From contig NZ_CP104850.1 of NCBI RefSeq assembly GCF_028864635.1, positions 2,300,001-2,364,000 on the forward strand: 64,000 bases of DNA, given 5' to 3'. Each line of letters opens with the position of its first letter. Position 1 is the stretch's first letter. The position numbers were made by a program, and so were the translations under genes. The notes below the pieces were generated by a model. It was not told the origin of the DNA and ran no database searches. It was given only the letters and a program-made list of their open reading frames with translations. This document shows positions 1 through 64,000 of the stretch, in pieces. The stretch is from Cloacibacterium sp. TD35 (lineage in GTDB: Bacteria; Bacteroidota; Bacteroidia; Flavobacteriales; Weeksellaceae).

Positions 1-2
1 CG

Positions 3-1208
3 CCAGAAACCGAAATTTACCATAAATCTAATGTTCTCTATGGCTTAAACCAAAGTAAACAAGCCATTTCCAGAGAAAATTTATGTTTATTGGTTGAAGG
101 TTATATGGACGTGATTTCGCTTCACCAAAGCGGAATAGAAAACGTAGTAGCAAGTTCAGGAACTGCGCTTACAACGGAACAAATTAAACTCATTAAACGC
201 CTCACCGAAAACGTAACCATACTTTTTGACGGAGATGCAGCAGGAATTAAAGCCAGTTTCAGAAGTATAGACATGTTGCTTTCTGAGGGAATGAATATTC
301 GCGTGGTATTATTTCCTGACGGCGATGACCCAGATAGTTTTGCCAGAAAAAATCCTAGAGATTTTGTAGAAGATTTCATTAAAAATCAAGCGAAAGATTT
401 CATTGATTTCAAAGCTGAAATTCTTTTAAAAGAAGCCAATAACGATCCTATTAAGAAAGCAGAAGCGATTAGAGATATTGTAAAATCTATTGGTTTCGTT
501 TCTAATGCTTTAAAACAAGAGGTTTACCTAAAACAAGTTTCTACCCAATTTGGACTTTCGGAACAATCGCTTTTTAATGAACTTGGCGTTCAGAAACAGG
601 TGGTTCAACAGCAAAAACCTGCCGAAAAAAGAGAAACAAACGTTGTAAAACTTGAAAAAGTTCAAGAATTTACAGAAACCGTTAACCCTCTTTTAGTTTT
701 AGAAGAAAAACTGGTAGAACTCATGTTGAAATTTGGTCAATTTAAGCTGTATGGAAAAACGCTCCAAAATGAAAAATATGAAACTACTGTCATTGAAGAA
801 ATAATCAATCATTTAGATGAAGACCAATATCAACCGATTTCTCCTTTAAATCAAAGAATCATTGAAGAAATAAAATCAGGGATTCAACAAAATGAACTTC
901 GTTCCAGTGATTTCTTCAAAACTTTTATGGATGAAGAAGTCGTTACAAAAACTGCAGATGCATTAATTAACGCACATGAAACCAGCAATTGGGAAAAACA
1001 CAACATCTACTTCAGTAAAGAAGAAGAATTGGTAGACAAAATTGTAAAAGATGTCATCATCAGACATAAAAGAGAATTAGTGGTAAAAATCATAAACGAT
1101 TTAAAACATCAAATTTCAGAAGAAAATTCAGCGGAAACCTATCAAAAAATCATCACCCTCACTAAACTCAAAAATAAAATAGACGAAAATTTATTTAGAA
1201 TTTTGTGA
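3..1208 (+). CDS. dnaG: DNA primase, C-terminal part (5' end outside window)
   Basis: DnaG makes the RNA primers for DNA replication. About 401 codons are visible and the frame is open at the left edge, so the zinc-finger and the first half of the catalytic domain lie upstream. The visible part begins in the TOPRIM fold: LVEGYMDV carries the catalytic Glu, and FDGDAAGIKA and PDGDDPDS are the metal-binding Asp motifs. After about visible residue 230 comes the variable helical tail that binds the DnaB helicase. The frame closes at TGA. A -7-like TAAATTTG follows at 1218-1225, so clpP probably has its own promoter. Family assignment is firm; only the missing 5' end is uncertain. Confidence 0.95.
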   Translation, partial: PETEIYHKSNVLYGLNQSKQAISRENLCLLVEGYMDVISLHQSGIENVVASSGTALTTEQIKLIKRLTENVTILFDGDAAGIKASFRSIDMLLSEGMNIRVVLFPDGDDPDSFARKNPRDFVEDFIKNQAKDFIDFKAEILLKEANNDPIKKAEAIRDIVKSIGFVSNALKQEVYLKQVSTQFGLSEQSLFNELGVQKQVVQQQKPAEKRETNVVKLEKVQEFTETVNPLLVLEEKLVELMLKFGQFKLYGKTLQNEKYETTVIEEIINHLDEDQYQPISPLNQRIIEEIKSGIQQNELRSSDFFKTFMDEEVVTKTADALINAHETSNWEKHNIYFSKEEELVDKIVKDVIIRHKRELVVKIINDLKHQISEENSAETYQKIITLTKLKNKIDENLFRIL

Positions 1209-1279
1209 CACTTTGGCTAAATTTGTAAAAAGGAACAGACTTTGCCTATAACTCATCATAATGAATCAAAACATTACAC

Positions 1280-1957
1280 ATGGATATTAAAAAAGAATTC
1301 AGAGATTTCTCTGTAAAACATTTAGGAAATAGCGGATTAGCAACTGACCAATACATGGGGATTTTTAACCCTACCAACCTTACACCTTACATTATGGAAG
1401 AACGTAGAATGAACGTAGCTCAAATGGACGTTTTCTCTCGTCTCATGATGGATAGAATTATCTTCTTGGGAACTGGGATTGATGACCAAGTTGCCAATAT
1501 TGTAACCGCTCAATTGTTATTTTTAGAAAGTTCAGACCCTTCTAAAGACATTCAGATTTACATCAATTCTCCAGGCGGAAGCGTTTACGCAGGATTAGGA
1601 ATTTATGACACCATGCAAATCATCAAACCAGATGTAGCCACTATTTGTACTGGTATGGCTGCAAGTATGGGAGCTGTTTTATTAGTTGCTGGTGAAAAAG
1701 GAAAACGTTCTGCACTTAAACATTCTAGAGTGATGATTCACCAGCCAAGTGGTGGCGCTCAAGGTGTGGCAAGTGATATGGAAATCAACCTAAGAGAGAT
1801 GCTAAAACTTAAAAAAGAGTTGTATGACATTATTTCTGCACACTCTGGTCAGACTTACGAATGGGTAGAAAAAGCGTCAGACCGTGATTATTGGATGACT
1901 TCTACCGAAGCAAAAGAATTCGGAATGGTAGACGAAGTTTTAGAGAAAAAATCTTAA
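1280..1957 (+). CDS. clpP: ATP-dependent Clp protease proteolytic subunit ClpP
   Basis: ClpP is the serine-protease chamber that degrades unfolded or tagged proteins together with ClpX or ClpC. The 225-residue protein has the full triad: Ser129 in GMAASMGAVLL, His154 in HSRVMIHQPSGG, and the Asp of the SDRDYWMT motif (Asp203). The oxyanion-hole segment INSPGGSV lies near residue 98. The N-terminal extension before the core (about 35 residues) is normal in flavobacteria. A possible -7 element TAAATTTG lies 54 bases before the ATG. A strong hairpin terminator follows, so the gene is probably monocistronic. clpX is not adjacent in this window. Confidence 0.96.
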   Translation: MDIKKEFRDFSVKHLGNSGLATDQYMGIFNPTNLTPYIMEERRMNVAQMDVFSRLMMDRIIFLGTGIDDQVANIVTAQLLFLESSDPSKDIQIYINSPGGSVYAGLGIYDTMQIIKPDVATICTGMAASMGAVLLVAGEKGKRSALKHSRVMIHQPSGGAQGVASDMEINLREMLKLKKELYDIISAHSGQTYEWVEKASDRDYWMTSTEAKEFGMVDEVLEKKS

Positions 1958-1978
1958 AATTTTAGAAAACATCATATT

Positions 1979-2015
1979 AAAGAACGTGCATTTAGTGCGT
2001 TCTTTTTTATTTTTT
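1979..2015 (+). terminator. Intrinsic terminator after clpP
   Basis: Inverted arms AAAGAACG (1979-1986) and CGTTCTTT (1998-2005) enclose an 11-base loop and are followed by a T-rich run. This ends the clpP transcript. Confidence 0.85.
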
Positions 2016-2220
2016 ATGGCAATTTTTGCAAATTTTCCATCGCAAAATCATTTTCAAAAATTTGCAAAACCAGGCTGTCTGTTGCAATTCCTCACGCCAA
2101 AGCTTACAAAAATACCACTTAATTTGCCCACGCTTGTTGCGGGATTTACACTTCCATCCTTATTGCAAAACTTCGTTACAAATTCACTATTTTTACCAAA
2201 AATTTAAGATTTTACCCAAA

Positions 2221-2457
2221 ATGAAAGTTATCCAAATAAAAGCAAAAGATTTTTTTGAATTTATAAAACTGAAAGACACTTCTATGTGGGAAATCTTCTC
2301 CCAAATGATAGACGGAGAAGAAAAAGAAATCATCTTTTTAGACGAAGAAGAAAAAATACTTTTCAATTATATTCTTCCTCAAAATTTAGAAAAATTAGAA
2401 GAAGACCGAAAAACTTTTGCCAAACAATACACAGATAAAATCTCTAATTTGAATTAA
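2221..2457 (+). CDS. Small acidic hypothetical protein
   Basis: I do not recognise this 78-residue protein. It begins MKVIQIKAKDFFEFIKLKD and is rich in Glu and Lys (motifs GEEKEIIFLDEEEK and KLEEDRKTF). It has no signal peptide, membrane segment or cysteine, so a cytosolic helical protein is likely. The frame could be extended upstream to 2026, but the extra segment is basic, Phe/Gln/Leu-rich and of different composition. The ATG at 2221 also follows an A-rich leader typical of these genomes. The gene ends 18 bases before the next start, so it may share a transcript with the M28 peptidase. Confidence 0.6.
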   Translation: MKVIQIKAKDFFEFIKLKDTSMWEIFSQMIDGEEKEIIFLDEEEKILFNYILPQNLEKLEEDRKTFAKQYTDKISNLN

Positions 2458-2475
2458 AAATTACCCAATTATAAT

Positions 2476-3939
2476 ATGAAAAAACTGTTTACTTTATTAG
2501 CAATAGGAACTTTAATGTTCAGTAATGCTCAATCTTACAAAAAACCTTTGGTTTCTGCTATTACAGAAAAAGACTTAAAAACTGATATGTACCAAATGGC
2601 AGCAGACCAATTTTGGGGAAGAGAAGCAGGAACTTTAGATGAACTAAAAGTTTCGATGTGGTTTGCAGATAAAATGAAAGCTGCAGGAATGAAACCTGCA
2701 GGTGACAACGGAACTTTTTTCCAGTTTTTTGACATGTATCGTCATCAGGTTTCACCACAAAGTTCTGTAAAAATTGGTGATAAAACCCTAAAAATATGGA
2801 AAGACATATTGGTGCAAGATGTTACCGATAATAATTTTACCGCTCCAGTTTTATATTTAGGCAAAATAGAACCTCAAGATTTGGCCTCTAAAAATATCGC
2901 AGGGAAAGTAGTCGCTCTGAAAGCTTCAGACCTTAACGTTTCTAAAGAAATGACGCTGTTTGAAAGAAGATATCCTGGATTTATTAGAACTAAATATTAC
3001 AAAACCATTTCTCAACTTGGCGCAAAAGGAATTATCTTTATTACAGATGATATTTCAGATAAAAGCTGGGTAGAAGTTTTACCACAAATGACCAGAGGAA
3101 CTTACGGTGTAGAAGGTCTTAGAGAAAAAGTAGATGTAGGAATTCCCGTTTTTTGGATTAAACAAGAAAACGAAAATTGGGTAAAAAACAATCCTGAAAT
3201 TTCTTTGAACATTCAGACCGAAACGTATAAATATCCATCCGTAAACATCATCGGAAAAATAGAAGGAACAGACCCTCAATTGAAAAAAGAATATGTTCTT
3301 TTGAGCGGACACCAAGACCATGATGGCATTCGTCATCCTGTAAAAAATGATACAATTTACAATGGTGCAGATGATAATGCAAGTACTTGTGTAGCGATGT
3401 TGGCAATGGCAAGAGCATACAGCAAACAGCCATCTAAACGCAGTATCTTATTCGTTATTCACGGTGCTGAAGAAAGAGGATTACTCGGGTCTCGTTGGCA
3501 CGCTGCGCATCCTGTTGTCCCAAAAGAAAGCATTGTTGCAGTGCTAAACGGTGATATGATTGGTAGAAATGATAATAATGAAGCGGCACTTCTTGGTGGT
3601 GATGCACCTCACAAAAATTCTGAAGAATTGGTAAAAATGGCTCTTGATGCTAATAATGAAAGTACGAAATTCAAATTTCTAAAAGCTTGGGATTTGCCAG
3701 AACATCCAGAATATTTTTATTTCAGAAGTGACCATCTTCCTTATGCTAAAGCAGGAATTCCTGCATTATTTTTCACCAGCGTTCTCCATTATCAATACCA
3801 CACTCCACAAGATGAATCAGAAAATATTAATTTCAAAAAATTATATAAAATGACGGAATGGATGTACAGAACTTCTTGGAAAGTAGCCAATGAACCAGAA
3901 AGACCAAAATTAATTCCAGATTTTAAACTAGAAAGATAA
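2476..3939 (+). CDS. Exported M28-family zinc peptidase
   Basis: This is a secreted or periplasmic metallo-aminopeptidase of family M28. The 487-residue protein starts with a signal peptide (MKKLFTLLAIGTLMFSNAQ). A PA-like insert lies around residues 110-235 and the peptidase domain follows from about 250. Candidate di-zinc ligands are His279/Asp281 in SGHQDHDG, the bridging Asp of NGADDNAST (about 299), Glu332/Glu333 in HGAEERG, Asp360 in NGDMIGR, and a C-terminal His in YQYHTPQDES. No PKD or type IX sorting domain is seen at the C-terminus. It is followed by a bidirectional terminator shared with folP. Confidence 0.92.
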   Translation: MKKLFTLLAIGTLMFSNAQSYKKPLVSAITEKDLKTDMYQMAADQFWGREAGTLDELKVSMWFADKMKAAGMKPAGDNGTFFQFFDMYRHQVSPQSSVKIGDKTLKIWKDILVQDVTDNNFTAPVLYLGKIEPQDLASKNIAGKVVALKASDLNVSKEMTLFERRYPGFIRTKYYKTISQLGAKGIIFITDDISDKSWVEVLPQMTRGTYGVEGLREKVDVGIPVFWIKQENENWVKNNPEISLNIQTETYKYPSVNIIGKIEGTDPQLKKEYVLLSGHQDHDGIRHPVKNDTIYNGADDNASTCVAMLAMARAYSKQPSKRSILFVIHGAEERGLLGSRWHAAHPVVPKESIVAVLNGDMIGRNDNNEAALLGGDAPHKNSEELVKMALDANNESTKFKFLKAWDLPEHPEYFYFRSDHLPYAKAGIPALFFTSVLHYQYHTPQDESENINFKKLYKMTEWMYRTSWKVANEPERPKLIPDFKLER

Positions 3940-3943
3940 AATT

Positions 3944-3970
3944 AAAGAGCAGAAATTTCTGCTCTTTTTT
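3944..3970. terminator. Bidirectional terminator between M28 peptidase and folP
   Basis: A perfect palindrome of two 12-base arms (AAAGAGCAGAAA and its complement, 3944-3967) with T-runs readable on both strands sits between two convergent genes. Confidence 0.88.
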
Positions 3971-4818
3971 TATTTCATTTCCTCAATTGTTTTTCTTGTT
4001 TCAGCTACATCATGAACTCTCAAAATTTTTGCTCCTTTTTCTAGAACTTTTCGGTGAAGTTTTTGAGTTTCTTCTCCAATTTCAAGCGGTTTTTTATTCA
4101 GAGGTTTATAGATGAAAGATTTTCTGGAAATCCCTATCAAAAGAGGAAATCTCCCGAAACCTAAATGCTCTACTTCTTCAATCATTTTATACTGATCTTC
4201 CACCGTTTTTCCAAAACCAAAACCTGGGTCTAAAATAATATCATGAATTCCCAATTTTTGCAATTGATTTATTTTTTCTGAAAAATAATAATTCACACTC
4301 ATGGTAATATCATCGTAATGAATTTTTTCGTGCATGTTAGAATATGTGGTATTACTATGCATCAAAATATACGAAAGTCTAGTCACGGCAACTGTTGATA
4401 ATAAATTTTCATCAAAATAGCCTCCCGAAATATCATTCACCACATCCATTCCTTCATTATAACCAAATTTTACTACGTCTGCATAAAAAGTGTCAATAGA
4501 AATTAATGCTTCTGGAAATTCTTTTTTGATTAAAGAAATCATATTTCCTATTCTTCTAATTTCTTCTTCTGCAGAGAGATATTCCGCATTCGGACGAGTA
4601 GATTGTGCTCCAATGTCTATGAAATCTGCTCCATCTTTAAGCAATTTTTCAGCATGAAGAAGTGCTGATTTTTCGTTATTAAACTTTCCTCCATCCGAAA
4701 AAGAATCTGGAGTAAGATTAAGAATCCCCATAATTTTGGGAGTATTTAAATCTACTAATCTACCATTGCAATTGATAGAAAAATCATTACATTGAATGCT
4801 TGATGCAGGAATATTCAT
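3970..4818 (-). CDS. folP: Dihydropteroate synthase
   Basis: FolP condenses 6-hydroxymethyl-dihydropterin pyrophosphate with p-aminobenzoate in folate synthesis and is the target of sulfonamides. The TIM-barrel hallmarks are present in order: MGILNLTPDSFSDGGKF near residue 30, DIGAQSTRP near 70, ILDPGFGFGKT near 195, LLIGISRKSF near 225, and RVHDV near 268. The length of 282 aa is normal. A -7 element (TAAATTTG on the minus strand, 4823-4830) ends exactly four bases before the ATG, so the mRNA is probably leaderless. It is divergent from the glycosyltransferase on the other strand. Confidence 0.96.
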   Translation of the reverse strand: MNIPASSIQCNDFSINCNGRLVDLNTPKIMGILNLTPDSFSDGGKFNNEKSALLHAEKLLKDGADFIDIGAQSTRPNAEYLSAEEEIRRIGNMISLIKKEFPEALISIDTFYADVVKFGYNEGMDVVNDISGGYFDENLLSTVAVTRLSYILMHSNTTYSNMHEKIHYDDITMSVNYYFSEKINQLQKLGIHDIILDPGFGFGKTVEDQYKMIEEVEHLGFGRFPLLIGISRKSFIYKPLNKKPLEIGEETQKLHRKVLEKGAKILRVHDVAETRKTIEEMK

Positions 4819-4822
4819 TTTG

Positions 4823-4882
4823 CAAATTTATAGAATTTCTTGGTCTAAATTTATTCAAATACGTTTGAAACCACTATTTTTG
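4823..4882. promoter_or_regulatory. Divergent leaderless promoters of folP and glycosyltransferase
   Basis: There are two Bacteroidota -7 elements: minus-strand TAAATTTG at 4823-4830 for folP and plus-strand TATTTTTG at 4875-4882 for the glycosyltransferase. Each is followed by exactly four bases and then the ATG. Transcription should therefore start at or next to the start codon. Confidence 0.65.
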
Positions 4883-4886
4883 TTGA

Positions 4887-5891
4887 ATGCAAAAAACCAT
4901 TTCCATTGTAGTCGCGATTTTCAACAGAAAAGACGAATTATTCGAGCTTTTGAACTCTCTTATTGCTCAAACCGATAAAGATTTTGAAATCATCATCGTA
5001 GATGATGGTTCGTTCGTAGATTTATTGCCTACTGTGGAAACCTTTAAGGAAATGTTGAACATTCAATATTTCAAAAAACCGAATTCTGGACCTGGTTTAT
5101 CTAGAAATTACGGAGCAAATAGAGCCAAAAATGATTGGTTGGTTTTTGTAGATTCTGATGTAATTGTAGAAAAAGATTACATAGAAAACATCAAAAAAAA
5201 TCTAGAAAAAACAGATTGCGCTGCTTTTGGTGGTGCAGATAAAGCCCATAAAGGTTTCAATATTTTACAAAAAGCCATCTCCTATTCTATGACTTCGGTT
5301 TTTACTACTGGCGGAGTTAGAGGAAGTAAAAAAGCAGTGACCAGATTTCAGCCAAGAAGCTTTAACATGGGGGTAAACAAAGAAATTTTCTTAAAAATTG
5401 GCGGTTTTTCTGAAATGCGAATTGGCGAAGATCCAGATTTATCAATGACGATTTGGGAAAACGGTTACCAAACTGCTTTTTTTGACGATATTGGAGTTTA
5501 TCATAAACGCAGAACAGATTTGGGAAAATTTTCAAAACAAGTATATCAATTTGGTTGCGCAAGACCTATTCTAAACCAAAGACATCCTGATTATGTAAAA
5601 CCAACTTTTTGGTTCCCTACATTATTTTTATTGGGTTATGTAGCTGGGATTTTAGAATATTTCTTTTTGTACAAAGGTTTTGTATTAGCATGTTATGGTT
5701 TTTATACTTTAGTTATTTTTCTACATGCTTTGTATTTGACTAAAAATGTTGCAATTGCTGCACAAGCAATCATTACCACATATATTCAGATGTTTTCTTA
5801 CGGTTATGGTTTTTTAGAATCTTGGGTTAAACTCAACCTTCTGAAAATGAAACCAGAAGATGCTTTTCCGAAACATTTTCATCAAAAATAA
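4887..5891 (+). CDS. Family 2 glycosyltransferase with C-terminal membrane segment
   Basis: This is a membrane-associated GT2 enzyme that transfers a sugar from a nucleotide donor, probably onto an envelope polysaccharide or lipid; the acceptor is unknown. The GT-A fold begins with ISIVVAIFNRKDEL; IIVDDGS (near residue 38) and VFVDSDVIV (near 85) are the nucleotide- and metal-binding Asp motifs. GEDPDLSMTIWENGY near 170 resembles the acceptor-binding ED motif. Hydrophobic segments around 240-310 should anchor it in the inner membrane. The ATG follows a -7 element by four bases. Confidence 0.9.
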   Translation: MQKTISIVVAIFNRKDELFELLNSLIAQTDKDFEIIIVDDGSFVDLLPTVETFKEMLNIQYFKKPNSGPGLSRNYGANRAKNDWLVFVDSDVIVEKDYIENIKKNLEKTDCAAFGGADKAHKGFNILQKAISYSMTSVFTTGGVRGSKKAVTRFQPRSFNMGVNKEIFLKIGGFSEMRIGEDPDLSMTIWENGYQTAFFDDIGVYHKRRTDLGKFSKQVYQFGCARPILNQRHPDYVKPTFWFPTLFLLGYVAGILEYFFLYKGFVLACYGFYTLVIFLHALYLTKNVAIAAQAIITTYIQMFSYGYGFLESWVKLNLLKMKPEDAFPKHFHQK

Positions 5892-5946
5892 TTATTCTGT
5901 TTTTAATTAATAATTTTCTTTATCTAAAAATACCTAATTTTGCATA

Positions 5947-6696
5947 ATGAGCTGGTTCGAAGATTGGTTTAATACACCATACTATCATATTTTATACAAA
6001 GACAGAGATTTTATAGAAGCTGAAAATTTTATTACAAATCTCACCAAAGAAATACAACTTTCTAAAGATTCCAAAATCATAGATTTAGCATGTGGCAAAG
6101 GCAGACATTCTGTTTTTTTACAAAAGTTAGGCTATGAAGTTTTAGGAGTAGATTTATCCGAAGAAAGCATAGAACACAATAAACAGTTTGAGACTTCGGC
6201 TCCGCTAAGTCTTAGCTTTAAAGTTCACGACATGAGAAATGAACTTTACCCCAATATTTCTTCTGAAAAAGTAAGTGCTGTTTTCAATTTATTCACCAGT
6301 TTTGGATATTTTGATAATGATGAAGATGACAGAAAAGTTTTTTCTTCGGTAAAAAATGTTTTACAGAACGATGGAATTTTCGTTTTGGATTTTCTCAATG
6401 AAAAATTTGTGAAAAACACTTTGGTGGAAGAAACAACTGTTACCAAAGGCGGAATAGATTTTCTCATCAAAAAAAGGATAGAAGAAAATCATGTCATAAA
6501 AGATATTTTCTTTGAAGATAAGGGAGAGCAATTTCATTATTTCGAAAAAGTAAAACTTCACACTTTAGAAGAAATAAAAAACATAGCCGAAGGCTTCGGG
6601 TTTGAAGCTGTAAAAATTTGGGGAAACTATCAATTAGAAGATTTTGAAAGAGAAACTTCACCGAGATGTATTTTCCAGTTCAGAGTTAAAAATTAA
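5947..6696 (+). CDS. Class I SAM-dependent methyltransferase
   Basis: This is a Rossmann-fold methyltransferase of 249 aa with motif I IIDLACGKGRHSVFL near residues 42-56 (SAM binding), the acidic loop GVDLSEESI, and motif IV-like VFNLFTSFGYFDND. The substrate cannot be read from the sequence. The start is fixed by the -7 element TAATTTTG (5935-5942), which ends four bases before ATG, so the transcript is probably leaderless. It is followed after 46 bases of AAAAGC-type stutter sequence by the ZIP transporter gene. Confidence 0.9.
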   Translation: MSWFEDWFNTPYYHILYKDRDFIEAENFITNLTKEIQLSKDSKIIDLACGKGRHSVFLQKLGYEVLGVDLSEESIEHNKQFETSAPLSLSFKVHDMRNELYPNISSEKVSAVFNLFTSFGYFDNDEDDRKVFSSVKNVLQNDGIFVLDFLNEKFVKNTLVEETTVTKGGIDFLIKKRIEENHVIKDIFFEDKGEQFHYFEKVKLHTLEEIKNIAEGFGFEAVKIWGNYQLEDFERETSPRCIFQFRVKN

Positions 6697-6742
6697 AATA
6701 AAAAAGCTAAAAGCATTTTGCTGAAAGCCAAAAGCAAAGAAA

Positions 6743-7435
6743 ATGATTATCATTCTATTGATCTTAAGCGTTATAATTGGTGTTCTTTTGGGAAAATATT
6801 TCGGGAAGAGCAATACTTTTGCTAAAAATTTACTTATTCTAAGTGCAGGCTTTTTGATTACGGTTTGTGTAAGCGAAGTATTTCCAGAAGTGTATGAAGC
6901 CGAAGACCACAATATTGGAATTTGGATTATTGGTGGCGTTTTGCTTCAAATGATTTTAGAAAGCCTTACCAAAGGTTTCGAACATGGGCATTTTCATCAT
7001 CACCACGAAGAAAAAAACATTTTGCCTATTGCTCTGATGGCAGGAATGTTTGTTCACGCATTTTTAGAAGGAATTCCTTTAGCCAATATTACAGATGTAA
7101 CTTCTCCTTATTTATTAGGAATTGTGTTCCATAATTTACCGATTTCATTCATTCTAGGAACTTTTTTATTAAGAGAAAAAAATAATATTTTTTCTTGGTT
7201 TATTATCGTCTTATTTGCAATGGCATCTCCACTGGGAATGGTTTTTGGAGATTATTTCAACCCTAAATGGCAACCTTATTTCTTGGCATTAGTTGGTGGA
7301 ATTTTCTTACATATTTCATCTGTGATTATTTTTGAAAGCAATAAAAATCACAAAATGGATTGGCAAAAGCTTTTTTTAGTGATTGCTGGAGTTGTACTAG
7401 CTTTGGTAAATCATTTATTTCATGCTCATCATTAA
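6743..7435 (+). CDS. ZIP-family divalent metal transporter
   Basis: This inner-membrane protein of the ZIP family imports Zn2+ or other divalent metals into the cytoplasm. The 230-residue protein has about eight hydrophobic segments. The His-rich loop after TM3 (GFEHGHFHHHHEEK, about residues 78-91) is typical of ZIPs, and HAFLEGIPLA and HNLPISFILG are the TM4/TM5 metal-site motifs. The substrate is not determined. A rho-independent terminator follows. Confidence 0.9.
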   Translation: MIIILLILSVIIGVLLGKYFGKSNTFAKNLLILSAGFLITVCVSEVFPEVYEAEDHNIGIWIIGGVLLQMILESLTKGFEHGHFHHHHEEKNILPIALMAGMFVHAFLEGIPLANITDVTSPYLLGIVFHNLPISFILGTFLLREKNNIFSWFIIVLFAMASPLGMVFGDYFNPKWQPYFLALVGGIFLHISSVIIFESNKNHKMDWQKLFLVIAGVVLALVNHLFHAHH

Positions 7436-7458
7436 AAAATAGATTTTAAATAAAAAGA

Positions 7459-7489
7459 AAAACTCCCGAAAATTCAGGAGTTTTTTTTA
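7459..7489 (+). terminator. Terminator after ZIP transporter
   Basis: The arms AAACTCC and GGAGTTT enclose a short, partly paired loop and are followed by eight T. The A-run on the left flank means it may also serve the convergent OmpP1-like gene on the minus strand. Confidence 0.85.
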
Positions 7490-7510
7490 TGTTTTATAAG
7501 GAAAGTTTTT

Positions 7511-8902
7511 TTAAAATTTCCATCCTAAAGTAAGGGTTACATTGTCCTTAATGTTTTCTAATTTAGAAGTGAAAGTATTAGGATTATAAGTAAAGAATTC
7601 TACATCTCCATTATTGGCTGTACTGTAATAATTTCCATCTCCGTATACATTGGTAGAGTTGGTAGTAATCTTATTATAAGCTGCATCAATATAGAATGAT
7701 TTAAAATCAAATCCGAATCCTACACCTAATGTTTCTCTTTTGCCTACATACAAATCATCAAAATTTGCTCTCTTTTCGAATGGTGAATTAGAAATTCCGT
7801 AACCACCTCTTAATCTGAAATTGTTATAACGGTATTCACCTCCTACTCTAAGTTCTGATAAATTTTTGTATTCAGATTTAAAGAAATTGTTGAGCTGAGT
7901 CTCTGCAGGACCTTGAACTTTATATTTTGGCTTGGTTAATCCTAATGAATAATCTACGTTTAGTGCGAAATTTTTATTCAACACAAAAGCTCCACTTAAT
8001 GTAGCTTTCATAGGTGAAGTGAATTTTCTGTCTTCGTCATAATAATCAAAGAAATACCCTAAATTATCTTCGTTTACTTCGCTGTAAGTTCTGTACATTG
8101 TCCACCAAGTTGGTGATTCAATAGAAGCTCCTAGTCTTAGGTTATTATTAATTTTTCCAATGATACCCGCAGAAAAAGAGAAACCATTAGAATCTTCAGA
8201 ATAAGGAGTTCCTTGTTTGTTTAAAACATAGCTGTTATTATTATCTACATCTAGTGATAATCTAGAAGAATCATATTGTTCTATTGCAGCACCTTTGAAA
8301 TTAAGGGAACCTCCCACATAGAATTTATTGTCATAATTACCACCAAAAGCGATGTTCATGTTGGTAAGATTTCCCGTTCTGTCATAAGCGTGACCTAGAG
8401 AAGTAAAAGTTCCTGTAACAGGGTTTCCATTCGTATCTACCAGATTACTGTCTTGAAATTTATAGCTAGAATTGGCTGGTGTTTCTATGTATTCTTCTAA
8501 ATTTTGATTGGTGTAATTAACCCCAAAATTCACAAATTTCCAAGGTGTGTTTCCGCTTGTTGCAAAAACAGCTACCCCACCTAATTGACCTAAATCTGCA
8601 TTATTTAATTTATAAGAATTGGCTGTATTAGAAAAAGACGATGTGCTTTTAGAATTATTAACTGCTATGGTTCCACTAATATTTCCTGTAATAAAAACTC
8701 CCACACTTGCAGGATTGGTATTAATTGCAGAAAGATCTCCTCCTAAAGCTCCCATAGAACCTGCCATTGCATTAAATTTAGCAGAGCCAGTCAATGGATT
8801 TGCGGAATAAACATCTACAGAATTTCTGATAATCGAAACATCTTGCGCTTGAAGATAAAATGCAGATGCAATACTTAATATTGTTAAAGATTTTTTAAAC
8901 AT
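7511..8902 (-). CDS. OmpP1/FadL/TodX-like outer membrane transporter
   Basis: This 463-residue outer-membrane beta-barrel of the OmpP1/FadL group is the usual uptake channel for hydrophobic compounds; the actual ligand is unknown. A signal peptide (about 20 residues ending LQAQ) is followed by the family-typical N-terminal hatch sequence: FNAMAGSMGALGGDLSAINTNPA. Alternating aromatic strands run to the terminal NVTLTLGWKF, the usual C-terminal barrel-assembly signal. It is followed 28 bases upstream by the Tyr/Gly-rich lipoprotein gene, also on the minus strand, so the two may form one unit. Confidence 0.9.
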   Translation of the reverse strand: MFKKSLTILSIASAFYLQAQDVSIIRNSVDVYSANPLTGSAKFNAMAGSMGALGGDLSAINTNPASVGVFITGNISGTIAVNNSKSTSSFSNTANSYKLNNADLGQLGGVAVFATSGNTPWKFVNFGVNYTNQNLEEYIETPANSSYKFQDSNLVDTNGNPVTGTFTSLGHAYDRTGNLTNMNIAFGGNYDNKFYVGGSLNFKGAAIEQYDSSRLSLDVDNNNSYVLNKQGTPYSEDSNGFSFSAGIIGKINNNLRLGASIESPTWWTMYRTYSEVNEDNLGYFFDYYDEDRKFTSPMKATLSGAFVLNKNFALNVDYSLGLTKPKYKVQGPAETQLNNFFKSEYKNLSELRVGGEYRYNNFRLRGGYGISNSPFEKRANFDDLYVGKRETLGVGFGFDFKSFYIDAAYNKITTNSTNVYGDGNYYSTANNGDVEFFTYNPNTFTSKLENIKDNVTLTLGWKF

Positions 8903-8930
8903 TTTCTCAAAATTATAGTTTTATTATTTC

Positions 8931-9884
8931 TTATCTAAATCCACCTGATCTGAAACCACCGCCAGAACTTGAGCTTCCGCTAGAACTAGATGAGCCACCT
9001 GATCTGAAACCTCCTCCAGAATTAGAACTTCCTCCCCAGTCATTTCTTCTTGGCTCTACTCTTGGTGCTTCATATTGTCTTGGTTCTTGTCTTGGAACAC
9101 TTCTAAATCTTGAAGGATTAGAATTTTGTGGTGGCTGAGTCATATTAGGGTTAGTGTTTCTAGGTGGTGCAGTTCTGAATCCAGAATTATTAGTATTATT
9201 AGAATTCATCCTATTATTTAAACTTCTGTTATTAGAATTTTGGAAACCATTTCCTCTAGTAATGGCATCAGCCCCGCTTCTCTTATAATTATTTCTTGGA
9301 TAGTAATATCCTCCATAATAATATGGATTATATCCATAGTAACCACCGTAATAATATGGAGAATAATGGCCATACCAAGGGTTATAGTAACCATAGCCTC
9401 CATAACCAAAGTAAGGATCCCAATAAGGATTCCAGTCCCAGCTATTCCAACCGAAACCAATTCCTATATTCCAACCATTTCCCCAACCGTAATAAGGAGA
9501 ATAATATCCGTAAGGATTCCAGCCCCAAGTATTATAATTGTTATAATAGATGTTTTGTTCTGTTCCTGCGTAAGTTCCCCAGTCAGATTCTGTTCCACTC
9601 CATGTTTTGTATTTATTTTTTTGAGCCGCTTGATTTTGTTGATTTTGCTCTATAATACTAGTAGAATCAGACTCATATGCATATACTTCATCCACTTGAT
9701 AAGGTTCAGGCATCACAATACCTTCTGGTATCACATCTTTATTAGGGTCATAATACACCCCATCAGTTTCTGTGTAACCTCCCATTTGAGAACCACATGA
9801 AACCAAAAGCAAACCAGCTGCAACCCCTAGAACACCTTTTGTTCTAAGAATTTCTGATAAGTTTTTATAAGTAGAATTTTTCAT
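8931..9884 (-). CDS. Tyr/Gly/Asn/Ser-rich low-complexity lipoprotein
   Basis: This 317-residue protein has no assigned function. The N-terminus has a lipoprotein signal with lipobox LLVSC at about residues 26-30, so it should be lipid-anchored. Residues about 110-205 are extraordinarily rich in Tyr, Gly, Trp, Asn and Pro (repeats such as YYGGYYGYNPYYYGGYY). The rest is Asn/Arg/Pro-rich and then ends in Ser/Gly tracts with a GGGFRSGG repeat. The basic, disordered tail and aromatic middle suggest an adhesive or matrix-like surface protein (inference). A -7 element (TAATTTTG, minus, 9929-9936) lies 45 bases before the ATG. Confidence 0.82.
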   Translation of the reverse strand: MKNSTYKNLSEILRTKGVLGVAAGLLLVSCGSQMGGYTETDGVYYDPNKDVIPEGIVMPEPYQVDEVYAYESDSTSIIEQNQQNQAAQKNKYKTWSGTESDWGTYAGTEQNIYYNNYNTWGWNPYGYYSPYYGWGNGWNIGIGFGWNSWDWNPYWDPYFGYGGYGYYNPWYGHYSPYYYGGYYGYNPYYYGGYYYPRNNYKRSGADAITRGNGFQNSNNRSLNNRMNSNNTNNSGFRTAPPRNTNPNMTQPPQNSNPSRFRSVPRQEPRQYEAPRVEPRRNDWGGSSNSGGGFRSGGSSSSSGSSSSGGGFRSGGFR

Positions 9885-10026
9885 GATAGATGTAATTAAG
9901 TTTATTTATCTTTGCAAAATATTAATACCAAAATTATACCAATATACTCGGTATTTATATTTTTCATCAAAAATACAATATAACATTAGATATTCTCAAA
10001 ATTAAAAAGTTAAATTTTAATAAAAA

Positions 10027-11502
10027 ATGGCAAAATTAACAACAAGGAGTGAAGATTATAGCAAATGGTATAACGAACTTGTAGTAAAAGCAGACCTAGC
10101 TGAAAACTCAGGTGTAAGAGGAAGCATGGTGATAAAACCCTACGGTTATGCTATCTGGGAAAAAATTCAAGCAGAACTAGACAAAAAATTCAAAGAAACT
10201 GGTCACCAAAACGCTTACTTCCCACTCTTTGTCCCGAAAAGCTTATTTGAAGCTGAAGAAAAAAATGCAGAAGGATTTGCCAAAGAATGCGCTGTAGTAA
10301 CCCACTACAGACTAAAAACAGACCCTAATAATCCTCATAAATTAATTGTAGACCCAGAAGCAAAATTAGAAGAAGAACTAATTGTTCGTCCAACTTCTGA
10401 AGCGATTATTTGGAACACTTATAAATCTTGGATTCAATCATATAGAGATTTACCAATTCTCATCAATCAATGGGCAAATGTTGTTCGCTGGGAAATGAGA
10501 ACCCGACTTTTCTTAAGAACTTCGGAGTTCCTTTGGCAAGAAGGTCATACCGCTCATGCCACTAAAGATGAAGCTATAGAAGAGACTGAGAAAATGCTAG
10601 AAGTGTATGCTGATGTAGTAGAAAATTTCATGGCAATTCCTGTAATCAAAGGTTTTAAAACTCCTACTGAAAGATTTGCTGGCGCAGATGAAACCTATTG
10701 TATCGAAGCGATGATGCAAGACGGAAAAGCACTTCAAGCTGGAACTTCTCACTTCTTAGGACAAAATTTTGCTAAAGCTTTTGATGTAAAATTCACCAAT
10801 AGAGAAGGAAAACAAGAATTTGCTTGGGCTACTTCTTGGGGCGTTTCTACCAGATTGATGGGTGCATTAATCATGACACATTCTGATGATTTTGGTTTGG
10901 TACTTCCACCGAAATTGGCTCCAATTCAAGTGGTAATAGTTCCTATTTTCAAAGGAGAAGAGCAACTGGCAGAAATCTCTGTGGTAGCCAATGAAATTTA
11001 TGACAAATTAAAAGCAAAAGGAATTTCTGTAAAATATGACGACAGAACCGAGTATAAACCAGGCTGGAAATTTGCAGAATATGAATTAAAAGGAGTTCCA
11101 TTAAGAATTGCAATGGGCGCTAGAGATTTAGAAAATAAAACAGTAGAAATTGCAAGAAGAGATAACTTAACCAAAGAAGTTCGTTCGTTAGAAAACATCG
11201 AAGATTACATTGAAGAACTATTGGTTAACGTTCAAAATGATATCTACAAAAAAGCTGAAACATATAGAAACGAACATATTACTAAAGTAGATTCTTACGA
11301 AGAATTCAAAAAAGTGTTAGAAGAAAAAGGAGGTTTCATTGCTGCACATTGGGACGGAACTGCTGAAGAAGAAGAGCAAATTAAAGAAGAAACCAAAGCT
11401 ACCATAAGATGTATCCCACTAGATGCAGAAGACGAGAATGGCGTTTCCTTAATTTCAGGAAAACCTTCTACCAAAAGAGTTCTTTTTGCAAAGGCGTATT
11501 AA
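10027..11502 (+). CDS. proS: Prolyl-tRNA synthetase (short, archaeal/eukaryotic-like type)
   Basis: ProS charges tRNA-Pro. At 491 aa it is the short form lacking the bacterial editing (INS) insertion, as is usual in Bacteroidota. Class II motifs are visible: the motif 1 region around [17 protein letters not shown], motif 2 [23 protein letters not shown] near residues 155-180, and motif 3 in the [17 protein letters not shown] region near 280. RPTSEAIIW and [20 protein letters not shown] are proline and adenylate site signatures. It ends in the C-terminal zinc-like/anticodon domain with the terminal ...AKAY. A strong terminator follows. Confidence 0.97.
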
Positions 11503-11543
11503 GATTTCAAGGAGAAGATTAATTTCTCATCATATTTTTCAAG

Positions 11544-11596
11544 AATTAACGAAGTAAAGGAAAAAATTTTTAACTTTAACTTCGTTAATTTTTTAT
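11544..11596 (+). terminator. Long hairpin terminator after proS
   Basis: Arms AATTAACGAAGT (11544-11555) and ACTTCGTTAATT (11579-11590) pair perfectly. The 23-base inner part adds further A/T pairs, and a T-run follows. Confidence 0.85.
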
Positions 11597-11605
11597 ACCA
11601 ACACC

Positions 11606-12838
11606 ATGTCACTCATTGACCTCATAAAACCTCAATTAAACCCAGAATTAATTTCCGAAGCAGCCATTCAGTTAGGAGAAAGCGAATCAAACATTTCAAA
11701 AGCTTTAGGAAGTCTTTTTCCTGCAGTTTTAGGAGTTTTTGCCCAACATTCTAAACAAAAAGATGTGATTAATGCACTTCTTGAAACTTCGTCTCTCGAT
11801 TTTTCTGAAAACTTACTTGAAAAAGCAATCAACAGTACAGAAATTCAGAATATTATTTTAAATACTTTGGGAGAACAGGGCGAACATATTATTTCTCACG
11901 TCTCTGAGTACTCTAACGTAAATAAAACCTCAGCCGAAACACTTCTAAAAATTGCAACTGCTGCTACACTCGAAGGAATAAAAAAATGTGCCCATAAACA
12001 CGGATTAGATGACCAAGGAATTCTTTCAAAATTAGCTGAACACAGATGCTTAATCCCAGCTTTATTGCCAGCTGGAATGTCTTTAGAACATTTAGGCTTA
12101 GAAAATTTACTCGAAAAAAACACAGAAACTCCGGTTGAAATTTCCAATACTACTTCTCATAAAACCAAAGAAGAAGTTAAAATCATAAAACAAGAGACAG
12201 AAGAAAAAAGTTCTTTTTGGAAATGGCTTCTTCCCTTACTCATTCTTGGCATAGTTGCTTGGTTTTTGTGGAACCAATTGATACAAAAGGAAATTCTTAA
12301 AACTGAAACTTCAACAGAAAATATCACTAAAATCCCTGAACCTATTCCGGCTGATTCTTTATCAGATGCTCAGAAAAAAATTGAGTTCAAAGGAATTTTT
12401 CTACAAGTGGTTTCTGATGGTTTAGAAGACAGAATGATTACATTTTTAAAAGCAGACAACTATAAAAATGCTAAAGATGACGATGCTCTAAAATCAACTT
12501 GGTATGAATTTGACCAAGTCAGTTTTGCTTCAGGAAAATCAGACCAATTAGCATCTGGAACAGAACAAATAGCAAATCTTATTAAAATTTTAAAAGCGTA
12601 TCCCGAAGTCAAAATTAAAATAGGTGCTTATACCGACAAATCCGGAACCGAAACTGAAAATATAGCCCTTTCTCAAGCGAGAGCAGACTTCATAAAAAAT
12701 GAATTGACTAAAGCTGGAGTAGGAACTCAAATCGCAAATGCAGAAGGTTATGGTAGTAAGTTTGCGACTTTACCTGCCACAGCAACCGAAGAAGAAAGAT
12801 CAATTGACAGAAAAATAGCATTGAGATTTACCAAATAA
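11606..12838 (+). CDS. DUF937 protein with C-terminal OmpA domain
   Basis: This 410-residue envelope protein probably binds peptidoglycan. Residues 1-155 match the DUF937 pattern: helical, with SNISKALGSLFPAVLGVFA and GEQGEHIISHVSEYSNV. One membrane segment, WKWLLPLLILGIVAWFLWNQ, lies at about residues 204-224. The OmpA-like domain (about 295-410) has VSFASGKSDQL, IKIGAYTDKSGTETENIALSQARA and AEGYGSKF, the meso-diaminopimelate-binding region. There is no signal peptide, so the topology is N-terminus in the cytoplasm and OmpA domain in the periplasm. The gene has its own flanking terminators. Confidence 0.88.
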   Translation: MSLIDLIKPQLNPELISEAAIQLGESESNISKALGSLFPAVLGVFAQHSKQKDVINALLETSSLDFSENLLEKAINSTEIQNIILNTLGEQGEHIISHVSEYSNVNKTSAETLLKIATAATLEGIKKCAHKHGLDDQGILSKLAEHRCLIPALLPAGMSLEHLGLENLLEKNTETPVEISNTTSHKTKEEVKIIKQETEEKSSFWKWLLPLLILGIVAWFLWNQLIQKEILKTETSTENITKIPEPIPADSLSDAQKKIEFKGIFLQVVSDGLEDRMITFLKADNYKNAKDDDALKSTWYEFDQVSFASGKSDQLASGTEQIANLIKILKAYPEVKIKIGAYTDKSGTETENIALSQARADFIKNELTKAGVGTQIANAEGYGSKFATLPATATEEERSIDRKIALRFTK

Positions 12839-12864
12839 TTTTAAAATAATCTTCATTATAATAG

Positions 12865-12895
12865 ACGCTTAGAAAATTTTTTAAGCGTTTTTTTT
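12865..12895 (+). terminator. Terminator after DUF937-OmpA gene
   Basis: Arms ACGCTTA (12865-12871) and TAAGCGT (12882-12888) are followed by a run of eight T. Confidence 0.87.
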
Positions 12896-12927
12896 CATAT
12901 TTATTTTCCAAATAAGAAATATTTAAC

Positions 12928-12949
12928 TAATTTTGTTAGACTAACCTAA
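12928..12949 (+). promoter_or_regulatory. mntH promoter with DtxR/MntR-like operator
   Basis: The -7 element TAATTTTG (12928-12935) overlaps a 19-base operator (12931-12949) that matches the classical DtxR box TTAGGTTAGCCTAACCTAA at 16 of 19 positions; mismatches are at positions 3, 4 and 10. Its core GTTAG-A-CTAAC is a perfect palindrome. The site covers the expected transcription start, as expected for metal-dependent repression of the downstream Nramp gene. Confidence 0.72.
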
Positions 12950-12954
12950 CATTT

Positions 12955-14277
12955 ATGAAGAAACCTTGGAGAAGAAATAATGACCAAAACTCATTATCAG
13001 AATCATTTGCTTCTGTTTCTATACCCACAAATGGTAGTTTTTGGAAAAAACTTTTTGCATTTGCAGGTCCAGGTTTGATGGTAGCTGTAGGTTATATGGA
13101 TCCTGGAAATTGGGCAACAGATATTGCAGGTGGTTCACAATTTGGCTATACATTATTATCCGTAATTCTTTTATCAAATATTTTTGCCATTATCCTTCAA
13201 CATTTATCTTTAAAACTAGGAATTGCAGCCGAAAGAGACTTGGCACAAGCTTGTAGAGACCATTTTTCGCCAAAGGTGAATTTCATATTATGGGTTCTAT
13301 GCGAAATTGCAATTATTGCATGTGATTTAGCAGAAGTTATCGGTTCGGCAATTGCCTTAAACTTATTATTTGGAATTCCATTACCTATTGGAATTTTGAT
13401 TACAGGAATAGATGTTTTACTTATTCTGATGCTTCAATCTAAAGGTTTCAGATGGCTCGAAAGTTTTGTTGCAGGGCTTATTTTCGTCATTTTTGCGTGC
13501 TTCTTATACGAAATCTTGGTAAGTCAACCAGAAATAATGCCTATTTTAAGCAGTTTAATTCCTCAGAAAGAAATTGTTTTTAATCCATCAATGCTGTACA
13601 TCGCCATTGGTATTTTAGGAGCAACTGTGATGCCGCATAATTTATATTTACATAGCAGCATCGTACAAACTAGAGCTTACCCCAGAACTTCAGAAGGGAA
13701 AAAAATGGCGATTAAATTCGCGACTATAGACAGTACTGTTTCTTTGCTTTTTGCTTTTTTTATCAATGCGGCAATTTTAATTGTTTCGGCGGCAACTTTC
13801 CACAATTCTGGGTACAAAGATGTAGCAGATATTCATGATGCTTACAAATTACTTTCACCTATTTTAGGAACCAGTTTAGCCAGTATTTTATTTGCGGTAG
13901 CCTTATTAGCTTCAGGACAAAACTCTACACTCACAGGAACATTAGCGGGGCAAATCGTGATGGAAGGCTTCTTAAACCTTAAACTAAAACCTTGGCTCAG
14001 AAGATTAATTACCAGACTTTTAGCAATAGTACCTGCATTTATTATCTCGCTCATTTATGGTGAAAAAGGAACTACCGATTTATTGGTTTTAAGCCAAGTT
14101 ATTCTTTCTATGCAACTCAGTTTTGCGGTAATTCCATTAGTCATGTTTACAAATGACAAACTAAAAATGGGAGAATTTGTGAATAAACCTGCTTTGAAAA
14201 TTCTTGCTTGGGTTATTTCCATCATCATCGTAATTCTAAATCTTTACTTACTGTATCAAACATTCACAGGAAAATAA
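12955..14277 (+). CDS. mntH: Nramp-family Mn2+/Fe2+ transporter
   Basis: This proton-coupled divalent metal importer sits in the inner membrane. The 440-residue protein has about 11 transmembrane segments. The TM1 metal-binding motif DPGN is in [16 protein letters not shown] (about residues 42-57), and the TM6 motif with the selective Met is in [19 protein letters not shown] (about 223-241), as in Mn/Fe-selective Nramps. The N-terminal 30 residues are polar and cytosolic. The upstream DtxR/MntR-like box supports repression when metal is plentiful. The gene ends before a REP-like element on the opposite strand. Confidence 0.95.
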
Positions 14278-14288
14278 TTTATAATTTT

Positions 14289-14378
14289 TAGAAGCCGAGA
14301 ACCTGCTTTCCGCTTTTACTCCTCGTTCCATTTCTACTCCCCAAACATACTGCGGGGTAACCGCTTCAATCAGGGCTA
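14289..14378 (-). repeat. REP-like palindromic element, copy 1
   Basis: Read on the minus strand, the core (14374 down to 14301, 74 bp) begins with CCTGATTGA and ends with AAAGCAGGT, so the outer CCTG/CAGG can pair. Inside is a CCCC...GGGG stem-loop. Copy 2 at 35682-35754 has the same two 9-base ends and a 73-bp core. It is locally GC-rich compared with its surroundings. No coding potential is seen. Confidence 0.65.
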
Positions 14379-14488
14379 AAAAAGAACTCTAATTAAAACT
14401 TATTTAAAATTGAAATTTTTCTGCCAATTTTTCCTAAACTGCTCTTTGGCAAAATCTTTGAAATATTGCAGTAGAAAATTCTAATGAA

Positions 14489-15028
14489 ATGAGCGAAAAC
14501 AAAGAACTACACGAAGAAAATTTAAATAAAGAAGGTCAAGAAAATCTACAAAACGAACAAAAAACTACAGAAAGTGTGACAGAACAACCTACTGCAGAAG
14601 AACTTTTGGCAGAAGAAAAAGACCGTTACATTCGTTTGTATGCAGAGTTCGAAAATTATAAAAAGAGAACCTTGAAAGAAAAAATGGAGTTTGCACAATA
14701 TGCAAATACCGAAATGATGATTGCTATGCTTTCTATCTTAGATGATTTTGAAAGAGCCATCAAAGAAATTGCAAAAAGCGGCAACGAATCAGACTTGAAA
14801 GGCGTAGAACTCATTTATCAAAAATTCAAAAACACATTATCAGACAAAGGTTTAAAAAATGTAGAAGTAAATGCTGGTGATGAGTTTAACGTAGATTTCC
14901 ATGAAGCAATTACTTCTATTCCTGCTCCATCTGAAGATTTAAAAGGAAAAATTGTAGATGTAGTAGAAACGGGTTATCAGTTACACGATAGAGTAATTAG
15001 ATTTGCAAAAGTAGTTACAGGAAATTAA
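14489..15028 (+). CDS. grpE: Nucleotide exchange factor GrpE
   Basis: GrpE releases ADP from DnaK in the Hsp70 cycle. The 179-residue protein has an acidic, disordered first 45 residues (ENKELHEENLNKEGQENL), then a long coiled coil (EEKDRYIRLYAEFENYKKRT) and a C-terminal beta domain with the conserved end DRVIRFAKVVTGN. dnaJ follows after a 97-base spacer on the same strand, so they form a chaperone unit. No CIRCE operator was found upstream. Confidence 0.95.
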   Translation: MSENKELHEENLNKEGQENLQNEQKTTESVTEQPTAEELLAEEKDRYIRLYAEFENYKKRTLKEKMEFAQYANTEMMIAMLSILDDFERAIKEIAKSGNESDLKGVELIYQKFKNTLSDKGLKNVEVNAGDEFNVDFHEAITSIPAPSEDLKGKIVDVVETGYQLHDRVIRFAKVVTGN

Positions 15029-15031
15029 TTT

Positions 15032-15121
15032 TTAGTCTGGATCTTGGAAGTAAGAAGTTGGATGAAATAATTCCACACAAAAATAACTTCAAATACCCAT
15101 CATCCATCATCTAACAACATA
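15032..15121 (+). repeat. Intergenic stutter repeat between grpE and dnaJ
   Basis: Short words of the type GGATnTTGGAAG/AAGTTGGATG occur on the left, and their rough complement (CATCATCCATCATC) on the right, so the RNA could fold into an imperfect hairpin. The same vocabulary recurs upstream of the second lpxD (23410-23480). Confidence 0.5.
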
Positions 15122-15125
15122 AGAA

Positions 15126-16253
15126 ATGTCAAAAAGAGATTATTACGAAATATTAGGCGTATCAAAATCAGCCAGCGCAGACGAAATCAAAAAGGCTTAC
15201 CGTAAATTGGCCATCAAATATCACCCAGATAAAAATCCGGGAGACAAATCTGCAGAAGAAAAATTTAAAGAAGCTGCAGAAGCTTACGAAATATTAAGCG
15301 ATGCCGATAAAAAAGCTCGTTATGACCAATTCGGTCATGCAGGAGTTGGAGGAGCTGCAGGTGGTGGTTACGGTGGTGGCTTCGGCGGTGGCGGAATGAA
15401 CATGGAAGATATTTTTTCACAATTTGGAGATATTTTCGGTGGACATTTCGGTGGTGGCGGCTTTGGTGGTGGTGGAAGAAGCCATCAAATCAAAGGTTCT
15501 AACTTGAGAGTTAGAATTAGATTAAATCTCGACGAAATGGTGAATGGCACCACTAAAACCATAAAAGTAAAACGAATGAAAGTAGCGGAAGGTGCTACTT
15601 CTAAAACATGTACCACTTGTAACGGAAGCGGAGTTCAGATTAAAGTGATGAATACCATGTTTGGACAAATGCAAACACAGACTACTTGTGGAACGTGTAA
15701 CGGTTTAGGTAAAATTGCTGATAAAATCCCTGCAGGAGCTAATGCTGAAGGACTCATCAAGTCAGAAGAAGAAGTTTCTATCAAAATTCCAGCGGGAGCT
15801 AGAGACGGAATTCAATTAAACGTTCGCGGAAAAGGTAATGACGCTCCTTTTGGTGGAATTCCTGGAGATTTATTAGTTGTTATCGAAGAAGAACAAGATG
15901 CTACTATAAAACGCGAAGGCGATAATCTACACCAAGAACTCTATATTTCTTTTGCAGAAGCAGCTTTGGGAACTTCTAAAGAAATTAATACCGTAGGTGG
16001 AAAAGTTAAAATTAAAATTGATGCAGGAACTCAATCTGGTAAAATTTTAAGATTAGCAGGAAAAGGATTACCAAGCATAGATTCTTACGGAAAAGGTGAC
16101 ATGTTTGTGCATATAAACGTTTGGACGCCTCAAAAACTCACTCCAGAACAAAAAGAGTTCTTCGAAACGCAGATGAAAACTGGTCAAATGCAAGCAGAAC
16201 CTTCTGGAAAAGAAAAATCTTTTTTTGACAAGGTAAGAGACATGTTTTCATAA
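15126..16253 (+). CDS. dnaJ: Chaperone DnaJ (Hsp40) with a reduced zinc domain
   Basis: DnaJ delivers unfolded proteins to DnaK and stimulates its ATPase. The 375-residue protein has a J domain (residues 1-70, HPD in [10 protein letters not shown]), a Gly-rich linker (about 75-120), a zinc domain and the two C-terminal beta-barrels, with a dimerisation tail. Only two CxxCxGxG motifs are present (CTTCNGSG and CGTCNGLG, about residues 158-200), where the E. coli protein has four, so just one zinc site can form. A GQMQT segment links them. It pairs with grpE upstream and is followed by a terminator. Confidence 0.95.
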
Positions 16254-16272
16254 AATTTAAAGATAAATTTAA

Positions 16273-16306
16273 AAATCCAACTGAATCATCAGTTGGATTT
16301 TTTCAT
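16273..16306 (+). terminator. Terminator after dnaJ
   Basis: Arms AAATCCAACTGA and TCAGTTGGATTT (16274-16300) enclose a 3-4-base loop and are followed by T. Confidence 0.88.
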
Positions 16307-16340
16307 ACTATTTTGGCAAAAAAATTGTTTAATAAACAGT

Positions 16341-16943
16341 ATGAAAAACCGAATCCTCAAAAATATATTTTTTTTCCTTGGCTCTATTTCGCTTATGAGT
16401 TTTGCTTTTGTAAAAGATGATTTAATTCTTTGGCAAGAAAATAAAAAATTAAAAATTCAAGATTTTAAGGCTTACAATAAAGACACGATAAAAGTAAATC
16501 AACAGCAATTTTTAGGTGCAATAAGCGCCATTAGAATAGAATATTCTTCATTTCAAAGAAATAAAAATTTGGTTCCAGAATTTAATATTAAAACTTATTT
16601 TGACCCCAATGAATCTTGGATGCTTATCAAAAACGATTACGTTTTACAACACGAGCAGATTCATTTTGACCTCACCGAATTATATGCCCGAAAAATGAGA
16701 AAATCCGTAGAAAGTCTCAGACAAAAAAACGTAACTGATATTTCTATTTACCGAAAGAAAATTCATCATTGGAATGTGATGAAAGAAAAAGCTTCCAACC
16801 AATTTGACGCAGATAATCAGGATTATTATATTAAAATTGGGCAAAAAATACTATTCAAAAAAAATCCAAAACAAGATGCTTGGAAGAAAAAAGTGGAACA
16901 AGAATTATTTCAATACAGCCTATTTAAAAATGCTCATTTATAG
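16341..16943 (+). CDS. Exported DUF922-like protein with HEQIH motif
   Basis: This 200-residue exported protein resembles DUF922 putative zinc-dependent proteases. The signal segment is MKNRILKNIFFFLGSISLMSFAF. The motif HEQIHFDLTELYARK near residue 106 has the HExxH-like spacing in the form HEQxH, the main evidence for a metalloprotease-like fold. I chose the ATG at 16341 because the signal peptide begins there; the longer frame from 16293 starts inside the dnaJ terminator. Activity is not established. Confidence 0.78.
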   Translation: MKNRILKNIFFFLGSISLMSFAFVKDDLILWQENKKLKIQDFKAYNKDTIKVNQQQFLGAISAIRIEYSSFQRNKNLVPEFNIKTYFDPNESWMLIKNDYVLQHEQIHFDLTELYARKMRKSVESLRQKNVTDISIYRKKIHHWNVMKEKASNQFDADNQDYYIKIGQKILFKKNPKQDAWKKKVEQELFQYSLFKNAHL

Positions 16944-16997
16944 GAAAAAATGCTATATTTTTTCTAAATTTGAGCCACACGAAATTATACTCTTATC

Positions 16998-17996
16998 ATG
17001 AAAAAATTAGCCCTAATCTTCGGATTGTTCTTTTCCCTATTTTTAGTTGCTCAAAAAAAATACGTAGTCGTTATTCACGGGGGAGCAGGAACTATTCTCA
17101 AAAAAAATATGACTCCAGAGTTAGAGAAAGAATATTTAGAAAAACTCTCCGAAGCTCTCCGAAAAGCATATGCAGAAGTTAAAAACGGTAAAACTTCAGT
17201 TGAAGCGGTAGAAGCTGCCATTGTTGTGATGGAAGATTCTCCATTGTTTAACGCTGGAAAAGGAGCTGTTTTCACTCATGACGGAAAAAATGAACTAGAC
17301 GCTGCCATTATGAATGGAAAAGATAAAAAAGCAGGTTCCATCGCAGGAGTTCACACCATCAAAAACCCTATAAAAGCTGCAATTGCGGTAATGGAAAAAT
17401 CAGAACACGTGATGCTTTCTGGTAATGGTGCTGAAGAATTTGCTAAATCACAAGGTTTAGAAATCGTAAATCCTAAATATTTCTGGACAGAAAGCCGTTG
17501 GAAATCCCTTCAAAAAGCAAAAGATTTAGAGAAATTAAAAAATCCAAAAGCAGATAATTCAAAACCTGATTATTTCATCATTGACCAGAAATTTGGAACC
17601 GTAGGTTGTGTTGCTCTAGACCAATTTGGGAATTTGGCAGCTGGAACTTCTACTGGCGGAATGACCAACAAAAAATATGGAAGAATTGGCGATGCGCCGA
17701 TTATTGGTGCGGGAACTTACGCTGATGAAAATGTAGGAATTTCTGCAACAGGATGGGGAGAATTTTTCATTCGTTCTACTGCAGCCAGAACCATAGCAGC
17801 AAAAATTCAATACTTGAATAAAGATGTGAAAACAGCAGCACAAGAAACCATTGACGAAATCGAAAAAATGGGTGGTGATGGCGGTTTAATCGCTTTAGAT
17901 AAAAACGGAAATATCGCCATGCCATTTAACACTTCAGGAATGTACAGAGGTGCAATTACAGAAGATGGAGAAATAGAAGTGGAGATTTATAAATAA
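16998..17996 (+). CDS. Isoaspartyl peptidase / L-asparaginase (Ntn hydrolase)
   Basis: This plant-type asparaginase is a self-cleaving Ntn hydrolase that removes isoaspartyl residues or hydrolyses asparagine. The 332-residue precursor has a signal peptide (about 19 residues), so it acts in the periplasm. The HGGAGT motif is at 27-32. Autocleavage should occur before Thr201 in KFGTVGCVALD, which becomes the nucleophile; GTSTGGMTNK (217-225) forms the substrate site. A -7 element TAAATTTG at 16965-16972 leaves a 25-base leader. Confidence 0.93.
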   Translation: MKKLALIFGLFFSLFLVAQKKYVVVIHGGAGTILKKNMTPELEKEYLEKLSEALRKAYAEVKNGKTSVEAVEAAIVVMEDSPLFNAGKGAVFTHDGKNELDAAIMNGKDKKAGSIAGVHTIKNPIKAAIAVMEKSEHVMLSGNGAEEFAKSQGLEIVNPKYFWTESRWKSLQKAKDLEKLKNPKADNSKPDYFIIDQKFGTVGCVALDQFGNLAAGTSTGGMTNKKYGRIGDAPIIGAGTYADENVGISATGWGEFFIRSTAARTIAAKIQYLNKDVKTAAQETIDEIEKMGGDGGLIALDKNGNIAMPFNTSGMYRGAITEDGEIEVEIYK

Positions 17997-18091
17997 TTGA
18001 AGTATTCTATTTTTTATAACTTATATCAATAAACTATAAATTAGTAACAATTCCGTAATTTCACAACTAATTCTTTAGAATTTAAACTATA

Positions 18092-19009
18092 ATGCTACAA
18101 GCAAATCACGTTACCAAAACATATAGTGCTGGAAAAAAAATTGCATTGCAAGATTTCAGTATACACGTTCCTAAATCTACTGTTTATGGACTTCTTGGTC
18201 CAAACGGAGCTGGAAAAACCACTTTCATCAGAATTATTAACCAAATTACACAGGCAGATTCTGGCGAAGTCTTCATCAATGGAGAAAAACTAAATCCTCA
18301 TCATATTAAAGACATCGGTTATATGCCGGAAGAAAGAGGATTGTACAAAAACATGACGGTTGGCGACCAAATTCTCTATTTCGGAGCGCTCAAAGGAATG
18401 AAAAAGCAAGATGCGCTATCTCAAGCGAAATATTGGTTTGACCGTTTAGAAATAGACCACTGGTGGAACAAAAAACTCTCAGAACTTTCTAAAGGAATGG
18501 CGCAGAAAATTCAGTTTGTGGTGACTGTTTTGCATCAACCCAAATTATTGATTCTCGATGAACCATTTTCTGGATTTGACCCTGTAAATGCGAATTTAGT
18601 AAAAGACCAAATTCTTCAATTAAAAGAGCAAGGAACCACCATAATTCTTTCTACTCACCGTATGGAAAGTGTAGAAGAACTCTGTGATAGTGTGGCTCTC
18701 ATCAATAAATCTAGAAAAATTCTTGACGGAAAAGTCTTTGAAGTAAGAGAAAAATTCAAGCAGAATCTATTTAACGTGGTTTTGTCTGATGTAAATTCCG
18801 AAAATTTAGAAACGCTGAAAAATCAGTATAAACTTGTCAATATTCATGACCAACATGGTTTAATTTCTTTTGACTTAAATTACAATGAAGACCAGAATCT
18901 TCTGCTCAATGATTTAATGAAAGCTGGAAAAATCAGAAGTTTTGACGAAAAAATTCCGAGCATGAATGAAGTTTTTATCACTGCGGTAACTTCTATGAAC
19001 GGACAATAA
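18092..19009 (+). CDS. ABC transporter ATP-binding protein (NatA-like)
   Basis: This is the ATPase of a two-gene ABC exporter. The 305-residue protein has Walker A GPNGAGKTT (about residues 36-44), a Q-loop, the modified signature LSKGMAQKIQ (about 134), Walker B LLILDEPFSGFDP (about 154) and an H-loop STHRMES. The C-terminal domain of about 80 residues is typical of NatA and DUF4162 proteins. It is 22 bases upstream of its permease partner. The substrate (sodium, drug or other) is not determined. Confidence 0.92.
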   Translation: MLQANHVTKTYSAGKKIALQDFSIHVPKSTVYGLLGPNGAGKTTFIRIINQITQADSGEVFINGEKLNPHHIKDIGYMPEERGLYKNMTVGDQILYFGALKGMKKQDALSQAKYWFDRLEIDHWWNKKLSELSKGMAQKIQFVVTVLHQPKLLILDEPFSGFDPVNANLVKDQILQLKEQGTTIILSTHRMESVEELCDSVALINKSRKILDGKVFEVREKFKQNLFNVVLSDVNSENLETLKNQYKLVNIHDQHGLISFDLNYNEDQNLLLNDLMKAGKIRSFDEKIPSMNEVFITAVTSMNGQ

Positions 19010-19031
19010 TTTCATCCCACAGTAAACAAAA

Positions 19032-20348
19032 ATGAAAAATATATTCATCATTACCAAAAGAGAATTTTTAACTCAGGTTAAAAAGAAATCTTTTATCATT
19101 CTAACGCTTTTAGCCCCAATTCTATTGATAGGATTTGGTGCTTTAATTGCTTTTATGCTGAAAGCGAATGAAACTGAATACACTTTTAATGTCATCGATA
19201 AAAGTGGCGTGTTTCAACAAAACATGAAAACACCAAAAGATGTGAAGTTTATTTATCTGCCAGAATCTACAGAACAGGCTTTGACGAGTACACTTCCAGA
19301 AATGGTAGACAATGTAGATGGACTACTCATTATCCCCAAATTGCAAGACCAAAATTTTGAAAATTTACAAAAACAGACCCAACTTTTGGTCAATAAAAAT
19401 ATTGGTTTTGATGTGAAGCAAAACATCGCTTTTTCGATGTCTGAGGTAATTAAAAAAGAAAAAATAAAAAATCTGGGACTTACAGAAACTCAAATCGAGA
19501 ATATTGATAAAAACTTCGAAATCAACACCAAAAATGTAGTGGACAATAACAAACAAGACAGCACACTTGCTTTTGGTGTAAAATCTGGTTTGAGTATGGG
19601 ATTAATGTACGTGACTTTTATGTTCATCATTATCTACGGAGTTCGTGTAATGCGTAGTGTTTTAGAGGAAAAAAACAACAGAGTGGTAGAAATAATAATC
19701 TCCTCTGTAAAACCATTTGAGCTCATGATGGGCAAAATTTTAGGAGTTACATTGGTCGCTTTAACCCAATTTACCATTTGGATTACCATGACCATTTTAG
19801 GTGCTGTTTTCTTTAACCAAGGTTTTTCAAAAATTTCTGGAAATCTTCCTCAGCAAGAAGAAATTCCGCTTGATAAATTAGATTTGCAGGGTGTTTTCAC
19901 AGAAATTTCACATTCTCTTTTGGATATGAATTTTGGAATGATAATTTTCGTCTTCATCGTTTTCTTCTTACTAGGCTACATTTTTTACAGTTCTATGTAC
20001 GCTGCGATTGGTTCTGCCGTAGACAATGAAACCGAAACCCAACAATTTACCATGATTGGTATTTTACCATTGATGCTAGGAATGTATGGAAGCTTTGGTT
20101 TAATCAATAATCCAGAAGGACCGATGGCGTTTTGGTTATCTATTATTCCGCTTACTTCACCAGTGGCAATGATTGCGAGAATTCCTTTTGGTGTACCAGT
20201 TTGGCAAATTGCACTTTCTATTTTCTTATTGGTGATTTCTACGCTAGGAATGGTATATTTGGCAGCCAAAATTTACAGAGTAGGAATCTTAATGTACGGT
20301 AACAAAGCTACGTTTAAAGAACTCTGGAAATGGATTAGAACAAGTTAA
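19032..20348 (+). CDS. ABC transporter permease (NatB-like)
   Basis: This membrane subunit pairs with the preceding ATPase. The 438-residue protein has one N-terminal TM (SFIILTLLAPILLIGFGALIAF), a large extracytoplasmic domain (about residues 50-170), and five to six C-terminal TMs, the ABC-2 layout. The signature VRVMRSVLEEKNNRVVEIIISSVKPFELMMGKILG matches NatB/YhaP permeases. It is followed by a terminator. Confidence 0.91.
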   Translation: MKNIFIITKREFLTQVKKKSFIILTLLAPILLIGFGALIAFMLKANETEYTFNVIDKSGVFQQNMKTPKDVKFIYLPESTEQALTSTLPEMVDNVDGLLIIPKLQDQNFENLQKQTQLLVNKNIGFDVKQNIAFSMSEVIKKEKIKNLGLTETQIENIDKNFEINTKNVVDNNKQDSTLAFGVKSGLSMGLMYVTFMFIIIYGVRVMRSVLEEKNNRVVEIIISSVKPFELMMGKILGVTLVALTQFTIWITMTILGAVFFNQGFSKISGNLPQQEEIPLDKLDLQGVFTEISHSLLDMNFGMIIFVFIVFFLLGYIFYSSMYAAIGSAVDNETETQQFTMIGILPLMLGMYGSFGLINNPEGPMAFWLSIIPLTSPVAMIARIPFGVPVWQIALSIFLLVISTLGMVYLAAKIYRVGILMYGNKATFKELWKWIRTS

Positions 20349-20372
20349 ACTCAGTTATGAGTTATAAATTAT

Positions 20373-20403
20373 AAAATCGTTGCAATGATGTGACGATTTT
20401 TTT
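20373..20403 (+). terminator. Terminator after the ABC exporter genes
   Basis: Arms AAAATCGT (20373-20380) and ACGATTTT (20393-20400) are followed by T. Confidence 0.83.
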
Positions 20404-20432
20404 GTTAACTTGGCTAAATAAAATTTCAATTC

Positions 20433-20798
20433 ATGCAAGCACTCTCCAATATTTTAGTAGCATTAGTAGCCCTAGAACATCTTTACATTTTATATATGGA
20501 GATGTTTGCTTGGGAAACTTTAGGGAAGAAAACCTTCAAAGGTTCTTTGCCAAATGAACTCTTTAAACCCACCAAAAAATTAGCCGCCAATCAAGGTTTG
20601 TATAATGGTTTTTTGGCATCAGGTTTAATTTGGAGCTTTTTTATAGAAAATGCAGAATGGCAGAAAAATATTCAACTGTTCTTTTTGGGTTGTGTAGTAG
20701 TTGCAGGAATTTATGGTGCACTTTCTGCTTCTAGAAAAATATTTTTTGTGCAAGCATTACCAGCGATTTTAGCATTGATTTTTGTAGTATTAAGATAA
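20433..20798 (+). CDS. DUF1304 small membrane protein
   Basis: This 121-residue integral membrane protein has four predicted helices and the DUF1304 pattern: an N-terminal HLYILYMEMFAWET motif, then FLASGLIWSFFI, and the terminal FVQALPAILALIFVVLR. The function of this family is unknown. It appears as a single gene between two terminators. Confidence 0.85.
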   Translation: MQALSNILVALVALEHLYILYMEMFAWETLGKKTFKGSLPNELFKPTKKLAANQGLYNGFLASGLIWSFFIENAEWQKNIQLFFLGCVVVAGIYGALSASRKIFFVQALPAILALIFVVLR

Positions 20799-20799
20799 A

Positions 20800-20831
20800 A
20801 AAAACTCAAGAAAAGTTTCTGAGTTTTTTTT
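20800..20831 (+). terminator. Terminator after DUF1304 gene
   Basis: The arms AAACTCA and TGAGTTT with an AAGAAAAGTTTC inner part are followed by eight T. The left A-run may also serve the convergent minus-strand gene. Confidence 0.85.
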
Positions 20832-20852
20832 AATATTCTAAATCTTTTATTA

Positions 20853-21497
20853 TTAATCAAAAATATAGGTAATTCCTGCACTTAAAACGTGTTGTCTTTT
20901 CGTAGAATTGGTCGTGCCATCTTGAGGCTCTTTCCCAGTTAAATCAGGCAAACTATTGCTTACCCCAAAATCAAATCTTCCTACGATTTCTAATTTTCTT
21001 TTGTAGCTAAATCCCAATCCTGCTGAAATTGCCAAATCAAAAGTTGCAGATTTTCCGTATTGTTCTACGCTGTAGATAGGTTTAGAAGGATTCTCTACTT
21101 TTTGACTCAATAAAAAACCAAATCTAGGCCCTAATTGCCCAAAAAATTCTGACTCTGCTTCAGAGAAATAGGCTTTAAAATAAACAGGAACACTCAAATA
21201 ATTATTAGCGTAAACCGTTTCTCCAGCACCCTTTTCACCAGCACTTAAATATTCTACTTGTGGCTGTAAATAAAACATATCATCACCACCAATCGGAATT
21301 AAAGCTAATGCACCACCATAAAAAGAAAACCTTTCAGAAGAAGGATTATGTGCATTTTGAACTCTAGAATAAGTAGGACCCGCAAGAATACCAAATCTGG
21401 TAGAAGAAAAATCTATCTGCGAGAAAATAGGAGTAAAAATAAAGCCTGCAGAAATAATAAATAATTTCTGAAGCCAAAGATTTGCATTTGTTTTCAT
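20853..21497 (-). CDS. Outer-membrane beta-barrel protein (PorT/OMP_b-brl type)
   Basis: This 214-residue exported protein has a signal peptide ending near residue 26 (FIFTPIFSQ). Alternating strands with FGILAGPTYSRV, YLQPQVEYLSAGEKG, LGPRFGFLLSQK and the terminal HVLSAGITYIFD are typical of eight-stranded outer-membrane barrels common in Bacteroidota. No specific function can be given. It lies downstream of sucD on the same strand, with its own 77-base spacer. Confidence 0.82.
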   Translation of the reverse strand: MKTNANLWLQKLFIISAGFIFTPIFSQIDFSSTRFGILAGPTYSRVQNAHNPSSERFSFYGGALALIPIGGDDMFYLQPQVEYLSAGEKGAGETVYANNYLSVPVYFKAYFSEAESEFFGQLGPRFGFLLSQKVENPSKPIYSVEQYGKSATFDLAISAGLGFSYKRKLEIVGRFDFGVSNSLPDLTGKEPQDGTTNSTKRQHVLSAGITYIFD

Positions 21498-21574
21498 TGT
21501 GTTTTTATTTAAATAAAAACTTCATAATAAAAGTTATTATGAAGTTTTAATATTTGTAATATCAAAGATAATAA

Positions 21575-22447
21575 TTATCCTAATACTTTAGCAATAGTTT
21601 TACCGATATCAGCTGGAGAAGCTACTACGTTGATTCCGCATTCTTCCATGATTTGCATTTTCGCTTGAGCTGTATCTTCTGCACCACCTACGATTGCACC
21701 TGCGTGACCCATAGTTCTGCCTTTAGGAGCCGTTTGACCAGCGATGAAACCTACTACTGGTTTTTTAGAACCAGAATCTCTATACCATCTTGCAGCTTCA
21801 GCTTCTAGAGAACCACCAATTTCGCCAATCATTACTACTGCATCAGTTTCTGGGTCATTGATAAACAATTCTAAAGCTTCTTTGGTAGTAGTTCCGATGA
21901 TTGGGTCACCACCAATACCAATTGCTGTAGAAACCCCGAAACCTGCTCTTACTACTTGGTCTGCAGCTTCGTAAGTTAATGTACCAGATTTAGAAACAAT
22001 ACCTACTCTACCTTTTTTGAAAACGAAACCTGGCATAATACCGATTTTAGCTTCGTCTGAAGTAATGATTCCTGGGCAGTTAGGACCGATTAATCTAGCA
22101 CCTTTGTCTTTAATATATTCTTTTACTTTTACCATATCAGCTACTGGAATGCCTTCTGTAATACAAACGATTACTTTAATTCCAGCTTCTGCAGCTTCCA
22201 TTACAGCATCTGCAGCAAATGCAGGTGGTACAAAAATAATAGAAACATTAGCTCCTGCTTTAGCAACTGCGTCTGCAACGGTATTAAAAACTGGCTTACC
22301 AAGATGTTCTGTTCCTCCTTTTCCTGGGGTTACACCACCAACTACGTTGGTTCCGTATTCAATCATTTGAGTTGCGTGGAAAGTTCCTTCGTTTCCTGTA
22401 AATCCTTGTACGATTACCTTTGAATCTTTATTTACTAATACTGACAT
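21575..22447 (-). CDS. sucD: Succinyl-CoA synthetase alpha subunit
   Basis: SucD, with SucC (not in this window), converts succinyl-CoA to succinate with substrate-level phosphorylation in the TCA cycle. The 290-residue protein has the CoA-binding N-terminal Rossmann fold ([28 protein letters not shown]) and [16 protein letters not shown]. The phosphorylated His is His248 in [13 protein letters not shown]. It lies 59 bases downstream of the second lpxD. A plausible own promoter with a -33 TTTG and -7-like TATTTTTA is in that gap. Confidence 0.96.
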
Positions 22448-22506
22448 GATTTATTTTTTAATTTTTGTAAAAATACTATTTTTATGATTTCACACAAAGT
22501 AAAGAC

Positions 22507-23409
22507 TTATAAATTTTTTAATTTAACCTCTTTTTTTAGATATTCTCTAAATTCTTCGGCTAAGCTACCGAAATAAGTTTTGCCTCCTTCTAAATCTCTG
22601 TTCACTCCAGTTTTACCTAGAAGTACCGCTCCTTTTCCTACTCTTTTGCCGGAAGCCATACCTACTTGCCCCCAAACTTGTACATCATCTTCTATGATGC
22701 AACAACCTGCAATCATAGCTCCAGAAGCTACTAAAGTTCTTTCGCCAAGTACAGTATCGTGACCTATTTGGATTAAATTATCGAGCTTAGAGCCTTTTTT
22801 AATAATGGTAGAATCCGTTACACCACGGTCTATACAGCAATTTGCCCCAATTTCTACTTCATCTTCTAAAATCACATTTCCTACGGAAAGCATTTTTCTA
22901 TAACCTTCAGCATTTTTGTTGTAATAGAAAGCATCGCCGCCTAAAACTGTTCCTGCCTGAATAATACAATTATTGCCAATGACAGTTCTGTCACCAATAA
23001 CGACATTTGGGAAAATCATACAATTATCCCCTATCTTGACATCATTCCCGATAATTACAGAAGGATGAATTTTACAATTTTCACCAATGGAAACATTGTT
23101 TCCTGTGGTTTCAAAAGTTTGAATGCCGGTAAAGTGGTCGTTGATTATATTAAAGTCTCTGAAGGGATCATTAGAAACCAAAAGTGCTTTTCCTTCTGGA
23201 CAAGCTACTTCTTTGTCTATCAAAATAATGGTGGCTTTGGAATGAAGCGCTTTGTCATAATATTTAGGATGATTGACAAAGACAATTTCTCCTTTTTTTA
23301 CGCGATGAATTTCATTGGTTCCAAAAATTTGAAAATTTTCGTCACCTACATATTTCGCACCGATGAGTTCGGCTATGGTTTTAAGAGTCTGTGGAGATTT
23401 GAAAGTCAT
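22507..23409 (-). CDS. LpxD-like acyltransferase, second paralogue (short form)
   Basis: This is a left-handed beta-helix acyltransferase of the LpxD family, 300 aa. The N-terminal UDP-binding-like domain (residues 1-95) precedes hexapeptide repeats (about 100-270, e.g. IGENCKIHPSVIIGNDVKIGDNC). LIQIGHDTVLGE keeps the catalytic His of LpxD. It is shorter than the lpxD at the head of the operon (344 aa), and the two sequences differ clearly. Two paralogues are usual in flavobacteria; the short copy may modify a different position or chain length (inference). A stutter repeat lies just upstream, separating it from efp. Confidence 0.87.
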   Translation of the reverse strand: MTFKSPQTLKTIAELIGAKYVGDENFQIFGTNEIHRVKKGEIVFVNHPKYYDKALHSKATIILIDKEVACPEGKALLVSNDPFRDFNIINDHFTGIQTFETTGNNVSIGENCKIHPSVIIGNDVKIGDNCMIFPNVVIGDRTVIGNNCIIQAGTVLGGDAFYYNKNAEGYRKMLSVGNVILEDEVEIGANCCIDRGVTDSTIIKKGSKLDNLIQIGHDTVLGERTLVASGAMIAGCCIIEDDVQVWGQVGMASGKRVGKGAVLLGKTGVNRDLEGGKTYFGSLAEEFREYLKKEVKLKNL

Positions 23410-23482
23410 ATTTTTGTAGGATGTAGGATGATGGATGCTGGAAGAATAACATCAAACATCCAGCTTCCGACATCCATCTAAT
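23410..23482 (-). repeat. Inverted stutter repeat between efp and short lpxD
   Basis: GATGGATGCTGGAAG on the left faces the complement of GATGGATGTCGGAAG on the right around an AT-rich centre, so a hairpin with about 15-base arms can form. It uses the same words as the grpE-dnaJ spacer repeat. Confidence 0.55.
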
Positions 23483-24046
23483 TTATTTTACTCTTTCTAG
23501 GTAAGAACCGTCTTCTGTGTTTACTTTAATTTTATCACCAGCTTCTATGAAAAGTGGAACTAAAACTCTAGCACCTGTTTCTACAACTGCGTTTTTTAGT
23601 GCGTTTGTAGCTGTGTTTCCTTTTACACCTGGATCTGCTTCTACTACTTCTAAGTAAACAGTTGGTGGGATTTCAGCAGAAAGTGGCGTTTCATCTGCTT
23701 CTTTCATGATGATGGTTACTTCTTCACCAGCTTTCATGAATTGAGCGTTTTCAATCATTTCTTTGTTCAAATACATTTGAGAAAAATCTTCGTTATTCAT
23801 GAAATGGAAACCATTTTCGTCATCATATAAGTATTGAAATTTACGAGTAATTACTTTTACTTCGTCTATTTTATGACCTGCAGAAAAAGTATTATCAATT
23901 ACTTTCCCATTGGTTACAGATTTAAGTTTAGTTCTTACGAAAGCAGGACCTTTTCCTGGTTTTACGTGTAAAAATTCGATTACTTTATAAATGTCATTGC
24001 TGAATTCTATACAAAGACCTTTTTTAATATCATTACTTGTTGCCAT
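23483..24046 (-). CDS. efp: Elongation factor P
   Basis: EF-P relieves ribosomes stalled on polyproline. The 187-residue protein has three domains; Lys32 at the tip of the KPGKGPAFVRTKLK loop corresponds to the residue that is post-translationally modified in other bacteria. The C-terminal OB domain ends GDKIKVNTEDGSYLERVK. The modifying enzymes are not in this window. It lies 26 bases downstream of lpxA on the same strand, in the lipid A operon. Confidence 0.96.
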   Translation of the reverse strand: MATSNDIKKGLCIEFSNDIYKVIEFLHVKPGKGPAFVRTKLKSVTNGKVIDNTFSAGHKIDEVKVITRKFQYLYDDENGFHFMNNEDFSQMYLNKEMIENAQFMKAGEEVTIIMKEADETPLSAEIPPTVYLEVVEADPGVKGNTATNALKNAVVETGARVLVPLFIEAGDKIKVNTEDGSYLERVK

Positions 24047-24072
24047 TAATATTTATTATTTAAAATATGTTT

Positions 24073-24861
24073 TTATTCTTTTCCTGTTCCGTAACCTTTT
24101 ACAATTCCACGAGGTGAATTTTTGATAAATTCTAAAATCTCGTCTCTTTCTTCCGTAGGTGGCATTTCGTTTTCGATGAATCTTGTAGCCTGAGAAACAT
24201 TCATTTTAGATTGAAAAAGATATTTGTAGATTTTTTGAATTTCGAAAATTCTATCATTACTGAAACCTCTTCTTCTTAATCCTACAGAATTAATTCCTGC
24301 ATAAGACATAGGTTCTCTAGCCACTTTTACATAAGGTGGAATATCTTTTCTTACGAGTGTTCCTCCAGAAATCATCACATGTTTACCGATTTTACCAAAC
24401 TGATGCACCGCAGAAAGCCCTCCCATTACGGTGAAATCTCCTATTTCTACGTGTCCTGCAATTCCGCAACCGTTTACAATGATTACATGATTTCCTAAAA
24501 CACAGTCGTGAGCAATGTGAGAAGTAGCCATAATAAGGCAATCATTCCCTACTTTGGTATAGCCTAATGCTTTAGTTCCTCTGTTGACGGTTACACATTC
24601 TCTGATGGTAGTATTGTCTCCAATAATGGTCAATGTTTGTTCCCCATCAAATTTTAAATCTTGAGGAATCGCAGAAATTACCGTACCTGGAAAAATTCTA
24701 CAATTTTTACCAATTCTTGCACCATCCATAATGGTAACATTCGGTCCAATCCAAGTTCCTTCTCCTATTTCTACATCTGCAGCAATGGTGGTAAAAGGTT
24801 CTATGGTAACATCTTTGCCAATTTTGGCACGTCTGTCTACAGCGGCTAATTGATGAATCAT
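24073..24861 (-). CDS. lpxA: UDP-N-acetylglucosamine acyltransferase
   Basis: LpxA carries out the first step of lipid A synthesis, moving a 3-hydroxyacyl chain from ACP to UDP-GlcNAc. The 262-residue protein has a beta-helix of hexapeptide repeats (residues 1-185) and a C-terminal helical tail. The catalytic base is His118 in TSHIAHDCVLGNH. The start overlaps the stop of lpxC-fabZ by four bases, indicating translational coupling. Confidence 0.96.
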   Translation of the reverse strand: MIHQLAAVDRRAKIGKDVTIEPFTTIAADVEIGEGTWIGPNVTIMDGARIGKNCRIFPGTVISAIPQDLKFDGEQTLTIIGDNTTIRECVTVNRGTKALGYTKVGNDCLIMATSHIAHDCVLGNHVIIVNGCGIAGHVEIGDFTVMGGLSAVHQFGKIGKHVMISGGTLVRKDIPPYVKVAREPMSYAGINSVGLRRRGFSNDRIFEIQKIYKYLFQSKMNVSQATRFIENEMPPTEERDEILEFIKNSPRGIVKGYGTGKE

Positions 24862-26258
24862 GAGTCTAATTTAGTTTTAGCAACTTGAGCCATCAATTCT
24901 GCTTCTACTACTACGCTGTCTCCTACGTAGCCGTAACCTTGCATATGAACAATGCCTCTTCTTATAGGTTCTATTAGTTCTATTTTAAAGATAAGAGTGT
25001 CTCCTGGAATTACTTTTTTCTTGAACTTTACCTTATCTATTTTCACAAAATAAGTGGAATAATTTTCTGGGTCTGGAACATTTGCCAATACTAAAATACC
25101 CCCAGCTTGAGCCATAGCTTCAATTTGTAAAACACCAGGCATCACTGGTTCTTTAGGGAAATGACCTACAAAGAAAGGTTCATTCATCGAAACATTTTTA
25201 AGACCTACTACATGAGAATCTGATAACTCTAAAATCTTATCAATCAACAAAAAAGGTGGTCTATGTGGTAAAAGTCGCATAATCCCATTAATATCAAAAA
25301 CAGGTTCTGCTTTTAAATCAAAATCTGGCACGTTTTTCTTTTTTTGTAATTTCCACTGTCTGTTTAGTTTTTTCGCAAATTGTGTATTCACGAAATGCCC
25401 AGGTTTAGTAGCAATTACTTTTCCTTTAATTTTTACACCTGTTAAAGCTAAATCACCGATTACATCTAGCAATTTATGACGTGCAGCTTCATTAGGATAA
25501 TTAAGGGTAAGGTTATCTAAAATACCATTTGGTCTTATAGTTACTTCCTCTTTTCCGAAAGCTTTTTTAAGCTTTTCTGCAGTTTCTGGAGTTAATTCTT
25601 TGTCTACATAAACGATGGCGTTAGAAATATCACCACCTTTAATAAGACCACTATCTAAAAGCATTTCTAATTCGTGCAAGAAACTGAAAGTTCTCGCCGA
25701 AGAAATTTCTTTTTTGAAATCTGTAATATTTTTAAGAGAAGCATTCTGAGTTCCTAAAATTTTAGTCCCGAAATCTACCATTGTAGTAATTTCGTAATTT
25801 TCAGAAGGAATGATGGTAATTTCTGAACCTGTATTAGGGTCTACATAATTCATCACTTCTTTGATGACTAGATATTCTCTGTTTTGCTCTTGTTCTATCA
25901 CTCCAGCTTCTTCTATTGCTTCTACGAAAAATTTAGAAGAACCATCCATAATTGGTGGTTCTGCACTGTTCATTTCTAAGATAGCATTATCAATATCCAT
26001 TCCTACTAGAGCAGCTAGTAAATGCTCACAAGTATGGATTTTAACACCTAATTTTTCTAACGTAGTACCTCTTTCTGTAGTCGTTACATAATTTACATCT
26101 GCTTCTACTTGAGGATTACCTTCTAAATCTGTTCTTACAAATACAAAACCTGTATTTTCTTTAGCAGGTTTCATAGTAAGGTTTACTTGTCTTCCTGTAT
26201 GAAGTCCAATCCCAGAAAGTGATACTTCTTTACCTAAAGTCTTCTGTTTTTCACTCAT
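24858..26258 (-). CDS. Bifunctional LpxC deacetylase / FabZ dehydratase
   Basis: This 466-residue fusion is a known Bacteroidota arrangement. Residues 1-305 are LpxC, the zinc deacetylase of the committed lipid A step, with the zinc motif [10 protein letters not shown] (about 77-86) and [14 protein letters not shown] (about 260, His/Asp ligands). Residues about 320-466 are FabZ, 3-hydroxyacyl-ACP dehydratase, with [13 protein letters not shown] and the catalytic His/Glu in [23 protein letters not shown]. It thus couples lipid A and fatty acid synthesis. It overlaps lpxD by eight bases and lpxA by four. Confidence 0.95.
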
Positions 26259-27285
26259 TAGTATTTTCTTTTGAGTTTTTTTCTAGATTATTTATTCGTT
26301 CAACAATTTCAGGGAATTTTCTGAAAAGCACATAGCTTCTTCTGTAATCACCAGCGTTGAAAGCAGGTGTTCCGAAGAGTGTTTCGCCGTCTTGTACATC
26401 TCTATTTATTCCGCTCTGAGCTTGTACTCTAATCTGGTTACCTATTTTGAGATGACCGGCTACACCAGTTTGGCCGCCAATCATATTCCAATCTCCAATA
26501 ACGGTAGAACCAGCAATACCAGCTTGTGCTGCGATAACGTTATTTTTACCAATTTTCACGTTATGAGCAATCTGAATCAGATTATCTATTTTAGTTCCTT
26601 CGCCAATAACAGTAGAACCAATAGTTCCTCTGTCTATACTACAATTAGAACCTATTTCTACATTATTTTCTATGACTACATTCCCTAATTGTGGAATTTT
26701 TTGATAGCCATCTTTCGTAGGCTGAAAACCGAAACCGTCACTTCCTACCACTGTATTAGAATGAATAATGCAATTATCACCAACCACACAGTAATCATAA
26801 ATCCTAGCACCGCTGTAAATAATAGAGTTTTCGCCAATTTTTACATTTTTTCCGATGTAAACTTGAGGGAAAATCTGTGTTCCGTTACCGATTTTTGATT
26901 TATCTGAGATATAAGAATGTGCTCCGATGTAGACATTCTCGCCTATGGTAGCGCTGTCTGCAATGGTAGAAGGCTGTTCAATTCCTGATTTTTTTTCTTC
27001 TCTCATCTGTTGATAGAGATTCATTAAAACCTGAAAAGCCAAATAAGCGTCTTCTACTATAATGAGCGTAGGTTTATAGTTTTCTTCTTTAACAAATTTT
27101 TCAGAAACAATAATAACAGAGGCTTCTGAAAGTGAAATAAATTCTGCAAATTTTTCTTGAGAAACAAAAGAGAGTTGACCATTTTGCGCATTCTCTATGG
27201 GCGAAACACCTGTAATTGAGGCATTTTCGTCTCCCAAGATTCTTCCATTGATAAAACTTGCAATTTGAGCTGCAGTAAATTCCAT
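26251..27285 (-). CDS. lpxD: UDP-3-O-acylglucosamine N-acyltransferase
   Basis: LpxD adds the second 3-hydroxyacyl chain in lipid A synthesis. The 344-residue protein has an N-terminal uridine-binding domain (residues 1-100), hexapeptide beta-helix (about 105-300), catalytic His in [12 protein letters not shown] and a C-terminal helix. The frame can be read 13 codons further upstream, but the -7 element TATCTTTG (minus, 27292-27299) lies inside that extension and ends six bases before the chosen ATG. It heads the run lpxD-lpxC/fabZ-lpxA-efp-lpxD2-sucD. Confidence 0.94.
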
Positions 27286-27291
27286 ATCGTG

Positions 27292-27299
27292 CAAAGATA
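27292..27299 (-). promoter_or_regulatory. -7 element of the lpx operon
   Basis: Minus-strand TATCTTTG matches TAnnTTTG. It ends six bases before the lpxD ATG, so the leader is at most a few bases long. Confidence 0.6.
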
Positions 27300-27343
27300 C
27301 GAAAATCTTATTACACTCATACAATTTTTAGTATTTTGAAAAC

Positions 27344-28558
27344 TTAAATTTCTCTCGGGAAAAACAGAATGTTTTTGGTGGTTGGCTGATTGATATGCGC
27401 CGATAGAATTTGAGTTTCTGCGTCTTCCAACTTTATCTTTCTTCCGTCTCTTTTTAGCAAAAAAATCGGTTGTTTTTGGTTATCATAAGGCAGCAAAGTT
27501 CTGCTGATTTGTTCCACCAATTGATCCCCATTTTCGATGCCAAATTTCTGATTAGCTCTTTCTATTTTTTCTAAAATTTCTGATTCTTCAAATTTTTGAG
27601 AAGAAAAAACAGTTTTTGGGAATTTTCTCTGAACCACCGCTTTACAAAAATAACTCAACACGAAATCATCAGCATTTTGCCAAGTTTTTATAGCGCTCAG
27701 CACATCCGTATCATCCAATTGTGTAAAACGATTCACATCTTCTTCTGTCGCTTTTTCGAAATCAGTTTTGTACAAGAAATATTTCAAATTTCCGTAAGCT
27801 TCCACTGGTTTTCCTTCGGAAATAAGCTGTTTTGCTCTGCTCAAAATTTTAACTAATAGATGTTCCGCCAAAGCCGAAGTTTTATGATAATAGACTTGCC
27901 AATACATAAACATTCTTGCCGTAAGGAAATTTTCAATAGAATAAACACCTTTTTCATCAATCAGAAGTTCATCATCTTTTACATTCATCATCGAAATAAT
28001 TCTCTGCGTATTCACACTTCCTTCTGAAACTCCCGTAAAGAAACTGTCACGCTTCAAATAATCTAACCTATCGACATCTAACTGTGAAGTAATCAATTGG
28101 TTAAAGAATTTTCGATGGTATTTTCCTTGGAACATTTCCAGCGCCAAGCCTAACTCTCCATTAAACTCATCATTCAATTTTTTCATCAATAAAATCGAGA
28201 GTTTCTCGTGATGCCAATCTTCCATCAAGAGACTTTCTAAAGCATGAGAATACGGACCATGACCTACATCGTGTAATAAAATGGCTAGAAGCGCCGCTTT
28301 TTCTTCTTCGTCTGAAATTTTTACACCTTTCAGTTTCAATGTTTCAAGCGCTGTAAACATCAAGTGCATTGCGCCTAAAGCATGATGAAATCTGGTATGA
28401 GTCGCTCCCGGAAAAACCAAACTCAACAATCCTGTCTGAGAAATTCTGCGCAATCTCTGAAAATAACGATGCTCTAACACATCATACAAAATTTCGTAAG
28501 GAATTTTTATAAAACCATGAACTGGGTCATTGATAATTTTGAGTTTATTGGTGCTCAT
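27344..28558 (-). CDS. HD-domain phosphohydrolase (dGTPase-like)
   Basis: This 404-residue HD-superfamily metal-dependent phosphohydrolase starts IINDPVHGFIKIPYEI. The HD metal site has His in THTRFHHALGAMHL (about residues 53-66), HDVGHGPYSHALE (about 97-109, the HD pair), and a further Asp in SQLDVDRLDYLKRD. The family includes dNTP triphosphohydrolases, but the substrate here is unknown. A -7 element TAAATTTG on the minus strand (28594-28601) lies 35 bases before the ATG. It is followed by the lpx operon 58 bases downstream and may be co-transcribed with it. Confidence 0.87.
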   Translation of the reverse strand: MSTNKLKIINDPVHGFIKIPYEILYDVLEHRYFQRLRRISQTGLLSLVFPGATHTRFHHALGAMHLMFTALETLKLKGVKISDEEEKAALLAILLHDVGHGPYSHALESLLMEDWHHEKLSILLMKKLNDEFNGELGLALEMFQGKYHRKFFNQLITSQLDVDRLDYLKRDSFFTGVSEGSVNTQRIISMMNVKDDELLIDEKGVYSIENFLTARMFMYWQVYYHKTSALAEHLLVKILSRAKQLISEGKPVEAYGNLKYFLYKTDFEKATEEDVNRFTQLDDTDVLSAIKTWQNADDFVLSYFCKAVVQRKFPKTVFSSQKFEESEILEKIERANQKFGIENGDQLVEQISRTLLPYDNQKQPIFLLKRDGRKIKLEDAETQILSAHINQPTTKNILFFPREI

Positions 28559-28744
28559 TTGAATAGATAAATGATAATTGATAAATGATTTTTCAAATTT
28601 ACGGAAATTTAGTTTAACAGATTTTTAACCATTTTCAAATTATTTTATACAATATTTAAGACAGTTTTGGCGTATTTTTGGGAGAGATAATTTTAAAGCT
28701 AGAAGTTACAACCTCTATCTTTACCTTAACCTAAAAAATAATTT

Positions 28745-30286
28745 ATGTCAAAAATAATATGGATTGATGATGAAGTAGATTTACTCAAACCTCATATCGT
28801 TTTTCTAGAAAACAAAGGCTATACCGTAACTCCTGTAAATAACGTGAACGAAGCACTAGAATTGATAGAAAACGAAAAATTTCAATTGGCGCTTTTAGAC
28901 GAAAACATGCCCGGAATTTCTGGTCTGGAAGCCATTCCTATGCTCAAAAATATAGATTCTTCTATAAAAATAGTGATGGTGACCAAAAACGAAGAAGAAC
29001 ACATCATGGAACAAGCCATCGGTTCTCAGATTTCTGATTATATTCTAAAACCGGTAAATCCTAATCAGGTTTTGCTTTCGCTGAAGAAAAATCTTCAAGA
29101 AGACGATTTGGTAGAACAAAAAACCAAATTAGAGTACCAGCAAGGTTTTCGTAATCTTTCGATGGAACTCAGCTATGTAAACACTTATCAAGAATGGGCA
29201 GAATATTATAAGAAAATATTGAATTGGGAAATCAAATTCGATAAAGTTTTTGACAATGAGTTTGCAGATTTATTACAATCTCAAAAAGAAGAAGCCAACA
29301 TTCAGTTTTCTAAATTTATAGAAAAAAATTACGAAGAATGGCTTCACAGCAACGAAAAACCGATTATGTCTCACACCGCTTTTAAGGAAAAAGTAAAACC
29401 CATTTTAGAAAAAGACAAAATTTTACTTCTGATGGTTGATAATTTGAGATATGACCAATGGAAAGTGATAGAACCGCTTTTCGCAAGGTTTTACAACAAG
29501 GTTTCAGAAGACGAATATTTCAGCATTTTACCTACTGCAACTCAATACGCCAGAAATTCATTTTTCGCAGGTTTAATGCCTTCGGAAATTGAAAAGCGTT
29601 TTCCAGACAAATGGTTTAATGATAATGAAGAAGGCAATAAAAATGAGCACGAACGCGAATTTTTAGAAGACCAAATGAAAAGAATTGGACTACAAAACAA
29701 GTCCATGAAATATTTGAAAGTTCTGAATGCAGATTTTGAACGCAAGATTTTAGATGATTTTAACCAACATAAAAACAATGATTTATTGGTGATTGTCTAT
29801 AATTTTATCGATATTCTTTCGCATGCTAAAACAGACAATCATATTGTAGACCAATTAATTAGAGATGATAAAACCTTCAGAAGTCTCACTGTAAATTGGT
29901 TTGAAAATTCTTCTATCTTAAAAATTATTAAACTCGCAGCGGAACAAGGTTTCAAACTCGTAATTACCACAGACCACGGAATGGTTTATGTAAAAAAACC
30001 TTCTCAGGTAGTTGGCGATAGAGAAACCAGCACCAATATCCGTTATAAAACAGGAAAATCTCTCACTTATGACGAAAAAGATGTTTGGGCAATTACTAAT
30101 CCAGAGAAATTATTTTTACCCAAAGGAAATCTCAGCAGTAAATATATTTTCGCGAAAAACAACATCTTTTTAGCGTACCCAAAAAATTACAACCACTTTG
30201 TCAATTACTACAAAGACACCTATCAACATGGCGGAATTTCACTAGAAGAAATCATTATACCTATCAGTATTTTAGAACCTAAGTAG
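28745..30286 (+). CDS. porX: PorX-type response regulator with PglZ phosphatase domain
   Basis: PorX is a two-component regulator required for type IX secretion in Bacteroidota. The 513-residue protein has a receiver domain (1-120) with Asp8/Asp9, phospho-acceptor Asp52 in LALLDENMPG, Thr80 and Lys102. A helical linker (about 125-205) leads to a PglZ alkaline-phosphatase-like domain (about 210-513) with MVDNLRYDQW, the nucleophile region LPTATQYARN (Thr264/Thr266) and TTDHGMVYVKKP metal ligands. The partner kinase PorY and T9SS structural genes are not in the window. A -7 TATTTTTG lies at 28673-28680, giving a leader of about 58 bases. Confidence 0.93.
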   Translation: MSKIIWIDDEVDLLKPHIVFLENKGYTVTPVNNVNEALELIENEKFQLALLDENMPGISGLEAIPMLKNIDSSIKIVMVTKNEEEHIMEQAIGSQISDYILKPVNPNQVLLSLKKNLQEDDLVEQKTKLEYQQGFRNLSMELSYVNTYQEWAEYYKKILNWEIKFDKVFDNEFADLLQSQKEEANIQFSKFIEKNYEEWLHSNEKPIMSHTAFKEKVKPILEKDKILLLMVDNLRYDQWKVIEPLFARFYNKVSEDEYFSILPTATQYARNSFFAGLMPSEIEKRFPDKWFNDNEEGNKNEHEREFLEDQMKRIGLQNKSMKYLKVLNADFERKILDDFNQHKNNDLLVIVYNFIDILSHAKTDNHIVDQLIRDDKTFRSLTVNWFENSSILKIIKLAAEQGFKLVITTDHGMVYVKKPSQVVGDRETSTNIRYKTGKSLTYDEKDVWAITNPEKLFLPKGNLSSKYIFAKNNIFLAYPKNYNHFVNYYKDTYQHGGISLEEIIIPISILEPK

Positions 30287-30317
30287 TTTTTCATAGTTTA
30301 TTTATACTTAGGCATGG

Positions 30318-30352
30318 AGCGGAAAAAATCAATTGATTTTTTCCGCTTTTTA
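30318..30352 (+). terminator. Terminator after porX
   Basis: A perfect 30-base palindrome with 15-base arms (from AGCGG at 30318 to CCGCT at 30347) is followed by T. A -7 element TATATTTG (30355-30362) for the next gene comes directly after. Confidence 0.88.
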
Positions 30353-30381
30353 TTTATATTTGCCCTCGAAAAAAACTAATC

Positions 30382-31512
30382 ATGAGAACAATTTTATTTA
30401 CTTTATTTATTTTATTACCGCTATCTATTTTTGGTCAATCATTCAAGCCTGGAAAAATCACCTACACCAATGGTAAAACAATTTCTGGACTAATAGAATA
30501 TAACACTCCTCTTTACACTCCTCAATCTTTTAATTTTAAGGAATCAAAAGATGGAAAACTGATTAAAATTTATACAAATGATATAGATAGCATAGTTATT
30601 CCAGAATATGCAAAATTTATAAAAAAGGAAATTCAAATTTCTTATCATTCTAATAATTTAGACCAATTAGATACTTTTAAAAAATTCAACCTTATTACGG
30701 AAATTAAATTCATAGAAGTATTAACGGAAGGAAAGTACACTCTTTATAAATATGAAGATGATAAAACAGAAATGTTTTATTATTCAGAAGGAGATCAACC
30801 AATTAAGCCCCTTCTCTACAAGAAATATTACACAGACGAAATAAATAACTTAGCGGCCGAAGAGAAACTTTATCTTAATGAATTACAAAAAATAAACTGT
30901 GCAAATGTTAACTTAAATTTCGTTAAATACACCGTTTCTTCCCTTGAAAACTTCTTTAAAAAGACTAATAATTGTGAAGGGAAAAATAACAACTTTGTGA
31001 ATGTATTAAAATCTAAAAACAAAAGTTTTCAAAAAAATAAAATCACGGCTTCATATTCATTTTTGAGTGATGAAAACAATGCGAAAGCCTATGAAATAGG
31101 ATATGAATGGGAAAAATTCTTACCTTTCTACAACTACACTTTCACATTAGGGTTTTCTCCATATTATAGACACTATCAAAATTCAAAAGAGGACACAAAC
31201 AAAACTAATTACTCTTTAGAATTTCCATTTTTAGTAAAAGTGTATCCATTAAAATCAAAATTTGTTCAGTTTTATGTAGGATATAGTATTTTCAATTTTA
31301 GATATTCTCAATTTTCTTACTTAAATTATAACAACAAAGAAACTAAAGACACTAGTTTTACCAGTTTTCAAAACACTTTCTTTGAATCAGGAATAACATT
31401 CAACAATTTTGAAGTTTATTCTAAATATTATTTTAATGTAGTATCTCAATATGATTCCAAAAGTTTTTCATTAGGTCTTAAATATAATTTCAAAACCAAT
31501 AAGAAAAATTAA
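30382..31512 (+). CDS. Exported protein of unknown function, probably beta-rich
   Basis: I do not recognise this 376-residue protein. It has a signal peptide (MRTILFTLFILLPLSIFGQ). Residues 20-105 hold a beta-rich domain with FKPGKITYTNGKTISGLIEY, and a Lys/Asn-rich middle follows. The last third (about 225-376) alternates aromatic strands (YNYTFTLGFSPYYRHYQN, FYVGYSIFNFRYSQFSYLNY) and ends in FSLGLKYNFKTNKKN, suggesting an outer-membrane barrel. Composition is even more A/T- and Lys/Asn-rich than its neighbours. The start is fixed by the -7 TATATTTG 19 bases before ATG. Confidence 0.72.
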   Translation: MRTILFTLFILLPLSIFGQSFKPGKITYTNGKTISGLIEYNTPLYTPQSFNFKESKDGKLIKIYTNDIDSIVIPEYAKFIKKEIQISYHSNNLDQLDTFKKFNLITEIKFIEVLTEGKYTLYKYEDDKTEMFYYSEGDQPIKPLLYKKYYTDEINNLAAEEKLYLNELQKINCANVNLNFVKYTVSSLENFFKKTNNCEGKNNNFVNVLKSKNKSFQKNKITASYSFLSDENNAKAYEIGYEWEKFLPFYNYTFTLGFSPYYRHYQNSKEDTNKTNYSLEFPFLVKVYPLKSKFVQFYVGYSIFNFRYSQFSYLNYNNKETKDTSFTSFQNTFFESGITFNNFEVYSKYYFNVVSQYDSKSFSLGLKYNFKTNKKN

Positions 31513-31519
31513 TAAACTA

Positions 31520-31552
31520 AAATCTCTCAAAATCGAGAGATTTTTCTTTTTT
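31520..31552 (+). terminator. Terminator after the unknown exported protein
   Basis: The arms AAATCTCTC and GAGAGATTT with a six-base loop (31520-31543) are followed by a T-rich run. Confidence 0.86.
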
Positions 31553-31598
31553 ATTAAAAACAACAATCCTTAATTCAAATAATTTTCTACACATTCCG

Positions 31599-31606
31599 TA
31601 TTTTTG
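31599..31606 (+). promoter_or_regulatory. -7 element of tsaE
   Basis: TATTTTTG matches TAnnTTTG and ends 18 bases before the ATG at 31625. It overlaps the in-frame TTG at 31604, which therefore cannot be the start. Confidence 0.55.
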
Positions 31607-31624
31607 AAAAAATTTTCAAAAAAC

Positions 31625-32038
31625 ATGTATCAAACATTCCACATAGAAAAAATTGAAGACTGGCAACAAGTTGTAGACCAAATCCTACCCCAGTTGAAAC
31701 ACAATATTCTTTTGCTCAAAGGAAACTTAGGTGCGGGCAAAACCACATTTTCTCAATTCTTGATGAAAAATTTAGGAAGCACAGACGAAGTTTCTTCGCC
31801 CACTTATGCTATTGTAAACGAATATCATTCACCAAAAGGAAAAGTTTTTCATTTTGACCTTTATCGACTCAAAAAAATAGAAGAAGCCTATGATTTCGGC
31901 ATTGAAGAATATCTAGACAATGCTTTTCTCTGCATTATAGAATGGCCAGAAATCTACGAAGAAGAATTGGCAGATTTACCTCACCACGAAATGATAATTA
32001 CCAATCACGGAGATTATAGAGAAATTGTTTTCAACTAA
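31625..32038 (+). CDS. tsaE: tRNA threonylcarbamoyladenosine biosynthesis ATPase TsaE
   Basis: TsaE is the small ATPase that works with TsaB and TsaD to make t6A37 in ANN-decoding tRNAs. The 137-residue protein has the P-loop GNLGAGKTTFSQ (about residues 34-45), SSPTYAIVNEY and the Walker B-like HFDLYRL and CIIEWPE. I chose ATG 31625 over the in-frame TTG at 31604 because that TTG lies in the -7 element TATTTTTG (31599-31606). A terminator follows. Confidence 0.93.
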   Translation: MYQTFHIEKIEDWQQVVDQILPQLKHNILLLKGNLGAGKTTFSQFLMKNLGSTDEVSSPTYAIVNEYHSPKGKVFHFDLYRLKKIEEAYDFGIEEYLDNAFLCIIEWPEIYEEELADLPHHEMIITNHGDYREIVFN

Positions 32039-32044
32039 AATTTT

Positions 32045-32078
32045 CCTTAGAAAGAATCCATGATTTCTAAGGTTTTAC
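32045..32078 (+). terminator. Terminator after tsaE
   Basis: Arms CCTTAGAAA (32045-32053) and TTTCTAAGG (32064-32072) enclose a ten-base loop and are followed by TTTT. Confidence 0.84.
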
Positions 32079-32121
32079 CTATCCCATTTTTCGCTATCTT
32101 TGTAGATTAAAATTTAAAACA

Positions 32122-33312
32122 ATGAGTTCTACCATATTTACACCTTTTACAGAAGAACAACTCATTCCTAAAGAGGAAAAATTAGAAGTTCTCAAAAAAG
32201 GGAAAAAATTTAGCATTGGTATCCCAAAAGAAACCTGTTTACACGAAAAGAGACTGTGTGTTACTCCAGATGCAGTACAAGTTTTGGTAGAACATGGTCA
32301 TGATATAATTTTAGAAACTGGCGCTGGTGAAGGTTCTTTTTTCACCGATTTACAATTTTCTGAAGCTGGAGCTCAGATTACAACCAGCAAAGCTGAAGTG
32401 TACGGACAAGATTTAGTTCTTAAAATCAATCCGCCAACGGAAGAAGAAATGGAATTTTTAAAACCAAATGCTTATTTGGTTTCTGCACTTCAAATCAACT
32501 TAAGAGACAAAGATTATTTTAAAAAATTAGCAGAAAAAAAGGTAAACGCCATCGCTTTTGAATTCATTATGGATGAATATCGCCAGTTGTCACTTATCAG
32601 ATTGATTGGTGAAATAGCAGGTGGAATTTCTATTTTGTACGCTTCAGAATTATTGGCGAAATCAAATGGTTTAATGCTCGGTGGAATTACTGGAGTTCGC
32701 CCTACAGAAGTAGTAGTATTAGGAGCTGGAATTGTAGGAGAATTCGCTACCAAAGCTGCCATAGGTCTAGGAGCAAGTGTAAGAGTTTTTGATAATTCTT
32801 TATCTAAATTAAGAAGATTACATACGCTTATAGACAGTAGAGTTCCTACTTCAATCATAGACCCAAAAGAATTAAAAAAAGCACTAAGAAGAGCTGATGT
32901 AGTGATTGGCGCATTACCTAGACTCAATATGCCTTATGTAGTAACAGAAGACATGGTAAAAGCCATGAAAAAAGGCTCTGTAATTATAGACCTTACAATA
33001 GATTACGGTGGCTGTATAGAAACTTCAGAAGTAACCACTCACGAAAACCCAGTGATTAAGAAACACGATATTCTTCACTGTGGATTACCTAATTTATCAT
33101 CTAGAATGCCTAGAACCACTACGAAAGCTATTTCTAATTTCTTCCTTAGTTACCTCCTGAATTATGACGAAGAAGGTGGTTTCGAGAATATGCTTTTGAA
33201 AAGAAACGAAATGAAACAATCACTCTACATGTATAAAGGCAGACATACCAAAAAGGTGATTTGCGACAAATTCGACCTTACTTATCATGACATCAACCTT
33301 TTAATTTTTTAA
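32122..33312 (+). CDS. ald: Alanine dehydrogenase
   Basis: Ald interconverts L-alanine and pyruvate with NAD+. The 396-residue protein has the catalytic N-terminal lobe with IGIPKETCLHEKRLCVTPD (about 32-50, pyruvate contact Arg) and the NAD-binding Rossmann motif VVLGAGIVGEFATKAA (about 200-215). A C-terminal extension of about 30 residues (YMYKGRHTKKVICDKF) is typical of the Bacteroidota subgroup. A -7 TATCTTTG lies at 32095-32102, 19 bases before the ATG. The pyruvate it makes or uses connects to the NifJ pathway at 56-60 kb (inference). Confidence 0.92.
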   Translation: MSSTIFTPFTEEQLIPKEEKLEVLKKGKKFSIGIPKETCLHEKRLCVTPDAVQVLVEHGHDIILETGAGEGSFFTDLQFSEAGAQITTSKAEVYGQDLVLKINPPTEEEMEFLKPNAYLVSALQINLRDKDYFKKLAEKKVNAIAFEFIMDEYRQLSLIRLIGEIAGGISILYASELLAKSNGLMLGGITGVRPTEVVVLGAGIVGEFATKAAIGLGASVRVFDNSLSKLRRLHTLIDSRVPTSIIDPKELKKALRRADVVIGALPRLNMPYVVTEDMVKAMKKGSVIIDLTIDYGGCIETSEVTTHENPVIKKHDILHCGLPNLSSRMPRTTTKAISNFFLSYLLNYDEEGGFENMLLKRNEMKQSLYMYKGRHTKKVICDKFDLTYHDINLLIF

Positions 33313-33342
33313 ATTTTCAACTTACTTTTTACATCATATTAA

Positions 33343-33714
33343 ATGAGAAAACTGAAATTCTTTTTCATCGGGTTAATTCCAGGATTACTAATTGTATTCT
33401 TTATTTTGAACAAAAAAGGGGTAAGTTGTAGCGGCTATCTTCCCAATTCTAGAGTAATTGTCGAAACTTTATCGAAAGATTTCACCTATTCTGAAGCTTT
33501 TCAAGCAGAAATGAAAACCTTGAAAATCGACGAAAAATTTCTAAAAGACAGCATTATTACCAAAGGAGAAATTAACTTTGATAAAAGTGATGCACAGAAA
33601 AAACCTTGCCCGAGTTATTTACTTACCGCTCCAGAAGAAAATCCTAAGTATGAAATTACTTTTGTAAAATGTAAAGAAAATGCCCATTTCATTAGTCTTA
33701 AAAAACTAAAATAA
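33343..33714 (+). CDS. DUF4258-like small membrane-anchored protein
   Basis: This 123-residue protein has one N-terminal membrane segment (FFFIGLIPGLLIVFFIL) and an extracytoplasmic domain with four Cys (CSGYLPNSRVIVETL, KKPCPSYLL, FVKCKE). The pattern YLPNSRV...LSKDFTYSEAFQ...GEINFDKSDAQKKPC fits the flavobacterial DUF4258 family; I am fairly but not fully sure. Function is unknown. It is followed after six bases by another small membrane protein. Confidence 0.68.
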   Translation: MRKLKFFFIGLIPGLLIVFFILNKKGVSCSGYLPNSRVIVETLSKDFTYSEAFQAEMKTLKIDEKFLKDSIITKGEINFDKSDAQKKPCPSYLLTAPEENPKYEITFVKCKENAHFISLKKLK

Positions 33715-33720
33715 CAAAAT

Positions 33721-33957
33721 ATGCAAAAGAAAAAATACACAGACTTGAGTGTTCCCCAATTAAAAAAACTACAAAAAGTTTTCTTCGGAATCTTTTTAGG
33801 ATTAATTATTCTTTGGATTATTGTACTCAGCATGATGTATTACAGCGGAAAATCTTTTGCTACCTTTATAGCTGTAGCAGTGGCTACATTAATTCCCAAT
33901 TTTATTAATATTCTGAATATTTCTAATCAAATCAAACAAAAGGAAAAAGAACTCTAA
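33721..33957 (+). CDS. Small two-helix membrane protein
   Basis: This 78-residue protein has two hydrophobic helices (residues about 19-38 and 45-66) and Lys-rich ends (MQKKKYTDLSVPQLKKLQK and IKQKEKEL). It has no cysteine, so a redox role is not supported even though related short proteins are sometimes annotated that way. It lies between the DUF4258-like gene and the prephenate dehydrogenase gene with 6- and 14-base gaps, so the three probably share a transcript. Confidence 0.7.
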   Translation: MQKKKYTDLSVPQLKKLQKVFFGIFLGLIILWIIVLSMMYYSGKSFATFIAVAVATLIPNFINILNISNQIKQKEKEL

Positions 33958-33971
33958 AAATTAATTTCAAA

Positions 33972-34814
33972 ATGAAGATTGCTATTATTGGTGTAGGTTT
34001 AATTGGTGGTTCTATCGCCCTAAAACTCCGGGAAAAAAATTTCGGAGCAGAATTTATAGGAATTGACAAATCAGAAATTCACCTTCAAGAAGCCCAAGAA
34101 TTAGGAATTATAGACCGTTTCGAAGATTTTGAAAACGGTATTAAAAACGCAGACCTCATCATTACCGCTATTCCTGTAGATGCTACTGTTAAAATTTTAC
34201 CACAAGTTCTAGATTTAATTACCGATAAACAAACGGTGATGGATACTGGTTCTACCAAATCTGGAATTGTAGAAGCCATCAAAAATCATCCGAACCGAAA
34301 AAGATTTGTAGCATTTCACCCAATGTGGGGAACCGAAAATTCTGGACCTAGAGCCGCTCAGAAAGAAAGTTTCGCGGGAAGAGCAGCCGTAATTTGCGAC
34401 CGTGAAGATTCTGACCAAGATGCATTAGCATTGGTAGAAAATATTGCCAAAAATCTAGAGATGCACCTGATTTACATGAATGCAGACGCGCATGACATTC
34501 ACACCGCATATATTTCTCACATTTCACACATCACTTCTTACGCTTTGGCAAACACGGTTTTAGAAAAAGAACGCGAAGAAGATACCATTTTCCAATTGGC
34601 GAGTTCTGGTTTTTCAAGTACGGTTCGTTTGGCGAAATCTCATCCAGAAATGTGGGTTCCTATTTTCAAACAAAACAAAGAAAACGTGTTAGACGTTCTT
34701 AATGAACACATTACACAGCTCAGAAAATTCAAGTCTGCTCTAGAAAAAGAGAATTTTGAACTTCTGGAAGAACTGATTAAAAACGCCAATAAAATCCGAG
34801 GCATCTTAAAATAA
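33972..34814 (+). CDS. tyrA: Prephenate dehydrogenase
   Basis: This enzyme oxidatively decarboxylates prephenate to 4-hydroxyphenylpyruvate in tyrosine synthesis. The 280-residue protein has an N-terminal NAD(P) motif IAIIGVGLIGGSIALKL, the catalytic-site segment FHPMWGTENSGPRAAQ (about 114-130) and a helical dimerisation domain with the conserved SHISHITSYALANTVL His pair. It lacks a chorismate mutase domain. It sits in a run with the two small membrane genes and is followed after six bases by the esterase gene. Confidence 0.9.
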   Translation: MKIAIIGVGLIGGSIALKLREKNFGAEFIGIDKSEIHLQEAQELGIIDRFEDFENGIKNADLIITAIPVDATVKILPQVLDLITDKQTVMDTGSTKSGIVEAIKNHPNRKRFVAFHPMWGTENSGPRAAQKESFAGRAAVICDREDSDQDALALVENIAKNLEMHLIYMNADAHDIHTAYISHISHITSYALANTVLEKEREEDTIFQLASSGFSSTVRLAKSHPEMWVPIFKQNKENVLDVLNEHITQLRKFKSALEKENFELLEELIKNANKIRGILK

Positions 34815-34820
34815 TTCGTC

Positions 34821-35645
34821 ATGAAAAATTTCTTTCGCTTTCTGTTTATCATCAGTTGTAATTTTTTATGGAGTCAAGAAAGGAAAAGCACTGCGACAGA
34901 AAACGTGAAGATTATTTCTGAAAATTTCGACGTTCCTCAACTTAAAACCACACGAAGAATTTGGATTTATTTGCCTAAAGATTACGAAACTTCTCGTAAA
35001 AAATATGAAGTAATGTATCTTCAAGATGCCCAAAATCTTTTTGACGATGCTACTTCTTACGCTGGTGAATGGCAAGCAGATGAAATACTGAACAAAATTT
35101 TTGAAAAAACCGGAAAATCTGTAATTGTTGTAGGAATAGATAACGGTGGCGAAAAACGAATTGAAGAACTCTCTCCTTTCAAAAATGCAAAATACGGCGG
35201 TGGAAATGGCGAAAACTATGTAAAATTTATCGTGGAGACACTGAAACCTTACATTGATAAAAATTACAGAACAAAAACGAACAAAAAACACACTACGATT
35301 GGTGGAAGTTCACTCGGAGCGCTGATTTCTGTTTATGCCGCGGTGAAATATCCTGAAACTTTCGGGAAAGTGTTGGCTTTTTCTTCTGCTTTTTGGTTTA
35401 ATGCTGAAGATTTGAATGCATTTATTACCCATTCTAAAGTCAATTTAAAACATCAGAAATATTACTTTGTCCAAGGAAAACACGAAGATGAAGACATGGA
35501 AGCGCAAACCCAACGTGTCATTGAAAACCTGAAATCTAAAAACGTAAAATCTAAAAATATTTTCCTAAAAATAGACGAAGACGGAAAACACAACGAACTC
35601 TATTGGCGCAGAGAATTTGAAGGAGCAGTTTTGTGGTTGAAATAA
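34821..35645 (+). CDS. Exported esterase of the enterochelin esterase-like family
   Basis: This 274-residue alpha/beta hydrolase is of the putative esterase (EstD/Fes-like) group. It has a signal peptide (about 17 residues, FIISCNFLWSQ), oxyanion region YLQDAQNLFDDATS, and nucleophile elbow GGSSLGALIS (Ser near residue 163). YYFVQGKHEDED and the catalytic His in EDGKHNELYWRREF (about 258) complete the site. The substrate is unknown. It is co-directional with tyrA (six-base gap) and followed by a REP-like element. Confidence 0.86.
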   Translation: MKNFFRFLFIISCNFLWSQERKSTATENVKIISENFDVPQLKTTRRIWIYLPKDYETSRKKYEVMYLQDAQNLFDDATSYAGEWQADEILNKIFEKTGKSVIVVGIDNGGEKRIEELSPFKNAKYGGGNGENYVKFIVETLKPYIDKNYRTKTNKKHTTIGGSSLGALISVYAAVKYPETFGKVLAFSSAFWFNAEDLNAFITHSKVNLKHQKYYFVQGKHEDEDMEAQTQRVIENLKSKNVKSKNIFLKIDEDGKHNELYWRREFEGAVLWLK

Positions 35646-35681
35646 TTTATACAATTAAAAAAACTAAATGAAAATGCTAGT

Positions 35682-35790
35682 CCTGATTGAGCAATTTGTT
35701 TGAGCTCTTTTTGTTTTTTCTAAAAAAACAAAAAAGCGAGTTGCAAAAGCAGGTCTGAACGTGAAAAGAAGCAAGAAAACGTCTTGCTCC
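35682..35790 (+). repeat. REP-like palindromic element, copy 2
   Basis: The core, 35682-35754 (73 bp), starts CCTGATTGA and ends AAAGCAGGT, the same 9-base ends as copy 1 at 14301-14374 on the opposite strand. The middle forms a long hairpin from the CTTTTTGTTTTTT tract and its A-rich complement. A second hairpin (AGCAAGA...TCTTGCT, 35770-35788) lies between the core and the purE stop codon and may act as the purE terminator. Confidence 0.65.
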
Positions 35791-36290
35791 TAATCGTATG
35801 AATTTGGGTGTTCTTTTTTGATTTCTTCGATGGTAGAAAGTACCTTTTCTTTTAAACTTAATTGGTAAATTTCCAATTTTGTAGAAATTTCTTCGTCTGA
35901 ACTTCCTAAAATTTTAGCGGCTAAAATCCCAGCATTGGTAGCTCCGTTCAAAGCAACAGTCGCTACAGGAATTCCTGAAGGCATCTGCAAAATAGACAAT
36001 ACAGAATCCCAACCATCTATAGAATTAGACGACAAAATAGGTACGCCAATCACGGGCAAAGTAGTACAACTCGCCACCATTCCTGGTAAATGTGCAGCAC
36101 CTCCTGCTCCTGCAATAATGACTTTCACGCCTCTGTTTTTGGCAGATTTTGCAAAATCAAACATGCGTTCTGGTGTTCTGTGTGCAGAAACCACGGTAAG
36201 TTCGTAAGGAATTTCTAAAGATTTTAAAAAATCAGCGGCTTGTTGCATAATTGGCAAATCGCTCTGGCTGCCCATGATAATTGAAACCAT
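35790..36290 (-). CDS. purE: N5-carboxyaminoimidazole ribonucleotide mutase
   Basis: PurE moves the carboxyl group of N5-CAIR to give CAIR in purine synthesis. The 166-residue class I protein has IIMGSQSDLPIM (residues about 3-15), SAHRTPERMFDFA (about 40) and GAGGAAHLPGMVAS (about 68). Its functional partner purK lies 1 kb away on the same strand, separated by eamA. A minus-strand -7 TATCTTTG (36314-36321) lies 23 bases before the ATG, divergent from the eamA promoter. Confidence 0.96.
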   Translation of the reverse strand: MVSIIMGSQSDLPIMQQAADFLKSLEIPYELTVVSAHRTPERMFDFAKSAKNRGVKVIIAGAGGAAHLPGMVASCTTLPVIGVPILSSNSIDGWDSVLSILQMPSGIPVATVALNGATNAGILAAKILGSSDEEISTKLEIYQLSLKEKVLSTIEEIKKEHPNSYD

Positions 36291-36313
36291 TTTACTTTTT
36301 TATTAAGATTTCT

Positions 36314-36361
36314 CAAAGATAAAAATTTTAGGAAAGAAAACCGAGAAAATAGGTATCTTTG
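36314..36361. promoter_or_regulatory. Divergent promoters of purE and eamA
   Basis: The -7 elements TATCTTTG occur on the minus strand (36314-36321, purE) and the plus strand (36354-36361, eamA), 32 bases apart. Confidence 0.6.
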
Positions 36362-36380
36362 CCATATAAATTCTTCTTTT

Positions 36381-37286
36381 TTGAACTCAAAACTTTTACT
36401 AGCTATTTTCACGGTTGCCTTTTTTTGGGGCACTACCTTTTTGGCCATCAAAATTGGGGTAGAAACCGTACCTTCTTGGTTTGTGGCAGGAATTAGACAA
36501 TTTTTGGCTGCTGTCATCTTATTTCCTGTTCTATTATTCACCAAAAACTTAAAGTGGATTGGTTTTAAAAATTTCAGAATTCAGATTACCCTTTCTGCTT
36601 TAATGCTTGTAGGTGCAAACGGACTTACTACTGCTGCAGAAGAACATCTTACCAGTAGTTTAACCTCGTTGATTTCTGCTTTGTCACCTGTTCTCATTTT
36701 TATAGCGAGTTTAATTATAGGACTTGAAAAATTCACTAATAAAGCTTTTACAGGTTTATTATTAGGATTTTCTGGGGTAGTTTTTATCTTTTGGGATGGC
36801 TTGAAAGATTTAGCCAATCCTAGTTATGTTTTCGGAATTCTGATTTTACTTTTGGGAGTCACCAGTTGGACAATTGGAACCATTTACACTAAAAAATTAC
36901 AAATAAAAACCGAAAATCTGTTTCTGAATTTATTTTATCAGTTTGCATTTGCTGGTATTGTACAAATTATTTTCGGGTTTGCTTTTTCTAAGGATTATCA
37001 CTTCAGCGAATGGAGTACCAAAAGTATAATCGCAATAATTTACCTAGCGATTTTTGGTTCTGTAATTACATTTTACGCCTATCATTATTTACTGAAAAAT
37101 CTATTGGCAACTCAAGTTTCAATGCTTTCTTACGTGAATACCATTATCGGGATTTTCTTAAGCTGGCTGGTTTTGGATGAAAAAATTTCAGCAAAATTTA
37201 TTATTGCCACTATTTTAATTATCAGTGGGGTTTTCATCATCAATTATCGACCAGATATTTTTAGGAGAAAGAAAAGTCTGAAGTAA
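36381..37286 (+). CDS. EamA/DMT-family transporter
   Basis: This 301-residue inner-membrane protein has ten predicted helices and two EamA repeats (residues 1-140 and 150-295), the drug/metabolite transporter layout. Conserved signs are FFWGTTFLAIKIGVETVP at the start and TSWTIGTIYTKK in the second half. The start is a TTG at 36381; no ATG is available, and the -7 at 36354-36361 lies 20 bases upstream. The substrate is unknown. Confidence 0.87.
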   Translation: MNSKLLLAIFTVAFFWGTTFLAIKIGVETVPSWFVAGIRQFLAAVILFPVLLFTKNLKWIGFKNFRIQITLSALMLVGANGLTTAAEEHLTSSLTSLISALSPVLIFIASLIIGLEKFTNKAFTGLLLGFSGVVFIFWDGLKDLANPSYVFGILILLLGVTSWTIGTIYTKKLQIKTENLFLNLFYQFAFAGIVQIIFGFAFSKDYHFSEWSTKSIIAIIYLAIFGSVITFYAYHYLLKNLLATQVSMLSYVNTIIGIFLSWLVLDEKISAKFIIATILIISGVFIINYRPDIFRRKKSLK

Positions 37287-37294
37287 TTTTTTAC

Positions 37295-38401
37295 TTAAGC
37301 AATTACTCTTACCAAAGTTTTAATATGATTCAGTTTTTCTAGTAATTCTTCTCTGGAATTGGCTAAAACATTGATGTGTCCCATTTTTCTACCAGGTTTG
37401 GTTTCTGTTTTTCCGTAGAGATGAACATAGGTTTTGGGAAGTTTCAGAACCTCTTCTAAACCTTCATATATTACTTTTCCGCTGTAATTTTGTTCTCCAA
37501 CTAAATTCAGCATTCCTGAAAACCCAAAAGCATCTGTATCTGCCAAAGGAAGATTTTTCAGAGTTCTGTAAAATTGCTCGAACTGAGAATTAGCGTTTCC
37601 TTCTTGCGTTTGATGACCAGAATTGTGCAATCTTGGTGCTGTTTCATTCACCCAAACTTTTCCGTTTTTATCGAGGAATAATTCGATGGCAAAAAGCCCT
37701 GCAGAATTAGCTGCATTGATAAATTTTTCGGCAATAGCATCAATTTGAGATTGAACATCTTTTGAAATATCGGCAGGACAAATATTGAAATCCAAAAGGT
37801 TCAGTTTTTCATCAGCCACCATTTCTGTTACAGGAAACGTTTTCGTTTCGCCGTTTTCGTTTTTAGCAATGATGATGGAAAGTTCTTTGTCTATATCTAC
37901 CAAAGACTCTAAAACAGAAGGAGCATCCCAAAGATTTTTCAAATCATTTTCGGCTTTGATGACTTGCACTCCTTTTCCATCGTAACCACCAGTATTCAAT
38001 TTTTGAACAAAAGGTAAAGCAAATGTAGCTTCTGAAACATTTGAAATTATCTGAAAATCAGGACTTGGAATGTTGTGTTTTTTATAAAACTCTTTTTGTA
38101 GAATTTTCTGTTGAATAGTTTTGATGATTTCAGCACTTGGAATCACTTTTTTGCCTTGTTTTTCCAGTTCAAAAAGTGCGTCTACATTCACATGCTCTAT
38201 TTCTATGGAAATCACGTCTTTATCTTGACCGAAAGCTAAAACATCTTCATAATCATTAAAATTCCCTTGAGAAAAATGTGAAATATAAGCGCAAGAACAA
38301 TCAGAGTTTGGGTCTAAAACGTGAAATTCATCGTCGTAGTTTAATGCATTTTGTATGAACATTCTTCCTAATTGTCCACCTCCGAGAATACCGATTTTCA
38401 T
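37295..38401 (-). CDS. purK: N5-carboxyaminoimidazole ribonucleotide synthase
   Basis: PurK uses ATP and bicarbonate to carboxylate AIR, giving the PurE substrate. The 368-residue ATP-grasp protein begins MKIGILGGGQLGRMFIQ and contains PFVQKLNTGGYDGKGVQV, SIEIEHVN and the ATP-grasp metal loop ETAPRLHNSGHQTQ (about 260). The frame could start eight codons earlier at 38425, but that ATG lies inside the -7 element TATTTTTG (minus, 38423-38430). Confidence 0.95.
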   Translation of the reverse strand: MKIGILGGGQLGRMFIQNALNYDDEFHVLDPNSDCSCAYISHFSQGNFNDYEDVLAFGQDKDVISIEIEHVNVDALFELEKQGKKVIPSAEIIKTIQQKILQKEFYKKHNIPSPDFQIISNVSEATFALPFVQKLNTGGYDGKGVQVIKAENDLKNLWDAPSVLESLVDIDKELSIIIAKNENGETKTFPVTEMVADEKLNLLDFNICPADISKDVQSQIDAIAEKFINAANSAGLFAIELFLDKNGKVWVNETAPRLHNSGHQTQEGNANSQFEQFYRTLKNLPLADTDAFGFSGMLNLVGEQNYSGKVIYEGLEEVLKLPKTYVHLYGKTETKPGRKMGHINVLANSREELLEKLNHIKTLVRVIA

Positions 38402-38463
38402 TTTTATTGATTTATTTCCCTGCAAAAATATAAATAAGTTTTACACCTAGCAATTTATCATCA

Positions 38464-38492
38464 AAATAAAAAAAATCGAACTTTCGTCCGAT
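38464..38492 (-). terminator. Terminator after the SnoaL-like gene
   Basis: On the minus strand, the arms AATCG and CGATT enclose a GACGAAAGTT-type loop (stem 38472-38492) and are followed by a T-run. It follows the stop of the minus-strand gene directly. Confidence 0.75.
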
Positions 38493-38493
38493 T

Positions 38494-38928
38494 TTACTTT
38501 GTACAATTATCTTTTCTTCTGGTATCAATGATATATTGAATTTTCCATTCGTTATTGATTTTCGCCAGTTGGAAACTGTTTACACCGCAATGCGAAAAAT
38601 TACCTTTATAATAAAACTGATACGGAACCCAAACCGAAGCCATATTTCCATCAACCAAAATTTTAGAAATGGTGAATCTTTCGTCTAAATCACCTGCTTT
38701 AGAAGCGCCAACTTGTTTGGCAAAATCTTCTAACTTATCGGTTCTAATTTCTTGATTTTTCCCAAAAGTCTGCATAATGGCAGAATTAGAAAAAGCGTTT
38801 TTCACTCCAAGAGAATCTGCAGATTTCATTGCTTGAAAAAGATTTTCAATAGGTTTTATGATTTCTTTTTCTGATGTATTTTGAGCAAAAGAAAAACTGG
38901 AAATCAATAAAAAGAAGATTTTTTTCAT
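38494..38928 (-). CDS. Exported SnoaL/NTF2-like protein
   Basis: This 144-residue exported protein has a signal peptide (MKKIFFLLISSFSFAQ, cut near 16). The remainder has the SnoaL/NTF2 layout: a helix (ENLFQAMKSADSLGVKNAF), then strands with FTISKILVDGNMASVWVPYQFYY and SFQLAKINNEWKIQYIIDTRR. Function is unknown; such domains bind small molecules or act as isomerases. The upstream ATG at 38958 would place 10 extra residues before the signal peptide and is rejected. Confidence 0.8.
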   Translation of the reverse strand: MKKIFFLLISSFSFAQNTSEKEIIKPIENLFQAMKSADSLGVKNAFSNSAIMQTFGKNQEIRTDKLEDFAKQVGASKAGDLDERFTISKILVDGNMASVWVPYQFYYKGNFSHCGVNSFQLAKINNEWKIQYIIDTRRKDNCTK

Positions 38929-38967
38929 ATCAAAATTTATAGATAAGTGTTTGAACAATTTAAAAAG

Positions 38968-39345
38968 TTACATTTCGTAAAATTCTAAAGGCAAATCATC
39001 TGGATCGGCAATGAAAAAGAATTTTTTCTCGGTAAATTCATCTATTCTGATTTCTTCACAATTCACTCCTTTTTGCAATAGTTCTGTTCGTTTTTCTTCT
39101 ACATTTTCTACTGCAAAAGCCAAATGTCTCAACCCACAACTTTCTGGCCTAGAAGGTCTTTTCGGTGGGTTAGAAAAAGAAAATAATTCAATGACATAAT
39201 CATTACCAATCGCCAAATCTAGCTTGTAAGATTGTCTTTCTTCTCGGTAAATTTCTCTGATGATATTCAACCCTAAAATTTCCGTGTAAAACCTTTTAGA
39301 AACCTGATAATCAGAGCAAATAATAGCGATATGATGTATTTTCAT
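38968..39345 (-). CDS. VOC-family (glyoxalase-like) protein
   Basis: This 125-residue protein of the vicinal-oxygen-chelate fold is similar to the SMU1112c/YwbC subgroup. It has two beta-alpha-beta-beta-beta halves. Metal-ligand candidates are His5 in MKIHHIAIICSDY, Glu in NDYVIELFSF, His in GLRHLAFAVENV (about 74) and the terminal Glu of PLEFYEM. The substrate is unknown. It is eight bases downstream of the LLM oxidoreductase gene on the same strand. Confidence 0.88.
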   Translation of the reverse strand: MKIHHIAIICSDYQVSKRFYTEILGLNIIREIYREERQSYKLDLAIGNDYVIELFSFSNPPKRPSRPESCGLRHLAFAVENVEEKRTELLQKGVNCEEIRIDEFTEKKFFFIADPDDLPLEFYEM

Positions 39346-39352
39346 GACTTTA

Positions 39353-40381
39353 TTATCTTACTTTTTCCGCAACTTTCGTTCCGAATAATTCTATACTTTT
39401 CATCATCACATCGTGATTGGGTGCGCCTACATCCATGTGCGCGATGTATCTGGTTAAACCAAACATTTCTTTCACAGTATTGATTTTTTCGGCTACCTCA
39501 TCAGAATTCCCAATAAATAGAGCGCCTTCTTTACTTCTGCCTCCTTCATATTGCATTTTGGTGTAAGCAGACCAACCTCTAGAACTGCCGATTCTGCTCA
39601 TTTGAGCGGCATAGTTTTCAAAATACCCATCAATTACTTTAGAATCTTCGCTGACTAAAGTGTGAGAGTGAATCCCGATTTGCATTTCCTCTGGATTATG
39701 ACCGTGTCTCAGATATTCTTTTTTGTAAAAATCAATCAAAGGTTTAAACTGTCTTGGCAAACCACCAATAATTGCCACAATTAAAGGCAAACCTAATCTA
39801 GCAGCTCTTAACACAGATTCTGGAGTTCCGCCTACTGCAATCCAAACTGGTAATTTTCCGTTGTTCGTCGCTCTAGGATAAACCGTTTGATTTTCCATAG
39901 GAGCACGGAGTTTGCCTTTCCAGGTGACATTTTCTTGAGTATTTATTTTAAGTAGTAAATCTAATTTTTCTTCAAAAAGTTCGTGATAATCATCTAAATC
40001 ATAACCAAAAAGCGGAAAAGATTCAATGAAACTTCCTCTACCTACGCCAATTTCTGCTCTTCCGCCAGAAATTAAATCCAAAGTAGAAAAATCTTGATAC
40101 ACTTTTACGGGTTCTGCTGAACTGAGAACCGTAACGGCGCTCATGAGTTTGATATTTTTAGTGATAGAAGCAGCTGCAGAAAGCACCATTTCTGGAGAAG
40201 AAACCACATAATCAGGTCGGTGATGTTCGCCCAAAGCAAATACATCTATTCCTAATTCATCTGCAAGTTTTATTTCCGCTAAAATTTCCTGTAATTTTTG
40301 TTGAGGATCAGCAAATTTTCTGGTTTCTTTATCGAAAGCCAAATCGCCAAACATTCCAACTCCTATTTCGAATTTTTTCAT
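39353..40381 (-). CDS. LLM-class flavin-dependent oxidoreductase
   Basis: This 342-residue luciferase-like monooxygenase has a TIM barrel with DVFALGEHHRPDYVVSSPEMVLSAAAS (about residues 45-72), SAVTVLSSAEPVKVYQDFSTLDLISGGRAEIGVGRGS (about 80-117) and VAIIGGLPRQFKPL. The cofactor is FMN or F420; FMN is more likely in this group. The reaction is unknown. A -7 TAATTTTG (minus, 40397-40404) lies 15 bases before the ATG. It is probably co-transcribed with the VOC gene. Confidence 0.89.
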   Translation of the reverse strand: MKKFEIGVGMFGDLAFDKETRKFADPQQKLQEILAEIKLADELGIDVFALGEHHRPDYVVSSPEMVLSAAASITKNIKLMSAVTVLSSAEPVKVYQDFSTLDLISGGRAEIGVGRGSFIESFPLFGYDLDDYHELFEEKLDLLLKINTQENVTWKGKLRAPMENQTVYPRATNNGKLPVWIAVGGTPESVLRAARLGLPLIVAIIGGLPRQFKPLIDFYKKEYLRHGHNPEEMQIGIHSHTLVSEDSKVIDGYFENYAAQMSRIGSSRGWSAYTKMQYEGGRSKEGALFIGNSDEVAEKINTVKEMFGLTRYIAHMDVGAPNHDVMMKSIELFGTKVAEKVR

Positions 40382-40483
40382 TTTCTAAATTTTATTCAAA
40401 ATTACCATTTCTGAGAAGCGAATGAATTGATGTAAGGTAAGAAATGGCTACTTTTTCTATTGAAAACCGAGTTTATTTTTAAG

Positions 40484-40517
40484 ATTAAAACAAAAAAACG
40501 AGCCAAAGCCCGTTTTT
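40484..40517 (-). terminator. Terminator after mvaD
   Basis: On the minus strand, AAAACGGGC-TTTG-GCTCGTTTT (one mismatch pair) is followed by seven T. Confidence 0.84.
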
Positions 40518-40525
40518 ATTTTTTT

Positions 40526-41572
40526 TTAAAATTTCATCACATCTTTTACTACTCCACCTTTTTGAGTATGAGGCAATAATTCTGCAGAGATAAAATCTTT
40601 TATAGCTCTTGTACTTTCGTTTTCTGGGAAAAGCAAGTGAACATTTGCACCAGCATCAAGCGTAAAAAATAATGGATGACCTGTTTCTTTGCGGAAATTC
40701 CAAAGTTTATTAATGACTTCTAGTGTTCCAGTTTTCATTAAAATAAAAGCCGGTTCGCTCATCATCATCATCGCATGAAGCGTTAATGCTTCGTGTTCTA
40801 CGAGTGTGATAAATTTTTCAAGATTTCCCGTTTTCAGAATTTCCTTCAGAGGAACAAAATTCTCTCTCGCTTCCTGGAAACGTCTTTCTGCATAAGGATT
40901 GGTATTCATCAAACCATGACCAACCGTAGAACTCACCGATTTTTCGCCTTCGTGAATGAGTAAAACCCAATCATTGAAATTCTTAAAAATCGGATGAATT
41001 TCCTCATCAGGATATTTCACAGCGTATAAATCAGAACTTCCTTCTACTTCATCCGTTTTCCCCCAAACTACAAGACCGTTATACAAACTTCTGCAAGCAC
41101 TACCGCTTCCTAATCGCGCTAAAAATGAAGTTTTCTTTACATCAATTTCTGCGTTGGTGAAAACTTTATCCAACTCCATCAAACAACTTGCAATCGCTCC
41201 AAAACCAGAAGCAGAGCTTGCAATTCCTGAACTGTGCGGAAATGTATTTTCAGTTTTAATAATGTATTTCCCTTTGAGAATCCAAGGTAAATATTGTTCA
41301 ATATTTTTGAAATATTTTTCGATTTTTTCCGCAAATTTTAACTCTTCATTTCCTGCTAAAAAAGTTTGCACAGAAAAGGGTTCGTTTGCCAAAAACTCCA
41401 TTGAAGTTTGAGTGTTGCAATGATTTAAAGTATATGAAATACTAGGATTTGCAGGAATTTGATTGGTGTATTTACCCCAATATTTGATTAAGGCAATGTT
41501 TGACGGACAAGTTGCAGAAACAACTTGATTAGATATATTGAAATGTTGATTTCCTAAAAATTGATTTTCCAT
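40526..41572 (-). CDS. mvaD: Diphosphomevalonate decarboxylase-like GHMP kinase
   Basis: The enzyme makes isopentenyl diphosphate from mevalonate diphosphate in the mevalonate pathway, which flavobacteria use. The 348-residue protein has the GHMP fold with CPSNIALIKYWGKY (about 22-35), the phosphate loop PHSSGIASSASGFGAIASC (about 112-130) and NTNPYAERRFQEAREN. The catalytic Asp is in FFTLDAGANVHLLFP (about 300). It ends VVKDVMKF. Other mevalonate genes are not in this window. Confidence 0.9.
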   Translation of the reverse strand: MENQFLGNQHFNISNQVVSATCPSNIALIKYWGKYTNQIPANPSISYTLNHCNTQTSMEFLANEPFSVQTFLAGNEELKFAEKIEKYFKNIEQYLPWILKGKYIIKTENTFPHSSGIASSASGFGAIASCLMELDKVFTNAEIDVKKTSFLARLGSGSACRSLYNGLVVWGKTDEVEGSSDLYAVKYPDEEIHPIFKNFNDWVLLIHEGEKSVSSTVGHGLMNTNPYAERRFQEARENFVPLKEILKTGNLEKFITLVEHEALTLHAMMMMSEPAFILMKTGTLEVINKLWNFRKETGHPLFFTLDAGANVHLLFPENESTRAIKDFISAELLPHTQKGGVVKDVMKF

Positions 41573-41660
41573 AATTATTAACGCAATGGCGCAAATTATT
41601 TTTTAAATAATGTATTTTTTAACGCGTAAGAAAATCAAAGATTTTCAAACTTCCAGCTTA

Positions 41661-42665
41661 CTACTTCTTTTCTTTTTTATAATTTTCTACATGAAATTTT
41701 AAACTTTCTTCCAGTGGAATGAACTGATAATTGAGCTTTTCTTTGATTTTTTTATTTGATATTTTATTGAATTCGGTAACCGATTGCACATTTACTTTAT
41801 TCGCCATTTTCAGTGGAGAAATAAGCCAACCTAAAATTGAATTTAAGAAAACTCCCGTTTTCAATAAACCATTTGGAATGAGTTTTACTGCTTTTTTTCC
41901 TAATTTTTGTTTGATAAAATTGGCAACGTCTTGGTATTTTTTATTTTCAGAAATTAAGATAAATCTTTCTCCAAAAATATTTTTTTCCATCAATTCAATT
42001 GAAATCTGAGCCACATCTCGAACATCTACGTAAGAAGTTCCTCCAGAAAATGTATAGGCATTTTCGCCCAATTCCTTGAATAAAGTTCCGCTGCTTTCTT
42101 TCCAATTTCCGCTACCGATGATGACTCCCGGATTCACAATCACCGTATTTAAACCTTCTGCTGATGCACGCCAAACTTCCATTTCAGAAAAATGTTTAGA
42201 AATAGCATAGGCAGAATGGTCGATTTTCGGATTAAAATCAGAACTTTCGTCTAATTCTCCGTTTTCATTCAATCCATCTAAAACCGCGATGGAACTTACA
42301 AAAAGGAATTTCTTCACCGAAGAATTTTGACAAGCAAATAGAAGTTGTTTGGTGCCTTCAATATTAGTTTGATACATTTTTTTTTCATCTTTAGGATGAA
42401 AACTCACTTTAGCGGCACAATGATAAACCTCTTCTACTCCATTTAAGGCGTTTTGTAGCGAATGAATATCTTCAAAATCTACTTCTATCCATTCAATTGA
42501 ATCAAAATATTCATTAGGAGTTTCTGTATAAAATTGAAATGATTTTCTAACCTCCTGCAGATTGCTGGATTTTCTTTTTGTAGCGCGTACTGATTTGCCA
42601 CGTTTTAGCAGTTCTAAAACGATTACTCTTCCGAGAATTCCTGTTGCACCTGTAACTAATACCAT
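41661..42665 (-). CDS. NAD-dependent epimerase/dehydratase family protein
   Basis: This 334-residue extended short-chain dehydrogenase has Rossmann motif VTGATGILGRVIVLELL (residues 4-20) and the catalytic triad region SSIAVLDGLNEN, with Tyr/Lys in HSAYAISKHFSEME (about 152-165). The sequence resembles dihydroflavonol-reductase-like or sterol-dehydrogenase-like SDRs, but the substrate cannot be read. The -7 TATATTTG (minus, 42674-42681) ends eight bases before the ATG. It is divergent from the GT-C glycosyltransferase. A degenerate repeat with AACGC words and hairpins follows downstream (41575-41650). Confidence 0.87.
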   Translation of the reverse strand: MVLVTGATGILGRVIVLELLKRGKSVRATKRKSSNLQEVRKSFQFYTETPNEYFDSIEWIEVDFEDIHSLQNALNGVEEVYHCAAKVSFHPKDEKKMYQTNIEGTKQLLFACQNSSVKKFLFVSSIAVLDGLNENGELDESSDFNPKIDHSAYAISKHFSEMEVWRASAEGLNTVIVNPGVIIGSGNWKESSGTLFKELGENAYTFSGGTSYVDVRDVAQISIELMEKNIFGERFILISENKKYQDVANFIKQKLGKKAVKLIPNGLLKTGVFLNSILGWLISPLKMANKVNVQSVTEFNKISNKKIKEKLNYQFIPLEESLKFHVENYKKEKK

Positions 42666-42673
42666 AACTTATG

Positions 42674-42736
42674 CAAATATAGAAATTTAAAGAATTTTAA
42701 GTTTGCAATTTAGATGATAAAGTTTGTTATTTTTGC
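42674..42736. promoter_or_regulatory. Divergent promoters of epimerase and GT-C gene
   Basis: Minus-strand -7 TATATTTG at 42674-42681 and plus-strand -7 TATTTTTG at 42729-42736, the latter with a candidate -33 TTG at 42703-42705. The plus-strand element fixes the GT-C start at 42751. Confidence 0.6.
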
Positions 42737-42750
42737 AAAAAGCAAAAGAT

Positions 42751-44421
42751 ATGTCTGAAATTCTAAAAAATCCACATAAAAAATTTTATTCCTTTTTAAT
42801 TATCATCACTTTGGTAAATCTTTTACAGGCATATTTTACCGAGATCACTTTAGACGAGGCCTATTATTACCAATATGCAAGAGATTTAGACTGGGGATAT
42901 TATGACCATCCACCGATGGTAGCATTGGTGATTAAGATTTCTCAACTTTTTTTTAATGGAAATCTGGGAGTAAGATTTTTAACCGTTTTATTATTTTCTG
43001 GAAATTTATTCCTTATCTGGAAATACCTTTTGCCTCAAGACAAAACCTCTTATATAAATGAATTTATCATTCTATCACTAGGCTTAGTCATGATGAATGC
43101 TTATTCCTTCATCACCACACCAGATGTTCCTCTATTATTTTTCGGGACGGTTTTTTTTATTTTATACCAAAGATTTACAGAAAAACAAAATTTCTGGAAC
43201 GCAGTTTTATTAGGAGTTTCTGTAGCATTGCTTTTTTACAGTAAATACCAAGCGGTTTTATTGGTATTTTTCGTGGTGATTTCTAGCTTAAAAATGCTTA
43301 CAAAACCTTACATTTATCTTGCAGGAATTGTAACTTCTTTATTGATGCTTCCTCATTTAATGTGGCATATTCAGCATGATTTCCCTACGTTTCAATATCA
43401 TTTAGTAGACCGTTCAGAAAAGTTTAAAATCAAATATTTCCTAGAATATCTACCGAATCAGTTTGCGGTTTTCAATCCGTTTATATTAATTCCTTTTGTG
43501 ATTTTACTTTTTAAAAATAAATACCAAAATCTTCAAGAAAAGGCATATTACTTTGTAAGCATAGGCTTCTTGGTTTTCTTTGCTTTAACAAGTCTTAGAG
43601 GACATGTAGAACCACATTGGACGGTTGTTGCATCTATTCCCATGGTAATTTTATTTTTACAATTTATCAAAGAAAAACCATCTTGGCAAAAATATGTGCG
43701 CACTATCGTTTTTGGCTCTTTGGTTTTGGTTTTCACCACCAGAGTTTTATTGCTCACAGATCTTTTACCAAAAAAACTAGAATTTACAGGTAAAGAACAA
43801 AAATACAAAGCTTTAGCTGAAAAAATAGGGAAAACTCCCGTTTTATTTACCGGTTCATTCCAATCGACTTCATTATACAATTATTTTACTGGAAATGAAT
43901 CTTCAACTCTAGGTTCTTTAAATGTGAAAAAAACACAATTTGACATTTGGCAAAGAGAACAAAATTATTTTGGAAAAAGAGTTTTTGTAGAAAAACCAAA
44001 CACTCCAAGATCACAAAAAATCATTGATGAAAACAATATTAATTTCAATGGTTTTTATGTAGAACATTTCCAAACGCCCAACCGATTAAAAATAGAATTT
44101 GATCTTCCTTCCGAACAACTCAAAAACAATCAAATTATTCCGATTACGATTTATAATCCTACTAAAAATACTGTAGATTTCAATCATCCTGAAATTCCAG
44201 TGACCATTACTGCTGTATTTTTGGCGCACAGAGAAACAACGGATATTCCTACAGAAATTGAAAAAATGCCAAGCATTTTAGAACCTGGAGAAAGTTTCAA
44301 AACTCAGATTAAAATCAACACGCAAAACCTAAAAGCTGGCGATTACAATTTCGGCATTACCACCAATTGTATTTTGGGGAATGCTTATAATTCGAAATTT
44401 GTAAAAGCATCACTGAATTAA
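42751..44421 (+). CDS. GT-C (ArnT/PMT-like) membrane glycosyltransferase
   Basis: This 556-residue polytopic membrane protein is of the dolichyl-phosphate-mannose protein mannosyltransferase (PMT_2/ArnT) family. It probably transfers a sugar from a polyprenyl-phosphate donor on the periplasmic side. The first-loop motif ITLDEAYYYQYARDLDWGYYDHPPMVALV has the catalytic DE pair. About 11 hydrophobic helices occupy residues 15-345, and the C-terminal 180 residues form an extracytoplasmic domain. The ATG at 42751 was chosen over 42724 because of the -7 element at 42729-42736. The 3' end overlaps the convergent hydrolase gene by four bases. Confidence 0.88.
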   Translation: MSEILKNPHKKFYSFLIIITLVNLLQAYFTEITLDEAYYYQYARDLDWGYYDHPPMVALVIKISQLFFNGNLGVRFLTVLLFSGNLFLIWKYLLPQDKTSYINEFIILSLGLVMMNAYSFITTPDVPLLFFGTVFFILYQRFTEKQNFWNAVLLGVSVALLFYSKYQAVLLVFFVVISSLKMLTKPYIYLAGIVTSLLMLPHLMWHIQHDFPTFQYHLVDRSEKFKIKYFLEYLPNQFAVFNPFILIPFVILLFKNKYQNLQEKAYYFVSIGFLVFFALTSLRGHVEPHWTVVASIPMVILFLQFIKEKPSWQKYVRTIVFGSLVLVFTTRVLLLTDLLPKKLEFTGKEQKYKALAEKIGKTPVLFTGSFQSTSLYNYFTGNESSTLGSLNVKKTQFDIWQREQNYFGKRVFVEKPNTPRSQKIIDENNINFNGFYVEHFQTPNRLKIEFDLPSEQLKNNQIIPITIYNPTKNTVDFNHPEIPVTITAVFLAHRETTDIPTEIEKMPSILEPGESFKTQIKINTQNLKAGDYNFGITTNCILGNAYNSKFVKASLN

Positions 44422-45194
44422 GCTAAAAATTCTTTTACCGCTTGATTGAAATCTTTTGGGTTTTCGGCTTGAAGCCAGTGTCCTGCATTAGCAATAGAAA
44501 CCAATTGATATTTCGGAAACTGTTGGTGCATTAATAATTCATCTTGCGGAAGAATATAATGAGATTTTGCACCTGCTAAAAACAAAGTTTCGCCCTCGAA
44601 TTTTCCAAATTTTATGGCATTGGCAACAAAATCATTGTATTTTTCTGCCAAAGTATTGATGTTAAAACGCCAATTAAGTTTTTTATCTTCCGTCCAATAC
44701 AAGTTTTTAGTCAAAAACTGAATCACAAATTTCTCTGGAATGAACTGAGCCAAAACATTTTCCACGTCTTGTCTTGATTTTACCTCATCGAAATTTACCG
44801 ACTGAAGCGCTTTTATAATCCCTTGATGATGTGGAGGATACGCTTTAGGAGCAATGTCTGCAACAATCAGTTTTTCTACTTTTTCGGGATAAGAAATCGC
44901 AAAAGTCATCACCGCTTTTCCGCCGAGAGAATGCCCGAGAAGATTGGCTTTTTCGATGCCATGAAAATTCATATAATTCAGAATATCATCTGCCAAAACT
45001 TGATGATTCATCTCGTCTGAATGAAAACTTTTCCCGTGATTTCTTAAATCAAGCAAATGAGTTGGAAACAATTCGCCAAATTCTTTTCCGAAACTTCCCC
45101 AATTGTCTAACATTCCGAAAAGTCCATGAAAAACGAGCAATGGCGTTCCGTTTTTTTCTTGTCCGTATATTTTTGAGTGTAAAATTTCTACCAT
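44418..45194 (-). CDS. Alpha/beta hydrolase (YbfF-like)
   Basis: This 258-residue cytosolic alpha/beta hydrolase has [19 protein letters not shown] (about residues 22-40), nucleophile elbow [13 protein letters not shown] (Ser near 88), and catalytic His in [16 protein letters not shown] (about 235). The closest pattern is the YbfF esterase group. It overlaps pdxJ by seven bases, so the two are translationally coupled. Confidence 0.88.
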
Positions 45195-45907
45195 TTCGCT
45201 AATCTCTTTAAATATGCTTGAATGGTGTTTTCCAAACCAAGATACAATGCTTCAGAAATGAGAGCATGACCTATTGAAACTTCCAATAAATTAGGAATAT
45301 TATCGGCGAAATATTTTAAATTATCAAGAGATAAATCGTGACCTGCATTAATGCCTAAACCATATTTTGTAGCTTCTACAGCAGTTTCATAATACGGTTT
45401 TATAGCTGCTTCTTTATCAGTTTCGTAATTTTTGGCGTAAGCTTCTGTGTACAATTCAATTCTGTCTGTTCCAGTTTCTGCTGCAAATTTCACCATTGCA
45501 GGATTCGGGTCAAGAAAAATAGACGTTCTAATACCTGCATTTTTAAATTCTGCAATCACAGATTTCAAAAAATCTAGATGTTTTTCGCAATCCCAACCTG
45601 CATTAGAAGTGATGGCATCATCTGCATCTGGAACCAAGGTAACTTGCTCTGGTTTTACTTCTAAAACCATATCAATAAACGGACGATGAGGATTTCCCTC
45701 GATGTTAAATTCTGTGTAAACCAAAGGTTTCAAATCATACACATCTTTTCTGGTGATGTGTCTTTCGTCTGGTCTTGGATGAATGGTAATTCCTTGTCCA
45801 CCAAATTCCTGAATTTTAATCGCTGCTTCGGTTACACTTGGTGTATCTGCGCCTCTTGCATTTCTAATGGTCGCGATTTTATTGATATTTACTGATAATT
45901 TTGTCAT
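45188..45907 (-). CDS. pdxJ: Pyridoxine 5'-phosphate synthase
   Basis: PdxJ condenses 1-deoxyxylulose 5-phosphate with 3-hydroxy-1-aminoacetone phosphate in vitamin B6 synthesis. The 239-residue TIM barrel has [15 protein letters not shown], the phosphate-binding segment [32 protein letters not shown], the catalytic EPQVTLVPD equivalent [18 protein letters not shown], and [14 protein letters not shown]. Confidence 0.95.
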
Positions 45908-45964
45908 TTTTTTTGTTGGTAATTTAATACTTGGTTCTTTTTACTTTCCAATTGACTCTTTTAC

Positions 45965-47200
45965 TTACGCTTTTGCCACTTGCATTATTTCAAGATCAAA
46001 TTCTTGTGCTGCGGTAAGAATATGGTCAAAAATATCCGCCTGAATTCTTTCATAATCTACCAATTCTGCTTTGTTGGCAAAACAATAGATTTCTAAAGGC
46101 ATTCCTTGAGGTGAAATTTCTAACTGACGGACCAAAACGATTTCGTCTTGATCTACTTTTGGATTATTTTTGAGGTAATTCAATACATAATTTCTAAAAA
46201 GTCCGATGTTGGTTAACTGCTGACCATTGATAATTCTTTCAGCATTTTGAATATTCTTCTTGCTTTCCGTAATCTCACGAAGTTTTCTGTCTAGATATTC
46301 AGAAATCAAGTTGATGTCTTTTACTTTTTCATAAAATTCATCATCCACAAATTTGAAAGACTTGATATTAAAATAAATCGAACGCTTAATTCTTCGGCTG
46401 CTTCCTTCGTACATTACTTGGTGATTTCTGATTTCCGTAGAAAGCAAATCATAGGTAGGAATCGTGGAAATGGTTTTGTCAAAATTGACAATTTTTGTCG
46501 TCAATAAGTTGATATCTTGAATATTTCCTTCAATATTATACTTAGGAATTCCAATCCAATCGCCCACTTTCATATTTTTAGAAGTAGAAACGTGTACACC
46601 AGTTACAAATCCCAAAATGGTATCTCTAAATACCAATAGGATAACTGCTGTGATTGCTCCTAAAAAGGTAATTACCGTATTGAGACTAATTCCAAAAATT
46701 ACAAAAATTCCGATAATGGCGAAAATGACCATTCCAAAAATTCTTAAACTTTCAGAAATTGCTTTAATTGCTGTAATCCTGTATCGATCTTCTTTGTGAG
46801 TGTAATAGGCCTCAAAAGTTTTAACAATTCTGTAAGTAAGCATCGCAAAAACTAAAACTTGCCCAAACATTAATAGTCTTTCAAAAAAAGTAAAACTTTT
46901 AGGATGTCGCCAAAAAATATCATCTATGAGCCAAAAACAAAATGCTAATGAAAATAAGTGTGCAATAGAACTTTGCACCTTGGACTTATAGGCAAACTTT
47001 ATGAATTCATTTTTAGAAATTTTGACCAAAACTCTAGAGATGAGAGTAATAATCAATCTCAAAAGAATGTCAATCACGAAAAAAAACGCAAAAAGCAATA
47101 GCATTTTTAACCCAATTTGAAACGGTAAAATAAGGCTATCTGTGAAATTTTCTTTCACAAAAAAATGAATCTGCTCACTAAAACTTTTTAGAAATCCCAT
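45965..47200 (-). CDS. MscS-family mechanosensitive ion channel
   Basis: This 411-residue inner-membrane channel opens under membrane tension. It has about five hydrophobic helices in the first 200 residues, the pore-helix region LGAITAVILLVFRDTILGFVTGVHVSTSKNMKVGDWIGI (about 178-216) and the MscS beta domain with NIEGNIQDINLLTTKIVNFDKT. The C-terminal half has an insert and ends in the alpha/beta portal domain. The -7 TATTTTTG (minus, 47215-47222) lies 14 bases before the ATG. Confidence 0.9.
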   Translation of the reverse strand: MGFLKSFSEQIHFFVKENFTDSLILPFQIGLKMLLLFAFFFVIDILLRLIITLISRVLVKISKNEFIKFAYKSKVQSSIAHLFSLAFCFWLIDDIFWRHPKSFTFFERLLMFGQVLVFAMLTYRIVKTFEAYYTHKEDRYRITAIKAISESLRIFGMVIFAIIGIFVIFGISLNTVITFLGAITAVILLVFRDTILGFVTGVHVSTSKNMKVGDWIGIPKYNIEGNIQDINLLTTKIVNFDKTISTIPTYDLLSTEIRNHQVMYEGSSRRIKRSIYFNIKSFKFVDDEFYEKVKDINLISEYLDRKLREITESKKNIQNAERIINGQQLTNIGLFRNYVLNYLKNNPKVDQDEIVLVRQLEISPQGMPLEIYCFANKAELVDYERIQADIFDHILTAAQEFDLEIMQVAKA

Positions 47201-47282
47201 ATTAGAAATTTACGCAAAAATAAAAAATATCATCGGGAATTTGCTTTTATTTATTACTTTTAACCAAACTAATTAAGGATTT

Positions 47283-47768
47283 ATGGAGCAAAGTATTATT
47301 ACTATTATATCTCTCATCATTATAGGAATAGGGATTTTAGGAACTTTCTTACCTGTTTTACCAGGATTAGCAGTTAGCTTTTTAGGATTAATTCTCTATA
47401 AATTCGTAGGAAATACAGATTTTTCTATTTGGTATATTGTCATTTTTGGAATATTAACACTCATTTCATTGGTGCTGAATTACATTATTCCTATCAAAAC
47501 CACCGAGAAATATGGTGGCAGCAATTATGGAAAATATGGTGGTTTCATCGGGACGATTGTAGGTTTATTTTTTCCACCACTTGGTTTTTTAATTGGCATG
47601 TTATTAGGTGTTTTCTTAGGCGAACTTTTGCATGACAGAAACGACAAACAAAAAGCGCTCAAAGCGACCAAAGGTGCTTTCATTGGCTTTATCTATGGAA
47701 CAGGCTTTAATCTTATGATTGGATTGGCAATGTTTTTGGTAGTAATTATAAATATCTTCAATTCTTAA
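47283..47768 (+). CDS. DUF456 membrane protein
   Basis: This 161-residue protein has two copies of a Gly-rich membrane hairpin: IGILGTFLPVLPGLAVSFLGLI and GLFFPPLGFLIGMLLGVFLGELL. Five predicted helices are seen, with the DUF456 pattern. Function is unknown. It is followed after three bases by the Cys-rich lipoprotein gene on the same transcript. Confidence 0.86.
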   Translation: MEQSIITIISLIIIGIGILGTFLPVLPGLAVSFLGLILYKFVGNTDFSIWYIVIFGILTLISLVLNYIIPIKTTEKYGGSNYGKYGGFIGTIVGLFFPPLGFLIGMLLGVFLGELLHDRNDKQKALKATKGAFIGFIYGTGFNLMIGLAMFLVVIINIFNS

Positions 47769-47771
47769 AAT

Positions 47772-48251
47772 ATGAACACTAAATTCTTAATATTAGCCGC
47801 AGCTACCTTTGTGGTAACTCAATGCACTTGCCAACAAAAATCTACAGAAATGAAAATGCCTGTAACCAGCTCTCAAGAAGTAAATTCTACCTATCCTACA
47901 GAAAAACCAGAATCTGGCGTCACTCGTTTAATCGAAAAACAGAATATTTTTTTAGAAAAAGAAAAAGTAAACATAACCTTCAATAAAGTGACCGAAGACA
48001 ACAGATGTCCTATGAACGCTCGTTGCGTTTGGGCTGGTTATGCTTCTGCAGAAATTGAAGTGATGAGTGTGGATTCTAGACCTAAAAAGTTCATTGTTTC
48101 CACTATAGATGACGCAGAAAAAAAACTCAAAAACTCTTTCGTTTTTGATGGTCACAAATACACGCTTGTTAATTTTTATCCCGCCAATTCTACAGACGTA
48201 ACCTTTGAAAAACTGAAAGGAAAATACGTGGTAGATATTAAGGTAGAATAA
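47772..48251 (+). CDS. Exported Cys-containing protein, probable lipoprotein
   Basis: I do not recognise this 159-residue protein by name. The N-terminus MNTKFLILAAATFVVTQCTCQQ is a signal peptide with a weak lipobox (Gln at -1). The mature part has a motif seen in other flavobacterial exported proteins: ITFNKVTEDNRCPMNARCVWAGYASAEIEV (about residues 73-102). It ends one base before the stop of the convergent ung gene, with no terminator between them. Confidence 0.72.
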   Translation: MNTKFLILAAATFVVTQCTCQQKSTEMKMPVTSSQEVNSTYPTEKPESGVTRLIEKQNIFLEKEKVNITFNKVTEDNRCPMNARCVWAGYASAEIEVMSVDSRPKKFIVSTIDDAEKKLKNSFVFDGHKYTLVNFYPANSTDVTFEKLKGKYVVDIKVE

Positions 48252-48252
48252 T

Positions 48253-48894
48253 TTACCAGTTTATGGGTTTCTTGTTTTTAGAAATCAGATATTCATTAAT
48301 TTTAGAAAAAGGTCTGCTTCCGTAGAAACCTCTGTACACCGAAAACGGAGAAGGATGCGCCGACTGAATGATAAAATGCTTCGTTTCATCTATGAGCGAA
48401 GCTTTTTTTTGTGCAAAAGCGCCCCACAAAACAAAAACTACGTTTTCTTTCTTTTCGGAAATTTCTTTGATAATAAAATCTGTGAATTTTTCCCAGCCTA
48501 AATCTTTATGAGAATTCGGTTGATGCGCACGAACGGTAAGCGTAGCATTGAGCAATAAAACACCTTGTCTTGCCCAAAAATCGAGTTCATTACTGGTTTT
48601 TACAATTCCTAAATCGTCTTTGAGTTCTGTAAAAATATTCTTCAAAGAAGGTGGCGCAGAAACCTGATCAGAAACCGAAAAACATAAACCATTCGCCTGA
48701 AAATCATTATGATACGGATCTTGACCAATAATCACCACTTCTACCTCGTCAAAAGGAGTAAGTTCAATCGCTCTGAAAATTTGATTTTTCGGTGGGAAAC
48801 ATTTGGTGGTAGCATATTCATTTTTTACTTTTTGCCAAAGCTTCTCAAAATATTCTGTGTTTTTTATTGGGGCAAGAATTTCTGTCCAAGTCAT
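48253..48894 (-). CDS. ung: Uracil-DNA glycosylase
   Basis: Ung removes uracil from DNA to start base-excision repair. The 213-residue protein has the catalytic GQDPYHNDFQANGLCFSVS (Asp in the motif, about residues 62-80), LLLNATLTVRAHQPNSH (about 113-129), and the leucine-loop motif QSAHPSPFSVYRGFYGSRPFSK (about 176-197). The -7 TAAATTTG (minus, 48912-48919) lies 17 bases before the ATG and is divergent from mutS2. Confidence 0.96.
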   Translation of the reverse strand: MTWTEILAPIKNTEYFEKLWQKVKNEYATTKCFPPKNQIFRAIELTPFDEVEVVIIGQDPYHNDFQANGLCFSVSDQVSAPPSLKNIFTELKDDLGIVKTSNELDFWARQGVLLLNATLTVRAHQPNSHKDLGWEKFTDFIIKEISEKKENVVFVLWGAFAQKKASLIDETKHFIIQSAHPSPFSVYRGFYGSRPFSKINEYLISKNKKPINW

Positions 48895-48972
48895 GTTTAA
48901 AGTCTATTTTCCAAATTTACAAAAAACATTGGAACGATTATTTTGCATCTTTACAATTCAACGACTTTACAT

Positions 48973-48980
48973 TATCTTTG
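48973..48980 (+). promoter_or_regulatory. -7 element giving a leaderless mutS2 message
   Basis: TATCTTTG ends exactly four bases before the GTG at 48985, placing the transcription start at or next to that codon. It lies inside the longer open frame from 48943 and so argues against the upstream start. Confidence 0.6.
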
Positions 48981-48984
48981 CATT

Positions 48985-51135
48985 GTGCAAGTAACCAAAG
49001 AAAATTTACAAGAATTAGAATTCCCGAAATTACTCGCGGAAATTTCTCCTTATGCGTATTCGCCGAAAGTGGCAGAAAAAATTCTTCATCTGAAATTATT
49101 AAAAATAGATGAAGCGGAAATTACTTTGAAAAAAACTGCCGAATATCTCACAAGTTACGAGAGTTCAAACGCTATTCCATTTAGTGAATACGAAGATATA
49201 GAAGCAGAACTGAAGGTGATGCACATCGAAAATTTCAGGTTAGAAAACGCTGCTTTTATCAAGATTAAAAACCTGACCGAACAAATCGGGAAATTGCAGA
49301 AATTCTTTCCTGTACTTGCCGAAACCTTCCCTATTTTGCTGGAAGAAGTGATGCAATTGGATTTCAAGAAGGAAATTGTAGATAAAATAGACAAAGTTTT
49401 TAACCGTTTTGGCGAGGTAAAATCTGAAGCTTCACCCATTTTAAAATCTTTAAGAACCGAAATTCAGCACGCTAAAAAACATATTCAAGAGAATTTTAGT
49501 AAAACACTTTCTCACCTTTCTTCTACAGATTTTTTAGATGAAATTAAAGAAACGGTGATTGACGACCAAAGAGTTTTAGCAGTAAAATCTGGTTTCAAAA
49601 AACGTGTTCCCGGTAGAGTTTTAGGCGTTTCTAAAACAGGCTCTATCACTTACATTCAGCCAGAAAGTGTTTCTAGACATTACTTTAAACTTCGTGAAGC
49701 GGAGGAAGAAGAAAAGAAAGAAGTGGATAAAATTCTGCGAAAACTTACGGCAGAAATTGCCATTTTCGCGCCTGAATTAGAAGAATATCAAAAATATATA
49801 TTCGATTTAGATATCACCAGAGCAAAAGCCAAATTTGCTGAAAAAATTGGCGGTGTTTTGCCAAAAATCAATCGTCATAAAACCATGAGATTGGTCAACG
49901 CATTTCACCCATTGCTTTTATTGAGAAACAAAGAAGAAAAAAAGGAAATCTATCCTCAAACTTTGACGTTGACGGAGCATAACCGAATTCTATGTATTTC
50001 TGGACCAAATGCTGGTGGAAAATCTATCACGCTGAAAACCGTTGGTTTACTTCAACTGATGATTCAGAGCGGAATTTTGGTGCCTGTTCATCCGAAATCA
50101 GAAATGTTCTTTTTCAAAAAAATCAGAACGGATATTGGTGACAATCAATCCATTGAAAATCATCTTTCTACTTACAGTTCTCGACTCAAAAAAATGTCTG
50201 GAATTATTCGTGAGGCAGATGATAATACTTTGCTTTTGATTGATGAATTCGGGACGGGTTCTGATCCAGAATTAGGAGGCGCTTTAGCAGAAAGTTTCTT
50301 GGAATTTTTCTACGAAAAAAAATCTTTTGCCATTATTACCACGCATTATACCAACATCAAACTGGTGGTAGAACAATTGCCAAATGCGACCAATGCAGCG
50401 ATGCTTTTTGATGAATATTCATTGGAACCTTTGTATAAATTAGAAGTTGGACAAGCTGGAAGTTCTTTCACTTTTGAAGTGGCAGAAAAAAATAGAATTC
50501 CAAGATTTATCATTAAAAATGCACGTTCGAAAGTAGAAAAGGATGTCGTAAACTTAGATAAAACCATCGTAAAACTTCAGCAAGAAAAATTTGAAGTTGA
50601 AAAACTGAAATCCAACCTTGTTGAGCAAAAAGAATCGGTAGAAGATAAGCGTGAAAATCTGCAAAAACTGAACGAACAGCTTCAACAAAAGCTCTATAAT
50701 TTTCAAAGATTATATGAAGAAGAACACCGTAAATTACAATTCGGGAATAAGATAGAAGCCTTTATTGATGGTTATTTGAAAGGAAAATCTAGAAAAGATA
50801 TCGTGAAAGATTTTGTAAAAATTCTGGAGCAGGAAAAATTCCGAAAACTCGGTTCAGACAAAGCAGAATCTGAGAAACTGAAAGTTACCAAACGTAAAGT
50901 AGAACAACAACTGAAAAAAGAAAACATACAAGTTCAAATTGCGGAAACCAACCAAAAATTGGAAGAAAAAACCAAGAAAGAACGTGCAGTTTGGATGAAA
51001 GTTGGTCAACGTGTAAGAATAGCTGGTTCTACATCAGTAGGAACCATAGAAACCATTCACAAAAACGGAAAAGTTACCGTGAATTACGGACTTTTTAAAA
51101 CGCAAATTTCTCAAGACGAACTAGAGAGAATTTAA
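48985..51135 (+). CDS. mutS2: MutS2-family ATPase without Smr domain
   Basis: MutS2 proteins suppress recombination or rescue collided ribosomes. This 716-residue protein has the core and lever helices (residues about 20-290), Walker A CISGPNAGGKSITLKT (about 330), Walker B LLLIDEFGTGSDPELGGALAE (about 412) and a long coiled coil (about 510-640). It ends in a KOW-like domain (VGQRVRIAGSTSVGTIETIHKNGKVTVNYG) and stops there, without the C-terminal Smr nuclease domain of classical MutS2 (about 780 aa). Start: GTG 48985, four bases after the -7 TATCTTTG. Confidence 0.9.
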   Translation: MQVTKENLQELEFPKLLAEISPYAYSPKVAEKILHLKLLKIDEAEITLKKTAEYLTSYESSNAIPFSEYEDIEAELKVMHIENFRLENAAFIKIKNLTEQIGKLQKFFPVLAETFPILLEEVMQLDFKKEIVDKIDKVFNRFGEVKSEASPILKSLRTEIQHAKKHIQENFSKTLSHLSSTDFLDEIKETVIDDQRVLAVKSGFKKRVPGRVLGVSKTGSITYIQPESVSRHYFKLREAEEEEKKEVDKILRKLTAEIAIFAPELEEYQKYIFDLDITRAKAKFAEKIGGVLPKINRHKTMRLVNAFHPLLLLRNKEEKKEIYPQTLTLTEHNRILCISGPNAGGKSITLKTVGLLQLMIQSGILVPVHPKSEMFFFKKIRTDIGDNQSIENHLSTYSSRLKKMSGIIREADDNTLLLIDEFGTGSDPELGGALAESFLEFFYEKKSFAIITTHYTNIKLVVEQLPNATNAAMLFDEYSLEPLYKLEVGQAGSSFTFEVAEKNRIPRFIIKNARSKVEKDVVNLDKTIVKLQQEKFEVEKLKSNLVEQKESVEDKRENLQKLNEQLQQKLYNFQRLYEEEHRKLQFGNKIEAFIDGYLKGKSRKDIVKDFVKILEQEKFRKLGSDKAESEKLKVTKRKVEQQLKKENIQVQIAETNQKLEEKTKKERAVWMKVGQRVRIAGSTSVGTIETIHKNGKVTVNYGLFKTQISQDELERI

Positions 51136-51145
51136 AATTTAAACA

Positions 51146-52339
51146 TTGAAACTTCTTCATAATCAAAATATTAAATCACGCGATTTACAAATTGCCATTG
51201 CTGTTTTTTTGGCGGGATTGTCATGTTTTGGGTTGTTGTATTATTATCAAGCGTTGCTTCCTGATTTGGTAGAATATTTCAAAATCAATAAAGCCAAAAG
51301 CAGTTTTGCAGTTTCTTCGGCGACTTTGGGAATGGCTCTTGGTTTAATCACTTCCACTTTCGTAGCAGACCGATACAGCCGAAAAAAAGTCATCGGATAT
51401 TGTTTATTTGCATCTGCAATTTTAGCTTTTACCTCTTCATTTTCTGAAAATTTCAACATGTTAATTGCGCTCAATTTCTTGAAAGGATTTTTGCTTTCGG
51501 GTGCTACTTCTGTTTGTTTGGCTTACATCGCAGAAGAAGTTTCAGAAAACAGAAAATTGAGAATTACAGGGTTTTACATTGCAGGAAATGCAGTAGGCGG
51601 AATGGTAGGAAGAGTTATTTCATCTCAAATCTCTCATTATAAATCTTGGCAATTTGCTTCAGAATTTATTGGAATTTGGTGTCTTATTTTTGCAATTTTA
51701 TTTTTTATACTCGCTCCTAAATCACAAAATTTCAAACCAAAGAAAGAATCATTTAAAACTTTAATAGAACCTAACTTCAAACTCATCACGCATCCAAAAC
51801 TATTGCCTTATTATATTACAGGATTTCTTTTGCTGGGCACTTTTGTAAGTTTGTACAATTACATGGCTTTTTTCTTGGTCAAAGCGCCATTTAACATTTC
51901 CAGAAGTTGGATTTCTTATGTTTACGTACTTTATATTTCTGGAGTTTTTGGTTCTATGAATGTCAGTTTTTGGGAAAGAAAACTCAAAAATTCTGAAAAT
52001 GTTTTAAAAACTATGAGTTTAGTAGGAATTCTAGGAATTCTCTTCTTTTTCTTGCAAAATACAATAGCTGTGATTGTAGGATTGGCGGTTTTTACATACA
52101 GCTTTTTCGTAGCGCATACAGTTTGCAGTAAATCAGTGGGGAATTTTTCAAAAGAAAAAAGAACGGTAACAATTGCGTTTTATTTGCTGCTCTATTACAT
52201 TGGTGCAAGTACTTTAGGAAGTTTCAGCGGAGTAATTTTACAGAAATTAGATTGGCAAATTTTCTTAGTTTCTCTCACCTTTATCTTCGGAATTATTTAT
52301 TTGATTTTTGCCTTTAAAAAAGAAAAAATCGAACCTTAA
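51146..52339 (+). CDS. MFS transporter
   Basis: This 397-residue inner-membrane transporter of the major facilitator superfamily has 12 predicted helices. The loop 2-3 motif is ATLGMALGLITSTFVADRYSRKKVIGYCLF (about residues 55-85), and GFYIAGNAVGGMVGRVISS follows in TM4-5. The pattern is closest to the YnfM-like subgroup; the substrate is unknown. The only start option is TTG at 51146, ten bases after mutS2, so it is probably co-transcribed with mutS2. Confidence 0.86.
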   Translation: MKLLHNQNIKSRDLQIAIAVFLAGLSCFGLLYYYQALLPDLVEYFKINKAKSSFAVSSATLGMALGLITSTFVADRYSRKKVIGYCLFASAILAFTSSFSENFNMLIALNFLKGFLLSGATSVCLAYIAEEVSENRKLRITGFYIAGNAVGGMVGRVISSQISHYKSWQFASEFIGIWCLIFAILFFILAPKSQNFKPKKESFKTLIEPNFKLITHPKLLPYYITGFLLLGTFVSLYNYMAFFLVKAPFNISRSWISYVYVLYISGVFGSMNVSFWERKLKNSENVLKTMSLVGILGILFFFLQNTIAVIVGLAVFTYSFFVAHTVCSKSVGNFSKEKRTVTIAFYLLLYYIGASTLGSFSGVILQKLDWQIFLVSLTFIFGIIYLIFAFKKEKIEP

Positions 52340-52360
52340 AAAAGTTCGATTTCTAAAATT
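52326..52360 (+). terminator. Hairpin at the end of the MFS gene
   Basis: Arms AAATCGAAC (52326-52334) and GTTCGATTT (52344-52352) overlap the last codons and stop of the MFS gene. A T-rich stretch follows only after 14 bases, so termination efficiency is uncertain. Confidence 0.65.
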
Positions 52361-52377
52361 TATCATTTTTTTTCTGA

Positions 52378-53325
52378 TTATTTAATCAATCCTAATTCTA
52401 CTAATCTTTCGTGCAAGAATTCTCCAGCAGTAGTGTCTTCGTATAATTTAGGATGGTCTTCGTCAATACAGTTTTCTAAACAGTTTAGCGGCATTTCGCT
52501 TACTGGATGCATGAAAAACGGAATAGAATATCTAGAAGTTCCCCATAATTCTCTCTCTGGATTTACCACTTGGTGAATCGTAGATTTTAGTTTATTATTG
52601 GTGTGTCTAGAAAGCATATCGCCTACATTAATCATCAATTCGTCTGGTTGAGCAATTGCATCTACCCAATTTCCTTCGTGGTCTCTTACTTGCAATCCCT
52701 TTCCTTGAGCTCCCATCAGAAGTGTAATTAAATTGATATCGCCATGAGCTGCTGCTCTTACTGCATCTTTCGGCTCGTCCGTAATCGGTGGGTAGTGAAT
52801 TGGTCTAAGAATACTGTTTCCTTCTGCTACGAATTTATCAAAATAAAACTCATCTAAACCTACATATAATGCTAAAGCTCTCAAGACATAAACTCCAGTT
52901 TTTTCTAACATTTTATAGGCTTCTTTTCCTACTTTGTTAAATTCTGGCGCTTCTGCAACTTCTACATTTTCTGGATATTCTGCTAAATATTTAGAACCTT
53001 CTGGCAAATACTGACCAAAATGCCAAAACTCTTTTAAATCAGCCGCTTTGAAGCCTTTTGCGGTTTCTTTTCCGAAACCTACATAACCTCTTTGACCGCC
53101 AATTCCAGGAATTTCATATTTTGCTTTTACTTCTACAGAAAGGTCAAAGAAATTCTTGATTTCAGCATATAATTGATCTACTAAATTTTGATCTAAGAAA
53201 TGACCTTTAAGCGCTACGAAACCTATTTCTTCGTATGCTTTACCAATTTCGTTTACAAATTTTTGTTTTCTTGTTTCGTCACCCGAAAGAAAATCGCGTA
53301 AATCTACGCTAGGAATTTTATTCAT
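52378..53325 (-). CDS. Isopenicillin N synthase-like 2OG-Fe(II) oxygenase
   Basis: This 315-residue non-heme iron oxygenase has N-terminal DIOX_N (IPSVDLRDFLSGDETRKQKFV, with VGFGKETAKGFKAADLKEFWHFG) and a jelly-roll core. The iron triad is AAHGDINLITLLMG (His-x-Asp, about residue 193) and the distal His in KSTIHQVVNP (about 253), with Arg in TSRYSIPFFMHP binding the co-substrate carboxylate. The substrate is unknown. The ATG at 53325 begins the conserved domain; the open frame further upstream to 53409 overlaps the neighbouring HD gene region and is rejected. Confidence 0.88.
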   Translation of the reverse strand: MNKIPSVDLRDFLSGDETRKQKFVNEIGKAYEEIGFVALKGHFLDQNLVDQLYAEIKNFFDLSVEVKAKYEIPGIGGQRGYVGFGKETAKGFKAADLKEFWHFGQYLPEGSKYLAEYPENVEVAEAPEFNKVGKEAYKMLEKTGVYVLRALALYVGLDEFYFDKFVAEGNSILRPIHYPPITDEPKDAVRAAAHGDINLITLLMGAQGKGLQVRDHEGNWVDAIAQPDELMINVGDMLSRHTNNKLKSTIHQVVNPERELWGTSRYSIPFFMHPVSEMPLNCLENCIDEDHPKLYEDTTAGEFLHERLVELGLIK

Positions 53326-53386
53326 TTTTAAGTAATTAATCGTTAATCTACGGGATGCGAAAATAAAGAAATTTATTGAATTAGTA

Positions 53387-53974
53387 CTATAAAAGTTTTC
53401 CTTCGTCAAAAGCCTTTTTAATCAACACCTCAAAGGTATCGAGCATATCTTCTGACGCCAATTCTATTCTTGGGCGAAGCATTTTTTGCACCTTCTCGAA
53501 CTCTACTCCAGCTTCTATCCAACTCAAACCATTGTTAAAACAATTCATCACAAAAGGAATCATTCTGTCTACAGCACTTGCAAAAATGGCGGTTTCTGTT
53601 TCTCCAGCCTCGAATTCTACCCAAAGATTCATAAATTCCGATTTCATAGGTTCAGCCAAAATCCCGAAAATTCTCTCAGCAGAAGCGAGTTCACGCTCGA
53701 ATTTACCTTCATTAGCTTTTTCATCATAGAAAAAAGTATCTCCTGCGTCTATTTCTACCACATCATGTATAGAAAGCATCTTAATTACTTTTCCTAAATC
53801 TATTTTTTCTTTGTTTCGAGCATAGGGAAAAAGAATCTGCGCAAAAACAATCACTTGCCATGAATGTTCTGCTGTATTTTCTCTTCTGGAATTGTCATGA
53901 TTAAAATTTCTACGGATTACGTTTTTGAGTTGGTCTAAAGTAAGAATGAACTCTATCTCTTTTTCTAAGTACAT
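53387..53974 (-). CDS. HD-domain 5'-nucleotidase-like protein (YfbR/HDDC2 type)
   Basis: This 195-residue HD hydrolase probably dephosphorylates nucleotides. The metal site has His in RRENTAEHSWQVIVFA (about 38), HDVVEIDAGDTF (HD pair, about residue 69) and the distal Asp in SAVDRMIPFVMN (about 128). ENTAEHSW and GDTFFYDE are typical of the YfbR/HDDC2 group. A -7 TAAATTTG (minus, 53989-53996) lies 14 bases before the ATG, back to back with the sulfide:quinone oxidoreductase promoter. Confidence 0.89.
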   Translation of the reverse strand: MYLEKEIEFILTLDQLKNVIRRNFNHDNSRRENTAEHSWQVIVFAQILFPYARNKEKIDLGKVIKMLSIHDVVEIDAGDTFFYDEKANEGKFERELASAERIFGILAEPMKSEFMNLWVEFEAGETETAIFASAVDRMIPFVMNCFNNGLSWIEAGVEFEKVQKMLRPRIELASEDMLDTFEVLIKKAFDEGKLL

Positions 53975-54031
53975 ATTCTAATTTTCTACAAATTTAGCGC
54001 AAATAAAAATAACGAATTTTATTTCGATTTT

Positions 54032-54099
54032 AATGACAAAAGTCATTGATATTGTGTAATATAAGTTACACAACTCCATATAGGGCTGATGTAACTTTG
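54032..54099 (+). promoter_or_regulatory. Two-box promoter of the SQR-dsrC-dsrE operon
   Basis: Three elements are seen. Box A, an FNR-like palindrome AATGAC-AAAA-GTCATT (54032-54047), is centred at 54039.5. Box B, a perfect palindrome with 8-base arms TTGTGTAA and TTACACAA around TATAAG (54052-54073), is centred at 54062.5. The -7 element is TAACTTTG (54092-54099). The expected start near 54105 puts box B at about -42 and box A at about -66. No -33 TTG is visible, fitting an activator-dependent promoter. The same layout, to the base, occurs at 63659-63724. Confidence 0.78.
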
Positions 54100-54143
54100 T
54101 ACTAGAAAATTAAGAATACCAGATTCTTATAAAGTTATAAAAT

Positions 54144-55391
54144 ATGAAAAACTTAGTAATCTTAGGAGCAGGAACTGCTGGAACTATGATGGCAAACCAC
54201 CTTGTAAAAAAGCTCAATAAAAAGGAGTGGCAAATTACTTTGGTAGACCAATTTAAGTCTCATTACTACCAGCCAGGATTTTTATTTATCCCTTTTGGAA
54301 CCTATCAACCAGAAGATGTAAGAAGAACTATAGATGAATTCTTGCCTAAAGGAATTCAACTTATTCGTGAAAAAATCGACAGAATAGATAAAGATACAGA
54401 TACCGTTATTTTAGAAAACGGAAGAAATGTAAAATATGACATTCTCATCATTGCTACAGGTTGCAAAATCGCACCAGAGGAAGTTCCAGGAATGAAAGGC
54501 GATACTTGGCAAAAAAATATTTTTGATTTCTACACTTTCGAAGGAAGTTGTGCACTAGCTAAGAAATTAGAAACTTGGCCAGGAGGAAAATTAGTAGTTC
54601 ATATTACAGAAATGCCAATAAAATGTCCTGTAGCTCCGCTAGAATTTTCTTTTTTAGCAGATGATTACTTCACCAAAAAAGGAATGAGAGACAAAGTAGA
54701 AATTTCTTACGTTACACCTCTTTCTGGTGCATTTACTAAGCCAAAAACTACTGAAACGCTCAATTATTTATTGAAAGAAAAAAATATAAAAATTGTTCCA
54801 GATTTTGCAGTAGAGCATATAGAAGGTGAAAACGGAAAAATGTATGATTACGGTGGCGAAGTGGTAGATTTTGATTTACTAGTAACCATTCCTACCAATA
54901 TGGGAGATGAATGTATTCTTCGTTCAGGTTTTGGAGATGATCTAAACTATGTTCCAACTGATAAAAACACATTACAAAGTAAAGTAAAAGAAAACATCTT
55001 CGTAATAGGTGACGCTACTAATATACCTGCTTCTAAAGCTGGTTCTGTAGCACATTTCGAAGCTGAAATTCTTACTGAAAACATTTTAAAATATATACAA
55101 GGAAAACCGCTTAATCCAGAATTTGACGGCCACGCCAACTGTTTTATAGAAACAGGAAAAGGAAAAGCATTACTCATAGATTTCAATTATGACGTAGAGC
55201 CATTAAAAGGAAAATTCCCTTTCGCCGGAATCGGTCCACTTAATTTATTAGAAGAAAGTGCTTTCAATCACTTTGGAAAAATGGCTTTCAAATGGGTGTA
55301 TTGGAACATGCTTCTCCCAGCCAGAAAAATACCTTTCGTAACGCCTACCATGAGCAGAGCAGGAAAGAAATTTGACAAGGAAACAGTATAA
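54144..55391 (+). CDS. Sulfide:quinone oxidoreductase-like flavoprotein
   Basis: This 415-residue membrane-associated FAD protein of the SQR family should oxidise sulfide to polysulfide or persulfide and reduce the quinone pool. The FAD motif is VILGAGTAGTMMANHL (residues 4-19), followed by YDILIIATGCKIAPEEVPG (98-116) and FVIGDATNIPASKAGSVAHFEAE (286-308). Cys161 (PIKCPVAPLEF) and Cys333 (HANCFIETG) match the two redox Cys of SQR; Cys107 or Cys136 may be the third. The C-terminal aromatic helix (about 375-395) can bind the membrane. It heads an operon with dsrC- and dsrE-like genes. The SQR class and activity are inferred. Confidence 0.88.
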   Translation: MKNLVILGAGTAGTMMANHLVKKLNKKEWQITLVDQFKSHYYQPGFLFIPFGTYQPEDVRRTIDEFLPKGIQLIREKIDRIDKDTDTVILENGRNVKYDILIIATGCKIAPEEVPGMKGDTWQKNIFDFYTFEGSCALAKKLETWPGGKLVVHITEMPIKCPVAPLEFSFLADDYFTKKGMRDKVEISYVTPLSGAFTKPKTTETLNYLLKEKNIKIVPDFAVEHIEGENGKMYDYGGEVVDFDLLVTIPTNMGDECILRSGFGDDLNYVPTDKNTLQSKVKENIFVIGDATNIPASKAGSVAHFEAEILTENILKYIQGKPLNPEFDGHANCFIETGKGKALLIDFNYDVEPLKGKFPFAGIGPLNLLEESAFNHFGKMAFKWVYWNMLLPARKIPFVTPTMSRAGKKFDKETV

Positions 55392-55471
55392 AAATGAATA
55401 GTGAATTCGCTGGGCTGTGAACGGTGAATTTCTAAAATTTCAAAAAAAATTAACAAAAAAATATTATCAAA

Positions 55472-55780
55472 ATGGAAAAAACTTATGCAGGCTTTACAAT
55501 CAATGTAAACGACGAAGGATACCTTACAGACATGAACCAATGGAATCACGATGTAGCTCAAGAAATGGCTAAAGAAGAAGGACTAGAATTAGGAAACAGA
55601 CATTTCGAAGTTTTAGAATATTTAAGAGACCAACAGAAAAAAGATGTAGCATTAACCATAAGAGGCGTAGGAAAATCTGGTGTAGTAGATATTAAAGAAT
55701 TCTATGAACTATTTCCAAAAGGACCGCTAAAAATTTCAAGTAAATTAGCAGGAATTCCTAAACCAAAATCTTGTATTTAA
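55472..55780 (+). CDS. DsrC/TusE-family sulfur-relay protein (single C-terminal Cys)
   Basis: This 102-residue protein of the DsrC/TusE family carries persulfide on its C-terminal arm. The fold signature is GYLTDMNQWNHDVAQEMAKEEG, HFEVLEYLRDQ and FYELFPKGPLKISSKLAGIPKPKSCI. The penultimate Cys101 (CysA) is present, but the second Cys of true DsrC, 11 residues earlier, is Ser90. It therefore resembles TusE-like relay proteins rather than the DsrC that forms a trisulfide with DsrAB. It sits between the SQR and DsrE-like genes. The 80-base spacer upstream contains GTGAAT-type stutter repeats. Confidence 0.92.
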   Translation: MEKTYAGFTINVNDEGYLTDMNQWNHDVAQEMAKEEGLELGNRHFEVLEYLRDQQKKDVALTIRGVGKSGVVDIKEFYELFPKGPLKISSKLAGIPKPKSCI

Positions 55781-55782
55781 AT

Positions 55783-55895
55783 AGGATTTAGGGATTAGAT
55801 TTTAGGAATTAGTGATTGGGAGATATTTTTTGCTAACATTAAAAACCTAATCTATTACACCTAAAACCTATTCCCTTAAACCAAATCCCATAATA
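55783..55895 (+). repeat. Large imperfect hairpin between dsrC- and dsrE-like genes
   Basis: The left arm, made of GGATTTAGGGATTAGATTTTAGG words (from 55784), faces its rough complement AACCTAATCTATTACACCTAAAACC and CCTTAAACCAAATCCC (55847-55890) across a T-rich loop. The arms are about 40 bases with mismatches. It probably folds in the operon mRNA. Confidence 0.6.
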
Positions 55896-55910
55896 AATAA
55901 AACAAAAAAT

Positions 55911-56429
55911 ATGGAAACTACATTATTAAAAAATCCATTAGCAGATTTAGATAAATCTCTGAAACCCATAGAAAAAGTAATGGTAATCATTTCTAAAGGA
56001 ACTTTAGAAAGTGTTTACGCAGGTTTTATATTGGCAAACGGAGCGAGAATGGAAGGTATGGAAGCAGAAATTTTCTTTACTTTCTTCGGACTAGATGCTG
56101 TAATTAAAGACAGACTAAAAGACATTCACGTGGCTACTGTAGGAAATCCTGCAATGCACATGCCTACCATGTTAGGAGGTTTACCTGGAATGGAAGCTCT
56201 CGCTACCAAAATGATGAAATCTAAAATGGAAAAATTAGACATTCCACCAATTGATGAATTCATAGAAATTCTATCAGCTTCTGGTTGCAGACTTTGGGTT
56301 TGTAAACTGGCTTTCGAAATGTTTGATTTAAAAGAAGAAGACTTAACTCCAGAAGTGGAAGGCATCTTAACCGTAGGAGATTTCTACGCAAGAGCTGCAG
56401 GAGATGCTACGCAAATTATTTTCATCTAA
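55911..56429 (+). CDS. DsrE-family sulfurtransferase-like protein
   Basis: This 172-residue protein belongs to the DsrE/DsrF/DrsH-like superfamily, which carries sulfane sulfur. After a polar N-terminus, KVMVIISKGTLESVYAGFILANGARMEGMEAEIFFTFFGLDAV (about 22-64) forms the Rossmann-like core. Cys126 and Cys131 in ASGCRLWVCKLAFEMF are the candidate persulfide residues, and GDFYARAAGDATQIIFI is the tail. It closely follows SQR and DsrC and should accept or pass on persulfide from them (inference from gene order and family). A terminator follows. Confidence 0.87.
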   Translation: METTLLKNPLADLDKSLKPIEKVMVIISKGTLESVYAGFILANGARMEGMEAEIFFTFFGLDAVIKDRLKDIHVATVGNPAMHMPTMLGGLPGMEALATKMMKSKMEKLDIPPIDEFIEILSASGCRLWVCKLAFEMFDLKEEDLTPEVEGILTVGDFYARAAGDATQIIFI

Positions 56430-56450
56430 ATAATAACTTTTGTGTTAAGA

Positions 56451-56487
56451 AAATCCCCATTGAGCAATTGGTGGGGATTTTTATTTT
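56451..56487 (+). terminator. Terminator of the SQR-dsrC-dsrE operon
   Basis: Arms AAATCCCCA (56451-56459) and TGGGGATTT (56472-56480) with extra TTG/CAA pairs in the loop are followed by T. Confidence 0.86.
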
Positions 56488-56492
56488 TCCTT

Positions 56493-56526
56493 AATTAAAA
56501 AAACCTCCCAAAATTCGGGAGGTTTT
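56493..56526 (-). terminator. Terminator of the gltD-like/nifJ operon
   Basis: On the minus strand, the arms AAAACCTCCC and GGGAGGTTTT (56500-56526) enclose a short loop and end in a T-run. Confidence 0.86.
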
Positions 56527-56557
56527 CAAATTTCAATTTTCAACTTTCAATTCTCAA

Positions 56558-59500
56558 TTAAAAAGTCGGTTGGAAGTTTTCGGCTCCAAGTGAAGCCATA
56601 TCTTCATACGTTTTCCATCTTAGGTCTACAATTTCTTGCGCCAACTTCATCAAATGTTCCGCATCTTGCGGTTGCGTTTGTTTTAGAACTCGGTAGCGCA
56701 ATTCGTTGTACGCATATTCTTCAAACGGAATTGTAGGACGAATAGAATCTAAGATAAACGGATTTTTATTATTTTTTCTCAATACAGGATTGAATCTAAT
56801 CAATGGCCAATATCCACTTGCTACAGCCATTTTTTGTTGATTTAAGCCTTTTTCCATATCAATTCCGTGTGCAATACAATGACTGTACGCTAGAATTAAT
56901 GAAGGACCGTCATAAGCTTCTGCTTCTCGCATTGCCAATAATGTTTGTTGAGGATTTGCTCCCATTGCAACGGTTGCTACGTAAACATTTCCGTAAGAAA
57001 TAGCTTGCATGGCCAAATCTTTTTTGCCAACACGTTTTCCTGCAGTTGCAAATTTCGCAGAAGCAGCTGTAGGCGTTGCTTTAGAACTTTGTCCACCCGT
57101 ATTACTATAAACCTCAGTATCTAAAACCAAAACATTGATATTTCTTCCTGTAGAAAGGGCGTGGTCTAAACCTCCACTTCCGATATCATAAGCCCAACCA
57201 TCACCACCAATGAGCCAAACAGCACGGTGAACCAAGTGGTCTGCAAGAGAATAGAGGTGTTTCGCATCTGGATTTTCAGAAAATTGCAATCTATTTTTTA
57301 GAATTTCTACTCTTTCTCTTTGTTTGATGATTTGACTTTCTAATTTTTGAGGTGCATTTAGAATTTCATTGATGAAATCTTCGCCCAACTCTGGTTTTAA
57401 TTTTTCGGCGTAATAATGAGCCATTTGTAATTGCTTATCCGCAGAAAGTCTCATTCCCAGACCAAATTCGGCATTATCTTCGAAGAGAGAATTGCTCCAA
57501 GCTGGTCCTTTTCCTTTAGAATTAGAACTCCAAGGTGTAGTTGGTAAATTTCCGCCGTAGATTGATGAACAACCCGTTGCATTGGCTACCATTAATCTAT
57601 CACCGAAAAGTTGAGTAAGAACTTTAATGTAAGGTGTTTCTCCACAACCTGCACAAGCTCCAGAAAACTCGAACATCGGTTCTAAGAATTGTACGCCGTG
57701 AACTGTAGAATAATTCACCATATTTTTATCGTGAATTGGCAATTTCTCGAAATAAGAAATCACTTTTCTATGTTTTTTAAGGTCTGGATTTTTTGGTAAA
57801 ATATTAATCGCGCGTAATTCTTCATTTTCTTGATCAATTACTGGACAAGCTTCGTAGCATAATTTACAACCAGTACAATCTTCTTCGTACACCTGAAGTG
57901 TGAACTTAGTTTCTGGGAAACCTCTTGCATTAATTGGTGCAGATTGAAAACCTTCTGGAACTTCGGTCAATAAATCTTTGTGATAAAATTTAGAACGAAT
58001 CACAGAATGAGGACACACAAAACTACAATTTCCACACTGAATACAGATATCTGCATTCCAATGGGCTACTTTTTCAGAAATATTACGTTTTTCCCATTTT
58101 GTAGTTCCGTTTGGATACGTTCCATCAGCAGGAATAGCACTTACAGGCAAATCATCACCTTTGCCAATCATCATTTTATAAGTGATATTTTTCACAAAAT
58201 CTGGTGTATTTTCGTCAACAGTTTGCTCCTCTCCTTTTTCGGCAGTTACCGCATTTGGGATTTTAACTTCAAACAAATTCGCCAAAGTTTGGTCTACCGC
58301 TTCAAAGTTTTTGTCTACTACAGCTTGACCTTTTTTGATATACGTTTTTTCAATTGCTTTTTTAATTTGCTTAATTGCTTCATCTTCTGGTAAAACTCCT
58401 GAAAGCTTAAAGAAACAAGTTTGCATAATGGTATTAATTCTGCCTCGCATTCCTGTTTTTTCGGCAACTTCATTGGCATCTATAACGAAAAATTTAATGT
58501 TTTTTTCAATCAATTGTTGCTGAACTTGATAAGGCAATTTATCCCAAACTTCGTCTTTAGAATAAGGCGAATTCAATAAAAATTTCGCTCCATTTTTAGC
58601 AAAACTGAGCATATCTTCATTTTCTAAAAATTTGAAGAAATGACAAGCGATGAAATTTGCTTTTGAAATCAAATAAGGTGCTTCAATTGGTTCGTGCCCA
58701 AAACGAAGGTGAGAAACGGTTTTCGCTCCAGATTTTTTAGAATCATAAACGAAATATCCTTGCGCTGAAAGTTCTGTATTTTCGCCAATAATCTTAATCG
58801 AGTTTTTATTCGCGCCTACGGTTCCATCTGCTCCCAAACCGAAAAATAGTGCTTGGTTCCATCCAGAATCATCTAATTTAAAGTTATAATCTACATTAAT
58901 ACTGGTAAAACTTACATCATCTGTAATCCCTACCGTAAAATGGTTTTTAGAATTTTCAGTTTTTAAATTATCATAAACCGCTTTTACCATAGCTGGTGTA
59001 AATTCTTTAGACGAAAGTCCGTATCTACCACCAATAATTTTCGGCATTTTATCTAAAGTTCCATTGGTGAGCGCTTCTGTAAGACAAACCAAAACATCTT
59101 GATACATAGGTTCGCCATTGCTTCCTGGCTCTTTGGTTCTATCTAAAACGGCAATTTTTTTCACTGATCTTGGTAAAACCGAAATAAAATCTTCATTTGG
59201 GAATGGTCTGAACAACGAGATTTTAAGAACACCTGTTTTTTCTCCATTTTTATTGAGAAATTCTGAAGTTGGAATCACTGTTTCTACTCCAGAACCCATA
59301 ATTACGATAACATTTTCTGCTTCTGGATGCCCGTAATACGTTACAGGAGCATAATTTCTGCCTGAAATTTCAGAGAATTTCTTCATTTCTTCCTTTAAAA
59401 TGGTAGGAATTTTAGCATAAAAAGGATTAGAAGTTTCTCTTCCTTGGAAATAAACATCTGGATTCTGAGCAGTTCCTCTTACGAAAGGCTTATCTGGGTT

Positions 59501-60133
59501 TAGACTTCTATTTCTATGTGCAATCACCAATTCATCATCTATCATTGCACGGATTTGATCATCATTTAAAAGATTAATCTTATTCACCTCGTGAGAAGTT
59601 CTGAAACCGTCAAAGAAATGAATGAAAGGAATTCTCGCTCTTAAAGTAGTAGCTTGTGCAATGAGCGCCATGTCATGCGCTTCTTGAACACTTGTAGAAG
59701 AAAGCATTGCAAAACCTGTAGTTCTGGCTGCCATTACATCTTGATGGTCACCAAAAATAGACAAAGCTTGCGCTGCCAAAGATCGCGCCGCAACGTGAAA
59801 AACTGCACTGGTTAGCTCCCCTGCAATTTTGTACATATTTGGAAGCATGAGCATTAAACCTTGAGATGCGGTGAAAGTTGTGGTTAAAGCACCTGCCTGA
59901 AGTGAACCGTGTACAGTACCTGCTGCACCGCCTTCACTTTGCATTTCTATAATTTCGGGAACATTTCCCCAGATATTTTTAATTCCTTTTGACGCCCATT
60001 CGTCTGCTAGTTCTGCCATAGTAGAAGATGGCGTAATAGGATAAATGGCACAAACTTCGTTTACTCTGTACGCGATGTAAGCAGCAGCTTCGTTGCCGTC
60101 TATGGTTGCTATTATTTTATTTTGATTTTTCAT
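56558..60133 (-). CDS. nifJ: Pyruvate:ferredoxin (flavodoxin) oxidoreductase, single chain
   Basis: NifJ oxidises pyruvate with CoA to acetyl-CoA and CO2 and reduces ferredoxin or flavodoxin. The 1191-residue chain contains all domains: pyruvate/TPP domain I (YPITPSSTMAELADEWASKG, about residue 31), domain II, the CoA region, a two-cluster ferredoxin insert with CIQCGNCSFVCP (about 690) and CTGCKLCYEACP (about 745), the CAGCGETPYIK cluster, and the TPP-Mg site GDGWAYDIGSGGLDHALSTG with LDTEVYSNTGGQ. It lies 13 bases downstream of a GltD-like gene and forms an operon with it. This is unusual for a mostly aerobic flavobacterium and points to growth at low oxygen (inference). Confidence 0.95.
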   Translation of the reverse strand: MKNQNKIIATIDGNEAAAYIAYRVNEVCAIYPITPSSTMAELADEWASKGIKNIWGNVPEIIEMQSEGGAAGTVHGSLQAGALTTTFTASQGLMLMLPNMYKIAGELTSAVFHVAARSLAAQALSIFGDHQDVMAARTTGFAMLSSTSVQEAHDMALIAQATTLRARIPFIHFFDGFRTSHEVNKINLLNDDQIRAMIDDELVIAHRNRSLNPDKPFVRGTAQNPDVYFQGRETSNPFYAKIPTILKEEMKKFSEISGRNYAPVTYYGHPEAENVIVIMGSGVETVIPTSEFLNKNGEKTGVLKISLFRPFPNEDFISVLPRSVKKIAVLDRTKEPGSNGEPMYQDVLVCLTEALTNGTLDKMPKIIGGRYGLSSKEFTPAMVKAVYDNLKTENSKNHFTVGITDDVSFTSINVDYNFKLDDSGWNQALFFGLGADGTVGANKNSIKIIGENTELSAQGYFVYDSKKSGAKTVSHLRFGHEPIEAPYLISKANFIACHFFKFLENEDMLSFAKNGAKFLLNSPYSKDEVWDKLPYQVQQQLIEKNIKFFVIDANEVAEKTGMRGRINTIMQTCFFKLSGVLPEDEAIKQIKKAIEKTYIKKGQAVVDKNFEAVDQTLANLFEVKIPNAVTAEKGEEQTVDENTPDFVKNITYKMMIGKGDDLPVSAIPADGTYPNGTTKWEKRNISEKVAHWNADICIQCGNCSFVCPHSVIRSKFYHKDLLTEVPEGFQSAPINARGFPETKFTLQVYEEDCTGCKLCYEACPVIDQENEELRAINILPKNPDLKKHRKVISYFEKLPIHDKNMVNYSTVHGVQFLEPMFEFSGACAGCGETPYIKVLTQLFGDRLMVANATGCSSIYGGNLPTTPWSSNSKGKGPAWSNSLFEDNAEFGLGMRLSADKQLQMAHYYAEKLKPELGEDFINEILNAPQKLESQIIKQRERVEILKNRLQFSENPDAKHLYSLADHLVHRAVWLIGGDGWAYDIGSGGLDHALSTGRNINVLVLDTEVYSNTGGQSSKATPTAASAKFATAGKRVGKKDLAMQAISYGNVYVATVAMGANPQQTLLAMREAEAYDGPSLILAYSHCIAHGIDMEKGLNQQKMAVASGYWPLIRFNPVLRKNNKNPFILDSIRPTIPFEEYAYNELRYRVLKQTQPQDAEHLMKLAQEIVDLRWKTYEDMASLGAENFQPTF

Positions 60134-60146
60134 TGTTTTTAATTCA

Positions 60147-61784
60147 TTAATGTTCTAAAACCATATCTAAAGCGTGACAAGGACATTGTTCTGCGCAAAC
60201 GCCACAACCTGTACACAAATCATAATTGATGGTGTAACCTTCTCCTTTTCCATTTTTGGAAATCGCACCTTCTGGACACGCTCCATAACAACTGTCACAC
60301 TCGAAACAATTTCCGCAAGAGAGACAACGTTGAGCTTCGTAAACTGCTTCTTCTGTGGTATAACCTGCTACAATTTCGTCAAAAGTTTCTACCGCTTTTT
60401 CTAAATCTAAGTGCTGTTGCTGTTTAGCTTGTGCATTGGTTTTAAACCAAATTTGTAACTGCTCAATCGTTACCAAAGGATTATTGGCAGGTTTCTCGTA
60501 AGTAGTATTTCTAAGCCAAGCATCAATATTTCTAGCTGCTTTTTTACCATGACCTGTAGCAATCGTTACGGTTCTTTCACTAGGAACCATATCACCGCCT
60601 GCAAAAATTCCTGGATAACCTGTCATCATTGATGGATTTACCTCAACTGTAGTTCCATCTTCTTTGAAGGTAATTCCTTCTATGTTTTTTAAGAAATCTG
60701 TATCTGCTTCTTGACCCAAAGCTAGAATTAAAGAGTCTGCTTCTAAAGTTTCGTATTCGCCAGTTGGAACCGCTTTTCCGTCAATCACTTGCATTTTTTC
60801 AACGGTGATTGAAGAGGTTTCCATGTTTTTAATAGAGCTCAACCAATGGATTTTTACCCCTTCGCTTAATGCTTCATCTGCCTCAAATTCATGAGCAGGC
60901 ATATGTTCACGGTCTCTTCTGTAAATAATCATGGCTTCATCTGCCCCTAATCTTTTGGCAGTTCTAGCTGCATCCATTGCGGTATTTCCACCGCCATAAA
61001 TCGCAACTCTTCTTCCTAAAAGTGGTTTATTATCGCTATTTTCATCAGCTTCTTTCAAGAAAGAAACCGCATCTAAAATTTTACTCGCTTCTTGAGCTGG
61101 AATATTTACTTTTTTGGCTAAATGCGCTCCAATAGCTACAAAAACCGCATCAAAACCACCATTTTCTTTTTCTTTGAGAATATCTTGTACTTTATAATTC
61201 AGAACAATTTTTACTCCGAAATTTTCAATTCTTTTAATCTCTGCCTGAAGAATATTTCTAGGCATTCTGTACGCAGGAATCCCGAAATTCATCATCCCTC
61301 CAGCAACAGGTCCTGCTTCGAAAATAGTTACTTCGTGACCTAATTTTCTAAGATGATACGCTGCCGAAAGTCCAGAAGGACCTGCACCTACAATCATAAT
61401 TTTCTTACCCGTAAGTGTTTTAGGAGGATAAAATTGCCAATTATTTTTAAGTGCTTCGTCTCCTAAGAATCTTTCTACCGCGTGAATACTTACCGAAGAG
61501 TCTAAATCTTTTCTGTTGCAAGAATTTTCGCAAGGATGATAACAAACTCTCCCATGAATTGCAGCCATAGGATTTTGCTCGGTGAGTTTTCTCCAAGCGT
61601 CTTCTATTTTTCCTTCTTGAGCAAGAGAAAGCCAAGCCTGAATGTTTTCGCCAGCTGGACAAGCGTTATTACAAGGAGGAAAAAAATGTACATACTCTGG
61701 CTTACTTTTTCTCACAGAACCCGTTCCCGTGCTATGCGCATGTAAATCAGTGTATTTGGTTAAGTCTTGATTGTAAAATTCCAT
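60147..61784 (-). CDS. GltD-like Fe-S NAD(P)-dependent oxidoreductase
   Basis: This 545-residue flavoprotein is like the glutamate synthase small subunit (and the NfnB/DPYD module) with extra ferredoxin clusters. N-terminal Fe-S Cys are at 38, 42, 81, 85 and 89 (CNNACPAGEN, CYHPCENSC). FAD motif VGAGPSGLSAAYHLRKLGHEV is near 134; the NAD(P) motif IYGGGNTAMDAARTAKRLGA is near 265. The C-terminus has CLSCGNCFECDSCYGACP and CTGCGVCAEQCPCH. No GltB is present, so it probably passes electrons between ferredoxin from NifJ and NAD(P). The start at 61784 was chosen; the in-frame ATG at 61853 is less well conserved. Confidence 0.85.
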   Translation of the reverse strand: MEFYNQDLTKYTDLHAHSTGTGSVRKSKPEYVHFFPPCNNACPAGENIQAWLSLAQEGKIEDAWRKLTEQNPMAAIHGRVCYHPCENSCNRKDLDSSVSIHAVERFLGDEALKNNWQFYPPKTLTGKKIMIVGAGPSGLSAAYHLRKLGHEVTIFEAGPVAGGMMNFGIPAYRMPRNILQAEIKRIENFGVKIVLNYKVQDILKEKENGGFDAVFVAIGAHLAKKVNIPAQEASKILDAVSFLKEADENSDNKPLLGRRVAIYGGGNTAMDAARTAKRLGADEAMIIYRRDREHMPAHEFEADEALSEGVKIHWLSSIKNMETSSITVEKMQVIDGKAVPTGEYETLEADSLILALGQEADTDFLKNIEGITFKEDGTTVEVNPSMMTGYPGIFAGGDMVPSERTVTIATGHGKKAARNIDAWLRNTTYEKPANNPLVTIEQLQIWFKTNAQAKQQQHLDLEKAVETFDEIVAGYTTEEAVYEAQRCLSCGNCFECDSCYGACPEGAISKNGKGEGYTINYDLCTGCGVCAEQCPCHALDMVLEH

Positions 61785-61833
61785 TTTATTTTTAATTTGA
61801 CTAACAAATTTATTAATATTAACAGCCAAAGAC

Positions 61834-61886
61834 TGACAATCAAGAGCATACATTTGTCATGTTTTGATGATTTGTGACGAAAATCA
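61834..61886 (-). promoter_or_regulatory. Upstream region of gltD-like/nifJ with FNR-like motif
   Basis: A TGAC-GAAA-ATCA match to TGAY-N4-RTCA (61875-61886) lies about 95 bases upstream of the ATG. TCAT-N6-ATGA (61857-61870) and a TGACAA-N14-TTGTCA pair (61834-61859) are also present. A -7-like CAAATTTA (minus TAAATTTG) is at 61805-61812. The precise spacing of the SQR and persulfide-reductase promoters is not reproduced here. Confidence 0.4.
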
Positions 61887-61904
61887 TATTTTGTATCAAT
61901 AATC

Positions 61905-61936
61905 AATAAAAAAGGCCTCAGAAATTCTGAAGCCTT
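61905..61936 (-). terminator. Terminator of the CoADR-rhodanese gene
   Basis: On the minus strand, GGCTTCAG and CTGAGGCC (61914-61934) form a stem, followed by T-rich sequence. Confidence 0.85.
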
Positions 61937-61958
61937 CTTGCTAACAAAAAAACTATTA

Positions 61959-63599
61959 CTATGATTGAACTTTTGACCAAAGATTATACCCTCCGTTTAG
62001 GTTAACTACTTTAAAGCCGTTATTTTTTAGAATTCTATTCGCTAAATAACCACGCAAACCAACTTGGCAATAAATGGCATATGTTTTATTTTTATCTAAA
62101 TTTTCGAGATTTGCTCGTAAATCATCTACATTAATATTTAAAGCACCTTCTATATGCCCACCAGAAAATTCCTTAGAAGTTCTTACATCTAGAATTACAG
62201 CATCATTTTCTTTTACAAAATCCCAAAATTCATCATAATTCACCATTTCTAAATCTCCTTTCAAAATGTTTTCTGCAGTATACCCTGCAATATTTACAGG
62301 ATCTTTCGCTGAGTTAAAAGGAGGAGCATACGTAATTTCTATTTCTGGCAAATCATAAACCGTAAGATTTCCTTTGATGGCCGTCGCGATTACGTCTATT
62401 CTTTTATCTACACCAGCTTCGCCAACAGCTTGAGCTCCGAAAATTTTACCATTTTCATCAAAAATTACTTTCAGAACCATATTTTTTGCTCCAGGATAAT
62501 AACCAGCATGATGACCGCGTGTTACAATGGCTGTTTTATAAGGAATACCGAAACGTTTTAATGTTTTTTCATTCAACCCAGTTGAGGCTACAGAAAGTTC
62601 AAAAAATTTCAAAATAGAAGAGCCTAGACTTCCTGTATATTTATATTGATTTCCTAAAACGATATTGTCTGCTACTATTCTACCTTGTCTATTTGCAGGC
62701 CAAGCTAAAGGAATCAAAACTTTTTTATTATTGATATAGTGAGTCACTTCTATTGCATCCCCTACCGCGTAAATATCTGGATTCGAAGTTTGCATAAATT
62801 CATTGACCAAAATCCCTCGGGTTTCACCAATTTCTAAACCAGCTTCTACTGCTAATTTGGTTTCTGGTTTTACACCGATTGCAAGAATTACAGCATCAGT
62901 TTCTACAGAAGTTCCATTATTTAAGAACACTTCTATGGTTTCACCTTTGTCATTGAATTTTTCTACGCCAACGTTTAACAACAATTCAAGCCCTTTTTGT
63001 TTGGCTTTTTCGTGAACGAAACTTGCGATATCAAAATCTACAGGTGCCATTACTTGATTGCCGAGTTCTACCAATTTCACAGATTTCCCAGCTTCAATTA
63101 GGTTTTCGGCAACTTCTAAGCCAATGAAACCTCCCCCTACAACTACAAAATTCTGCGCATTTTTGGTCTTTGCTACAATTTTATCCATATCAGGAATATT
63201 TCTGAGCGTATAAATTTTATCAGAATCAATTCCTTCAAAAGGGGGTTTTATAGGTTCCGCACCTGGAGAAAGCAATAACTTGTCATAGCTCTCTAAGTAA
63301 ATTTCGCCGGTTTGTAAATTTTTGACAGAGACTTTTTTCTCGTCTGTATAAATAGATAAAACTTCTGTAAAAACTCTTACATCTAAGTTGTATCTTTCTT
63401 TAAGAGATTCTGGTGTTTGCAATAAAAGAGCGTCTCTCTTGTCAATCGTTCCGCTGATATGATAAGGCAAACCACAATTCGCAAAACTTACATATTGTCC
63501 TTTTTCAAAAATAATGACTTCGTTTTCTTCTGAGAGTCTTCTCAATCTAGTTGCTGCTGTTGCGCCTCCTGCAACTCCTCCTACTATTAGTATTTTCAT
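61959..63599 (-). CDS. CoA-disulfide/persulfide reductase fused to rhodanese
   Basis: This 546-residue two-domain enzyme is like the NADH-dependent persulfide reductases (CoADR-Rhd). Residues 1-450 are the pyridine-nucleotide disulfide reductase: FAD motif VGGVAGGATAATRLRRL, active Cys42 in SFANCGLPYHISG, NADH motif VVGGGFIGLEVAENLIEAG, and the CoA-linked tail EITYAPPFNSAKDPVNIAGY. Residues about 455-546 are a rhodanese with the active loop YCQVGLRG (Cys511). It should reduce persulfides or polysulfides using NADH. It has its own terminator and a promoter matching that of the SQR operon. Confidence 0.93.
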   Translation of the reverse strand: MKILIVGGVAGGATAATRLRRLSEENEVIIFEKGQYVSFANCGLPYHISGTIDKRDALLLQTPESLKERYNLDVRVFTEVLSIYTDEKKVSVKNLQTGEIYLESYDKLLLSPGAEPIKPPFEGIDSDKIYTLRNIPDMDKIVAKTKNAQNFVVVGGGFIGLEVAENLIEAGKSVKLVELGNQVMAPVDFDIASFVHEKAKQKGLELLLNVGVEKFNDKGETIEVFLNNGTSVETDAVILAIGVKPETKLAVEAGLEIGETRGILVNEFMQTSNPDIYAVGDAIEVTHYINNKKVLIPLAWPANRQGRIVADNIVLGNQYKYTGSLGSSILKFFELSVASTGLNEKTLKRFGIPYKTAIVTRGHHAGYYPGAKNMVLKVIFDENGKIFGAQAVGEAGVDKRIDVIATAIKGNLTVYDLPEIEITYAPPFNSAKDPVNIAGYTAENILKGDLEMVNYDEFWDFVKENDAVILDVRTSKEFSGGHIEGALNINVDDLRANLENLDKNKTYAIYCQVGLRGYLANRILKNNGFKVVNLNGGYNLWSKVQS

Positions 63600-63658
63600 C
63601 TGTAAATCTTTAATGGATTAAAAAACTTCATTTCTTAAGTGAAATAAAATTTATAGTG

Positions 63659-63724
63659 CAAAATTACGGTTGGTTTTCACCAATTTCGGTAACAGATGTT
63701 ACAATGAAAACGTGATTTTTGTCA
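63659..63724 (-). promoter_or_regulatory. Two-box promoter of the CoADR-rhodanese gene
   Basis: Read on the minus strand: box A is TGAC-AAAA-ATCA (63713-63724, plus-strand TGAT-TTTT-GTCA), centre 63718.5. Box B is GTAA-CATCTG-TTAC (63689-63702), centre 63695.5. The -7 element is TAATTTTG (63659-63666). Centres are 23 bases apart, and box B lies 29.5 bases from the first base of the -7 element, identical to the SQR promoter. The 300-base gap between this gene and pspC holds these sites plus the pspC promoter; no gene is seen in it. Confidence 0.78.
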
Positions 63725-63816
63725 AAAACAAAAATTATCAAAATTCATATGTGAAATTTTTACACCTGATTATCAATGATTTAAATAAATTATTAAAATA
63801 TATTTACTACTTTGTA

Positions 63817-63848
63817 TTGCATAATACTGAATTTTATATATATCTTTG
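63817..63848 (+). promoter_or_regulatory. Promoter of the PspC-domain gene
   Basis: A -33 TTG (63817-63819), a 21-base spacer and the -7 TATCTTTG (63841-63848) make one of the most complete Bacteroidota-type promoters in the window. It leaves a leader of about 46 bases before the ATG. Confidence 0.6.
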
Positions 63849-63900
63849 CATAAGAAAATAATAAAATCATTAAAATATAAAACACTAAAAAAATTGTATA

Positions 63901-64000
63901 TGAAAACTTATCAACAAAACGAAAACCAATATCACACTGGTTGTAGAGCAAAATTAACTCGCGATGGAGACAATAGAAGAATCGCTGGTGTTTGTTCAGG
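63901..64000 (+). CDS. PspC-domain protein, N-terminal fragment
   Basis: The first 33 codons are visible and the rest lies beyond the right edge. After a polar start (MKTYQQNENQYHTG) comes KLTRDGDNRRIAGVCSG, the typical opening of a PspC domain (stress-response and toxin-type membrane proteins). The role cannot be judged from the fragment. A good promoter lies upstream. Confidence 0.7.

Follow-up and report, generated by a model that had tools for sequence, protein, structure and literature searches.

Flavo-1 hairpin repeats of a Cloacibacterium genome can differ in core class between related species at orthologous sites

Which kind of element keeps its two ends and has everything between them replaced? 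The question is raised by two stretches of the window, the 64,000-nt piece of DNA analysed here, which lie in opposite orientation (14374-14301 on the minus and 35682-35754 on the plus strand) and share the ends CCTGATTGA...AAAGCAGGT. An earlier note on this DNA had pointed out the shared ends, a nearly equal core length and an unrelated middle, and these observations were confirmed: the interval from CCTG to CAGG measures 73 nt in copy 1 and 72 nt in copy 2, and the two cores are unrelated. Both elements are real, but they reach further than that note had drawn them, as judged by the covariance model described below (Table 1).

The pair of ends was compared with chance. The pattern CCTGATTG-N30-60-AGCAGG was found twice in the window and not at all in 100 shuffles, and CCTGATTGA-N40-60-AAAGCAGG likewise had two matches in the window and none in 100 first-order Markov windows. 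A single 9-mer with one mismatch allowed was not above chance (13 occurrences in the window, chance mean 16), so only the end pair is informative. In its strict form the end pair occurs just twice, as copies 1 and 2, in the single contig of 2.6 Mb to which the window belongs (hereafter the window genome; relatives carry other G numbers). By itself this result would have suggested a chance pair, and the family emerges only once variation in the ends is permitted.

By alignment to covariance models, copies 1 and 2 are divergent members of the Flavo-1 family (Rfam RF01705). An Rfam scan of the whole window at curated gathering thresholds gave no match, and it was relaxed scans of short stretches that revealed Flavo-1. 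With a gathering cut-off of 42 bits, both copies score below it (copy 1 at 40.0 bits, E 2e-7; copy 2 at 25.8 bits, E 9.4e-4 in a 161-nt search), and in both the model positions 1-76 of 76 (consensus UAGCCCYGAUUG...AAAGCRGG) are aligned end to end. In a sister species (G056) the counterpart of the copy 2 site reaches 71.8 bits, and three further copies score 50-57 bits; in a relaxed scan of ten element loci, all ten were matched at E ≤ 0.07 and four of them lay above the cut-off. The whole-genome search of the window genome with RF01705 gave 11 matches, six of them above 42 bits; copy 1 was among the 11 and copy 2 was missing from the list. Sub-cut-off matches were also obtained in five of 14 unrelated control genomes. 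The window elements share the collar, the structure, the strand and the Bacteroidetes host with Flavo-1, and differ from the family as filed in that their cores belong to other classes (B and C) and score under the cut-off. Flavo-1 was presented in a computational survey as a structured RNA candidate of Bacteroidetes that is not cis-regulatory (Weinberg et al. 2010, PMC2864571), whereas the comparisons below point to an exchangeable DNA hairpin.

Table 1. Flavo-1 elements in the window, associated features and flanking genes.
Feature	Position	Strand	Description
Flavo-1 element copy 1	14288..14380	(-)	core class B: GTTACCCCGC...GAGGAGTA; outer arm TTTAGC...GGCTTCTAA
Flavo-1 element copy 2	35676..35766	(+)	core class C: TTTGAGCTC...GCGAGT
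Small second hairpin GCAAGA/TCTTGC, 3' of copy 2	35771..35787	(+)	read from sequence and folds
Possible third, degraded Flavo-1-like copy (weak)	2064..2171	(-)	RF01705 27 bits, E 0.0017 genome-wide, under cut-off 42
Element-less site	48252..48254	(.)	Flavo-1 element between the orthologous convergent genes in G039, G056 and G070
Nramp-type metal transporter, flanking gene	12955..14277	(+)	PF01566, E 8.4e-136
grpE, flanking gene	14489..15028	(+)	PF01025, E 6e-36
Putative esterase, flanking gene	34821..35645	(+)	PF00756, E 2.3e-35
AIR carboxylase (purE-type), flanking gene	35790..36290	(-)	PF00731, E 1.6e-65

Copy 1 starts 10 nt past the Nramp stop codon and precedes grpE. Copy 2 is followed by the small second hairpin, which is kept in G039 and less so in G056 and G070, and then by GCTCCTAA, which at its end overlaps the AIR carboxylase stop codon. 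Intrinsic terminators were considered and rejected, as by eye no U-run follows either window copy on either strand. The weak third candidate is absent from the match list of our own covariance model.

Members of the Flavo-1 family can fold into one long imperfect hairpin, in which A·G/G·A mismatches are conserved and other pairs covary. A collar, typically CCYGATTG on the 5' side and AAAGCRGG on the 3' side and bearing conserved A·G and G·A mismatches, encloses one of at least three core classes (A, B and C) with a variable tip, and outside the collar lies an arm that is particular to the site. The stem is ordered CCTG/CAGG, A·G, TT/AA, G·A, C-G, A·G, GC/GC, G·A, and onward. By free RNA folding the hairpin is exceptional in copy 2 (z = -2.77) and unexceptional in copy 1 (z = 0.42); the structure common to the family is an imperfect stem whose conserved mismatches earn it a poor score in ordinary folding. 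The tips of four loci (L064, L304, L305 and L292) carry a TCGACTTCGCTCAGAATGACA-like repeat in either orientation.

Covariation was assessed in an alignment of 20 rows, namely the two window copies and 18 elements taken from 20 element-looking sequences that were chosen among the matches listed for the strict pattern; two from G040 with atypical flanks were left out. With the structure drawn by us from these same 20 sequences and their ends fixed by the search pattern, 88.9% of the paired cells were filled by pairs, compared with 79.5% in column shuffles and 40-51% when the partners were slid by 1-3 columns. Two-sided changes numbered 46 against 16 in the shuffles, and seven inner pairs had changed on both sides in at least four rows. 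Further pair types did not exceed the shuffles (16 vs. 17.9). The outer pairs are invariant in this set because its rows were chosen by their ends; in a wider set they vary, and CCTG/CAGG, CCCG/CGGG and CCAG/CTGG all occur. Among 131 class A arms, kept if at least six of ten positions were Watson-Crick and with orthologous sites counted separately, the third collar pair was T-A in 92, C-G in 30, A-T in five, G-C in one and not Watson-Crick in three. The A·G mismatch was present in all 131 of these arms and the G·A mismatch in 128, numbers that are partly fixed by the selection pattern. The covariance model built from the 20 rows scores copy 1 at 73 bits (E 2.0e-19) and copy 2 at 39.7 bits (E 9.3e-9), each copy being one of its own training rows.

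The earlier note had proposed a genome search for further copies, and about 16 were found in the window genome once the ends were allowed to vary: our covariance model gave 13 matches at E ≤ 1, nine of them below 1e-6, the RF01705 model added two places (one of them weak) and a DNA query one more. With our model, six other genomes of the genus have 30-33 matches each at E ≤ 0.01. Across 197 genomes of the family, in which 22 candidates were scored per genome so that the per-genome counts are lower bounds, 145 had a covariance-model match at E ≤ 1e-6. The strict end pattern occurred in 137 of the 197, with many of the matches listed visibly unrelated and often coding-like. The exact 27-base start of class A was found in 79 stretches of named genomes, with hosts including Chryseobacterium, Kaistella, Epilithonimonas, Tenacibaculum, Leeuwenhoekiella, Flavobacterium and one Pedobacter. 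As for carriage by phages or plasmids, a search of viral contigs with one exact class A pattern gave no match. The window genome has the fewest elements among the seven genus genomes (13 vs. 30-33 model matches), and it has no Y1_Tnp match at E ≤ 0.01.

The main result came from the comparison of orthologous sites within the genus. Altogether 95 element loci were grouped by the similarity of their flanks, comprising 13 from the window genome (G000), the matches listed of three single-contig genomes and some of those of three more, and core classes were assigned by eye and with simple patterns, class B and some others by eye. Of 23 site groups with at least two loci, six differ in core class. 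In the remaining 17 groups no class change was seen, and these include the site of copy 1, which is of class B by eye in all five genomes, i.e., the window genome and the four others in which it has an orthologue. At L055, three classes occupy one site: C in G000 and G039, A in G056 and G070, and B in G010 and G089. L061 has class C in G000 and class A in five other genomes; L057 has A in G000 and G039 and C in G056 and G070, while L059, which is copy 2 of the window, has C in G000 and G039 and A in G056 and G070. At L056 the class is C in G000 and B in G039 and G070. Finally, L065 has an unclassified core in G000 and G056 and a class A core in G070, and there the ends have changed too.

At five of the six discordant sites both flanks match at 86-99%, with the match of the left flank at L061 stopping 39 nt before the element; at the sixth, copy 2, the match extends past about 12 nt on the right side alone. 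The comparison of G000 with G039 at L056 illustrates the exchange: the 400 nt bordering the element on either side agree at 95.5% and 98.0%, the element itself has 14 and 23 identical nt at its two ends, and the cores are wholly different (C vs. B). At L055 and L056 the element is identical on its 5' side as far as GATTG and on its 3' side from GGAAAGC onward, with differences only between these motifs; at other sites there are differences outside the collar too. Each site has outer arms of its own that stay the same across classes (for example ...CAGGATTAGCTCC at L055 and ...CGGGAATAGCTTC at L056). This favours a change of core within a frame already in place, and makes it less likely that the discordant sites arose from different elements that inserted there independently. 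Tandem copies with differential loss were also considered as the source of the class changes, and no adjacent tandem pair was noticed among the 95 loci. The genome comparisons show that the hairpin core at a fixed site can change class between related species while the collar, the outer arm and the flanks are kept. In the accessible text of the literature found on Flavo-1, core exchange is not described.

Two of the exchanges, at L056 and L061, appear to fall on the branch of the window genome when G039, with 96% identity as compared with 80-92%, is taken as its sister. As the window genome has no Y1 match, exchanges on its branch suggest that a Y1 enzyme is not needed, unless it was lost afterwards. 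This bears on the REP/RAYT-like character that the earlier note had given to the elements, of which the description stands (a dispersed repeat with conserved ends, a variable hairpin and more copies) and the assignment is not supported by the searches made for a Y1 gene. The RAYT gene was sought in the window genome with PF01797 (Y1_Tnp), which had 0 matches at E ≤ 0.01. Around 79 Y1_Tnp loci of relatives (30 high-scoring, 19 with wider flanks and 30 from sixteen chosen genomes, one place being in two of these sets and some genes being split over two matches), a search within 1.5 kb gave two matches and no more, at E 0.33 and 0.34, and we take both as chance; a REPtron should show an element beside most genes. 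Among the 19 loci with wider flanks there was one with an element (E 0.001), at a distance of 2.7 kb.

Elements and Y1_Tnp are correlated in their presence over the 197 genomes (122 with both, 23 with elements only, 18 with Y1 only and 34 with neither), with an odds ratio of 10 and a Fisher p of 8e-11, uncorrected for relatedness. We read this correlation as shared phylogeny, and a relation in trans may also contribute. Among the 145 element-bearing genomes, the 23 without Y1_Tnp at E ≤ 1e-5 include six that have 17-22 copies among the matches listed. By eye, the foot of the elements is TAGC, GCGC or similar, not GTAG/GTGG. Canonical REPs have a GTAG/GTGG foot, and because subclass 2.6 of Bacteroidetes is also described without it (PMC6006769), the missing foot is a weak point against a RAYT. 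A YIxNQ-type motif was present in all 33 Y1 proteins found by a motif scan of the first 50 loci, and a YIHxNP-type motif in 11 of the 16 proteins printed from weaker Y1 matches; going by the table in PMC6006769, these motifs suggest subclasses 1.1 or 1.2 and subclass 2.6, respectively.

A REP/RAYT-type element, with copies moved by a Y1 (HUH) transposase that perhaps belongs to the Bacteroidetes RAYT subclass 2.6, would agree with the dispersed intergenic hairpins, with the correlation and with the 2.6-type motif in those 11 proteins. The subclass itself is reported as found mostly in Bacteroidetes, with repeats that lack the GTAG foot and with RAYT genes flanked by atypical secondary structures (PMC6006769). 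Like REP, REPIN and BIME sequences mobilised with a RAYT, the elements are short intergenic hairpin repeats of mosaic composition that occur in many copies; unlike them, they lack a GTAG foot, no linked Y1 transposase was found for them, and their core is replaced inside a kept frame. With no Y1 gene in the window genome, no REPtron among the 79 loci and at least 17 copies in each of six Y1-free genomes, we rejected REP/RAYT membership and regard mobilisation of this type as highly improbable. In one relative, G190, fifteen Y1_Tnp matches were obtained, many of them equal in score, presumably from an active IS200-type element.

Integron attC sites and IS200/IS605 ends are hairpins as well, conserved at their ends, variable in the middle and interrupted by bases that are mismatched or unpaired. 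Flavo-1 resembles them in all of these respects but differs in its end motifs, and no linked recombinase is known for it. The recurrent replacement, with three classes at L055, could come from some dedicated recombinase that exchanges the apical module hairpin to hairpin at the collar, in the manner of an integron cassette or of the single-strand exchange of IS200-type elements, and the confinement of the differences at L055 and L056 to the stretch between GATTG and GGAAAGC would suit this. On the other hand, no linked gene is known, the breakpoints are resolved only to the conserved collar, too coarsely to show a fixed cut, and differences extend outside it at other sites, and we consider a dedicated recombinase very unlikely. 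A related and quite unlikely idea is that of a resident DNA hairpin frame in which the class A, B and C apical modules are mobile cassettes that would move in trans, cut at GATTG/AAAGC by a single-strand recombinase or by a host hairpin-processing pathway.

The orientation of the elements relative to their neighbours was scored with gene context from simple open-frame calls. At 36 representative sites of the genus, both neighbours run opposite to the Rfam strand in 24 cases and along it in five, the rest being convergent (three), divergent (two) or one-sided (two). The right-hand neighbour has its 3' end toward the element at 28 genus sites, and in 14 of these the stop codon is within 20 nt. 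Among 58 class A sites of other genomes, a set in which orthologous sites recur and from which 13 contig-edge sites and nine without a recognised right end were left out, the neighbours are opposite in 22, along in 22, divergent in 13 and convergent in one; hence no general orientation is claimed.

The strand bias in the genus, together with the compensatory changes, is what a true RNA family would give, that is, a transcribed small RNA or an untranslated-region element that folds as a purine-mismatch hairpin. Ribonucleotide reductase is among the genes that have a copy about 85 nt upstream, and the purine mismatches on the Rfam strand are tolerable in RNA. Wobble pairs may point the same way: at four inner positions, chiefly the 9th and 14th, 49 were counted in the Rfam sense and 26 in the antisense. 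Against an RNA family stand the absence of a strand preference in the wider set and the wholesale replacement of cores at fixed sites, which is odd for a sequence-specific RNA. Furthermore, the published transcriptome of F. psychrophilum gives neither a consistent sense nor consistent transcription, as its Flavo-1 matches are reported as sense or antisense alike and many of them as outside transcribed regions (PMC9723704). Overall, we find an RNA family unlikely.

We favour, at a probability of roughly 0.55, the reading that Flavo-1 is a DNA-level repeat in which template switching or conversion between copies exchanges the core. Any explanation has to account for the joint changes of the two arms almost without intermediates, for a tip that occurs in both orientations and for cores that are replaced in a kept frame. 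Flavo-1 would act as a quasi-palindrome at the level of DNA and not as an independent small RNA. The hairpin may extrude, or stall the replication fork, upon which the nascent strand could switch template. A switch within the hairpin would keep the two arms complementary, whereas a switch to another copy through the shared collar would swap the core, and a dedicated transposase would not be needed. If selection is involved, its target would be the hairpin close to the ends of genes, which could serve, for instance, to stabilise the messenger or to mark a boundary. Template switching at quasi-palindromes is reported to homogenise the arms of inverted repeats and to invert spacers (PMC8604942), and our reading is modelled on this knowledge, with the copy-to-copy step as our own extrapolation. 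Quasi-palindrome correction likewise produces complementary arms through joint changes, as well as a tip in both orientations, as at L064 and L304. It explains the changes within one hairpin, but a core of another class needs a second copy as the template.

Several findings speak against the DNA-repeat reading. One is the strand bias in the genus (24 vs. 5), as an RNA or a role at gene 3' ends would give, although the wider set is even (22 vs. 22). The greater number of wobble pairs in the Rfam sense is another. A third is that no donor copy was found, among the matches listed, for the core with which donors were sought. This core comes from another genus, in which 60 genomes were searched and the region upstream of ribonucleotide reductase was fetched from 30 loci, six of which contain an element. 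The extended frame is the same in all six, and the core is of class A in three and of class C in the other three. In their coding region, G226 (class C) and G236 (class A) are 94.7% identical, a case from a second genus that speaks for core exchange. The class C cores of G226 and G234 are 98% identical and their genes 88.7%, so class C looks older at this site and G236 and G203 appear to have changed. This identity also indicates that some cores are strongly conserved, which is unexpected for a purely passive repeat. The sole donor search used the G226 core, which may be the older state at its site; it gave no second full-length copy in its own genome among the matches listed, where at most about 48 nt were covered elsewhere, and all full-length matches at 94% or above in that genus lie at the same site.

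Flavo-1 is currently listed as a small RNA without known function. If cores exchange at fixed sites, the entry would be better read as a DNA repeat and its compensatory changes would have another cause. The sites would also document, in nature, how hairpin cores are exchanged; with their frames known and the events open to dating, they could be used to test template switching and gene conversion in bacteria.

Presence and absence of the whole element were compared as well. At the site of copy 1, the order is Nramp gene, element, grpE in G000, G056 and G070; Nramp gene, second gene, element, grpE in G089 and G010; and Nramp gene, second gene, grpE without an element in G039 and G080. From this arrangement in the relatives, the element is probably old at its site and was lost in one branch. 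The second gene between Nramp and grpE, which G089, G010, G039 and G080 have, is missing at 14278-14488 of the window and in G056 and G070. At the element-less site of the window, about 160 nt are absent at 48254 in G000 as compared with the three element-bearing relatives. A MITE with target-site duplication would leave clean filled and empty sites with a duplicated target. Genomes without an element were seen at two sites (G039 and G080 at copy 1, G000 at 48254) and none of them is precisely empty, so that precise excision or insertion was rejected. Lastly, a compound form was observed in six loci of the genus relatives (L296, L303, L306, L309, L305 and L340). It consists of TTTTGCGTGAG or a similar sequence, the Flavo-1 hairpin, a second hairpin and CACGCC(C)AAAA; the second stem varies from copy to copy yet is complementary by eye, and the whole resembles a three-way junction.
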